From positions 1-40,300 of the forward strand of contig MHAK01000129.1 in the NCBI GenBank assembly GCA_001802945.1: a stretch of 40,300 bases of DNA, read 5' to 3'. Made by a program: the position numbers and the translations under genes. Source of the DNA: Ignavibacteria bacterium RIFCSPLOWO2_12_FULL_56_21 (lineage in GTDB: Bacteria > Bacteroidota > Ignavibacteria > UBA10030). The notes below the pieces were generated by a model, which was given only the letters and a program-made list of their open reading frames with translations, did no database searches and was not told where the DNA came from. Shown one piece after another: positions 1 to 40,300 of the stretch (its first letter is position 1; the number at the start of each line of letters is the position of its first letter).

Positions 1-767
1 TGACTGCGGTCATCAATGGCAGCGGATTTCTTGCGGTCTATCTCGCGGGAGTCATCATTGGCAACGGCGAGATCGTGCAGAAGCGAAGTCTCTTCCGATT
101 CTTCGACGGGCTTGCGTGGCTTGGACAGATAGGCATGTTCCTGACTCTCGGATTGCTTGTCTATCCAAGCCGTCTCCTGTATGTGGCCGGAACGGGTCTT
201 GCCGTTTCGGCTCTCTTGATGTTTGTCGCCCGTCCCGTCAGCGTGTTCATTGCCACAATGCGCAGCAAGATGCATTGGAGAGAAAAGATGCTGGTTTCGT
301 GGGTTGGAATTCGTGGAGCAGTTCCCGTCATACTCGCCACGTTTCCGTTGCTCGCCGGGATCCCTCAGGCGGAGACAATGTTCAACGTCGTCTTCTTTAT
401 TGTCTTGACGTCGGCATTGCTTCAAGGCTGGTCCATACTTGCGGTGGCACGCTGGCTGAACGTCGATGCTCCGATGGAAAAGCGTACCCCATCGCCGCTC
501 GAATTTGAAGCTCCCAAGGGGGCCGATACGGAATTGATGGATTTCATCGTTCCGTACAAGAGCGCGGTCGCAGGAATGCCGATCGTCGAGCTCGGCATGC
601 CGGACGACAGCCTCATTGCACTGATCATTCGGAATGAAAAGTTTCTCGTCCCCAGCGGCGGGACGACGCTCGAGCCGGGAGACACGGTGATGGTGCTGGT
701 GAATACGGCGAACGTGCAGCGTGTGAGGGAGATCTTCAGCGCGGTGAAAAAGGAAGAATCGCAGTGA
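1..767 (+). CDS. nhaP2: K+/H+ (or Na+/H+) antiporter, NhaP2 type, C-terminal part
   Basis: The gene is cut by the window start; the open frame runs from base 3 (T-A-V-I-N-G-S-G-F-L-A-V-Y-L) to the TGA at 765-767. The first part is the end of a CPA1 sodium/proton-exchanger membrane domain, with the family-like GSGFLAVYLAG segment and later the helix WVGIRGAVPVILATFPLLAG. The last 70 or so residues (from MDFIVPYKSAVAG) look like an RCK_C/TrkA-C ligand-binding domain ending in GDTVMVLVNTANVQRVREIF. Family knowledge: such antiporters sit in the inner membrane and exchange K+ or Na+ for protons, with the RCK_C domain as a cytoplasmic sensor. The ion specificity cannot be read from this fragment. 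The gene is unrelated to the respiratory operon downstream and separated from it by repeats. Confidence 0.85.
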   Translation, partial: TAVINGSGFLAVYLAGVIIGNGEIVQKRSLFRFFDGLAWLGQIGMFLTLGLLVYPSRLLYVAGTGLAVSALLMFVARPVSVFIATMRSKMHWREKMLVSWVGIRGAVPVILATFPLLAGIPQAETMFNVVFFIVLTSALLQGWSILAVARWLNVDAPMEKRTPSPLEFEAPKGADTELMDFIVPYKSAVAGMPIVELGMPDDSLIALIIRNEKFLVPSGGTTLEPGDTVMVLVNTANVQRVREIFSAVKKEESQ

Positions 768-913
768 AGAATTAGTGGACAGCAAAATTACGGGTTTGAA
801 TATTCAACAAGGAACAAGGAATTTCCAATGATGAAAACAGTCCACGAAGGACCACGAATACTTTGTACATCAGGTCACACGAATTGATTGTTCAATCTCT
901 TGCACTGAATGCT

Positions 914-965
914 CTGCCTTTGACTAAAGACAAAGGCAGTTTCAAAAAAGTCCCTCCGGGACTTT
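914..965 (+). terminator. Two adjacent hairpins, candidate terminator or processing site
   Basis: A perfect 9-bp stem (ctgcctttg at 914-922 with caaaggcag at 931-939, 8-nt loop) is followed by a perfect 8-bp stem (aaagtccc at 947-954 with gggacttt at 958-965, 3-nt loop). They lie about 150 bp after the antiporter stop. The second stem ends in only three T residues, so intrinsic termination is plausible but not typical. Confidence 0.45.
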
Positions 966-1060
966 CATATCTTTGCGGTCTTTGCGTACAAGCTATTCCC
1001 CGACCTTTGCGAGCTTTGTGTGACATTCTTTTCCCCCGAGCACTTCCAACATCAATACCA

Positions 1061-1119
1061 CATTCGTGTTCATTAGTGTATCGAGCTATGCCAAACATTC
1101 GTGTCCATTCGTGGACGAT
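1061..1119 (+). repeat. Dispersed 59-bp repeat, copy 1
   Basis: This copy matches 1209-1267 with seven differences by eye and matches the reverse complement of 20057-20117. It starts cattcgtgttcattagtgta and ends cattcgtggacgat. Confidence 0.8.
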
Positions 1120-1208
1120 TTTTACCAAAGAGCCCTCTTACGTAATAGCCTTTTCCACGAATCAACACGAATAAGAACGAATGAACACGAATACATATTC
1201 CCATACTT

Positions 1209-1267
1209 CATTCATGTACATTAGTGTATTGAGCTATACCGAGCATTCGTGTCCATTCGTGGATGAT
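1209..1267 (+). repeat. Dispersed 59-bp repeat, copy 2
   Basis: Direct copy of 1061-1119 with seven differences. Its last bases lie 14 bp from the stop codon of the SafE-like gene on the other strand, so on the minus strand it forms the immediate 3' region of that gene. Confidence 0.8.
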
Positions 1268-1281
1268 CCTTGAGCGGAGAT

Positions 1282-1971
1282 TTAATGCTGATGCCCTGAT
1301 AGCCCGGGCATTGGTACTCCGAGCCCCCGCATCACGAGCGCAAGCCCCATTACTATTACCATTACCGCAGCGAGTTTTTCTCCGATCGCACGCACGCGTT
1401 CGCTCAGCCAGGAGCCGGCAAGTCCCGTCGCGACCAGCGACGGCACGATGCCGAGTCCGAACATGCCCATCGTTGCTGCCCCCTGCAATGCGCTCCCCGT
1501 CGATGCCGCTTTGACCACCATCGCGTAGAGAAGCCCGCACGGTAGAAGGGGCGTGAGCAGGCCGAGATAGAATTTTGATTCGATCTTCGGCAATGCAACC
1601 AGCGCTCCAAATGTGAAGCGGTAGAATCGGAGGAGTATGCCGGCACTTGAGCCTTCGAGGACGGACGGCGGAAATACTCTGAGCAGGAAGACGCCGGAAA
1701 GGATGAGCAGGACGCCTGAGGCCAAAGAGAACCACATGCCGATCCCCTCGAGCGATGCGAGTCCGCTGCCGATGCCACCCGCCACTGCACCCAAGATTAC
1801 ATACGACAGTACTCTGCCCCCGTTATAACTGAGATGCGCGCCGACTCCGGAAAACGTGAATGCATTCGCGTGTGGAATATGTACACTGTAGGCGAGGACA
1901 ATTGCACCGCACATACCCACGCAATGGGCGCTGCTAAGAAGACCGGCAAGAAGGGCAAGCGTGAGGTCCAT
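1282..1971 (-). CDS. SafE/TauE-like membrane protein, probable metal transport for oxidase assembly
   Basis: A 229-residue polytopic membrane protein with about six hydrophobic segments. Two family signatures are visible: SSAHCVGMCG at residues 13-22 (His16, Cys17, Cys21) and LLTPLLPCGLLYAM in the middle, the paired HCxGMCG/PCG pattern of the sulfite exporter TauE/SafE (DsbD_2-like) proteins. In many genomes these lie beside cbb3 oxidase genes with CcoS and CcoI, and a role in copper or reductant supply is suspected. Here the gene is divergent from ccoS with a 144-bp shared upstream region, which supports that link. The substrate is inference. Usual family length, and the ATG start sits directly before the first membrane segment. 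Confidence 0.75.
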   Translation of the reverse strand: MDLTLALLAGLLSSAHCVGMCGAIVLAYSVHIPHANAFTFSGVGAHLSYNGGRVLSYVILGAVAGGIGSGLASLEGIGMWFSLASGVLLILSGVFLLRVFPPSVLEGSSAGILLRFYRFTFGALVALPKIESKFYLGLLTPLLPCGLLYAMVVKAASTGSALQGAATMGMFGLGIVPSLVATGLAGSWLSERVRAIGEKLAAVMVIVMGLALVMRGLGVPMPGLSGHQH

Positions 1972-2020
1972 ACGGATGTCAACGTATCGAGGGGTCGCCT
2001 GAATCGCAAGCGGCGAACGA

Positions 2021-2036
2021 TTCTCAATTGTGAGAA
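2021..2036. promoter_or_regulatory. Dyad in the divergent safE-like/ccoS spacer
   Basis: The sequence ttctca-attg-tgagaa is a 6-bp perfect inverted repeat with a 4-bp centre, midway between the two divergent genes (spacer 1972-2115). It could be an operator or a small hairpin. I found no FNR/ANR-type TTGAT-N4-ATCAA box in this spacer, although cbb3 operons often have one. Confidence 0.35.
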
Positions 2037-2115
2037 GTGGCCTCTCCCACGAGGTTCTCTGGACCGTCTTTGTTGAAGTAGAGAGAATCAGTTCGTACGT
2101 TAATCATCGCCATTC

Positions 2116-2337
2116 ATGACCCTTCCACTGGCAGCGTATATCGTCATTTTCGTCGCTCTTTGCGCCGGTGCGCTTGGACTCGCTGCATTCATCTGGGCCA
2201 TCCGCCACAAACAATTCTCGCTGAAGCAGCTCAACTCCGGCGCCATGCTCATTTTTGACGATGAAGAACCGGTCGGACGTCCGCAGGATCAGGTTTTCAC
2301 TCCCACGCATGACCAAACAACGCACCGCCAGGCGTAA
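2116..2337 (+). CDS. ccoS: cbb3-type cytochrome oxidase assembly protein CcoS
   Basis: A 73-residue protein with one N-terminal membrane helix (residues 5-27) followed by the hydrophilic FIWAIRHKQFSLKQLNSGAMLIFDDEEP stretch, which matches the short CcoS pattern of helix, then a W-x2-xxGQFDDL-like turn and an acidic DDEEP end. Family knowledge: CcoS is needed for haem and copper incorporation into the cbb3 oxidase in the inner membrane. It is the first gene of the operon, and its 3' end overlaps the ccoN start by about 29 bp, so the two are probably translationally coupled. Confidence 0.85.
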   Translation: MTLPLAAYIVIFVALCAGALGLAAFIWAIRHKQFSLKQLNSGAMLIFDDEEPVGRPQDQVFTPTHDQTTHRQA

Positions 2338-3811
2338 CTCCGCCGTTAACCCTGATTTTTCGCCTGCCGCTGCGCCAGCGGACGAGCAATCGCGTATTGC
2401 GCTCGATGAGTCTGCGCGCACGCCAACTGTCGTTTATTTTGCCACGGCAGTCGTTTGGCTGGTTGTCGGATCAGTCTTCGGTCTTCTCACCGGACTGAAG
2501 TTCTCGCTCCCCGACTTGCTTGGCACTATCCCCGCCCTCACCTTCGGCCGCATTCGTCCGGCACATTTGAACACGATCATGTACGGCTGGGCGTCGCTCG
2601 CCGGTTGCGGCATGATCGTCTGGCTGACGACGCGCCTCTGCAAAGTGCAGCTGCAACTCGGCTGGTTTCACTATGTGTCCGCACTGCTCTGGAATTTGGG
2701 CGTGCTCGGCGGAACGATCGCCGTCTTGGCAGGCTACAGTCAGGGACTCGAGTGGCTCGAGTTTCCCCGCATATTCGGCGCAATGATCGCCGCCGGTTTT
2801 CTGCTGTTCGCTGCTTCCGTCGTTCAGACGTTTCGCGTACGGCAGGTCGAACACCTCTACGTTAGCCTCTGGTACATTCTCGCGTCACTTCTCTGGTTCC
2901 CTCTTTTGTATGTGGTTGCCAATCTCGGACTCTATCAGGGCGTGGTCGAGGCTGCCATGAACTGGTGGTTTGGACACAACGCGCTCGCCGTCTGGTTCAC
3001 GCCTATTGGACTTGCCGGAGCTTACTATTTCATCCCTAAAGTTCTGGGACGTCCCATCTATTCGTACTATCTTGGACTCCTCGGATTCTGGGCTTTCGCA
3101 CTCTTCTACAATTGGAACGGCATCCACCATCTCGTGGGGGGACCGGTGCCGACCTGGCTGGTCACCGTGTCGATCGTCGCCAGTGTCATGATGGTCGTCC
3201 CCGTCCTTGCCGTCGCGGTTAACCATCATCTGACGACGGTCGGACATTTTCGAATGCTCCGGTTCAGTCCCACCCTTCGCTTCGTCGTGTTCGGTTCAAT
3301 GAGCTACACCGCGGTCTCGTTCCAGGGATCGCTGGAATCGATCCGATCGTTCCAGGAGGTCGCTCACTTCACGCATTACACCATCGGCCACGCACATCTG
3401 GGCGTGTACGGATTCTTGTCGATGATCCTGTTCGGGGCGATGTATTACATCATGCCCCGGTTGGCGCGATGGGAGTGGCCGTATCCGTCGCTCATCAAGG
3501 CGCACTTCTGGACCACAGCGATAGGCATTGCCCTCTATGTCGTGACGATGAGTATCGGCGGATGGATTCAGGGTTTGCAGATGAACGATGCAGCAATTCC
3601 TTTCATCGACGTCGTGCAGAACACGAAACTTTGGCTGTGGGGTCGTTCAATCGGCGGCACGTTGATGCTGATCGGACACCTGATCTTCGCCTACCAGTTT
3701 TTCAGCATCATCAAACGTGCCGGGCCGCGACGCTTCGCTCCGGCGCTCTTCCGTGAACCGGCGCCGATCGAGGCCGTGCGGATCGAAGAACGTGCTGCGA
3801 AAGCAGGATAA
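2309..3811 (+). CDS. ccoN: cbb3-type cytochrome c oxidase subunit I (CcoN)
   Basis: Catalytic haem-copper subunit that reduces O2 to water. With the ATG at 2309 the protein has 500 residues and about twelve membrane helices. Metal ligands can be placed by motif: His86 in RPAHLNTIMYGW and His363 or His361 in TIGHAHLG for the haems, His223 in WWFGHNALAVW and His273/His274 in NGIHHLVGG for CuB. Tyr267 (FYNWNGIHH) is in the position of the cross-linked Tyr of C-family oxidases. A longer frame opens at 2255, but it would run deeply inside ccoS, so 2309 is preferred; the N-terminus is hydrophilic and poorly conserved. ccoO follows after 66 bp. Confidence 0.93.
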   Translation: MTKQRTARRNSAVNPDFSPAAAPADEQSRIALDESARTPTVVYFATAVVWLVVGSVFGLLTGLKFSLPDLLGTIPALTFGRIRPAHLNTIMYGWASLAGCGMIVWLTTRLCKVQLQLGWFHYVSALLWNLGVLGGTIAVLAGYSQGLEWLEFPRIFGAMIAAGFLLFAASVVQTFRVRQVEHLYVSLWYILASLLWFPLLYVVANLGLYQGVVEAAMNWWFGHNALAVWFTPIGLAGAYYFIPKVLGRPIYSYYLGLLGFWAFALFYNWNGIHHLVGGPVPTWLVTVSIVASVMMVVPVLAVAVNHHLTTVGHFRMLRFSPTLRFVVFGSMSYTAVSFQGSLESIRSFQEVAHFTHYTIGHAHLGVYGFLSMILFGAMYYIMPRLARWEWPYPSLIKAHFWTTAIGIALYVVTMSIGGWIQGLQMNDAAIPFIDVVQNTKLWLWGRSIGGTLMLIGHLIFAYQFFSIIKRAGPRRFAPALFREPAPIEAVRIEERAAKAG

Positions 3812-3821
3812 CGTCGGCTTT

Positions 3822-3868
3822 ACAGCAATCGATTTTCTATTGACCATTCACTATTCACGATTCACCGC
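3822..3868 (+). repeat. Short remnant of the accattcac repeat family between ccoN and ccoO
   Basis: The spacer contains attgaccattcactattcac and attcaccgctg words. The same vocabulary recurs in the spacer before the response regulator (17025-17175). Only one arm is recognisable here. Confidence 0.5.
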
Positions 3869-3877
3869 TGAAGCATC

Positions 3878-4483
3878 ATGATGTTTTTTCGCTCCTTCCT
3901 CTTTTTCTTCGGTGTCCTTGCCACGCTTCTCCTCGGCTGGGCGGGGCTTGTCGGCATGCCCGACGCGATGATCTCCGAGATCCCTCCGCCGGAGGGACTA
4001 CAGCGCTACACGGCGGAACAGCTTTACGGAAGGTCGATCTACATCCGCGAAGGCTGCCTGTATTGCCACAGCCAGCAAGTGCGCCCGGAAGGCTTCGGTT
4101 CAGACCAGGCGCGATTTTGGGGACGTCCGTCTGTTCCGGGTGATTATGTGTTCGATAAACCGCACCTGCTCGGAACGATGCGCACCGGACCCGACCTGCT
4201 CAACATCGCCGCACGCCAGCCAAGCGAACAATGGCACATGCTGCATTTGTATGATCCACGCATTGTTGTTCCCGGATCCATCATGCCTCCCTTTTCTTGG
4301 CTGTTCGAAAAAAAACCGACCGCCGCCCCTGGAGACATTGTACTGAACCTCCCCGATTCACTGAAACCGGACGGGAGAGCGATCGTTGCGGGACGCGATG
4401 CTAAAGCGCTCGTTGCGTATTTGTTGAGTCTGGACAGAACGTATCCCATCAGTCAAGGGACGGCGACTCTTAAGGGCAAATGA
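3878..4483 (+). CDS. ccoO: cbb3-type oxidase monohaem cytochrome c subunit (CcoO)
   Basis: A 201-residue protein with one N-terminal membrane anchor (residues 5-27) and a periplasmic cytochrome c domain. The haem site is CLYCH (Cys60, Cys63, His64), followed by CcoO-type motifs SQQVRPEGFGSDQ, GRPSVPGDYVFDKPHLLGTMRTGPDL and the Met ligand in PGSIMPPFSWLF (Met136). It receives electrons from CcoP or directly from the ACIII cytochromes and passes them to CcoN. ATG codons at 3878 and 3881 are both possible starts. Confidence 0.93.
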   Translation: MMFFRSFLFFFGVLATLLLGWAGLVGMPDAMISEIPPPEGLQRYTAEQLYGRSIYIREGCLYCHSQQVRPEGFGSDQARFWGRPSVPGDYVFDKPHLLGTMRTGPDLLNIAARQPSEQWHMLHLYDPRIVVPGSIMPPFSWLFEKKPTAAPGDIVLNLPDSLKPDGRAIVAGRDAKALVAYLLSLDRTYPISQGTATLKGK

Positions 4484-4494
4484 AAAAAGATTGT

Positions 4495-4627
4495 ACCGCA
4501 AAGAACGCTAAGGGCGGTGAAAAGCTTAATGGGAGGACGCAAAGGGTAATAGGTATATCATGTGAAAAGAATTCTTTCTCTGCGTCCTCACACTATTGCC
4601 CGACATCGCCCTTTGCACCTTTGCGGT
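4495..4627 (+). repeat. ORF-less palindromic repeat between ccoO and ccoP
   Basis: The outer arms accgcaaagaacgctaaggg (from 4495) and ccctttgcacctttgcggt (to 4627) are imperfect inverted repeats. Inner arms around gaggacgc (4533-4540) and gcgtcctc (4582-4589) pair perfectly. The unit is about 133 bp, has no gene, and would form a long hairpin in the operon mRNA. In one frame it extends the ccoP reading frame upstream to 4596, which I regard as spurious. Confidence 0.75.
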
Positions 4628-4649
4628 TAGCTTCCAGCTAAGATCACTA

Positions 4650-5330
4650 ATGGCGACAAAGCCCAAATCTCCGCACCAAGAGCAGCCGAAAACGGCTCCG
4701 CCAGCTGATGAAGGACGTTTCCGCGACGACACCGATGTTGCAGTTGATGCGATCCATCAGCGCATCGTCGGTCGCGAACAGACGGAACCAGAAGAGGGTT
4801 TCGAACCTCCGCCGGTCTGGGTGTGGGCTGCAAGCGTCGTGCTTCTCTTTGTCATGGGATTCTATCTCGGCCGCTACAGCGGGTCCTGGTCGACCGTGGC
4901 TCACGAAGTCGAGTCCCCCGCCGCGGCCGCAGCAGGACCGGTGAAGCGCACTGTGAACGGCACGGTCGTGTTCACCGGTGTCTGTCAGACCTGCCATCAG
5001 GCGGACGGCAACGGCGTGGCGGGACAATATCCGCCCCTCGCCGGGTCCGAATGGGTCACGCGCGATGCAGCGACTCCCATCCGCATTGTACTTTACGGGC
5101 TTGAGGGCCCTATCACAGTGAAGCAAACGGCGTTCAACAACAAGATGACCCCGTTCCACGACAAGCTGACCGACGACGAGATCGCCGCAGTTGTCACGCA
5201 CATCCGCTCGTCATGGAGAAACAGCGCAAGTGCGGTTACAGCAGAAGAAGTTGCCGACCTTCGGGCGAAATACGGGGTGCGCGGGTCATGGAGCGCAGCG
5301 GAGTTGTCTGCCGAGAGGTCAGCCCGATGA
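4650..5330 (+). CDS. ccoP: Membrane-anchored monohaem cytochrome c, CcoP equivalent
   Basis: With the ATG at 4650 the protein has 226 residues: a charged cytoplasmic N-terminus (1-54), one membrane helix (about 55-75, PPVWVWAASVVLLFVMGFYLG) and a periplasmic cytochrome c domain. There is a single haem motif CQTCH (Cys112, Cys115, His116) and one Met ligand candidate, Met166 in NNKMTPF. Canonical CcoP is dihaem, so this is a reduced version. Its position after ccoO and the charged N-terminus plus helix support the CcoP role; it could also be viewed as a cytochrome that docks ACIII to the oxidase. The stop overlaps the actA start (ATGA). Confidence 0.85.
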   Translation: MATKPKSPHQEQPKTAPPADEGRFRDDTDVAVDAIHQRIVGREQTEPEEGFEPPPVWVWAASVVLLFVMGFYLGRYSGSWSTVAHEVESPAAAAAGPVKRTVNGTVVFTGVCQTCHQADGNGVAGQYPPLAGSEWVTRDAATPIRIVLYGLEGPITVKQTAFNNKMTPFHDKLTDDEIAAVVTHIRSSWRNSASAVTAEEVADLRAKYGVRGSWSAAELSAERSAR

Positions 5331-5815
5331 GAAGTATGTCTCTTCTCGCCGCTGTGTGTTTGACCGCACTCCTGACCTCCTGTGCGCGGCAAGATACGGG
5401 CCCGCGTCAGCCGGTGGCGTTCAGTCATGAGATCCATGCCGGACAGTACAAGATCGACTGCCAGTATTGCCACAGTGGCGCGCGACGCGGTCCGAATGCT
5501 TACGTGCCGTCGATGCAAACGTGCATGGGTTGTCATCAACTTGTCGCCGCAACGAAGCCCGAAATCATCAAAGTGCGTCAACTCTGGGAAGCGAAGAAAC
5601 CCATTGTGTGGACGCGCATGAACAAGCTTTCTGATTTCGTATTCTTTAACCACCAGCCGCATATCTCCAAGGGCGTCGCCTGTGTAACGTGTCACGGCGA
5701 TCTCACAAAGATGCCCGAAGTGAAGCCGCCGTTTACCGTCAATAACATGACGTGGTGCGTGGATTGTCATAGGGAGAACAAGGCGAGTATCGATTGCTAT
5801 GTATGTCACAGGTGA
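5327..5815 (+). CDS. actA: ACIII pentahaem cytochrome c subunit ActA
   Basis: With the ATG at 5327 (overlapping the ccoP stop as ATGA) the protein has 162 residues and a lipoprotein signal ending in LTSC (Cys19). Five CxxCH motifs follow: Cys45-His49, Cys66-His70, Cys119-His123, Cys144-His148 and Cys157-His161. Family knowledge: ActA is the pentahaem class III/c7-like cytochrome of alternative complex III, on the periplasmic side, carrying electrons from the ActB iron-sulfur wire toward the cytochrome acceptor. Longer in-frame starts back to 5213 lie inside ccoP and are less likely. The coupling to ccoP suggests equal synthesis of the two cytochromes at the ACIII–oxidase interface. Confidence 0.93.
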   Translation: MRSMSLLAAVCLTALLTSCARQDTGPRQPVAFSHEIHAGQYKIDCQYCHSGARRGPNAYVPSMQTCMGCHQLVAATKPEIIKVRQLWEAKKPIVWTRMNKLSDFVFFNHQPHISKGVACVTCHGDLTKMPEVKPPFTVNNMTWCVDCHRENKASIDCYVCHR

Positions 5816-5819
5816 AAGA

Positions 5820-6267
5820 TGAGGAGTTAGAATCTAGAAATTAGAAGTTTAGAGTTGGCAGGGCAGACGATTAACAAAAAAAGGGGGGCGCTATGTTTCG
5901 AGAGCCGGCAAGATCAGCTCAAGACCTCGTTGTGTGGCAAAAGGCACATCGATTTGTGCTTGATGTTTATTCAACGACTGGAGGATTTCCAAAACACGAG
6001 GTATATGGATTGAGTTCGCAGCTTCGACGGGCGGCTGTTTCAATACCAGCGAACATTTCTGAAGGATTTCGCAAGATGGGTAAGCGGGACAAGGCGAGAT
6101 ATATGAACATCGCTGAAGGATCCATCGGTGAATGCGAGTACTATCTGATATTGACTCAAGACCTCGGATATGCGTCGACGGAGAATCTTCGGGCACAATT
6201 GGAAGAAATAAGCAAAATGACTCGCGCCTATGCACACGCCATTCTAAATTCTAACTTCTAACTCCTG
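5820..6267 (+). mobile_element. Four-helix-bundle element 1 (inverted-repeat bounded)
   Basis: The unit consists of a left arm at 5820-5855, a gene at 5893-6261 and a right arm at 6241-6267. Arms are built of ttagaa-type words: left ggagttagaatctagaaatt, right attctaaattctaacttcta. The outermost ggagttagaa/ttctaactcc pair is perfect and the rest pairs imperfectly. The right arm overlaps the last codons of the gene and supplies its stop. No transposase or target duplication is seen, so mobility is inferred from the repeated organisation and from insertion between two genes that normally belong to one operon (actA and actB). Confidence 0.6.
5893..6261 (+). CDS. Four-helix-bundle protein (23S rRNA intervening-sequence type), copy 1
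   Basis: A 122-residue protein with the S23/TIGR02436 pattern: DLVVWQKAHRFVLDVY at the start of helix 1, FPKHEVYGLSSQLRRAAVSI, then PANISEGFRK and three further amphipathic helices. Family knowledge: homologues are encoded in intervening sequences of 23S rRNA genes and many stand-alone loci; they form pentameric four-helix bundles and the related Avd protein serves in diversity-generating retroelements. Their own function is unknown. The start follows a G-run (aaaaggggggcgct-ATG), the same unusual leader as in copy 2 and copy 3. The protein resembles copy 2 along its whole length. Confidence 0.9.
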   Translation: MFREPARSAQDLVVWQKAHRFVLDVYSTTGGFPKHEVYGLSSQLRRAAVSIPANISEGFRKMGKRDKARYMNIAEGSIGECEYYLILTQDLGYASTENLRAQLEEISKMTRAYAHAILNSNF

Positions 6268-6275
6268 CTTTTCTC

Positions 6276-6788
6276 ATGAACGAGTCCACGCAACAATACA
6301 TGTCCAGGATTCTCGGGTATCAGCAGGGGAAGAAGCCGCTAGCGATCCTGAAGGCGACGCCGGCAAAGCTTGAGAAGCTCGTCAAGAAGGCGTCCAGCGT
6401 GAAGTTGAAGAAACGCCCCGAATCCGACAAATGGTCCGTCGGCGAGATCCTGGCGCACCTTGCGGACTCCGAACTGGTCATGTCCTTTCGTTTCCGGCTC
6501 GTGCTCGGCTCGAACGGGACTGCGATCCAGGCCTTTGACCAGGACATCTGGGCGAAGTTTTCGAATTACGCGAAACTTGATCCACGCGAGTCGATGAAAA
6601 GATTCACGGCGCTTCGCGAAGCGAACATCCGCTTGTTGAGCTCGATCCCGAAGGAGATGTGGGACAATTTTGGCATGCATTCCGAACGGGGCAAAGAAAC
6701 GGTCACCCGGATGGCGGAAATGCTTGCCGGGCATGATATAAATCATGTGCGGCAGGTGGAAGAGCTTGTAGGGGGAAAAAGGAGATGA
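6276..6788 (+). CDS. DinB-family (DinB_2) putative metalloprotein
   Basis: A 170-residue protein with DinB superfamily features: an N-terminal helix with LEKLVKKAS, then KRPESDKWSVGEILAHLADSE with the first metal-type His, LREANIRLLSSI, and a C-terminal GHDINHVRQVEEL with two more His. These three His are the usual metal triad of DinB/YfiT proteins, many of which are thiol-S-transferases or of unknown role. Nothing ties it to ACIII; it lies in the 1.5-kb insert that separates actA from actB and is bracketed by two four-helix-bundle elements, so it may be a passenger. The gene begins 14 bp after the element 1 stop and ends inside the left arm region of element 2. Confidence 0.85.
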   Translation: MNESTQQYMSRILGYQQGKKPLAILKATPAKLEKLVKKASSVKLKKRPESDKWSVGEILAHLADSELVMSFRFRLVLGSNGTAIQAFDQDIWAKFSNYAKLDPRESMKRFTALREANIRLLSSIPKEMWDNFGMHSERGKETVTRMAEMLAGHDINHVRQVEELVGGKRR

Positions 6789-6789
6789 G

Positions 6790-7345
6790 ACGAGGACATG
6801 AGGAAGTGAGAACGTAAGGACTTGAGGACGTGAGAATGTAAGGACGGAAGAAGGTGAGAATCTGAAGGTGAAGCAGGCGGTTTTTGGTGTTGGGGCAGTT
6901 CACTATGGCACATAAACAGAGGGGGGCGAGAAATGGAACCCGCACAGGGATTCACAGATCTCGTGGTATGGCAAAGAGCACATCAGTTTGTGCTTTCGAC
7001 GTATGCCGCGACACGACTGTATCCGAAGGAAGAGCGATATTGTTTGACTTCGCAGTTCCGAAGGGCAGCAATCTCCATTGCGGCGAACATTGCCGAGAGT
7101 TTTCGGAAACGCAGCGTTCGGGAAAAAATAAGGTTCTTGGAGATCGCGGAAGCCTCTCTGGAGGAATGCAGATACTTCTTGATCTTGTCGAACGACCTTG
7201 ACTATGCGCTGAATGAGTATCAAACGCCGCAACTTGAGGAAACAAGCAAGATTCTTCGATCCTATGTATATCAACTTCGCAGGTCGATGAGCTAATATGT
7301 GCCGGCTTATGTTCTCATATTCTCCCGTTCTTACATCCTAGCTCT
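6790..7345 (+). mobile_element. Four-helix-bundle element 2 (inverted-repeat bounded)
   Basis: The left arm (about 6790-6868) is a degenerate tandem array of gtgagaa/gtaaggac/gaggacg words. The right arm (7309-7345) has the complementary vocabulary: its reverse complement aligns atgtaagaacgggagaa with left-arm atgtaaggacggaagaa at 6836-6852, with two differences. Between the arms lies the gene at 6933-7295. The words differ completely from those of elements 1 and 3. The right arm ends two bases before the actB start codon. Confidence 0.6.
6933..7295 (+). CDS. Four-helix-bundle protein (23S rRNA intervening-sequence type), copy 2
   Basis: A 120-residue S23/TIGR02436-type protein: TDLVVWQRAHQFVLSTYAAT, YPKEERYCLTSQFRRAAISI, AANIAESFRKRS, then two long helices ending QLRRSMS. 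It aligns end to end with copy 1 (shared DLVVWQ-AH-FVL, SQ-RRAA-SI-ANI, IAE-S--EC-Y-LIL), so the two are clearly paralogous. The ATG is preceded by a purine and G-run (agaggggggcgagaa). Function unknown; see copy 1 for family knowledge. It shares direction with the surrounding operon. Confidence 0.9.
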   Translation: MEPAQGFTDLVVWQRAHQFVLSTYAATRLYPKEERYCLTSQFRRAAISIAANIAESFRKRSVREKIRFLEIAEASLEECRYFLILSNDLDYALNEYQTPQLEETSKILRSYVYQLRRSMS

Positions 7346-7347
7346 CC

Positions 7348-10347
7348 ATGGATCTCCAACGCAGAGACTTCATCAAGATCCTTGGCGGTGCGACGGTGGC
7401 AACGGCGCTTCCCGGCTGCACGCTGAAAAAGCCGCACTCGCTGATCCCCTACGTCATTCCCGACGAAGAGATCATTCCGGGAAAGGCGGTCTGGTACGCC
7501 ACGGTGTGCCGCGAATGTCCGGCTGGCTGCGGATTGCACGTGCGCGTGCGCGAAGGACGGGCGGTGAAGGCGGAGGGGAATCCGGTCCATCCGGTCAACC
7601 AAGGAGCGCTCTGTTCACGCGGACAAGCCTCGCTTCAGGGAATGTACAATCCCGACCGCATTCAGCATCCTCTACTGAAGACTGCGTCTGGCGGATGGCA
7701 GCAGATCACGTGGGCCGATGCAGAGAAGCTGGTGGATGAGAAGATCAGTGAGTTGACCTCAAAAGGACGCGGCGACAGCATCGCCTGGATGACGCCGCAT
7801 GTCACCGGCGCACTCGACGACGCCGTCGACGGTTTCCTGAGAGCTGTCGGATCGCGCCGTCGGCTCCGTTATGAACCCTTCGCGTTCGAAGGATTGAAAA
7901 GAGCGAACGACATCGCCTTCGGCAAGCCGGTCATTCCCTCATATCATTTCGACAAGGCAAAGTTCGTCCTCTCCTTCGGCGCAGATTTTCTCGAGACGTG
8001 GATTTCCCCCGTTGGTTTTGCCCGCGATTTTGCTGCGATGCGGGAATTCAACGGAACATCGTCGGGGTCGTTTGTCTACGTCGGCCCACGGCTGTCGATG
8101 ACGGCAACGAACGCCGACGTCTGGATCTCCGTCCCGCCCGGCACGGAGGGCGCATTTGCGCTCGCACTCCTCAACGTCATCATGACGAACGGGCTTGCGA
8201 CGGGGATGTCGCTTGCCGACGCCAACGATCTCCTGAAGATCACACGCCAGTTCACGGTATCGAAAGTCGCCGCGCTTACGGGTGTGGCCAAAGAGCGCAT
8301 CCGAACTCTCGCTTTGGACCTGGGGCAGGCGAAACCGAGCCTCGTCGTCGGTGGCGGGACAGTCCTGGGAGGCGAATCAGAGGCCGCCGCGCTCGTCGGC
8401 ATCAATCTGCTCAATTACGCGCTCGGCAACATCGGCACCACAGTCGATTTCGATGTGCCGATGACATTGTCGGACGCGGGCTCCTACGCCGACCTTTCCC
8501 GGTTTGCACGCTCAATGGAACAAGGGGAAGTCTCCCTGCTTTTCCTGTCGGAGACCAATCCTGTGTATGCCACCCCTCCATCCGCCAATTTTGCGCATGC
8601 ACTCGACCGGGTTCTTTTCACGGTGGCCTTTTCGTCGTTCATGGACGAGACGACCGCCCGCGCAACGCTCGTGCTTCCTACACTGACACCGCTGGAATCG
8701 TGGGGAGATCACGAGCCGGTTGCAGGCGTACGTGGCCTTCTGCAACCCGTCATGCAGCCGGTGTTCGCTGATGCACGAATGCTTGGAGACGTCCTTCTGC
8801 GCATGACGGAGAATGTGACGAAGCGAACAACATATACTTCGACCGAGCAGCCGTTCCTTGCATTCGTACGAGACCGCTGGCGTCAGCTTCACCGGTCCGC
8901 TCGCACAACGACGTCGTTTGACGTGTGGTGGAATGAGCAACTGGCAAACGGAGGCACGTTCGCACCATCGTCCCCCGCTCGTCGGCGTGTTTCGTGGCGC
9001 CCGTCGACGGCGACGTTGTCCCGCATCTTCGACGGCATTCCGGCAAACCCACCGCCGGAGTTCACTCTCGTGGCATATCCTTCCCTCCATCATTTTGACG
9101 GACGTGGAGCGAACCGGCCGTGGCTGCAGGAAGTCCCAGACCCGATGACGCAGCTGACGTGGGAGAATTGGGTCGAGATCCACCCGAGGGATGCGCAACG
9201 ATTCGGCATCGCCAAAGGCGACCTGGTGGAACTGCACACACAGCACGGCACGATAGAGATTCGAGCATATGTGTACGCCGGCGTTCGACAAGGAACGATT
9301 GCCGTCCCCATCGGACAGGGACACACAGAGTACGGACGATACGCACAGAACACAGGGAGCAACGTTTTGCGGCTTCTCCCTCCGCTGCCTCTGGATTCCT
9401 CCGGGGGCATACGGTGGACTGGAGTCACCGTCGGCATCGTCAATAAGGGGCAAAGAAAGCAGCTTGCAGATGTCGCCGGCAGCGACCATGTGCACGGACG
9501 GAATATCGTGCAGGTCGTGACGGTGGAGGAATTGCTCCGTCAGACAAAGGACTTGCAGGAAGGGAAGGTGCCCGGGAGTTCAGAGGCACATGGAACCCAG
9601 GGGTCGGAGAGCCTGTATCCGGAGCACGAGCATCCGGACCATCGCTGGGGAATGACGATCGACCTCGACAAATGCACGGGATGCAGTGCTTGCGTCACCG
9701 CCTGTTATGCCGAGAACAACATTCCGGTTGTCGGAAGAACGCAAGTGGAGATCGGACGCGAACTTTCGTGGCTGCGCGTGGAACGGTATTTCGACGACGT
9801 TCCTGTCGACCCTGCCGCCCCGTACACGCCGAACGCAGAATTCCTGCCGATGATGTGTCAGCATTGCGACAACGCTCCGTGCGAGCCGGTGTGTCCCGTG
9901 TACGCCGCATATCACACGCCTGAAGGACTGAACGCTCAGGTCTACAACAGATGCGTCGGCACTCGCTACTGTTCGAATAACTGCCCCTACAAGGTCCGCC
10001 GGTTCAACTGGTTCGATTACGAATTCCCCGAGCCGTTGAACTGGCAGTTGAACCCCGACGTCACGGTCCGCTCCAAAGGTGTCATGGAAAAATGCACGAT
10101 GTGCGTCCAGCGCATTGTCGATGTGCGCACGACAGCGAAGCAGGAAGGCCGTTCGATCGTCGACGGTGAGATCACGACCGCGTGCCAGCAGGCCTGCCCG
10201 AGCCAAGCGATTGTGTTCGGCGACTTGAAGGATCCAGAGAGCCGGGTGAACAAGCTTCGCGATAAGAATGCGCCACGGGGATACCGAGTTCTGGAAGAAC
10301 TGAATACACAGCCGGCGGTGGTATATCTTAAGGAAATCAGGATGTAG
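7348..10347 (+). CDS. actB: ACIII molybdopterin-oxidoreductase-like iron-sulfur subunit ActB
   Basis: A 999-residue fusion of a molybdopterin-oxidoreductase-like domain (about 45-700) and a C-terminal ferredoxin-like domain. The N-terminus has a Tat signal (RRDFIK, residues 5-10) and a Cys24 in LPGC, suggesting export as a folded, lipid-anchored protein. Cys54, Cys57, Cys61 and Cys89 form a C-x2-C-x3-C pattern as in related oxidoreductases. The ferredoxin domain begins with C776-x2-C779-x2-C782-x3-C786 and C837-x2-C840-x4-C845-x3-C849, followed by two further Cys groups (NRCVGTRYCSNNCP and KCTMC...CQQACP). Family knowledge: ActB has no active molybdenum cofactor and passes electrons from the quinol site in ActC to ActA. 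The TAG stop lies in the first word of element 3. Confidence 0.95.
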   Translation: MDLQRRDFIKILGGATVATALPGCTLKKPHSLIPYVIPDEEIIPGKAVWYATVCRECPAGCGLHVRVREGRAVKAEGNPVHPVNQGALCSRGQASLQGMYNPDRIQHPLLKTASGGWQQITWADAEKLVDEKISELTSKGRGDSIAWMTPHVTGALDDAVDGFLRAVGSRRRLRYEPFAFEGLKRANDIAFGKPVIPSYHFDKAKFVLSFGADFLETWISPVGFARDFAAMREFNGTSSGSFVYVGPRLSMTATNADVWISVPPGTEGAFALALLNVIMTNGLATGMSLADANDLLKITRQFTVSKVAALTGVAKERIRTLALDLGQAKPSLVVGGGTVLGGESEAAALVGINLLNYALGNIGTTVDFDVPMTLSDAGSYADLSRFARSMEQGEVSLLFLSETNPVYATPPSANFAHALDRVLFTVAFSSFMDETTARATLVLPTLTPLESWGDHEPVAGVRGLLQPVMQPVFADARMLGDVLLRMTENVTKRTTYTSTEQPFLAFVRDRWRQLHRSARTTTSFDVWWNEQLANGGTFAPSSPARRRVSWRPSTATLSRIFDGIPANPPPEFTLVAYPSLHHFDGRGANRPWLQEVPDPMTQLTWENWVEIHPRDAQRFGIAKGDLVELHTQHGTIEIRAYVYAGVRQGTIAVPIGQGHTEYGRYAQNTGSNVLRLLPPLPLDSSGGIRWTGVTVGIVNKGQRKQLADVAGSDHVHGRNIVQVVTVEELLRQTKDLQEGKVPGSSEAHGTQGSESLYPEHEHPDHRWGMTIDLDKCTGCSACVTACYAENNIPVVGRTQVEIGRELSWLRVERYFDDVPVDPAAPYTPNAEFLPMMCQHCDNAPCEPVCPVYAAYHTPEGLNAQVYNRCVGTRYCSNNCPYKVRRFNWFDYEFPEPLNWQLNPDVTVRSKGVMEKCTMCVQRIVDVRTTAKQEGRSIVDGEITTACQQACPSQAIVFGDLKDPESRVNKLRDKNAPRGYRVLEELNTQPAVVYLKEIRM

Positions 10348-10866
10348 GTGATAGGTGGTGGGATGTAGGTGATGGGACGTAGGTCGTAGGTGAGAGATTG
10401 TAGGACGTTCCAGACTATTGCAACAAATTGCTTGGCGACAGGGGGGGACTATGGGAAAGCCAGTTCGCAGTTATGAAGACCTTGAAGTCTATCAAAAACT
10501 GTGCAATCTGCACATCGAGGTAAGCAGAAGATCGCTCGATTTTCCAAAGTTTGAGTTGTACGAGCTTGGGTCGTAGGTGCGCAGATCCTCGAATTCAGCT
10601 CCAGCAAATATTGCGGAAGGCTGGAATAACAGACACGTGAAGATCTATCTGGAAGGTATTAACAGAGCTTTTGGTGAGATCCGGGAAACGAGACATCACT
10701 TGACAATGGCGTTCCGCAAGGGATATATATCTGAGGAAGAATTGAATTCATTACTCAATCGGTACGATGAATGCGGCAGAATGTTACGGGGGTTGGAGCA
10801 ATCATTGGAGCGTCGGACAAACCTATGACCCGCGTCCTACGTCCCACGTCCCATGACCCACGTCCA
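10340..10866 (+). mobile_element. Four-helix-bundle element 3 (inverted-repeat bounded, gene broken)
   Basis: The left arm (10340-10406) is a degenerate tandem array of ggatgtaggt/gatgggacgtagg words, and the right arm (10822-10866) is its inverted counterpart (cctacgtcccacgtcccatg). The 30 bases at 10361-10390 pair with 10836-10865 with about six mismatches, including a perfect atgggacgt core. The left arm starts within the last codons of actB and donates its TAG stop. The enclosed gene (10451-10828) carries a nonsense codon, which suggests the unit is decaying. Confidence 0.6.
10451..10828 (+). pseudogene. Four-helix-bundle protein, copy 3, interrupted by one amber codon
   Basis: From the ATG at 10451 the frame reads RSYEDLEVYQKLCNLHIEVS...FPKFELYELGS, then a TAG at 10574-10576, then VRRSSNSAPANIAEGWNN and the rest of the family pattern to the TGA at 10826-10828. 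The frame is intact on both sides, and family members carry Gln at this place (LGSQ-RRSS), so a single C-to-T change (CAG to TAG) explains the break. A GTG directly after the stop could restart translation of the last 83 residues, without helix 1. The leader again has a G-run (cgacagggggggact-ATG). It belongs to a different subgroup from copies 1 and 2 (ANIAEGWNN ending). Confidence 0.85.
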
Positions 10867-10888
10867 TGTGGGATTCATCTAGCGCTCC

Positions 10889-12196
10889 ATGGCATATAAG
10901 CTGACATACTCGCAAACCGACCTGGACCTGACACAAACGCTGAATAAGCCGAAGCGTTGGTATTATGTCGCCGTCGCACTTCTCTTCTGCGGCGTACTCT
11001 GGGGCGCGTTCTCGTGGTTGTATCAGATCCAGACAGGCATCGGTGTTGCGGGAAAGAACAATCCGGTCGGTTGGTATCTCTACATCACGACCTTCGTCTT
11101 CTGGGTCGGTATAGCACATTCGGGGACGCTTATCTCGGCCATTCTCTTTCTGTTCCGTGTGAAATGGCGTGCGGCGGTGTACCGAAGCGCGGAAGCGGTG
11201 ACACTCTTCGGGCTTGCCACGGCCGGTATCTTCCCCCTTCTCCACATGGGTCGCGTGTGGGTGTTCTATTGGACGCTTCCCTATCCGCAAATGGGCGGTC
11301 TCTTTCCAAATTTCCGGTCCCCGCTCGTGTGGGACGTGTTTGCGATCTCTACGTACCTGACCGTAAGCGCCATCTTTTTCCTCACAGGTATGGTGCCGGA
11401 CATTGCGATCATTCGTGATAAGTCTAAGGGTTGGCGGAAGAAACTCTACGGTTTCTTGTCCCAGGGCTGGCAGGGAACCGACAGGCAATGGCGGCATTAC
11501 ACGGCGGCGTACGTTTTCCTGGCTGCGCTTGCGACGCCACTTGTCGTGTCGGTGCATTCGATCGTTTCGTGGGACTTTGCAATGAGTATCGTCCCCGGCT
11601 GGCACAGCACGATTTTCGCCCCGTATTTCGTTGCGGGAGCGATCCATTCCGGACTGGCGATGGTCATCCTCATCCTCATTCCCATGAGGAACGCCTTCAA
11701 CTTGAAGGCGTATATCACGGACCATCATCTGGAGAGTCTCGCAAAATTTCTCCTTTTCACGGCGACGGTCGTCGGATTTGCTTACCTGATCGAACTGTTC
11801 GTCGCGTGGTACAGCCACAACCCCTGGGAACGGGCGATTTTTCTTTACCGGGCTTTCGGCGATTACTGGTTCGCGTTCTGGGCTTTGTTTGTCTGCAATC
11901 TTCTCGTTCCACAGTTGTTTTGGGTGAAGAAATTCCGGACGAGCATTCCATTCCTCGTGGTCGTCTCCCTTGCTGTCACGATCGGAATGTGGTTCGAGAG
12001 ATTCACGATCATCGTCACTTCCCTCGCGCACGAATACATTCCGTTCGCCTGGGGACTTCCTACGCTGACCTGGTCGGAGACGGGCATTGTCATCGGGTCG
12101 TTTTGCTGGTTCTTTTTCCTGTTCATGATCTTCAGCAAAACACTACCGGTTGTTTCCATGTGGGAGGTGAAAGAACAGCTGGACCCACCAGAGTAG
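10889..12196 (+). CDS. actC: ACIII integral membrane subunit ActC (NrfD/PsrC family)
   Basis: A 435-residue polytopic protein with about ten hydrophobic segments and NrfD/PsrC-type features: WLYQIQTGIGVAGKNNPVGW, FWVGIAHSGTLISAILFLFRVKWR, RSAEAVTLFGLATAGIFPLLHMGRVW and PNFRSPLVWDVFAISTYLTVS. Family knowledge: ActC is the main quinol-binding membrane subunit that hands electrons to ActB. The ATG at 10889 is 22 bp beyond element 3. The gene uses TAG as stop, as does actB, so TAG is a real stop codon in this genome. Confidence 0.95.
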   Translation: MAYKLTYSQTDLDLTQTLNKPKRWYYVAVALLFCGVLWGAFSWLYQIQTGIGVAGKNNPVGWYLYITTFVFWVGIAHSGTLISAILFLFRVKWRAAVYRSAEAVTLFGLATAGIFPLLHMGRVWVFYWTLPYPQMGGLFPNFRSPLVWDVFAISTYLTVSAIFFLTGMVPDIAIIRDKSKGWRKKLYGFLSQGWQGTDRQWRHYTAAYVFLAALATPLVVSVHSIVSWDFAMSIVPGWHSTIFAPYFVAGAIHSGLAMVILILIPMRNAFNLKAYITDHHLESLAKFLLFTATVVGFAYLIELFVAWYSHNPWERAIFLYRAFGDYWFAFWALFVCNLLVPQLFWVKKFRTSIPFLVVVSLAVTIGMWFERFTIIVTSLAHEYIPFAWGLPTLTWSETGIVIGSFCWFFFLFMIFSKTLPVVSMWEVKEQLDPPE

Positions 12197-12283
12197 AAAC
12201 ATGCCAAACAGTCCAAACATGCCAAACAGTCCAAACATGCCAAACAGTCCAAACATGCCAATCAATCCAAACGTGTCAAATCC
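12197..12283 (+). repeat. Tandem repeat, 18-bp unit, about 4.8 copies
   Basis: Starting directly after the actC stop, the unit aaacatgccaaacagtcc repeats at 12197, 12215 and 12233 without change, then at 12251 with two changes and at 12269 as a degenerate, shortened copy. Copies have no spacers, so this is not a CRISPR array. The words caaac and cagtcc recur near 12351 before the actD start. Confidence 0.9.
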
Positions 12284-12345
12284 CGTATTAGCGTCCATTC
12301 GCGTTCATTCGCGGTTTTCCATTTCATAGTCTTATCGATTCAACA
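12284..12345 (+). repeat. Short attcgcg-type repeat remnant before actD
   Basis: The stretch holds gcgtccattcgcgttcattc followed by gcggttttcc, a G+C-richer version of the attcgtgtccattcgtgg words at 1 kb and 20 kb. No gene is visible. Confidence 0.5.
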
Positions 12346-12867
12346 TTGGCAAACAGTTCATACACTCAATCGATGGCGGTTTTTCCGGGCATGCAAGGAC
12401 TCCTGAAGGGCATTCAGGCCCTGTATGAACGGAAGATCCAGAAGTTCACCGTCTATTCGCCCGTTCCGCATCACGACATCGAGCATGCCTTGCATCGCGG
12501 GAAGAGCCCGGTGCGCATGTTCACGCTGGTCGGGGCGGTGCTCGGCTTCTGCACCGGTTGGGCCCTTACGATCTACTCCGTCCATTCGTACCCGCTCATC
12601 GTCGGCGGAAAGCCGCTGATCTCCATTCCTCCGTTCGGCGTCCTCGCGTATATCCTGACGATCCTCTTCGGCTCTCTCGCCACAATGATCGGGTTCCTTG
12701 TCAACGCACATCTTCCACAGGTGCGTCTAGCGGCCGTGTACCATGAAAAATTGTCGAGCGATCATTACGGAATCCAGTTTCACGGGACGGAGACGGAACT
12801 CAAGGAATTCGAAGGAATGATGAAGAAGGCCGGAGCGACTTCGTTCCGGCGGGCCGGGAACGCATGA
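12346..12867 (+). CDS. actD: ACIII subunit ActD (DUF3341)
   Basis: A 173-residue protein (TTG start at 12346; an ATG at 12373 would give 164 residues). The N-terminal cytoplasmic part reads KFTVYSPVPHHDIEHALHRGKSPVRMFTLVGAVLG, the DUF3341 pattern in which the SPFP-like motif precedes the first helix. Two membrane helices follow (about 58-80 and 98-120), and the C-terminal part HYGIQFHGTETELKEFEGMMKKAGATSF is the usual soluble tail. Family knowledge: ActD is a small membrane subunit that stabilises ACIII. Comparison with homologue lengths mildly favours the TTG. The stop overlaps the actE start (ATGA). Confidence 0.88.
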   Translation: MANSSYTQSMAVFPGMQGLLKGIQALYERKIQKFTVYSPVPHHDIEHALHRGKSPVRMFTLVGAVLGFCTGWALTIYSVHSYPLIVGGKPLISIPPFGVLAYILTILFGSLATMIGFLVNAHLPQVRLAAVYHEKLSSDHYGIQFHGTETELKEFEGMMKKAGATSFRRAGNA

Positions 12868-13439
12868 TGAGAGACTACTGCAGTTTTAAAGCACTAGCCG
12901 CAAGAAGGCGCAAAAGACGCAAAGTTCTTTTGCGCTCTTTGTACCTTTTTGCGGCTATCATGTACACAGCCCTTACAATTTCCGGGTGCGGCAACGACAA
13001 CGGACAGATCGGCGACTTCCGTTACAGGTCCGACATGGCCGATCAGCCGTCGTTCCACAAGCACGAGGATCCGCTGCCGCCGGTAAAGGGAACGGTGCCG
13101 GTCGCAGGTAAAGAGCTTGCGATCTCCGATTCCCTGGCTGCGACACGGGTCGCAAATCCGGTGGAACGAACTCCGGCGAACGCGGATTCATCGAAGTTCC
13201 TGTATGAAACGTATTGCACGCCCTGCCACGGATTGAGTGCGAAGGGAGACGGACTTGTCGCGGCGAAATTCCAGCGCCCGCCCGACCTGACGACGCAAAA
13301 ATACCGGACTACTCCGGACGGCTACTTCTATTATGTCATTCGCAACGGCAGATTGATCATGCCATCGTACTACGAGTCGATCAAATCGCGCGAGCGATGG
13401 CTGATTGTGAACCATCTGAGAACCTTGCAGGACAAATGA
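12864..13439 (+). CDS. actE: ACIII monohaem cytochrome c lipoprotein ActE
   Basis: A 191-residue protein whose ATG overlaps the actD stop. The lipobox is ISGC (Cys42). The mature part begins GNDNGQIGDFRYRSDMADQP, continues with LPPVKGTVPV (typical of ActE), and carries one haem motif CTPCH (Cys118, Cys121, His122) and a Met ligand in LIMPSY (Met166). Family knowledge: ActE is a monohaem periplasmic cytochrome next to ActA. The signal peptide is odd: residues 11-31, which hold the basic n-region RRRKRRK and much of the hydrophobic core, are encoded by a palindromic intergenic-type repeat (12896-12956). A start at the later ATG (12960) would leave too short a signal peptide, so the long form is preferred. 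Confidence 0.9.
   Translation: MMRDYCSFKALAARRRKRRKVLLRSLYLFAAIMYTALTISGCGNDNGQIGDFRYRSDMADQPSFHKHEDPLPPVKGTVPVAGKELAISDSLAATRVANPVERTPANADSSKFLYETYCTPCHGLSAKGDGLVAAKFQRPPDLTTQKYRTTPDGYFYYVIRNGRLIMPSYYESIKSRERWLIVNHLRTLQDK
12896..12956 (+). repeat. 61-bp palindromic repeat inside the actE signal-peptide region
   Basis: Outer arms agccgcaa (12896-12903) and ttgcggct (12949-12956) pair perfectly, as do inner arms gcgcaaaaga (12908-12917) and tcttttgcgc (12926-12935). The vocabulary (cgcaaag, ctttgcg) equals that of the ccoO/ccoP spacer palindrome at 4495-4627. Confidence 0.85.
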
Positions 13440-13654
13440 GATTGCGGATTGTGCGTTTTTTGCATCCCGCCGCTTTTTGGCGGGACGAAATGCGAATTGC
13501 GGATTAGCTCGGGTATAGCAGCGCTCTTTTAGGTCGGCAATTGGCCGTTGATTCTTGGCTGTTTGCACTTTCTTGCATGGCAGTTGGCTGTTGAAGTTTG
13601 ACAGTTTCTTTCTTGTCAGTTGGCAGTTTGAAGAGTTTGCATTCACATGCCCTC
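13440..13654 (+). repeat. actE/actF spacer with hairpin and two repeat vocabularies
   Basis: No gene is visible. A perfect 7-bp hairpin tcccgcc/ggcggga (13465-13471 with 13479-13485) lies between direct copies of attgcggatt (13441 and 13496). From about 13530 to 13635 the spacer consists of degenerate ggcagttggc/gtttgacag words. A reading frame continues from here into actF, but it is repeat-derived. Confidence 0.65.
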
Positions 13655-14866
13655 ATGATTGCACAACAATCGGCTCCTCCTTTATTGCGCAAACTGCTAT
13701 GGGCTGGCGTCGCCATCGGCACAGTCACTCTTGCTGCCGCGGTGGCGGGGTATGCATCCGAACGCTTCTGGCTCTCGTATCTCATCAATTTCTGTTTCTG
13801 GAGCGGTCTTGCGCAGGCGGGGGTCGTGTTTTCGGCAGCGTATCGACTCACGAATGGAACTTGGGGCGAAACCATCAGACGCGTTGCTGAAGGGTTCGTG
13901 CTGTTTATACCCGTCAGCGCTGTTTTGTTCCTCCTCATATATGCAGGCAGATCCTATTTGTGGCCTTGGATCGAGGAACCGATCGAGGCAAAAGGAGCCT
14001 GGCTCAACGAGCCGTTCTTCTTCCTCCGCGTGACGTTCTATTTCGTCGCGCTTTCGATTCTGAGCATCGTGTATGTCCGGACCTCGATTCGACCGGAACT
14101 CGGACGGCTCCGCGAACTAGGACAATTGCCACAATCGCGATTGGCCGACTTCGTGCTTCGCGGATGGCAGGGGTTCCCCGCCGAGTCCGGGCGCCGAGCA
14201 AAGAATCTTCCGCGCCTCGTCCCGGCCATGCTCATCTCGTACGGATTCATCTATTCGTTCGTGGGATTCGACGTGGTGATGTCGCTCGACCCGCATTGGT
14301 ACAGCACCATGTATGGCTGGCTCTACTTTGTCCATGCGTTCGACGCCGGCGTAGCTGCTACGATCATCGTCGCCATTCTCTCACGGAAGCTCTTCACGCT
14401 TGAACAGCACGTCTCCCCAAAGCAATTCTACGACGTCAGCCGGCTGCTGATGGGCCTCTGCATGCTGGCCGGCGGATTCTACTGGTCGCAATTCCTCGTC
14501 ATTTGGTATGGCAATCTGGGAGAAGAGATTGGACGCCTCGTTGTGCGCTTTGATCACGCTCCCTGGTATTTCTTCCAGTGGACGGTCATCGGACTCCTCT
14601 ACTTCTTCCCCATCATCGTCTTCCTCAGCAAGTCCATCAAAGAAAAGCCGCGCGCCCTTCTTGTGATCGCCTCACTCATTCTCTCGGCGAATTGGTTGTA
14701 TCAATTCGTCGAGATCGCGCCGTCGGTGTGGAAGGGAGACGGCATTCCACTCGGACCCATCGAGCTGTTGACGACAATCGGCTTCCTGAGCGCCGTCGGA
14801 TTGTGCTGGCTTGCGTACGCAAAAGTGGTGCCTTTAGTCAGCACTGACTCGACAAAGACTGTCTAA
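13655..14866 (+). CDS. actF: ACIII integral membrane subunit ActF (NrfD-like)
   Basis: From the ATG at 13655 the protein has 403 residues and about ten hydrophobic segments (for example LLWAGVAIGTVTLAAAVAGY, LSYLINFCFWSGLAQAGVVF, YGFIYSFVGFDVVMSLDPHW). Family knowledge: ActF is a structural relative of ActC and the second large membrane subunit of ACIII; a role as proton path or second quinone site is debated. The upstream in-frame extension to 13598 is encoded by repeats and lacks family resemblance, so it is not used. It ends the act gene series; the copper ATPase follows after 122 bp with no clear terminator in between. Confidence 0.92.
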   Translation: MIAQQSAPPLLRKLLWAGVAIGTVTLAAAVAGYASERFWLSYLINFCFWSGLAQAGVVFSAAYRLTNGTWGETIRRVAEGFVLFIPVSAVLFLLIYAGRSYLWPWIEEPIEAKGAWLNEPFFFLRVTFYFVALSILSIVYVRTSIRPELGRLRELGQLPQSRLADFVLRGWQGFPAESGRRAKNLPRLVPAMLISYGFIYSFVGFDVVMSLDPHWYSTMYGWLYFVHAFDAGVAATIIVAILSRKLFTLEQHVSPKQFYDVSRLLMGLCMLAGGFYWSQFLVIWYGNLGEEIGRLVVRFDHAPWYFFQWTVIGLLYFFPIIVFLSKSIKEKPRALLVIASLILSANWLYQFVEIAPSVWKGDGIPLGPIELLTTIGFLSAVGLCWLAYAKVVPLVSTDSTKTV

Positions 14867-14988
14867 GGCCTCTTCAAGTATTCTCCCTTCCCACGGAACG
14901 CAGAGGACACTCGATTTTCCCTGTGTGAACTCCGTTCGCTAATTTTTCCTTTTTCATTACCTTCTTACCTCCTTCATCTTTTCCCGAA

Positions 14989-17013
14989 ATGACCCTTACC
15001 CCCACCACCTGCTCCCAGTGCGGTCTTCCCTTCGCACGGGGCGGCGTACGCCTAAAGCGAGACGGTGCACTTCTCACCTTCTGCTGCTCCGGCTGCGCTG
15101 TGACCAATTCCGTTCTCGGCGCTTCGGGAGACGAAGGTGAGTCCGCCCTGTTCCTTGCCCGCCTTGGATTCTCCGCATTTCTCTCCATGAACATCATGGC
15201 GCTGTCGTGGATGATCTATGACAACGGCCTCGCGACGTTTGGTCTCACATCCGACGTCATTCCGGCGTTTGAAGCGCTCCTCTTCATACTCTCCTTGCCG
15301 ATCATGTTCGCCGTCGGATTTCCGTTCGCAAAGGCAGCCTGGAGGGAATTGCAGCAGCGGATGCTGACGACCGATTCGCTTATTACACTCGGCTCCTTCG
15401 CGGCGTTCGGATTTTCCTGTCAGCAACTCGCGACCGGCGGACGGGGGATCTATTTCGACACGGCGACGGCAACGCTTGTGCTCGTCACGCTCGGCAGATA
15501 TCTCGAAGCAACTGCAAAACTGGGTACGAGCCGTTCGCTCAAAGACCTGGTGGAGTTGCAGCCGGACACTTGCCGTGTTCTTAGAAACTCCGCCGAGGTA
15601 ATCGTGCCAGCTTCTGAAGTTCAAGCGGGCGAAATGCTGCTGGTGTTCGCGGGAGAACGCATTCCGCTCGACGGCGTGATCGCTGAAGGAACGACGTCCG
15701 TCGATGAGTCACCCCTGACGGGCGAGTCGTTGCCCCGGACGAAACGCCCAGGCGAAAACGTCTTTGCCGCCACGCTCAACATCGACGGCAGCATCACGAT
15801 ACGGACGACAGCCACCGCCGCCGAGACCGTTCACGCCAGCACGATACGACTTCTTGAAGAAGCGCAGCGTACTCGGTCGCCGCTTCAACACACCGTCGAC
15901 CGGATCAGCGCGGTCTTTCTACCCGCCGTGTTGGGATTGGCGCTGTTGACGGTGCTTGGATGGATGCTCGTCGTTCCCTGGCAGGACGCGATGGTTCACG
16001 GACTAACGGTGTTGGTTGTCTCGTGTCCGTGCGCGCTCGGTATTGGCACCCCGCTCGCGACAACATATGCGCTCGGCAAGGCAGCGCGCAAAGGTGTTCT
16101 ACTTCGGTCGCATGCGGTCATCGAGCGCCTTGCCGCCGCGAAATTCATGCTGTTCGATAAGACTGGAACTCTGACGACCGGAGAGCCGACGGTCAGTTCC
16201 TGGATCACCGGCGGAGATGAGACCGCAACTCTCCAGATCGTTTCCTCGCTCGAAGCACAGAGCTCTCATCCATTGGGACATGCTATTGTCCGTTATGCAG
16301 AACGTCGGTCCATTCTCACGCTCGATGTGAGGAACGTTCGTGTTCAGCCGGGAATCGGCATTGAGGGGGAAGTTCGTGCATCTACCGGCTGGATTCGTGT
16401 TGAAGTGCACGGAGTTCCGGGAACCTCTGCGGAAACGGAGCTTGCGGCGTCTTGGGAGGGGCGAGAACAGGTCAGGATACGCCTGACGGACACTGTGCGT
16501 TCAGCCGCCCGTGAGGCGATCGGGGAACTCCACGCTTTGGGCATTGCCACTTCGATCGTCTCTGGCGATGCGCAGATCGTTGTGGATCGAGCAGGTGCCG
16601 AGTCGGGCATCCGGGAGATGCGCGGAGGATTGATGCCTGCGGACAAGCTTGCTGCAATCTCTGAATTCCGCTCGAAGGGTGTCACGGTGATGGTAGGAGA
16701 CGGGATCAATGACGCCCCGTCGCTGGCGGCGGCGGATGCAGGTATAGCGCTCGCCGGCGGGACCGACATAGCGAAAGAAAGTGCCGACGCTGTGATCATC
16801 GGCGATCATCTCGAACGCATTCCGTGGCTTATTGGGTATGCACGGAAAGTCGTCCGGACGATCCGATGGAACCTGTTCTGGGCGTTCGCATACAATTCCG
16901 TGGGCATTGCTCTTGCGACTGCCGGCTTGCTTGAGCCGATCATCGCCGCAGCCGCGATGGTTGCCAGCAGCGTCAGCATTATTGCGCATTCTATGACGGT
17001 AACGAGAACCTGA
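14989..17013 (+). CDS. ccoI: Copper-transporting P1B-type ATPase, CcoI/CopA2 type
   Basis: A 674-residue ATPase. The N-terminus has a Cys-rich metal site (Cys8, Cys11 in CSQCG; Cys32, Cys33, Cys36 in FCCSGC) in place of a classical GMTCxxC domain. Core motifs are present: TGES at 244-247, the CPC ion site (Cys346, Pro347, Cys348 in SCPCALGIGTPL), the phosphorylated Asp390 in DKTGTLT, an HP motif (SSHPLGHAI) and GDGINDAPS at 570-578. Eight membrane helices are expected. Family knowledge: CcoI/FixI pumps Cu+ to the periplasm for the CuB centre of cbb3 oxidases. Its place after ccoNOP-actA-F fits this role. Confidence 0.93.
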   Translation: MTLTPTTCSQCGLPFARGGVRLKRDGALLTFCCSGCAVTNSVLGASGDEGESALFLARLGFSAFLSMNIMALSWMIYDNGLATFGLTSDVIPAFEALLFILSLPIMFAVGFPFAKAAWRELQQRMLTTDSLITLGSFAAFGFSCQQLATGGRGIYFDTATATLVLVTLGRYLEATAKLGTSRSLKDLVELQPDTCRVLRNSAEVIVPASEVQAGEMLLVFAGERIPLDGVIAEGTTSVDESPLTGESLPRTKRPGENVFAATLNIDGSITIRTTATAAETVHASTIRLLEEAQRTRSPLQHTVDRISAVFLPAVLGLALLTVLGWMLVVPWQDAMVHGLTVLVVSCPCALGIGTPLATTYALGKAARKGVLLRSHAVIERLAAAKFMLFDKTGTLTTGEPTVSSWITGGDETATLQIVSSLEAQSSHPLGHAIVRYAERRSILTLDVRNVRVQPGIGIEGEVRASTGWIRVEVHGVPGTSAETELAASWEGREQVRIRLTDTVRSAAREAIGELHALGIATSIVSGDAQIVVDRAGAESGIREMRGGLMPADKLAAISEFRSKGVTVMVGDGINDAPSLAAADAGIALAGGTDIAKESADAVIIGDHLERIPWLIGYARKVVRTIRWNLFWAFAYNSVGIALATAGLLEPIIAAAAMVASSVSIIAHSMTVTRT

Positions 17014-17264
17014 ATGATGAAACCCGGTGAAGGTCAATGGTGAAGAGTGAATTGTCAATGGAAAATCGAAACTGTAAGGCGTGTGAATACACACCGTGCG
17101 ATTCTATATTCCAGGCCATTCACCAATGAACCAACCTCAGATTCACTCAGAGTATTTAACCATTTAACCAATTGACCAACATCGCCTACGCCCACGCATT
17201 CATCATCTTCTTGCTTCTTCTTCAGCCTCGACGTACCTTCGTAGAACGAATCTTTGCCCGCCAC
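17014..17264 (+). repeat. Repeat-rich spacer between ccoI and the response regulator
   Basis: Left words ggtgaaggtcaatggtgaag (17025) and gtgaattgtcaatgg (17046) are answered by right words ccattcaccaatgaacc (17116) and gattcactc (17140), giving an imperfect inverted repeat; aaccatttaaccaattgacc (17158) extends the right side. A small gtgtg/cacac hairpin lies near 17081. No gene is visible. A longer frame for the regulator opening at 17172 runs through this repeat and is discounted. Confidence 0.65.
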
Positions 17265-17936
17265 ATGGTTTCCGCCTCAGCTGCTGTCGAACAACGACAG
17301 ATCGAAGTCTGGCTCATCGACGACAATCAGGAGTATACGACGGTCGTCGCCGAAGCGATCAACCTCTCGAGCGGAGCTGTATGCACAGCGACGTACTCGC
17401 GTTGCGAGCCCGCGTTTGAAGCGCTCCGCAAAGGTACGCCGGCCCCTAATGTGCTGCTGCTCGACATCGGACTTCCCGGCATCGGCGGAATTCAGGCGAT
17501 CGAGACTTTCAAAGAATTTTCGCCGAGCATGCAGATCATCATGCTCACCGTGTACGACATGGATGAAAAGGTGTCGAGCGCCGTTCAGCGCGGGGCGTCG
17601 GGGTACCTCCTCAAGACATCGGACATTGATGGAATTCTCAGGGCGGTCCATTCGACAGTTCAGGGAGGCATGCCCCTCGACCCGATGGTGACGCGCAATC
17701 TCATTCAGAGCATCCAGGTGCCCCGCCCTCGTGAAGGAAATACATACGGACTCACGGATAGGGAATTGCAGATTCTTCGGTACCTCGTGGAAGGATACTC
17801 ATTTCAGGAGATTGCGAACAGAATGTTCATCAGTGTTTGGACGGTGAACACGCATGTCAACCGGATCAACGAGAAGTTGGACGTCCATAGCCGCAGTGTA
17901 GCAGTTGTGAAAGCTTTAAAGGAGGGATTGATCTAG
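17265..17936 (+). CDS. NarL/LuxR-family response regulator
   Basis: From the ATG at 17265 the protein has 223 residues. The receiver domain has the acidic pair Asp19/Asp20 (VWLIDDNQEY), the phosphoacceptor Asp67 (LLLDIGLPG), the switch Thr in IIMLTVYD and the Lys in GYLLKTSD. The C-terminal LuxR-type helix-turn-helix reads LTDRELQILRYLVEGYSFQEIANRMFISVWTVNTHVNRINEKL. No sensor kinase lies nearby, so it is an orphan in this window. Family members activate or repress transcription after phosphorylation. It follows ccoI on the same strand, so redox or oxygen control of the operon is conceivable but only inferred. A strong terminator follows. Confidence 0.92.
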   Translation: MVSASAAVEQRQIEVWLIDDNQEYTTVVAEAINLSSGAVCTATYSRCEPAFEALRKGTPAPNVLLLDIGLPGIGGIQAIETFKEFSPSMQIIMLTVYDMDEKVSSAVQRGASGYLLKTSDIDGILRAVHSTVQGGMPLDPMVTRNLIQSIQVPRPREGNTYGLTDRELQILRYLVEGYSFQEIANRMFISVWTVNTHVNRINEKLDVHSRSVAVVKALKEGLI

Positions 17937-17968
17937 TTCTACAAAAAACAGGAATGTGGCGTAAATTT

Positions 17969-18012
17969 AGAAATTTCGACGGTCGCTTTTTGTGCCGCCG
18001 AAATTTCTTTTT
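17969..18012 (+). terminator. Intrinsic terminator after the response regulator
   Basis: The stem agaaatttcgacgg (17969-17982) pairs with ccgccgaaatttct (17995-18008) with one G-T/U pair, loop of 12, followed by TTTTT to 18012. It lies 33 bp after the regulator stop. Confidence 0.85.
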
Positions 18013-18034
18013 GGAGAATCACTAATATTAGCGA

Positions 18035-18064
18035 TTGCCAGCACCCCCCGACAACTGCTATATT
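18035..18064 (+). promoter_or_regulatory. Candidate sigma-70-type promoter upstream of the structured leader
   Basis: TTGCCA at 18035-18040 and TATATT at 18059-18064 are separated by 18 bp. Transcription would start near 18071, about 16 bases before the first stem of the structure at 18087. It follows directly on the terminator of the previous gene. Sequence match only. Confidence 0.5.
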
Positions 18065-18086
18065 GTGCCCGCGTCCCACTCACCAT

Positions 18087-18165
18087 GAGGAGCGGGATTA
18101 CAATATGAGTTCCCTGAGGGGGGATATTGCCCCGCTCCTCTCTTCTTTAAACTTATCCCCCCTCA
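18087..18165 (+). promoter_or_regulatory. Structured leader RNA, possible H-type pseudoknot
   Basis: Stem 1 is a perfect 10-bp pairing of gaggagcggg (18087-18096) with cccgctcctc (18131-18140). Stem 2 is a perfect 12-bp pairing of tgaggggggata (18115-18126), which lies in the loop of stem 1, with tatcccccctca (18154-18165), which lies outside it. This is either a pseudoknot or a pair of competing folds; an inner caatat/atattg stem (18101-18106 with 18124-18129) competes with stem 2. I do not recognise a known riboswitch class. The next gene is DUF72 at 18341. It could instead be a small RNA. Confidence 0.55.
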
Positions 18166-18284
18166 ATCTTCGAAGAATCACTGCGTCCGTTCTGTCTTTC
18201 CCCTCTCTGGTATCACGGTTCTTCCAAACAGATTCCATTGATTTTCTCGTAGAATTCAATAACACATTTTTGTCGCTATCTATA

Positions 18285-18313
18285 TTGACAATACGACATA
18301 AATGTCATACATT
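18285..18313 (+). promoter_or_regulatory. Second candidate promoter close to the DUF72 gene
   Basis: TTGACA at 18285-18290 and TACATT at 18308-18313 with a 17-bp spacer. The -10 element lies in the left arm of the inverted repeat at 18306-18343, so a protein bound to that repeat would block it. If this promoter is used, the transcript starts near 18320 and lacks the left arm of the hairpin. Confidence 0.4.
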
Positions 18314-18343
18314 CCTCCTGGATTAAATCAGGAGGAATGTATG
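18306..18343 (+). promoter_or_regulatory. Perfect 15-bp inverted repeat over the ribosome binding site of DUF72
   Basis: catacattcctcctg (18306-18320) and caggaggaatgtatg (18329-18343) pair without mismatch around an 8-nt loop. The right arm contains the Shine-Dalgarno sequence aggagg (18330-18335) and the ATG start (18341-18343). As RNA it would hide the initiation region; as DNA it is a palindromic operator over a promoter. Confidence 0.85.
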
Positions 18344-19342
18344 GAGCGGGTTCATGTGGGAATGGGGGGGTGGGACATTCCCCCATTTGAAAAGGTCTTT
18401 TATCCTCAGGCGACACGCGGCTTCCGGAAACTCCGCTATTACTCGCAATTCTTCGACAGCGTCGAGATCAACGCCACGTTCTACAGCACGGCGTTTTCAC
18501 CCGACCAGGTCCTCCGCTGGCTTGACGACGTCGACTCAAACCCACGGTTCATCTTCACTGTAAAACTCTACCGCGGATTCACTCACACCTACGATGCGGA
18601 TCGTAAGAATTTTCTCACAACGCATCGCCTCCTCGATCTTCTTCGCTCTCACGGAAAGTTCGGCGGACTTGTCATGCAATTCCCGTATTCTTTCGTGAAC
18701 GGCTCAGACCAACGTCGCTATTTGATGGGGCTCGCCCGATCGTTCGGATCCTTCCGACTGTTCACAGAGGTCCGTCACAATTCCTGGGACAGTCCATTAA
18801 TGTTTAATTTCTTCCAGGAAAACGGCATGCATCTCGTTAACGTCGACCTCCCTCAAATCCGACGCAACATGCCGTTCCACGAAACTGCGTGGGGTGGAGC
18901 TTCATACTATCGGTTGATGGGAAGGAATGCGGCAACATGGGAACAGCCATACCGGCTGGAGCCGGATGGTCGTCATGTCGTCAGCGACCGTTATTTGTAT
19001 CTCTACGAATCGAGTGAACTTGAACGATTGGCAGAAGCGGTGAAGAAGGTTCGGGAGCAGGGGAATGAAACGTTCGTCGTCTTCCACAACGACCCTGATG
19101 CACAATCACTGCTGAACGGATTTCAATTCCGACACATGTTGACGAGAAGGAAAGTGATGGTTCCCGACAGACTGCTTCACAGATTTCCGCGACTCGGTCC
19201 GATCAGCGTGTCTGTGAATGTAGGACATCCGTTGTTTTCTGGTGAGCTTCCGCCGTCACCCAGAAACACCGGTGGAAGTGTTCCTCAGTCGGCTATTGGA
19301 TCTTCTCCAAGCATTCCGGCCCATCATTCTTTGAATTATTGA
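18341..19342 (+). CDS. DUF72 family protein
   Basis: A 333-residue protein of the DUF72 family (TIM-barrel fold, biochemical role not established). Family features: GMGGWDIPPFEKVFYPQ near the N-terminus, FDSVEINATFYSTAF, FIFTVKLYRGFTH, GGLVMQFPYSF, FTEVRHNSWDSP and ASYYRLMGRNAATW, and the late TFVVFHNDPDAQSLLNG. The ATG at 18341 is chosen because aggagg lies at ideal distance; an earlier in-frame start at 18302 would cross the hairpin arm. The last 50 bp overlap the 3' end of the convergent SRAP gene, and the C-terminal 60 residues or so, encoded there, do not resemble the family core. Confidence 0.9.
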   Translation: MERVHVGMGGWDIPPFEKVFYPQATRGFRKLRYYSQFFDSVEINATFYSTAFSPDQVLRWLDDVDSNPRFIFTVKLYRGFTHTYDADRKNFLTTHRLLDLLRSHGKFGGLVMQFPYSFVNGSDQRRYLMGLARSFGSFRLFTEVRHNSWDSPLMFNFFQENGMHLVNVDLPQIRRNMPFHETAWGGASYYRLMGRNAATWEQPYRLEPDGRHVVSDRYLYLYESSELERLAEAVKKVREQGNETFVVFHNDPDAQSLLNGFQFRHMLTRRKVMVPDRLLHRFPRLGPISVSVNVGHPLFSGELPPSPRNTGGSVPQSAIGSSPSIPAHHSLNY

Positions 19343-20024
19343 CGTTTTTCGAAACCGGGTATGCTTCCATGTTCTTCTCGGGATATGGAGCACAAAGCCG
19401 CATCAACGAATCGGTGTCCTTGTTCTCCCTGTCGAGCCAGGCATCGTACGACTTTTCATCCAGGATTACCGGCATTCGCCGGTGAATTGTGGCCATGAGT
19501 TTGTTCGGTTCCGTGGTGATGATCGTGAACGATGGAACCTCCTTCCCTTCTTCTCCTTTCCAGATTGAGAACAGTCCTGCAAACATGAACGATGTTCCGT
19601 CTTTCATTCGAATAGCCATCGGCTGTTTTGGCGGTTTTCCGGAAGGAAGCGGCGGTTCATCGTTCAGTACCTTCCATTCGTAAAACGCATCGGCGGGAAT
19701 AAGGCATCTGGACGACCGGAAGTACGGCGCATAGAGTCGCGATGTGTCGAGCGTCTCGGCCTTTGCGTTAAACGTCTTCAGCGGAGTTCCGTCTTTGCCC
19801 TTCAACGGCTTTCCGTCCTTCGACCCGTGCGGTATCAACCACCACTGCATTGTGTCGGCCCGGAGTTCGTTGTTCCGTACGGCGATCACGGGGAGGAATT
19901 GCATTGGCGCGGCGTTGTACTTCGGAATGCCTTCGAATGCTGCGTCGGCATTTGAGAGATTCTTGAATAATTGCTCGGTCGCATGGTCCCGGGCGGTCCT
20001 GATGACGGCGTATCTACCGCACAT
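19293..20024 (-). CDS. SRAP (SOS response-associated peptidase, YedK/HMCES) protein
   Basis: A 243-residue protein that starts MCGRY, so Cys2 becomes the N-terminal catalytic Cys after Met removal. Other SRAP landmarks are present: YNAAPMQFLPVI, WWLIPHGSKD, FNAKAETLD (Asn/Glu region), RCLIPADAFYEWK (catalytic-site Glu) and TIHRRMPVIL (active-site His). Family knowledge: SRAP proteins form a stable thiazolidine crosslink with abasic sites in single-stranded DNA and so protect them during replication. The frame continues upstream to 20102, but that part is repeat-derived and Cys2 requires the 20024 start. Confidence 0.95.
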   Translation of the reverse strand: MCGRYAVIRTARDHATEQLFKNLSNADAAFEGIPKYNAAPMQFLPVIAVRNNELRADTMQWWLIPHGSKDGKPLKGKDGTPLKTFNAKAETLDTSRLYAPYFRSSRCLIPADAFYEWKVLNDEPPLPSGKPPKQPMAIRMKDGTSFMFAGLFSIWKGEEGKEVPSFTIITTEPNKLMATIHRRMPVILDEKSYDAWLDRENKDTDSLMRLCAPYPEKNMEAYPVSKNVNNSKNDGPECLEKIQ

Positions 20025-20056
20025 GAGCTTGGTTCTCCGGAGCGCAATGAAAAGAG

Positions 20057-20117
20057 ATCGTCCACGAATGGACACGAATACTCGGTCATAGCTCCAAAAC
20101 ACTAATGAACACGAATG
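20057..20117 (-). repeat. Dispersed 59-bp repeat, copy 3 (inverted relative to copies 1 and 2)
   Basis: The segment from atcgtccacgaatggacacg to actaatgaacacgaatg matches the reverse complement of 1061-1119, about 19 kb away, with a few differences and small length change in the middle. It lies just upstream of the SRAP gene. Confidence 0.8.
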
Positions 20118-20291
20118 AATGGGAAAATGCTTTAGTGTTCATTCGTACTTATTCGTGTTAATTCGTGGAAAATGCTTCTAATAAGAAGGCCTTTTGGAAA
20201 ATATCGACCACGAATGGACACGAATATACGAATTTGTAATGTTTCTTCGATGTCCATACATTATAAGACATTCACTTCGTGTACTTCGTGG
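20118..20291. repeat. Further cacgaat/attcgtg palindromes between SRAP and DUF4159
   Basis: tagtgttcattcgt (from 20132) and cttattcgtgttaattcgtgg (20148) are the inverted counterpart of 20057-20117, so the two together form a hairpin. A second pair follows: ccacgaatggacacgaat (20208-20225) with cacttcgtgtacttcgtgg (20273-20291). The last arm runs into the start of the DUF4159 gene. Confidence 0.75.
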
Positions 20292-20968
20292 AAAAGTCTT
20301 TTTCTAGGGCTCTTCGCAGCCTCTTTCTATGCCTGGCATTCTTGAACCTAGCCGGCGCCCAGTCGCGTATCGAATCCCAGTTTCGCATTGCACGCTTGAA
20401 ATATGCCGGCGGCGGAGACTGGTACAATGACCCTTCGGCTGAGGTCAATCTCTTACGGTTTGTGCGCGAACAAACGGGCATCGATGCCGACCCTAGATAC
20501 GAGTTTGTTGAGCTCTCGAGCGACCGGTTGTTCTCGTATCCGTTCCTCTTTATGACGGGACACGGCAACGTCGTCTTTTCGCCCTCCGACGTTCAGCGAC
20601 TCCGCACGTATCTGGAGCGGGGCGGATTTCTCTATGTCGATGACGATTACGGCCTCGACAAGGCCTTTCGTCGGGAGATCAAGAAAGTCTTTCCAGATCA
20701 GGAACTTGCAGAGCTCCCGTTCAGTCACAGTATATATCACACGCCATTCGAGTTTCCCAGCGGCGTCCCTAAGACACACGAACACGACAAAGCCCCGTCG
20801 CAAGGCTATGGAATCTTTCTTGGCGGACGGCTCGTTGTGTATTACACGTTCGAAGCAAACCCCAGCGACGGCTGGGTGGATCCAGAGGTGCACGGCGATC
20901 CTGCGGCAGTGCGGCTCGATGCGCTCAGGTTCGGGACGAATGTTGTTGTCTGGGCTCTGAGTCATTGA
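20279..20968 (+). CDS. DUF4159 domain exported protein
   Basis: A 229-residue protein, GTG start at 20279 (a second GTG at 20288 is possible). A signal peptide (SLFLCLAFLNLAGAQS, cleavage near residue 27) precedes a DUF4159 domain: ARLKYAGGGDWYNDPSAEVNLLRFV, FMTGHGNVVFSPSDVQRLRTYLERGGFLYVDDDYG, and a late GRLVVYYTFEANPSDGW. The fold is related to glutamine-amidotransferase-like domains; function unknown. Such genes commonly sit with DUF4175, MoxR, DUF58 and vWA genes in FCB bacteria; here DUF4175 follows after 82 bp on the same strand, whereas MoxR and vWA lie 11-14 kb downstream. The first codons come from a repeat arm. Confidence 0.88.
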   Translation: MYFVEKSFSRALRSLFLCLAFLNLAGAQSRIESQFRIARLKYAGGGDWYNDPSAEVNLLRFVREQTGIDADPRYEFVELSSDRLFSYPFLFMTGHGNVVFSPSDVQRLRTYLERGGFLYVDDDYGLDKAFRREIKKVFPDQELAELPFSHSIYHTPFEFPSGVPKTHEHDKAPSQGYGIFLGGRLVVYYTFEANPSDGWVDPEVHGDPAAVRLDALRFGTNVVVWALSH

Positions 20969-21050
20969 TATTGACCGCGAGGGTGAAGTTGCGAGATGTC
21001 GCCGCCGGTGGAGAAGATTTATCCACGAAGTGCCACTTTGAAATTCTGTG

Positions 21051-24000
21051 ATGACTTTTTCACTCCGTCATATCACCGTCGAAGCAGCCGTTCGCGAGAT
21101 CGAAATGCGTGTTGTGGGTGTTCGCGCGGTCGGCGAGCGGGTTGAAGCCGCGCGACGCGGACTTCTCGCGCTGGCTGTGTCGGTCGCATTGGTAACGATA
21201 CTCGCGCTCGTTGAAGCGGCGGGAGAACTCTCTTCGACCGCCCGAACTTTCCTGGCGGCGGGGCTTGCGGTGTTTGTCTTTCTTCCCTCCCTCATCTACG
21301 CACTCCTCCCTGTTGGCCGTCTGGCAGGCATTCTTCCAGCGAAAGACCTCTTGCATATCGCTGAAGTCGTGGGGGGATATTTTCCCGCGATTCGAGACCG
21401 TCTCCGTAACGCACTTCAACTGGCGCGATTGACCCCCGAGAAGGATTGGGTGTCCTCTGAACTCGCTGCACATGCCATTCGCGGCGTCGCCGGAGACATT
21501 GCTGCAGTGAATCTGTCCGATGCCGTCGATCGAAAGCCGTTTACAACCGCGCGTACCGTCTTCGTTGCGGCGTGGATTCTGCCACTCCTTGCAATCCTTG
21601 CACTTCCAGGGTCGTTCAGCGGAGGATTATATCGCCTGTGGGAGTACGACCGCGAGTTCACTCCACCACCACGCTACACGTTTCTCGTCTCCCCTGGAAA
21701 TGTGGAAGTGGTGAAAGGAGCGGACGTCATCGTACGCGTCGATGTGCGCGCGCAAGATGGCCGACGCGTCGATGGGGATGTTACCGTTGCGGTGCTCCAT
21801 CGTGCGGAGGGTCAGCAGGATTTTGAACGCACATCCGTATATCACGATTCCACTGGATCGCACACAGCGTCGCTTGCTTCGCTCCGATTCTCGACATCGT
21901 ATTTCGCGACCGCGGACGGAGTGGAGAGCGAACATTTTCTCGTGACCGTTGTCGACCGTCCGGCCGTGAATTCCTTCCGGGTCAAGCTCGAAGCTCCGGC
22001 TTACACGCGTCTTCCTGTGCGCGTGCAAGAGGAGTTCGCGGGGAACGTCTCCGCCCCCGCGGGGACGAAGGTGACTATCACGGGGTCTGCCAGCAAGGAC
22101 CTCAGCTCCGGCGCAATCGTCTTTGGCGATTCAAACCGCACGCTTCTTACCGTCGGCGGCGATCGGTTCAGCGGGTCGTTCCGTCTTTCCGCATCCGGAA
22201 CATACTACGTCCACATAAGCGACGGGGACGGACTGTCGAACGCATCTCCTATCCGGTACGAGCTCACGGTGACGCCCGACCTTCCCCCCATGGTGCGGGT
22301 CGTCGAGCCGGGACGGAACATGGACATTGCCGGCGGCGATCCGATCGGTCTTCTCGTCCAGGCCGCGGACGACTACGGCCTTTCCCTCATGCGACTCGGC
22401 TATCGATTGACACATTCCCGTTACGAGCAGCCGCAGGAAAATTACAGCTATCTGCCGATGCCTTTTGACGCCTCACGAGGCCCCGAGACCGAGGTTTCGT
22501 ATCAGTGGGACCTTGAATCGCTGAGCCTCGTGCCTGAGGACGTCGTCGAATACTTTGTTGAGGTCTCCGACAACAATACTGTGACGGGCCCGTCGACGAC
22601 GCGAAGTCTTTTGTACACGCTCCGTCTCCCCTCGCTCGAAGAAGTCTTCACAGACGTTGAGAAGGGACATGAGCAAAGCCTGGAGCACCTGGACACGGCC
22701 CTCGAGGAAGCAAAGAAATTGAAGGAGGAAGTGGAGCGCATCAGCCAGGATCTGAAGACGAACAAGGAGATCGACTGGCAGAAGCAACTACAGGCGAAGG
22801 ACCTGCAGAAGAAGACCGAGGAAATTCAGAAGAAGCTCGATGCGGCGCAACAGCAGTTGCAGGACATGACACAACAGATGCAACAGCAGCAGGTGCTTTC
22901 GCCGGAGACGATGGAGAAATACCAGGAGTTGCAGGACTTGTTCCAGCAAATCAATTCCGACGAGCTGCAGAAAGCACTCAAGCAGATGCAGCAGGCGATG
23001 CAGAACGTCAACAAGGATCAACTTCGTCAGGCCCTGGAAAAGGCCGAATTCTCCGAAGAACGGTTCCGGCAGGGAATTGAGAGGACGATCAACCTGCTCA
23101 AGCGGATCGAAATCGAGCAGAAGATGGACGAGGTGCGAAAGCGGGCGAACGATCTGGCGGAACGGCAGGAGCAGTTGCGTTCGGACAGCACACGCAGCTC
23201 AACGCCGAACGAAGAGCAGGTGAAGCAACAGCAGGACCTTGCGGCCGAGCAGAAGCGAATGGAGCAGGAATCCGCTGTGTTGCAGAAGAAGATGGAGGAG
23301 TTCTTCACGGAAATGCCGGCGGACAAGCTCGCCGAACTGAACAAGAGCATGGAACAGCAGAAGCTCGACGAAAAGATGCAGGAAGCGGCACGGCACATGG
23401 GCCGGGGGAATCAGCAGCAGGCGCAACAGATGCAGAGGGAGATTGGCAAGGAGCTTCAGCAATTCTCGCAGCAGATGAACGCTCTACAACAGGAACTGCT
23501 GCAGAACCAGGCACAGCAGACCCTGTCGGCGCTGCGGCGAGCGACGAACAACCTCCTGGAGCTTTCCCGCAGGCAGGAAGGTCTGAAGAACGAAGCACAG
23601 TCCACTCCCTCCAATTCCCCGAAGCTGCGGGAGAACGCGCAGAACCAGATGCGCGTCATGCAGGACCTGAGTAATGTCATCGACGGTTTGAGCGAGCTTG
23701 CACAAAAATCGTTTGCGGTCACGCCGGGAATGGGGAAAGAGCTGGGCGAAGCGCTGGGGAGGATGCAGAACGCAATGCGAAATTTGGATGTACGGAGCGG
23801 GTCGATGGCATCGCAGGAGCAGACGGGTGCGATGGCCTCATTGAATCGCGCCGCCCAGCAGGTTCAGGCCGCATTGCAGGCGATGATGCAGCAGGGACAG
23901 GGCAGCCCCGGGGGCATGGGCTTGATGCAACAATTGCAGATGATGGCTGGCCAGCAGGCAGCGCTGAACATGCAGACGCAACAGATTGGAGAGGGTGAAG

Positions 24001-24470
24001 CGATGCGGCGCGCAGCCGAGGCGGCACGTATCGCCCGGGAGCAGGAGGCCGTCCGAAAGTCGGTGGAACAGCTCAACCGGGAGGCACAGGGGAGCGACGA
24101 ACAGCGGCGCGTGTTGGGCGACCTGCAGAAAATCGCCGAGGAAATGCGCGAGGTCGTTCGGAATCTGGAGCAGAACAATGTGAATCCGGAGACGATCCGG
24201 CGGCAAGAGCGAATTCTTTCCCGGTTGCTCGATGCTTCGCGGTCAATGCGGGAGCGGGATTTTGAAAAGAAGCGTCAAGCCCGAACGGGAACGCAGATTA
24301 CGCGGAGAAGTCCCGGCGAGATCGACGCCAACGCGATGGAACGGCGGACGAAGCTGCGTGAGGATCTGATGCGAGCGCTTGAACAGGGATATGCAAAGGA
24401 CTATCAGGACTTGATCAGGAAATACTTTGAAGAACTGGAACGGGTGGAAGGCGAAGAGAGTATGCAGTAG
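21051..24470 (+). CDS. DUF4175-type large membrane protein with Gln-rich coiled coil
   Basis: About 1139 residues (a GTG one codon earlier, at 21048, is also possible). The N-terminal part has two adjacent membrane helices (about 38-60 and 66-90) and a third near 170-190 (FVAAWILPLLAILALPGSF). Residues 200-530 look like periplasmic beta-sandwich repeats (PPRYTFLVSPGNVEVVKGADV, VKLEAPAYTRLPVRV, LPPMVRVVEPGRNMDIAGGD). From about 540 to the end there is a very long charged, Gln- and Met-rich coiled coil, with segments such as QQQLQDMTQQMQQQQ and GQGSPGGMGLMQQLQMM. Function unknown; DUF4175 proteins are typical neighbours of DUF4159. A bidirectional terminator follows. Confidence 0.85.
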   Translation: MTFSLRHITVEAAVREIEMRVVGVRAVGERVEAARRGLLALAVSVALVTILALVEAAGELSSTARTFLAAGLAVFVFLPSLIYALLPVGRLAGILPAKDLLHIAEVVGGYFPAIRDRLRNALQLARLTPEKDWVSSELAAHAIRGVAGDIAAVNLSDAVDRKPFTTARTVFVAAWILPLLAILALPGSFSGGLYRLWEYDREFTPPPRYTFLVSPGNVEVVKGADVIVRVDVRAQDGRRVDGDVTVAVLHRAEGQQDFERTSVYHDSTGSHTASLASLRFSTSYFATADGVESEHFLVTVVDRPAVNSFRVKLEAPAYTRLPVRVQEEFAGNVSAPAGTKVTITGSASKDLSSGAIVFGDSNRTLLTVGGDRFSGSFRLSASGTYYVHISDGDGLSNASPIRYELTVTPDLPPMVRVVEPGRNMDIAGGDPIGLLVQAADDYGLSLMRLGYRLTHSRYEQPQENYSYLPMPFDASRGPETEVSYQWDLESLSLVPEDVVEYFVEVSDNNTVTGPSTTRSLLYTLRLPSLEEVFTDVEKGHEQSLEHLDTALEEAKKLKEEVERISQDLKTNKEIDWQKQLQAKDLQKKTEEIQKKLDAAQQQLQDMTQQMQQQQVLSPETMEKYQELQDLFQQINSDELQKALKQMQQAMQNVNKDQLRQALEKAEFSEERFRQGIERTINLLKRIEIEQKMDEVRKRANDLAERQEQLRSDSTRSSTPNEEQVKQQQDLAAEQKRMEQESAVLQKKMEEFFTEMPADKLAELNKSMEQQKLDEKMQEAARHMGRGNQQQAQQMQREIGKELQQFSQQMNALQQELLQNQAQQTLSALRRATNNLLELSRRQEGLKNEAQSTPSNSPKLRENAQNQMRVMQDLSNVIDGLSELAQKSFAVTPGMGKELGEALGRMQNAMRNLDVRSGSMASQEQTGAMASLNRAAQQVQAALQAMMQQGQGSPGGMGLMQQLQMMAGQQAALNMQTQQIGEGEAMRRAAEAARIAREQEAVRKSVEQLNREAQGSDEQRRVLGDLQKIAEEMREVVRNLEQNNVNPETIRRQERILSRLLDASRSMRERDFEKKRQARTGTQITRRSPGEIDANAMERRTKLREDLMRALEQGYAKDYQDLIRKYFEELERVEGEESMQ

Positions 24471-24536
24471 CTAGGCAGTATGGAGAAAGAGTTGAGGGGC
24501 CGCGTTCCTCACTTCTCCCACTCCTTCCACATAAAC

Positions 24537-24586
24537 ACAAAGGAGACGCGAGAGACCCTGCTTGGGATCTTCCGCGTCCCCTTTGT
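24537..24586. terminator. Bidirectional terminator between DUF4175 and cold-shock genes
   Basis: acaaaggagacgcg (24537-24550) pairs with cgcgtcccctttgt (24573-24586) with one mismatch. It serves converging transcripts. The inner gagaccctgcttgggatctt part can pair further (ccc/ggg). Confidence 0.7.
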
Positions 24587-24607
24587 CGTAATACTTGAGG
24601 GGGATGC

Positions 24608-24811
24608 TTAGACGCGAGAGATGTTCAGTGCTCGCTTGCCTTTTTGTTCGACTTTGATCTCAAATTCGACGCGATCGCCTTCCAGCAGTTCGGCGCGAAA
24701 ACCGGCGTTCTTGACGTTGGAGCGATGAAAGAAGACTTCTTCCCTCTGCTCCGTTGTAATGAACCCAAATCCCTTGTTAGAATTGTAAAACTTCACTGTA
24801 CCTTTTTCCAT
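24608..24811 (-). CDS. Cold-shock domain protein, copy 1
   Basis: A 67-residue protein starting MEKGTVKFYNSNKGFGFIT. The RNP1-like KGFGFIT and RNP2-like EVFFHRS motifs of cold-shock domains are intact, so it should bind single-stranded RNA or DNA as an RNA chaperone. The C-terminus EQKGKRALNISRV is typical length. A good ribosome binding site (aaaggaga) lies 6 bp before the ATG. An upstream in-frame extension to 24895 runs through the preceding gene's terminator and is not used. It lies 122 bp downstream of a second cold-shock gene. Confidence 0.95.
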   Translation of the reverse strand: MEKGTVKFYNSNKGFGFITTEQREEVFFHRSNVKNAGFRAELLEGDRVEFEIKVEQKGKRALNISRV

Positions 24812-24870
24812 TGCATCTCCTTTGCTCGGACCGGAACCGGATGTTGCCGGTCCGCTCTCGTCTCTCCTGG

Positions 24871-24914
24871 GAAAACAAACGGCACCCCGGCCCAACGTTG
24901 TGCGGGGCCGGGGT
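24871..24914 (-). terminator. Terminator of the upstream cold-shock gene
   Basis: On the minus strand accccggccc (24914-24905) pairs with gggccggggt (24893-24884) as a perfect 10-bp stem, followed by gccgtttgttttc. It lies between the two cold-shock genes, so they are likely separate transcripts or read-through is limited. Confidence 0.8.
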
Positions 24915-24933
24915 CATGGAACTGCGTACGGCG

Positions 24934-25134
24934 TCAGATCTTTGTGACGTTGGCGGCCTGAAGACCCTTGGGTCCCTTGACCACCTCAAACTCGACCTTA
25001 TCGCCTTCGTTCAAGGTCTTGTAGCCGTCGCCGACAATGGCCTTGAAGTGCACGAACACGTCTTCGCCGCCTTCGCGCGAAATGAAGCCGAAGCCCTTCG
25101 CGGCGTTGAACCACTTGACGGTTCCTTGTACCAT
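24934..25134 (-). CDS. Cold-shock domain protein, copy 2
   Basis: A 66-residue CspA-type protein: [33 protein letters not shown], with RNP1 KGFGFIS and RNP2 DVFVHF, ending [13 protein letters not shown]. The ribosome binding site aaagga lies 8 bp before the ATG. It is the more canonical of the two copies. An upstream spacer of more than 200 bp without genes allows a long 5' untranslated leader, as is usual for cold-inducible csp mRNAs, but no structure was established. Confidence 0.96.
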
Positions 25135-25691
25135 GGGTGAATCCTTTCGTTGAAGCGTGGAGGATGTTCCCGCAGCGATCTGCGCCCCTCCCAGGCTCGC
25201 TTCAGTGCTAACGAAGCTTCTACCTACGATGGATACCTGGGTGAGGATGCCAACGAAAGGATGAAACTGAGACGTGCTACTGTAGCTACAAGCGGTCAGA
25301 GCGGGGGCCCGGTGACCCAGGCCTTTCTCGGTCAGCCAGCGGGTATGTATTTGAGCAGGTAATATAGGGGGATTGGCGCTGGAAAGCAAGAGGCGAGGGA
25401 CGAGGGGAAAAGCGGGAATGGCGGAATAATGGAATGATGGAATGGTTAAATGGCTTGCGGAGGGCTGAGTTGATTAAATGGTTGGACGGTTAATACAGCG
25501 TAATGCCGCGTTCTGGGATGCGTAATGCGGGATGCGTTATTGGGGAATAGGGAGAAGTGGCGCATTCGCAGGATGGCGCGGAGAGTGCCCGGTTCCGAGT
25601 TCCGGGTGCAGACCAGGAAAGTGCGATCAGCGCCATGCTCTTCGCGCTCTCCATGCTTGACTGATGCGACAATTTTGTCGTATCTTGCCGA
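25135..25691. repeat. 557-bp gene-free spacer with repeat words
   Basis: No gene is supported on either strand; the open frames overlap the csp leader or the radical SAM gene. The part near the csp gene is its presumed leader and promoter region. From 25420 to about 25560 it consists of degenerate words: ggaatgatggaatgg (25431), gttaaatgg/gattaaatggttgg (25445, 25470) and gggatgcgtaatgcgggatg (25514). These resemble in style, not in sequence, the arms of the four-helix-bundle elements. Confidence 0.65.
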
Positions 25692-26759
25692 ATGACAATC
25701 CCGCCGACTGGTCGCAGCACATCGCTCAATCCTGGAAATCGGTTCGAGGCGCTGCACATTGGTCCAGCGCCCGATGATATCGCAGGCTATTTCGAACCTC
25801 CTGACGCCGATCGCCGCGAGCCGACGATCTTCTTTCGCGACCGATCGCTGAGCATACTTTCGAAGAACGACAGCCCCGACCTCGGATTTGCGTACAGCAT
25901 GAATCCATACCGGGGATGCGAACATGGTTGTGTCTACTGCTACGCGCGTCCCAGTCATGAGTATCTCGGGTTTTCTTCGGGCCTGGATTTCGAAACGAAG
26001 ATCCTCGTCAAATATGACGCCCCCGACCTTCTCGCGCAGGCGTTTGACAAAACTTCGTGGCAGCCTCAGGTCGTCGCCCTCTCGGGCAACACAGATTGCT
26101 ATCAACCGGTGGAGCGAACACTAGGGATCACGCGGAAGTGCCTCGAGGTATTCCTCCGATATCGGAATCCCGTCGGCATCATCACGAAGAACGCGTTGAT
26201 CCAGCGTGATATCGACATCTTAAGCCGGTTGTCCGAGCTCAACCTGGTCTTCGTTTCGGTCTCGATCACGACGATACGCCAGGAGCTGGCCAGAAGCATG
26301 GAGCCTCGAACTGCTTCGGTCCGCAAACGATTTGAGACCATCCACCGTTTACATGAAGCGGGCGTTCCAGTGGGAGTGAACATCGCACCCATCATCCCCG
26401 GGCTGAACGACGAGGAGATACCCGCGCTTCTGACCGAGGCCGCCCGCTGCGGAGCGAGTCGCGCAAGCCACACGATGATCCGACTTCCTTACGCTGTCAA
26501 GGACCTGTTCATTGAATGGCTCCAACGGACCCTCCCCGATCGATCCGGAAAGATCGTCGCTCGCATTCGATCCATACGGGGAGGCGGGTTGTCGAGCTCC
26601 GAGTACGGCAAACGGATGACCGGCGAAGGGGAAATTGCCGAAGCGATCTCGCGGTTGTTTCGCATGACTTGCACGCGCCTGGGACTGAACACCTCACGCG
26701 TGGCGCTGGCGACTACGCATTTCCGAAGGCCGGGCCCGGAACAGTTACGCTTTCTCTAA
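25692..26759 (+). CDS. PA0069-family radical SAM protein
   Basis: A 355-residue protein with the radical SAM cluster motif C-x3-C-x2-C (Cys76, Cys80, Cys83 in YRGCEHGCVYCYARPSHEYLG), the arrangement of PA0069/Rv2578c-type and spore-photolyase-like proteins. Further features: NPYRGC before the cluster, LSGNTDCYQPVE, ITKNALIQRDIDIL, VSVSITT and VNIAPIIPGLND. The substrate is unknown. It stands alone between two repeat-bearing spacers; a palindrome follows directly after the stop. Confidence 0.93.
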   Translation: MTIPPTGRSTSLNPGNRFEALHIGPAPDDIAGYFEPPDADRREPTIFFRDRSLSILSKNDSPDLGFAYSMNPYRGCEHGCVYCYARPSHEYLGFSSGLDFETKILVKYDAPDLLAQAFDKTSWQPQVVALSGNTDCYQPVERTLGITRKCLEVFLRYRNPVGIITKNALIQRDIDILSRLSELNLVFVSVSITTIRQELARSMEPRTASVRKRFETIHRLHEAGVPVGVNIAPIIPGLNDEEIPALLTEAARCGASRASHTMIRLPYAVKDLFIEWLQRTLPDRSGKIVARIRSIRGGGLSSSEYGKRMTGEGEIAEAISRLFRMTCTRLGLNTSRVALATTHFRRPGPEQLRFL

Positions 26760-26780
26760 AGCGACATAAAGAGAAAGATT

Positions 26781-26860
26781 ACCGCCAAGATCGCCAAGAA
26801 GTGATGGAAATTGTACCCCTACGTTACATTTTCCTTGGCTGACTTGGCGCTCTTGGCGGT
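26781..26860. repeat. Palindromic repeat after the radical SAM gene
   Basis: accgccaagatcgccaag (26781-26798) pairs with cttggcgctcttggcggt (26843-26860) with one mismatch around a 44-base loop. It belongs in style to the cgcaaag palindromes at 4495 and 12896. The spacer continues to 27046 without a gene; the promoter of the ABC operon is presumably there. Confidence 0.8.
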
Positions 26861-27046
26861 CAATGAACCAAGCTCTCCGATGTTCTCAATCGCTCCGGGA
26901 ACCCCATCTCACTCTCCATCGTCTGTATCTCCGATTTCTTGACTGAATCGTCTTTTTTGAGTAGATTTCAATGCTTTTTCCGCCGCAGTAATCTCAGCAG
27001 ACACCCGCTCCGCGAACCCAAACTTCACAACATGGTATGAGCCGGT

Positions 27047-28006
27047 ATGGCTATTGCTGTCCGTAACCTAACCAAGTTCTACGGTCAGGAGAAGGCCGTA
27101 GACGACATTTCCTTCGATGTTCGAACAGGAGAGATCCTCGGGTTTCTTGGACCGAACGGCGCAGGGAAAACGACGACGATGAAGATCGTCACCTGTTATC
27201 TTCCTCCGAACGCAGGAACTGTGACTGTCGACGATCTCAACATTGCCGATCACTCGCTCGACGTGCGGCGTAAGATCGGCTACCTTGCCGAGCACAATCC
27301 CCTGTATCTCGACATGAATGTGATCGAGTACCTCGCTTACACCGGAAGCCTGCACGGCCTAGAAAACTCCGGATTGCGGGGACGCATCAAGGATATGGTG
27401 GAATTGTGCGGTCTCGGCGACGTTCGCCACAAAGATATTGGCGAATTGTCCAAAGGCTACCGCCAGCGTGTCGGTCTGGCCCAGGCGATGATTCATGACC
27501 CAGACGTGCTCATCCTCGACGAGCCGACAAGCGGTCTCGACCCGAACCAGATCGTGGAGATCCGGTCGCTGATCCGTCACCTGGGTAGGCAAAAGACCGT
27601 CATCTTTTCGACGCACATTCTTTCCGAAGTGCAGGCGACCTGCGACCGGGTGATCATCATTAACGAAGGCCGGATCGTGGCAGACGGTACACCGGAGCAG
27701 TTGCAGAGCGATTTCCGGGGCTCGGAGACGGTAACGGTCGAGCTGAAGGCGAAGACCTCCGACGCCATGCAGGACCTGTTCCCGAAGTTTCGTTCCATCG
27801 AGAACGTGGAAAAGGCCGAATACACGGGCGCGCACGGCGACACCCATGGTTTCACGCTCCACACCGTGAAAGGATCTGATGTTCGTGAACAGATCTTTCG
27901 TCTCGCCGTGGTGCAAGGTTGGACGCTTCTCGAACTTTCCCGCCGCATCACGAGTCTGGAAGAGATCTTCCACAAACTCACCACCATTGACGACCACAAG
28001 AATTGA
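27047..28006 (+). CDS. gldA: ABC transporter ATP-binding protein, GldA type
   Basis: A 319-residue ATPase with Walker A GPNGAGKTT (35-43), Q-loop region YLAEHNPLY, signature LSKGYRQ (134-140), Walker B VLILDEP (154-160) and the switch His in FSTHILSEVQ. After the nucleotide-binding domain there is a DUF4162-like C-terminal part. The order ATPase, ABC-2 permease, GldG-like protein, DUF4340 is conserved in many bacteria and equals the gldA-gldF-gldG arrangement; GldAFG is linked to gliding in Flavobacterium, but in non-gliders the exported substrate is unknown. Confidence 0.9.
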   Translation: MAIAVRNLTKFYGQEKAVDDISFDVRTGEILGFLGPNGAGKTTTMKIVTCYLPPNAGTVTVDDLNIADHSLDVRRKIGYLAEHNPLYLDMNVIEYLAYTGSLHGLENSGLRGRIKDMVELCGLGDVRHKDIGELSKGYRQRVGLAQAMIHDPDVLILDEPTSGLDPNQIVEIRSLIRHLGRQKTVIFSTHILSEVQATCDRVIIINEGRIVADGTPEQLQSDFRGSETVTVELKAKTSDAMQDLFPKFRSIENVEKAEYTGAHGDTHGFTLHTVKGSDVREQIFRLAVVQGWTLLELSRRITSLEEIFHKLTTIDDHKN

Positions 28007-28019
28007 ACCGACACCGACC

Positions 28020-28748
28020 ATGACCCCGATCCAGGTTCCACTTCGCAACACCGGCATCATCTTCCGCAAGGAGTTGCGTTCCTATTTCAATTCTCCCGTG
28101 GCGTACGTCGTGATCGTCGTCTTCCTGGCGATCATCGGCTACTTCCACACGAACAATCTCTTCCTCATGAACATCGCGTCGATGCGGCTGACCTTTGAAT
28201 TCGCGCCGCTGGTCTTCCTGTTCATAATTCCGGCCATCACCATGCGGCTCATCTCCGAAGAACGCAAGAGCGGAACGCTCGAGCTGTTGAGCACGAAGCC
28301 GCTACGCGATGTCGAGGTCGTAGCAGGCAAGTTTCTCGCTGCTTGGGTCCTCGTCGGCATTACGCTGGCACCGACCCTCGTGTATTACGTCACCATCGCA
28401 TTCCTTGGCGACATCGATAACGGTCCCGTCATCGGCGGATATGTGGGCCTGTTCCTCGTGTCCGGCGTGTATGTTTCCGTCGGGTTGCTGGCCTCGAGTT
28501 TGACTGAAAATCAGATCGTCGCCTTCATCTTCGGGTTTCTCCTCTGTTTCGCGTTCTTCATGTTGGACAAAGTGCTCGTCTATGTTCCGTCCTTCATGAC
28601 AAGTGTCGTGGAATATCTCGGTACGGATTTCCATTATCAGAATATTGCCCGCGGGGTGATCGATTCCCGCGACATCGTCTATTTTCTGTCCGTGATCGGC
28701 CTGTCGTTGAGTTTGTCGGTCATTTCCCTCGAACGACGCCAATGGTAG
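28020..28748 (+). CDS. gldF: ABC-2 type permease, GldF type
   Basis: From the ATG at 28020 the protein has 242 residues and six hydrophobic segments (VAYVVIVVFLAIIGYFHTNN, FEFAPLVFLFIIPAITMRLI, FLAAWVLVGITLAPTLVYYV and others). The cytoplasmic ISEERKSGTLELLSTKPL motif is characteristic of ABC-2 permeases. A longer frame opening at 27879 overlaps gldA and is discounted. The start is 13 bp after the gldA stop, and gldG starts 19 bp after its stop, so the three form an operon. Confidence 0.92.
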   Translation: MTPIQVPLRNTGIIFRKELRSYFNSPVAYVVIVVFLAIIGYFHTNNLFLMNIASMRLTFEFAPLVFLFIIPAITMRLISEERKSGTLELLSTKPLRDVEVVAGKFLAAWVLVGITLAPTLVYYVTIAFLGDIDNGPVIGGYVGLFLVSGVYVSVGLLASSLTENQIVAFIFGFLLCFAFFMLDKVLVYVPSFMTSVVEYLGTDFHYQNIARGVIDSRDIVYFLSVIGLSLSLSVISLERRQW

Positions 28749-28767
28749 GCCCGAAGGAAAACGCACT

Positions 28768-30330
28768 ATGAACATGCCCCAAGTATCCGGTAAACGTACT
28801 CAGGCTTTCGTCCGCATGCTTCTGCTTGTCGGAATTCTGGCGTTGTTCAACTTCATTGCCGTCCGATTATTCACGCGTGTCGACTTGACGGCGCAGAATG
28901 TATTCACGCTTTCGAGCGCAAGCAGGCAACTCGTCGAGGCGCTCGACGACCGGGTCACTGTGAAGGCCTATTTCACGGAGGATCTGCCGTCCCCGTACAA
29001 CAATACTCGCCGCGCTGTGCTCGACATTCTGAACGAATATCGCGCGTATGCGGGGGACAACCTGCAGTTCGAATTCATCAACCCGGTCGGCGAAAAGGGG
29101 GAGTCGGATGCACGGCAACAAGGCGTCCCCCCGGTGGAAGTGCAAGTGGTGGAGAAGGACAAGTTTCAGGTGAAGCGGGCGTTCCTTGGACTTGTGTTCC
29201 TGTATGAAGACAAGAAAGAGGCTCTTCCCGTCATTCAAAACCTGGGTTCGCTCGAGTACGACATCAGCGCCGCCATCAAAAGGCTGACGACGCGTGTGAA
29301 GAAGAAGATCGGTTACGCGACCGGTCATCAGGAGACACCGCCGGAGCAGTGGCAGCGGGCGTTCCAGGAATTGAGCACGCAATATGAGCTTGTACCGGTC
29401 GACTTGAGTACCGGAGCGGCGGTGCCGCGCGACATTGCCTCGCTCCTCATCATCGCGCCGGCACAGAGGTATTCCGACTCCGCAAAATACGCGATCGACC
29501 AGTACCTCATGGCGGGCGGCAAGGCTGCGTTCTTGCTGAACAAGATGAACGTTAACCTCAACGCACAGTATCGGATCGCTCAGGCGGTTGATACCGGTCT
29601 CGAAGACATGCTCGAAGCCTACGGCATCAGGGTCAACGCTGATCTTGTCCGGGACCAGCAGTGCGCGAATGTCTCGGTGATGCAGCAACAAGGGCCTTTT
29701 CAGATCCAAAGCCAGATCCCCTTCCCGTATCTTCCGAACGCTTCTTCGTTCAACGAGAACCCGGTTGTCAAGGATCTTTCGAGCCTGATTCTGTACTTCG
29801 CTTCGTCCGTCGATACGAGCATGGCTTCATCGAAGGGCGTACGCGCCGAAGTGCTGGCGAGGACGTCCGACAAGAGCGGCCGCGCGACGGGGTTTGTCAT
29901 GATCGACCCGTACCAACGTTGGCAAGTGAGCGATTGGATGGAACCGCGCATTCCGCTTGCAGCGCTAGTGGAGGGCTCGTTCACGTCGTTCTTTACCGGC
30001 AAGCCGATGACGCCCGCGTTGTCGAAGAGCTCCGACACGCGAATGCTTGTCGTGGGGGACGGGGATTTTATGAAGGATGATTTTGCTCGTGCACAGGGGA
30101 ACATGACGTTCTTCATGAATATCGTCGACTACATGGCGGACGACGCCGGATTGATCACCATCCGGTCAAAAAACATCACGCAGCCTCCGTTGGAACAACT
30201 TGAGGATGGGACGCGACAGCTCGTTAAGTACGCCAACATGCTCGTGCCTCCGTTGCTCGTCGTCGGTTACGGTTTGCTGCGATGGCGCCGCCGCGTAGCC
30301 GTCAAACGAACGCTCGAGGCAGGAGTGTAG
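28768..30330 (+). CDS. gldG: GldG-family auxiliary ABC protein
   Basis: A 520-residue protein with an N-terminal membrane helix (about 14-33), the GldG_N pattern (VDLTAQNVFTLSSASRQLVEALDDRVTVKAYFTEDLPSPYNNTRRAVLDILNEY described by position 36-88), a central Rossmann-like part (LIIAPAQRYSDSAKYAIDQYL, KAAFLLNKMNV) and a C-terminal membrane helix near 495 followed by RWRRR. Family knowledge: it works with the GldA/GldF exporter, exposing its central domain to the periplasm. Confidence 0.92.
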   Translation: MNMPQVSGKRTQAFVRMLLLVGILALFNFIAVRLFTRVDLTAQNVFTLSSASRQLVEALDDRVTVKAYFTEDLPSPYNNTRRAVLDILNEYRAYAGDNLQFEFINPVGEKGESDARQQGVPPVEVQVVEKDKFQVKRAFLGLVFLYEDKKEALPVIQNLGSLEYDISAAIKRLTTRVKKKIGYATGHQETPPEQWQRAFQELSTQYELVPVDLSTGAAVPRDIASLLIIAPAQRYSDSAKYAIDQYLMAGGKAAFLLNKMNVNLNAQYRIAQAVDTGLEDMLEAYGIRVNADLVRDQQCANVSVMQQQGPFQIQSQIPFPYLPNASSFNENPVVKDLSSLILYFASSVDTSMASSKGVRAEVLARTSDKSGRATGFVMIDPYQRWQVSDWMEPRIPLAALVEGSFTSFFTGKPMTPALSKSSDTRMLVVGDGDFMKDDFARAQGNMTFFMNIVDYMADDAGLITIRSKNITQPPLEQLEDGTRQLVKYANMLVPPLLVVGYGLLRWRRRVAVKRTLEAGV

Positions 30331-30333
30331 ACC

Positions 30334-31209
30334 ATGAAACGAACGACCCTTGCTTTGATCGGACTGTTCGCCCTCTTGGGCGTCGTAGCGTATCTAGTGA
30401 CACTCAAACCCGGCGAACGCAGCGTGAGCACGGAAGCCGGTGAGCCGCTCTTCACGGTCGATTCTGCGCTTGTAGATAAGGTTGAGATCCGATCGACGTC
30501 CGGACCGGTGACGCTTGAACGCCGCGGCGTAGAGTGGTTCGTCGCTGCCCCGATCGTCTACAAGGCGAATGCGGCCAATGTTGCAAGCCTTCTTGACCGC
30601 GTCAAAGACCTCCGGGTCAAAGGGACAGTTTCCAATAGACGGGAAAAGCACGGATTGTTTCAGGTGGATTCTGCGGGCACTCACGTGACGGTCTACCAGG
30701 GCGGGAAGGAACAGGCCTCCTTTGTCGTCGGAAAAGCATCGGCGTCGTTTACCGACACGTATGTGCGCGCCGCCGGCTCCGATGAAGTGGCCATTGTGGA
30801 CGGGTCCCTTGGATGGATGTTCAATCGGTCGGTGCGTGACTGGCGCGATAAGACGATCTTGTCGTTGTTCAAGCCGGACGTCAAAGAGATCGGCTTTCGG
30901 TTTGGGGACACGACGTTCACTCTTTCCCTGCGGGACAGCGCCTGGATGATCGACAGGTCCAAAGCGAACGCCGCGACCGTCGAAAATCTGTTGACGAGCT
31001 TGCTGTCCCTGCAATGCGACGACTTTCTCGACACAGAACCTGCGGTCAAGCCCGGCATTCAGATCACGGCGGGGGGAGTTCAGGTGCTGTTCGCATTCGA
31101 CAAGGGGTCCCGGAAGTACTATGTTCGTACATCCGCAAGTCCGCAATGGTACATCTTAGAAACGTGGCGTGCAGATCAGGTGTTGAAACGGAAAAAAGAT
31201 CTGGTCTGA
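30334..31209 (+). CDS. DUF4340 domain protein
   Basis: A 291-residue protein with one N-terminal membrane helix (LALIGLFALLGVVAYLVTL) and a repeated DUF4340 beta-rich part: LFTVDSALVDKVEIRSTSGPVTLERRGVEWF, then NVASLLDRVKDLRVKGTVS and a second half ending YYVRTSASPQWYILETW. Family knowledge: DUF4340 genes almost always follow gldG-like genes; function unknown. The start is 3 bp after the gldG stop. Confidence 0.9.
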   Translation: MKRTTLALIGLFALLGVVAYLVTLKPGERSVSTEAGEPLFTVDSALVDKVEIRSTSGPVTLERRGVEWFVAAPIVYKANAANVASLLDRVKDLRVKGTVSNRREKHGLFQVDSAGTHVTVYQGGKEQASFVVGKASASFTDTYVRAAGSDEVAIVDGSLGWMFNRSVRDWRDKTILSLFKPDVKEIGFRFGDTTFTLSLRDSAWMIDRSKANAATVENLLTSLLSLQCDDFLDTEPAVKPGIQITAGGVQVLFAFDKGSRKYYVRTSASPQWYILETWRADQVLKRKKDLV

Positions 31210-31379
31210 AGCCCGTGCGTTAGCGAGTCGACCAATTTCTGCACTCCTGCGGGTTTTTGCGTCAGAATTCCCTCAGTGTGTCCCACCCTGCTCTTGCATT
31301 CCTTGCGCACCGGAGCAAAAATGGTTACTTTGTTCGTCCACAATTGATTGATTTTTCTAGGATTTACGGTGATTTACCC

Positions 31380-33392
31380 ATGATGAAAAACCGAACGACC
31401 TTTTCCATTTTGATCCTTCTAACGGCCCTGGGGGGCTTCGGCTGTGGGGCTTCCAACCCAACAGTCGCAACGCTTGGGGAAGAGCTCATCACCATGAAGG
31501 ATTTTGAGACTTCGTATGCCAAGAACAACGGCGGATGGGACGCCGGTGCGAAGGCCTCGCTCGAAGAACGAGAACGTTTTCTCGATCTGCTGGTGAAGTT
31601 CCGGCTCAAAGTGAAGGAAGCAAAGTCACGCGGTCTTTTGCAGGACACTTCCATTCAGAATGAATTGCGCGGTTACGAGCTTAGCGTCGCCCAGACCTAC
31701 ATGATAGAGAAAGAGCTTGTCAGGCCGAACCTGAAGAAACTCTACGAACGAAAGAAAGAGGAACTGCGGGCCAGCCATATTCTCATTCGGGTCGCCGAGA
31801 ATGCGCCCGCGGACGATACGCTGAAGGCGTACGAACGCGCGATGACGGTCATCGGCCGCATTCCGACGAAGAGCTTCGATTCACTCGCGCTGATCTATTC
31901 CGAAGACCAGAGCGCATCCTTCAACAAAGGAGACCTCGGATATTTTGGGACTGGTCGGATGGTACCGCCGTTTGAGGACGCCTGTTATGCCCTGCGAACG
32001 GGTGAAACCACGCCTCGTCCCATACGCACACAATTCGGGTATCACGTCATTAAGGTAACCGATCGTCGTCCGAGCCGCGGCGCACTCCGGATCAGCTTTA
32101 TCCTTCTGAACTACAACAATCCCAAAGATTCGACGGGTGTTCAGGACAGCTCATGGAGCTTGTACCGACGGATCTTAGCCGGTGAGGATTTTGCCCAGCT
32201 CGCTTCGCAGTATTCACAAGAACGAAACAGCGCGCTGCGCGGAGGTGATGTCGGCTTTTACGACCGCGACAGACTTCCTCCGGATATGGGAGAGCTTCTC
32301 TATCGTACGTTGAAGGACTCCGTGACGAAGCCTTTTCCAGTACCCAACGGCGTATATATCTTCAAGATCACGGATGCCCGCGGCATACCTCCGTTTGAAG
32401 AAGCTGAGCGCGATTTGAAGCAGCAATACCAGCAGATGCGGTATGCGAAGGACCGGAAGGACTATGCCCAGCGATTCCGCTCTTTGTACGGGTTTTCGTA
32501 TGACCTTCCGACGTTACAGGCGTTGACAACGGCATTTGACACCACAAAAACACCGGCTGATTCGATGTGGAACGAACTGGAAAACCGCAACCTCCTGGGG
32601 CAAAAGCTGTGTTCCTACGATGGGACCCCGGTAACGGTTCAGCAGGCGTTGGACCGCATTGCATCGACCCCCGAATTCCGGACAATGCGCCTGACGCCGG
32701 CGAATGTCGAGAATATCGTCGACCAGGTGACGGAAACCATCCTGATGGAGCACCACGCGTTGCGTGCGCAGGATCGTCACCCGGCATTTGCGAACCTGAT
32801 GAACGAGTACCGCGACGGGATCCTCCTGTATCGCATCGAGCAAGACGAGATCTGGCAGCGCGTCACCGTCAACGATTCCTTGTTGCGCATCTTCCATGAA
32901 GGGCGTAAAGACCAGTACCGTTGGCCCGATCGTGTGAATTTCGCGGAGATCTACGTGACGACGGACAGTCTCAAAGATGCGGCTGAAAAACGCCTCCGCG
33001 GGGGGAAAGACTTCATGGATGTTGCGGAGGATATGACGATGCGCGCGGGCTACCGCGACAAGAAGGGTGAATGGGGATTCCAATCGTATGGGCTCAATGA
33101 GCTGTCCATGCGCGCCTCGTCCATGACGCTCGACAGTGTTTCTCTCGCATTCCGGTTTGGCGCCGGCTGGTCGATCATCAAGGTCCTCGCCAAAGATCCT
33201 GCGAGGGTGAAAACATTCGAAGAGGCCGGCCCCGAATTGACAAGCGCATATCAGGAACAAGTAGCGAAAGTGCGTGAACAGGAATGGATCGCATCGCTTA
33301 AAGCCAAGTACGGGGTGATGATCGATGCGGAGGCGCTGCGGAACGCGTTCACGCGAACGCCCGCGGCGAGCGAGGAGCAGACTTTCCAGTAA
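31380..33392 (+). CDS. Periplasmic PpiC/SurA-type peptidyl-prolyl isomerase lipoprotein
   Basis: From the ATG at 31380 (or 31383) the protein has 670 residues. A lipoprotein signal ends near GFGC (Cys21). A SurA_N-like helical region is followed by two PpiC rotamase units: LRASHILIRVAENAP...GDLGYFGTGRMVPPFEDACYAL...TQFGYHVIKVTDRRP, and ALRISFILLNYNNP...RGGDVGFYDRDRLPPDMGE. The second half has a further helical region and a degenerate third unit (VNFAEIYVTTDS...KGEWGFQSYGLNE...GAGWSIIKVLAKDP). Family knowledge: such proteins help fold outer-membrane proteins. The longer frame from 31257 is discounted because it has no ribosome binding site and precedes the signal peptide. The TAA stop overlaps the next start (TAATG). 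Confidence 0.9.
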   Translation: MMKNRTTFSILILLTALGGFGCGASNPTVATLGEELITMKDFETSYAKNNGGWDAGAKASLEERERFLDLLVKFRLKVKEAKSRGLLQDTSIQNELRGYELSVAQTYMIEKELVRPNLKKLYERKKEELRASHILIRVAENAPADDTLKAYERAMTVIGRIPTKSFDSLALIYSEDQSASFNKGDLGYFGTGRMVPPFEDACYALRTGETTPRPIRTQFGYHVIKVTDRRPSRGALRISFILLNYNNPKDSTGVQDSSWSLYRRILAGEDFAQLASQYSQERNSALRGGDVGFYDRDRLPPDMGELLYRTLKDSVTKPFPVPNGVYIFKITDARGIPPFEEAERDLKQQYQQMRYAKDRKDYAQRFRSLYGFSYDLPTLQALTTAFDTTKTPADSMWNELENRNLLGQKLCSYDGTPVTVQQALDRIASTPEFRTMRLTPANVENIVDQVTETILMEHHALRAQDRHPAFANLMNEYRDGILLYRIEQDEIWQRVTVNDSLLRIFHEGRKDQYRWPDRVNFAEIYVTTDSLKDAAEKRLRGGKDFMDVAEDMTMRAGYRDKKGEWGFQSYGLNELSMRASSMTLDSVSLAFRFGAGWSIIKVLAKDPARVKTFEEAGPELTSAYQEQVAKVREQEWIASLKAKYGVMIDAEALRNAFTRTPAASEEQTFQ

Positions 33393-34246
33393 TGATCGCC
33401 TGCCGACCAGAGCTCACAGTAGGACTCGCCTTTGTTCTGACGGTCGCTGGCTGCCGACAGCAGACCCAGGAGACGGCGGTGGCCCGGATCGAGAACCGTA
33501 CGCTCACGATGCAGGAAATTCGCGCGAAGTTCGACTCCGAGCACCCGCCTACGGAGGCCCAGATTCAGCAGTACTTGCAGCAATGGGTGGCGGATGAATT
33601 ACTGTACCGTGAAGCTGTCCGACGGGGGTTGGACCAATCGGCCGACGTCAACCGCCGCGCGGAGGACATGCGACGGCAGTTGGTCGTGCAGGCGCTCCTG
33701 GACAACGAAATCTATACGCCCGGAATGACGGAGTTTGGCACCGAGCAGATCACGGCTTATTTTGAGGCACACAAGGAGGAATTCACCGTTACGCAACCCG
33801 TCGCGTTGATCAGCTTCCTTCTATTCAATGAACGCGACAGGGCGACGGAATTCCGAAACAGCGTCCTCCAAGGCACCTCCTGGCAGAAGGCGCAATCCAC
33901 GGCCGAAAGCCGCGGCAGCGTGATCGGCAGAGGCGATTCCACGTACTATACGGAATCCCGGATGTGGCCTCGCGAGCTCTGGCGAGTCTCCACCACGATT
34001 GCTCCCGGATCTCCGTCGTTTCCCATCAGCACGCAGGACGGTTATTACGTCGTCTATGTCTGGAAAGTCCTGAAGACTGGTTCGACACCCGACATTGAAT
34101 ATGTGCAGGCAGAGATTCGAAACCGTCTGACAGTGGAGCGCCGCCAGCGGGCGTACCGTTCGTTGGTCGAAAACCTCCGTTCCCGGTTCGACGTCGACAT
34201 TTACGTCAGCCCGTCGTTCGGCGATTCCACCGTGTATCCACGATGA
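33392..34246 (+). CDS. SurA_N-like chaperone lipoprotein with degenerate isomerase domain
   Basis: A 284-residue protein with a lipoprotein signal (LTVGLAFVLTVAGC, Cys21). IENRTLTMQEIRAKFDSEHPP and LLYREAVRRGLDQSADVNRRAEDMRRQLVVQALLD resemble the SurA_N domain with its helix-swap region. The middle part (ITAYFEAHKEEFTVTQPVALISFLLFNERDRATEF) keeps the position of a PpiC domain but lacks the GG-LG-F core, so isomerase activity is doubtful. It is translationally coupled to the preceding PPIase gene (TAATG), and surA follows, so the three probably form a chaperone set for outer-membrane or T9SS cargo. Confidence 0.85.
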   Translation: MIACRPELTVGLAFVLTVAGCRQQTQETAVARIENRTLTMQEIRAKFDSEHPPTEAQIQQYLQQWVADELLYREAVRRGLDQSADVNRRAEDMRRQLVVQALLDNEIYTPGMTEFGTEQITAYFEAHKEEFTVTQPVALISFLLFNERDRATEFRNSVLQGTSWQKAQSTAESRGSVIGRGDSTYYTESRMWPRELWRVSTTIAPGSPSFPISTQDGYYVVYVWKVLKTGSTPDIEYVQAEIRNRLTVERRQRAYRSLVENLRSRFDVDIYVSPSFGDSTVYPR

Positions 34247-34319
34247 TGCTGAACGTCATCTCAAAATAGGTTCCTCGCAGCGTCGCAGCGAGAGTCAGTT
34301 TGTGAGACATTTGCCAACC

Positions 34320-35588
34320 ATGATCCGATCAACCGCACTTTTGCTTCTCCTGTTCTGTTCCGTCGCTCTTGCGCAGAACACGCAGGTCCTGGACCGCATC
34401 ATTGCCGTCGTCGACAAGGAGATCATCACAGAATCCGAGTTGAACGACCGCGTTACGCTTGTCGCCATGCAGAACAAGCTCGACGCAAAGGCTCCCGGCC
34501 TGCGTTCTGAGGTCCTGGATGGCATGATCACAGAAAAGCTCGTCCTCGCCCAGGCGCTGATCGACAGCATCGAGGTGACGGACGACGAAGTAACGCGGGC
34601 GCTCGACCAGCAAGTGCAGAACTTTGTCAGGCAGGTGGGCTCCGAAGCCCGGGTGGAGCAGATGTACGGCAAACCCATCAGTCGCATCAAGCGTGAATAC
34701 CGGGACCAGATCCGTCAGCAGCTTCTTGTGCAGAAGGTTCGGCAGCAGCGCGAGTCGGGACTGCAGGTTACCCGGCGCGAGACAGAAGAGTTCTTCACCG
34801 CCTATAAGGACAGTTTGCCGCAAGTACCGGAAGAATTTTTTCTCAGTCATGTTTTCGTCATTCCTTCGCCCGATTCCGCGGTCGACCGGGCGACACGAAT
34901 GAAGCTGAAGGCCATTTTAGACAGCATTCGTGCGGGGGGAGATTTTGCGGATTTCGCGCGACGGTATTCGATCGACGGCACTGCCGCCAGCGGAGGCGAA
35001 ATGCCCTGGGCAAAGCGTGGGGAGTATGTGAGGGAATTCGAAGAAGCGGTCTTTTCCCTGCAGCCGGGACAGATTTCCGATGTGGTCAAGACGCAATACG
35101 GATACCATATCGTCCGGTTGGAGGAACGTCGCGGAGAGTCTGTGCGTGTACGGCATATTCTGTTGAGGATTGAACGGGGTCCGGAAAGTGATTCCACGGC
35201 CGTGAGGTTCCTGAGCCTTCTTCGGGACAGCGCCCTCCATGGCAAGCCGTTCGCCGACCTTGCGCGCTCACATTCCGAGGATGAGGAGACGAAGGCAATT
35301 GGGGGCGATCTTGGCGCTGTTACTGCAGACCAGCTCGTGCCCGAATTTTCCGCCGTCGTTCTACCCCTCAATGATGGCGAGATCAGTCCGCCGGCCCGCG
35401 CCAGCATAGGCTCCAGCTACGGATGGCACATTGTCTGGCTCCGTAAGCGGGTGGCGGCGCATGCGATGAACCTGGAGCAGGACTTCGAGCGCGTATCCCA
35501 AGTGGCGCTGTACATGAAGCGCAACCGACTAAATACAGAATGGGTGGAGGAAATGAAGAGGACGATCTATGTGGATGTGCGACTCTGA
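34320..35588 (+). CDS. surA: SurA-type periplasmic chaperone/peptidyl-prolyl isomerase
   Basis: From the ATG at 34320 the protein has 422 residues, with a signal peptide ending VALAQ (about 19). The SurA_N domain begins DRIIAVVDKEIITESELNDRV. Two rotamase domains follow: EEFFLSHVFVIPSPD...ASGGEMPWAKRGEYVREFEEAVFSL...TQYGYHIVRLEER and VRVRHILLRIERGPE...IGGDLGAVTADQLVPEFSAVVLPL...SYGWHIVWL. These resemble SurA closely. A GTG start at 34302 would add six residues. It is followed after 3 bp by MoxR. Confidence 0.92.
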   Translation: MIRSTALLLLLFCSVALAQNTQVLDRIIAVVDKEIITESELNDRVTLVAMQNKLDAKAPGLRSEVLDGMITEKLVLAQALIDSIEVTDDEVTRALDQQVQNFVRQVGSEARVEQMYGKPISRIKREYRDQIRQQLLVQKVRQQRESGLQVTRRETEEFFTAYKDSLPQVPEEFFLSHVFVIPSPDSAVDRATRMKLKAILDSIRAGGDFADFARRYSIDGTAASGGEMPWAKRGEYVREFEEAVFSLQPGQISDVVKTQYGYHIVRLEERRGESVRVRHILLRIERGPESDSTAVRFLSLLRDSALHGKPFADLARSHSEDEETKAIGGDLGAVTADQLVPEFSAVVLPLNDGEISPPARASIGSSYGWHIVWLRKRVAAHAMNLEQDFERVSQVALYMKRNRLNTEWVEEMKRTIYVDVRL

Positions 35589-35591
35589 ACG

Positions 35592-36596
35592 GTGATCGAC
35601 GTGTCGAGCATGCCAGGCAATGATGTTGCTGCAGTAGACCAACTGGCGCAGTCCTACAAACGGCTGCGCGCAGAGATTGCAAAGGTCATTGTTGGACAGG
35701 ATTCCATCGTCGAGCACCTCGTCATTTCCCTGCTTTCGCGGGGTCATTGCCTTCTTGTCGGCGTGCCGGGTCTTGCGAAGACCCTGCTGATCAAGACACT
35801 GTCGCAGGCGCTCGACCTGAAATTCAGCCGCATCCAGTTTACACCCGACCTCATGCCCAGCGACATTACGGGCACCGAGGTCATCGAGGAGAATGTAGGA
35901 AAAGGCTCGAAGTCATTTCGGTTCGTTCGCGGTCCCGTGTTCGCAAACATTATCCTCGCAGACGAGATCAACAGGACGCCGCCAAAGACGCAGGCCGCCC
36001 TGCTTGAAGCGATGCAGGAGCATCATGTGACCGCGGCCGGCCAAACGTATCCGCTCGACGAGCCGTTCTTCGTCCTTGCGACGCAAAACCCGATCGAACA
36101 AGAAGGCACGTATCCCCTGCCCGAAGCACAGCTGGACCGGTTCATGTTCAACCTTTGGCTCGAGTATCCGTCCGCCGACGAGGAGGTGCGCATCGTAAAA
36201 ACGACGACGAGTCAATACGAGGCGACAGTGTCCTCCGTCCTGAATGCTGCGGATATCATTGCCTTCCAGCATCTCGTCCGCAGAGTACCCGTCGCGGACG
36301 CGGTTGTGGAATACGCCGTTCGTCTCGCGCACGCATCCCGCCCGGGACAGCCCCAGGCCCCTGATTTCGTGCAACGATGGATCCGGTGGGGCGCTGGACC
36401 GAGAGCGTCACAATTCCTCATCCTCGGCGCAAAAACAAGGGCTACGTTGTTCGGCCGGCCGACTCCCGATATTGATGACGTGCGCGCTGTCGCCGCTCCC
36501 GTACTGCGCCACCGCCTCGTGACAAGCTTTACCGCTGAGGCGGAGGGCGTCTCACCCCTTCAGATCGTCGAAAAGCTGCTCGAGCGCGCTACTTGA
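35592..36596 (+). CDS. MoxR-family AAA+ ATPase
   Basis: A 334-residue ATPase (GTG start at 35592, with GTG and ATG alternatives up to 35610). Walker A GVPGLAKT (57-64), Walker B-like NIILADEINRTPPKTQAALLEAMQE (119 onward), sensor ATQNPIEQEGTYPLPEAQLDRF and a C-terminal lid with GPRASQFLILGAKTRA. Family knowledge: MoxR ATPases act as chaperones for vWA proteins. The vWA gene at 38675 is a likely partner, with the subtilase gene in between; the usual DUF58 gene is absent from the window. Confidence 0.93.
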   Translation: MIDVSSMPGNDVAAVDQLAQSYKRLRAEIAKVIVGQDSIVEHLVISLLSRGHCLLVGVPGLAKTLLIKTLSQALDLKFSRIQFTPDLMPSDITGTEVIEENVGKGSKSFRFVRGPVFANIILADEINRTPPKTQAALLEAMQEHHVTAAGQTYPLDEPFFVLATQNPIEQEGTYPLPEAQLDRFMFNLWLEYPSADEEVRIVKTTTSQYEATVSSVLNAADIIAFQHLVRRVPVADAVVEYAVRLAHASRPGQPQAPDFVQRWIRWGAGPRASQFLILGAKTRATLFGRPTPDIDDVRAVAAPVLRHRLVTSFTAEAEGVSPLQIVEKLLERAT

Positions 36597-36609
36597 AGTC
36601 GGCATCCGT

Positions 36610-38667
36610 ATGATGTTCCGTCGATCGTTGACAGCTGTACTCTGCGTATGTGGAATGTGGAGGTTGGAAGCCCAGACCAGTGAACGCTTATGGATCGTCT
36701 TTCGCAACAAGGGGGCCGTTTCCATTGCCGGCGCGGACCCTCGGTCGCTCGGTATTTCGGACCGAGCTCTTCAGCGACGTGCCAAGGTGCTTCCAGCCGA
36801 CCGGCTTCTCACCGACATCGACCTCCCCGTTTCCGAGTCCTACATACATGAGGCAACATTGCTGGGCGTGCGGGTCCGCTCGGTTTCTCGCTGGCTGAAC
36901 GCCGTTTCCGCTGATGTTCCTGCCGCCTCTCTTGCCTCAATTCGATCGCTTCCCTTCGTGCGCGAGGTCCGACCCGTCATGACGATGCGGCGGAAGCCGG
37001 AACCCATGATTTCGACCCCTGCATTCCGTTCACTTGACGGCACATCGGGGGCAGCCGTCTCGTATGGATTCTCATTAACGCAAATTCGGAGCTTGAACGT
37101 TTTACCGTTGCACGATCTTGGCGTTATCGGCCAGGGAGTCTTGGTGGGCATGCTGGACGACGGCTACAATAATTACCGCGTCCACGCCGCGTTGAAGAAC
37201 ATTCGGGTCGTCGCCGCATATGATTTCATTCAGCGGGACAGCAGCGTCTCCATTGGCCCCGGAGACTCGGTGGAACAAGGCTATCATGGCGCTGCCACTC
37301 TCTCAACCCTTGCCGGATATCACAACGGTTCGCTGATCGGAACTGCCTACGGTGCCTCGGTCGCCCTGGGAAAGACCGAAGTCGTTCCCACCGAAACAAG
37401 GTTTGAAGAAGACCTTTATGTCGAAGGCCTGGAATGGCTGGAAGGTCTGGGAGTCGACATCATTTCGACGTCGCTGGGATACATCGACTGGTATTCGTAT
37501 GACAGCCTCGACGGTATGACCGCGACCACAACGAAAGCCGCTCGTACGCTCGCTTCGAGGGGCGTCCTGCTCGTCACCGCAATGGGGAATGAAGGAAACT
37601 TTCGTGCCCCCGGGCTCACAGGCACACTCATCGCTCCCGCGGATGCGGACAGTATCATCTCCGTCGGTGCCACACTTTCCGACGGACCCTTGACGTCGTA
37701 CAGCTCCACGGGGCCGACGTTCGATGGACGCATGAAACCTGAGGTAGTCGCTCAGGGAACGGGTGTGTATGCCGCGAACGGTGCGACTGTTGCTTCGTAT
37801 TACTTTGGTTCCGGCACATCATTCGCCACGCCTCTTACTGCCGGTGCGGCGGCGTTGATCCTCTCCGCCCATCCGGAGGCGACGCCGATGCAGATCCGGG
37901 CAGCGCTCATGAATACCACCACGCGTTACTACGACGGGACCTGGAAGACGGCCATGTATCCAAACCCGTTTTACGGCTGGGGCATGGTCAATGCGTATGC
38001 CGCAGCACTCTCGCTCGGACCCGTCATGTCGAATACGCCGTTAGTAGGTTACTTCGTTATCCAGGGCGACACTACGCTATATGTATCTATTCGTATGGCG
38101 TCGGCAACGCCGCTTGCCTCCGGTCAGCCACAGCTCTTTTATCGACGCCGCACCGATTCGGTGTTTACCTCGGTCCAATTAGCCCCGCAAAGTTCACCTC
38201 AGTTGTATGCTGCGTCAATCCCAGTCATGGGAGAAGCCGACACATCCTTCGAGGGCTATGTGACAATAGCGGCGGAATCAGGACCCGTTCTTCGTCGGCC
38301 AACGGGCACAGCGCTGTTCGCTCTCTCTCCCTCTTCCGACAGCGTTCTTTCCCTCTTCCCTCCTCCTGCATTACCTAAGGGTCCGTCGGCATATGTGTTG
38401 GACGCGAATTACCCCAACCCATTCAACGCTGGAACGAATTTCATTTTTCACGCGCCGGCCCCCGAATATGTTGAACTTGCCGTATTCAATGTGTTGGGCG
38501 AACGAGTTCGGACGCTGTTCTCCGGAAAGTGCCGGCTCGGGGACAATCTTGTCACGTGGTCCGATGCACGTGATGATGCCGGCCAATCGCTGCCGAGCGG
38601 TGTGTACTTCTCCCGACTAAGCACGCCCCGCGGTATCAAAGCCGGGCGCTTACTGCTGTTGAAATAG
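36610..38667 (+). CDS. S8 subtilisin-like serine protease with T9SS sorting domain
   Basis: A 685-residue protein with a signal peptide (about 1-22, ending EAQ) and a prodomain. Catalytic residues: Asp183 in GMLDDGYN (Asp-Asp-Gly in place of the usual Asp-Thr/Ser-Gly), His226 in GYHGAATLSTLAG, and Ser404 in GSGTSFATPLTAGAAAL; the oxyanion-type Asn lies in LVTAMGNEG. The C-terminus has the type A sorting motif NYPNPFNAGTNFIF (601 on) and VFNVLGERVRTL, which direct secretion by the type IX system and surface attachment. ATG codons at 36610 and 36613. Confidence 0.93.
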   Translation: MMFRRSLTAVLCVCGMWRLEAQTSERLWIVFRNKGAVSIAGADPRSLGISDRALQRRAKVLPADRLLTDIDLPVSESYIHEATLLGVRVRSVSRWLNAVSADVPAASLASIRSLPFVREVRPVMTMRRKPEPMISTPAFRSLDGTSGAAVSYGFSLTQIRSLNVLPLHDLGVIGQGVLVGMLDDGYNNYRVHAALKNIRVVAAYDFIQRDSSVSIGPGDSVEQGYHGAATLSTLAGYHNGSLIGTAYGASVALGKTEVVPTETRFEEDLYVEGLEWLEGLGVDIISTSLGYIDWYSYDSLDGMTATTTKAARTLASRGVLLVTAMGNEGNFRAPGLTGTLIAPADADSIISVGATLSDGPLTSYSSTGPTFDGRMKPEVVAQGTGVYAANGATVASYYFGSGTSFATPLTAGAAALILSAHPEATPMQIRAALMNTTTRYYDGTWKTAMYPNPFYGWGMVNAYAAALSLGPVMSNTPLVGYFVIQGDTTLYVSIRMASATPLASGQPQLFYRRRTDSVFTSVQLAPQSSPQLYAASIPVMGEADTSFEGYVTIAAESGPVLRRPTGTALFALSPSSDSVLSLFPPPALPKGPSAYVLDANYPNPFNAGTNFIFHAPAPEYVELAVFNVLGERVRTLFSGKCRLGDNLVTWSDARDDAGQSLPSGVYFSRLSTPRGIKAGRLLLLK

Positions 38668-38674
38668 CCGGCAC

Positions 38675-40300
38675 ATGCCCGAGCTCGATCTCTCACTTGC
38701 GCTTCCCCTCTTCATGCCATTGTTGGCCGCGATCATCGCGGCCGCGCTTTCCTTTGCGGCCTACCGGTCTCCTGTCCCTCCTGTCTCGACCCCTTGGCGC
38801 GTGATCTTGGGCGTGCTACGCTGGTCCGCCCTCATGCTGGTCTTCCTGCTCATCGGCGAGCCGTTGCTTTCTGTCGTTCACCGCACCCATCAGCCCCCGG
38901 GGGTTGCCGTCCTTGTGGACAATTCACGCTCGATGACGCTGACGGACGGGGCCGGAAGCAGGGCCGATGCCGAACGGCGTGTTCTCGCTTCCACGGAGCT
39001 GAGGGCGGTCGCTGGCGGGGCGAGTGCATTCTGGTTGTTGTTCGATAATCGTGTGCGAGATATCGGAACCTGGTCGGCGGACTCCTTGACGCTCACCGGC
39101 GACCGCACCGACATCGCAGGCGCGTTCCGCGCACTTCGCGAGCGGTCTTCCGCCGACAATGTGCGCGCTGTAATCCTCGTGACCGACGGAAATGCCACGA
39201 CGCCCGAGAATCCTGTCTACGACGCCGAAGCACTGGCCGTGCCGGTCTTCACCGTCGGCGTTGGCGATACTGCGGAACAACGGGACCTCGCCGTCCGGAG
39301 CGTGACAACGAACGCCGTCGCGTATGCGGGTACACGTGTACCGGTGAATGTCATCGTGCACAGCAGCGGCTATGGTGGAGAGCGTGTGGAAGTGACGCTG
39401 GACCATCGGGGCCGACCGGCCGATCGCGCCACCATTTCTGTCGATGCCGGAACACGCGAATATCGTGTCACGCTTTTTATGGCGCCCGATAGCGCCGGTG
39501 TTCATCGTTCCACGGTAAGCGTATCGCGGCTGGAAGGAGAGGTCACACACAAAAACAACACGTCGGTCGTGTTCACCCGCGTCCTTTCGGGTAAACTCAA
39601 GATCCTCCTCGTCGCGGGTTCCCCCGGACAGGACCTGGCATTCCTCCGCCACAGTCTTGAGGCCGACCCGAATTTCGACGTCACCACTCGAGTACAGATG
39701 CCGGACGGTTTTCGTGAAGGACACCTCACCCCCGAATTATTCACCTCTTCCGACTGCGTCATCCTGACCGGATTTCCAACCGCCATGACGAAAGACGCAG
39801 ACCTGCAGATGCTGCTGCGAGAAGACGTGCAGCGCAAACCGTTCTTTGTACTCCTTGGACGAACTGTGGATCATGAGCGGCTCCGCCGGTTGAATCCGTT
39901 GCTTCCGTTCATTGTCGAATCCGTGCTGCCGAACGAACTCCAAGTCTTCATGAGCGTACCCGAAACTCGCCGAATGCATCCGGTTGTCCGTTTTCGGTCC
40001 GCCGGCGAGATGGACGACTGGTCGTCCCTCCCGCCGGTTTTCCGCCTCCAGGGAAACTTTCGCTCCAAGCCGGAATCCGACGTGCTCGGTGTTGTGCGCC
40101 TGCAGACTGCGACGCTGAACGAGCCGCTCCTTGTTGTCCGCAGAATCGCCGGACGAAAATCGGCTGCGTTCCTCGGTTACGGTATATGGCGATGGAAAAT
40201 GCTTGCCCCCCTCGACGGAACAGCCGCCCAGCGTGCCGATGAATTCCTTGGCAATGCGATTCGGTGGTTGACGTCGATCGAAGACGAGCGCCGCATCAGG
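38675..40300 (+). CDS. vWA-domain membrane protein, N-terminal part
   Basis: The gene begins with the ATG at 38675 and is still open at the window end (542 codons seen). Two membrane helices (about 7-30 and 46-63) precede a von Willebrand factor A domain. Its metal-ion site is intact: Asp82-x-Ser84-x-Ser86 (VLVDNSRSMT), the Thr in DRTDIAGAF and the Asp in AVILVTDGNAT. Beyond the vWA part there are beta-rich segments and a region like glutamine-amidotransferase folds (LKILLVAGSPGQDLAFLRHSL...CVILTGFP...KPFFVLLGRTVD...AAFLGYGIWRW). Family knowledge: such proteins are often partners of MoxR. The start is 7 bp after the subtilase stop. Confidence 0.9.
   Translation, partial: MPELDLSLALPLFMPLLAAIIAAALSFAAYRSPVPPVSTPWRVILGVLRWSALMLVFLLIGEPLLSVVHRTHQPPGVAVLVDNSRSMTLTDGAGSRADAERRVLASTELRAVAGGASAFWLLFDNRVRDIGTWSADSLTLTGDRTDIAGAFRALRERSSADNVRAVILVTDGNATTPENPVYDAEALAVPVFTVGVGDTAEQRDLAVRSVTTNAVAYAGTRVPVNVIVHSSGYGGERVEVTLDHRGRPADRATISVDAGTREYRVTLFMAPDSAGVHRSTVSVSRLEGEVTHKNNTSVVFTRVLSGKLKILLVAGSPGQDLAFLRHSLEADPNFDVTTRVQMPDGFREGHLTPELFTSSDCVILTGFPTAMTKDADLQMLLREDVQRKPFFVLLGRTVDHERLRRLNPLLPFIVESVLPNELQVFMSVPETRRMHPVVRFRSAGEMDDWSSLPPVFRLQGNFRSKPESDVLGVVRLQTATLNEPLLVVRRIAGRKSAAFLGYGIWRWKMLAPLDGTAAQRADEFLGNAIRWLTSIEDERRIR

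Follow-up and report, generated by a model that had tools for sequence, protein, structure and literature searches.

A promoter-like site and hairpin retained in a same-genus relative, and a candidate pseudoknot seen in one genome, upstream of an Ignavibacteria DUF72 gene

The DNA between a response regulator gene and a DUF72 gene of Ignavibacteria bacterium RIFCSPLOWO2_12_FULL_56_21 (the window, here and below, being the whole stretch of 40,300 nucleotides that was analysed) contains two perfect interleaved stems, S1 and S2. The first of these and the promoter-like site in front of it (P1) are retained in a relative of the same genus, while the second has no local counterpart there. The reading to which we give most weight, still a tentative one, is that P1 drives a hairpin RNA limited to the genus and separate from DUF72, that S2 is a recent local addition, and that DUF72 is expressed from a downstream promoter (P2); the readings without RNA function and as an insulator come next. 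Should P1 and S1 prove real, what they contribute is a single structured RNA, narrow and so far uncharacterised, and on present evidence the pseudoknot should not count as a DUF72 riboswitch candidate.

Interleaved stems and their folding

An inverted-repeat search returned, at 100% Watson-Crick complementarity, both of the perfect stems that an earlier, sequence-only reading of this DNA had described: S1 (GAGGAGCGGG/CCCGCTCCTC) joins 18087-18096 to 18131-18140 over 10 bp, and S2 (TGAGGGGGGATA/TATCCCCCCTCA) joins 18115-18126 to 18154-18165 over 12 bp, all four arms being given on the plus strand. They interleave in the H-type manner, as that reading had it, with loops of 18 nt (18097-18114), 4 nt (18127-18130) and 13 nt (18141-18153), which in our judgement leave enough space for a pseudoknot. 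This interleaving is not a chance outcome of base composition: counting spans below 100 nt, a pair of interleaved stems of at least 10 and at least 12 bp appeared in 0/2000 dinucleotide shuffles of 17937-18305 and in 0/2000 of 18065-18180, and S1/S2 is its single occurrence in 300,108 bases of the same genome (the window plus 20 stretches), where 58 stems are 10 bp or longer and 15 are 12 bp or longer.

The computed energies allow either the pseudoknot or alternative folds. Without constraints the element folds into a 5' hairpin plus S2 (-33.4 kcal/mol) with S1 absent, and a fold containing S1 and inner stems is a close rival (-31.3 kcal/mol); the competing inner stem of the sequence-only reading is present when S1 is forced in this way. 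Since S1 and S2, each evaluated singly, sum to -41.7 kcal/mol, the pseudoknot is potentially the most stable of these states. When the chain was folded as it grew, in steps of 5 nt, S1 was the best fold at 18140-18160 and S2 from 18165 on. Compared with shuffled sequences the 116-nt element is moderately more stable (z -2.17), and a 316-nt sequence extending into DUF72 is clearly more stable (z -4.25). All of these are the energies of one sequence and not functional evidence.

No known riboswitch class could be matched to the structure by the sequence-only reading, and Rfam covariance scans agree, the window giving 0 matches at gathering score; relaxing the threshold to E values of up to 5 for the leader and its counterpart in the relative yielded only matches far below threshold, chiefly to miRNA families.

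Tracts rich in CACGAATG/CATTCGTG-like repeats were seen in several of the genome stretches examined (window positions 1097-1252 and 20098-20159; L086, L089 and L092), and these yield many interleaved stems of 8-10 bp.

Conservation of the promoter-like site and the first stem

Upstream of the element lies a LuxR/NarL-type response regulator gene (17172-17936, plus strand; Pfam Response_reg and GerE). Among the genomes searched, the order response regulator then DUF72 is shared only by G001, one of the two genomes of this genus in the collection, whose syntenic locus (L047) forms the comparison set for the leader. Response-regulator homologues in 32 family genomes, many of whose assemblies are fragmented, have DUF72 adjacent only in G001, and in G020 the two genes lie about 7.6 kb apart on one contig. 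Conservation of S1 therefore amounts to one comparison, just one relative carrying the locus.

The response regulator gene is followed by a terminator-like hairpin (17969-18008, plus strand), whose arms (17969-17982/17995-18008) are 93% complementary around a 12-nt loop and precede TTTT, a run of five T once the arm's final base is counted. The strong terminator that the sequence-only reading placed here is present as an inverted repeat with its T tract, but the terminator scan leaves it unlisted because the 12-nt loop is over its limit. The promoter claimed at 18035-18064 is present as a promoter-like site: P1 (TTGCCA-18-TATATT, plus strand) fits the promoter consensus at 10/12 positions and recurs in L047 with its 18-nt spacing unchanged, but the consensus match by itself is weak, since scanning 1.8 kb gave three P1-grade sites against 1.2 expected (sd 0.9). 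A 20-bp near-palindrome (18/20; 18017-18036) that extends two bases into the -35 box of P1 is a possible operator and could bind the adjacent response regulator; the L047 sequence is not palindromic by eye.

The intergenic regions of the window and L047 share two blocks, one covering P1 and S1 and the other being the P2 operator. The former (18015-18141 against L047 2624-2750) aligns with gaps at a score of 163, where the maximum of 1000 shuffles was 123, and the alignment stops at 18141, one base beyond S1. Split in two, its P1 part scores 80 (0/1000 shuffles as good) and its RNA part 92 (1/1000, or 3/2000 with a narrower cut); the intergenic stretches before and after the block are weaker (87/1000 and 46/1000 shuffles as good).

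In L047, S1 becomes GGAGGGCGGG/CTCGCTCTTC (2697-2706 and 2740-2749) and retains 10/10 pairs, seven Watson-Crick and three G-U, in a register guided by equal loop lengths. Five substitutions separate the two stems and break no pair, with one compensatory change from G-C to A-U and three changes to G-U; full pairing was reached in 0/5000 shuffles at the exact register and in 18/5000 within two bases. The pairing is complete on the plus strand (10/10) and partial on the minus strand (7/10), which fits a plus-strand RNA from P1. While the arms are 15/20 identical, the loop up to the G tract, 19 nt in both species, is identical at 3/19 positions; the tract itself, GAGGGGGG (18116-18123, plus strand, within the S1 loop and the 5' arm of S2), is 8/8 identical to L047 2726-2733.

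Besides equal loop lengths, the register rests on the unconstrained fold of L047, which forms the same stem and lengthens it (the 85-nt L047 element being barely above shuffles in stability, z -1.05), and on an unfiltered covariance search, in which a model of S1 made from the window alone found the L047 site (8.3 bits; E 0.016 for the 161 bases searched). The same model did not return that site in a search of the whole G001 genome, MAFFT did not place the 5' arm of L047 in the pairing register, and in the gapped local alignment a gap falls inside this arm. It is also a caveat on S1 that purine-rich and pyrimidine-rich arms pair easily once G-U is allowed.

The second stem behaves differently. 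At the aligned register its complement in L047 makes 6/12 pairs and no local partner was found, the best pairing being 7/12 for segments starting at 2750-2800 (about 50 nt) and 9/12 up to 2900 (150 nt). For the L047 G tract, predicted distant partners lie close to P2 and the ribosome site of that locus (-18.1 and -15.1 kcal/mol, against -24.6 kcal/mol for S2 in the window), and a non-local second helix may form there. The sequence-only reading had staked its structure on the paired segments being present in related leaders: those of S1 are, with all ten pairs, and those of S2 have no local counterpart in L047. Because of this lack the pseudoknot is not seen conserved, and as described it appears restricted to its own genome as far as the data reach. 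Nor could the architecture of a switching RNA, which the same reading saw in it, be upheld, given no sign of switching or of a ligand, no Rfam class and an S2 without a local equivalent in the relative.

Our preferred reading is as follows. P1, if active, would produce a short noncoding transcript from a predicted start near 18071, the first 70 nt or so of which would be the S1 hairpin with its G-rich loop, and promoter and hairpin would have been kept as a unit within the genus (two genomes). This unit is most likely a separate small structured RNA, or an untranslated upstream transcript, rather than a regulatory leader of DUF72. A perfect complement to the G-rich loop (S2) would then have been gained 3' of S1 in the window's genome only, so that the pseudoknot can close there. 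No clear terminator ends the proposed RNA, S1 being followed by TCTTCTTT in the window and by TTCCGGGG in L047.

That the block has no RNA function at all is unlikely in our view, though it is the strongest of the alternatives. P1 would then be a weak promoter or a conserved DNA site, the pairing of S1 would be partly luck in G/C-biased arms, and S2 would be a local inverted copy of GAGGGGGG. S2 is indeed perfect and yet lacks a local counterpart in L047, the same intergenic region has another perfect inverted repeat (15 bp), and no RNA family matches. In addition, the best ungapped piece of the P1 block (18023-18072) reaches a score of 12, no higher than the 95% level of shuffles, and the probability that five substitutions preserve every pair of S1 runs, under a simple substitution model, from 0.002 to 0.05 depending on transition bias, the upper value belonging to the all-transition model. 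What weighs against this alternative is that the block behind the promoter stands above most shuffles once gaps are allowed, as given above, that the S1 arms are far better preserved than the loop, and that the pairing is strand-asymmetric.

Searches for further relatives covered the genome itself, the genus, the family and the order. BLAST of the leader found no second copy of the element in the first three, its only matches in the genome itself at E <=0.001, besides self, being the 15-bp palindrome reversed and one copy of the P2 operator. The S1 covariance model built on the window alone, run against 32 family genomes, missed G001 and gave its best match outside the window's genome at E 0.078 (G006). 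A pattern search matched 3/98 genomes of the order, namely the window's, G001 and G067; the last match (L114), upstream of an elongation-factor-type GTPase ORF read as LepA, was rejected as a homologue, about one chance match being expected by our estimate and the reversed-pattern control giving 0. The L047 block, used as a DNA query against the same 98 genomes, matched 5/98 at E <=0.01, G001 and four weak ones. Rejected as homologues were L118, L120 and L121, coding-like by eye, and L119, which is intergenic and of terminator-like shape and whose similarity is too weak; Rfam scans of L119 and L114 gave nothing above threshold. L119, from another genus, shares with L047 an intergenic CTCGCGGGGGAACCGACTC-like sequence (about 1441-1540) that has a T run at its end. 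A coding reading of the element itself, through the overlapping ORF 18063-18326, was set aside on the low identity of the S1 loop (3/19) and on frames that look unlike in the two species. Among the open papers found on DUF72 with SOS, pseudoknot or LexA, and on polB2 with LexA and operator, none describes the element or the operator in its title or the opening of its abstract.

Control of DUF72 from a downstream promoter

The DUF72 gene (18341-19342, plus strand; PF01904, E 1.4e-44) belongs to a family with no assigned function that we know of, matched in 37/61 genomes searched, the window's included. Its likely main promoter, from the scan and from conservation, is P2 (18285-18313, plus strand; TTGACA-17-TACATT), which overlaps the operator CGACATAAATGTCA and whose -35 box starts 144 nt beyond S1. 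In an ungapped comparison with L047 this operator scores 15, above all 200 shuffles. More widely, a GACAnnnnTGTC palindrome lies within 600 bases upstream of DUF72 in 17/29 loci, usually inside a TTGACA-17-TATnnT promoter-like site (the 29 include the window and leave out L007, without upstream sequence, and 14 weaker matches without loci). At 11 of these 29 loci the upstream ORFs listed include a divergently encoded helix-turn-helix protein, always of a single type; the one from L008 carries HTH_3 and Peptidase_S24 domains (Pfam), which is a LexA/CI-like build. The genome under study encodes a LexA/CI-like repressor with the same two domains, 71% identical to that of L008 (G000 contig 115, 1193-1837; L122), on a different contig from DUF72.

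Copies of the CGACAnnnnTGTCG operator, exact or one base off, were seen before DUF72 (18285-18313), before an ORF on contig 109 and before a radical-SAM gene. The contig 109 copy (4634-4675; L003/L123) precedes an ORF that is RecA-like by eye and matches nothing in Pfam, NCBIfam or the PDB sequences, and the other copy in the window (25655-25690) precedes the radical-SAM gene at 25692 (PF04055). A family B polymerase gene (PF00136) follows the RecA-like ORF on the same strand at a distance of about 1 kb, but the two need not share an operon because an opposite-strand PDDEXK_3 ORF intervenes. From these shared sites a DNA-damage regulon comprising DUF72, the RecA-like ORF and the radical-SAM gene seems possible. 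A gene of the SRAP family (19296-20030, minus strand; PF02586, E 6.4e-63) converges on DUF72, and a passage of PMC11791011 places lexA, SRAP and DUF72 genes near polB2. Operator, LexA/CI-like repressor and this lexA/SRAP/DUF72 context suggest that DUF72 is most probably a DNA-damage gene transcribed from P2 under that repressor, and that its mRNA would begin past the element, near 18320. Being tied to a concrete operator that also stands before the RecA-like ORF and the radical-SAM gene, DUF72 offers a direct test of its timing.

A perfect 15-bp hairpin (18306-18343, plus strand; -26.0 kcal/mol) extends over the -10 region of P2, the AGGAGG ribosome site and the start codon of DUF72. Its 5' arm (18306-18320), all 15 bases of which pair across the ribosome site and start codon, is upstream of the predicted P2 start, so that only transcripts longer than the P2 mRNA can form it; the P2 mRNA, from its predicted start, would be without most or all of the arm. 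Read-through from P1 into DUF72 would thus be translationally silent, the ribosome site being sealed in this hairpin, and the pairing argues against P1 as a productive DUF72 promoter. None of 300 shuffles is as stable in the window. The hairpin is absent from L047, which has only an 8-bp repeat and where the 75 nt preceding the predicted P2 start do no better than shuffles at pairing with the ribosome site (230/300 as good). Among 15 DUF72 loci scored of 17 given, with predicted P2 starts and with ribosome sites from an automatic pick that erred at least in L031 and L032, 3 fold back at <=5/300 shuffles (the window 0, L006 0, L014 5), and L047 is not one of them; the fold-back is not a conserved trait of these loci.

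The sequence-only reading had taken the element for a leader RNA of DUF72. This is not supported: the conserved operator-promoter P2 lies downstream of the element, and any P1 transcript that reads through would have its ribosome site buried.

The hairpin could alternatively serve insulation: S1 and the following TCTTCTTT would act as a terminator or roadblock, the 15-bp hairpin would block translation of whatever reads through, and only repressor-controlled P2 mRNA would make DUF72. We regard this as rather improbable. The 10-bp stem of S1 is GC-rich, six of the eight bases after it are T, and both the position of the hairpin's 5' arm upstream of the predicted P2 start and the shuffle counts for the window, L006 and L014 agree with such a role, but the terminator scan lists nothing on the plus strand here and the T tract after S1 is not retained in L047, so that S1 lacks the conserved T tract of an intrinsic terminator. 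The fold-back, moreover, is confined to the three loci named, with the predicted starts and automatic ribosome sites already mentioned.

A cis-acting leader in the sense of the sequence-only reading is more doubtful still. Here a P1 mRNA would toggle among three states (S1, the pseudoknot, and S2 together with the 5' hairpin), the ribosome-site hairpin being its expression platform, and the close energies of these states, the singly summed stems, the formation of S1 before S2 as the chain grows and the very presence of a ribosome-site hairpin are in its favour, as is a possible pairing of the S1 3' arm with GGAGCGGG at the DUF72 start (18343-18350). Against it stand P2 and its conserved operator downstream of the element and the state of L047, where S2 has no local counterpart, GGAGCGGG is not retained at the DUF72 start, the 15-bp hairpin is absent (only the 8-bp repeat is there) and the pairing with the ribosome site is equalled by most shuffles. 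A genus-specific switch, in which S1, forming during transcription, competes with the fold made of the 5' hairpin and S2, and the pseudoknot decides whether transcription from P1 continues over the DNA-damage promoter P2, coupling the response regulator to the LexA-like regulon, strikes us as very improbable.

Comparison with known systems

Fold-back inhibition is a feature of IS10. In IS200, stem-loops, including at the ribosome site, stop or silence impinging transcripts, according to a passage of PMC3196728. The window resembles IS200 as it is portrayed there in that the DUF72 ribosome site would be hidden only in read-through mRNA, the 5' arm of the hairpin being upstream of the predicted start, and in that further structure lies upstream of the ribosome-site hairpin. 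Unlike these elements, DUF72 is not a transposase, no insertion element came to light at the locus in searches aimed at other features, and the terminator there is putative.

SAM-II, SAM-V and guanidine-III riboswitches are H-type pseudoknots, and marine alpha-proteobacteria and bacteroidetes are the reported sources of SAM-V, in the part of PMC6061858 drawn on here. With these the element has in common two interleaved stems in one short RNA. It differs from them, as far as they are described in that part, in its 10 and 12 perfect pairs, in having no Rfam match and no conserved ligand core that we could see, in a second stem without a local counterpart in the relative, and in that DUF72 has another promoter-like site with an operator.

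A further comparison is with the structured-RNA candidates drawn from GC-rich intergenic regions by comparison with other bacterial genomes, as summarized in an excerpt of PMC11109978: like them the element is structured, intergenic and without a known class, and unlike them its comparison is limited to two genomes.

On both sides of the block formed by P1, S1 and S2 stands a 14-nt direct repeat (18010-18023 and 18169-18182), its two copies identical at 12/14 positions.
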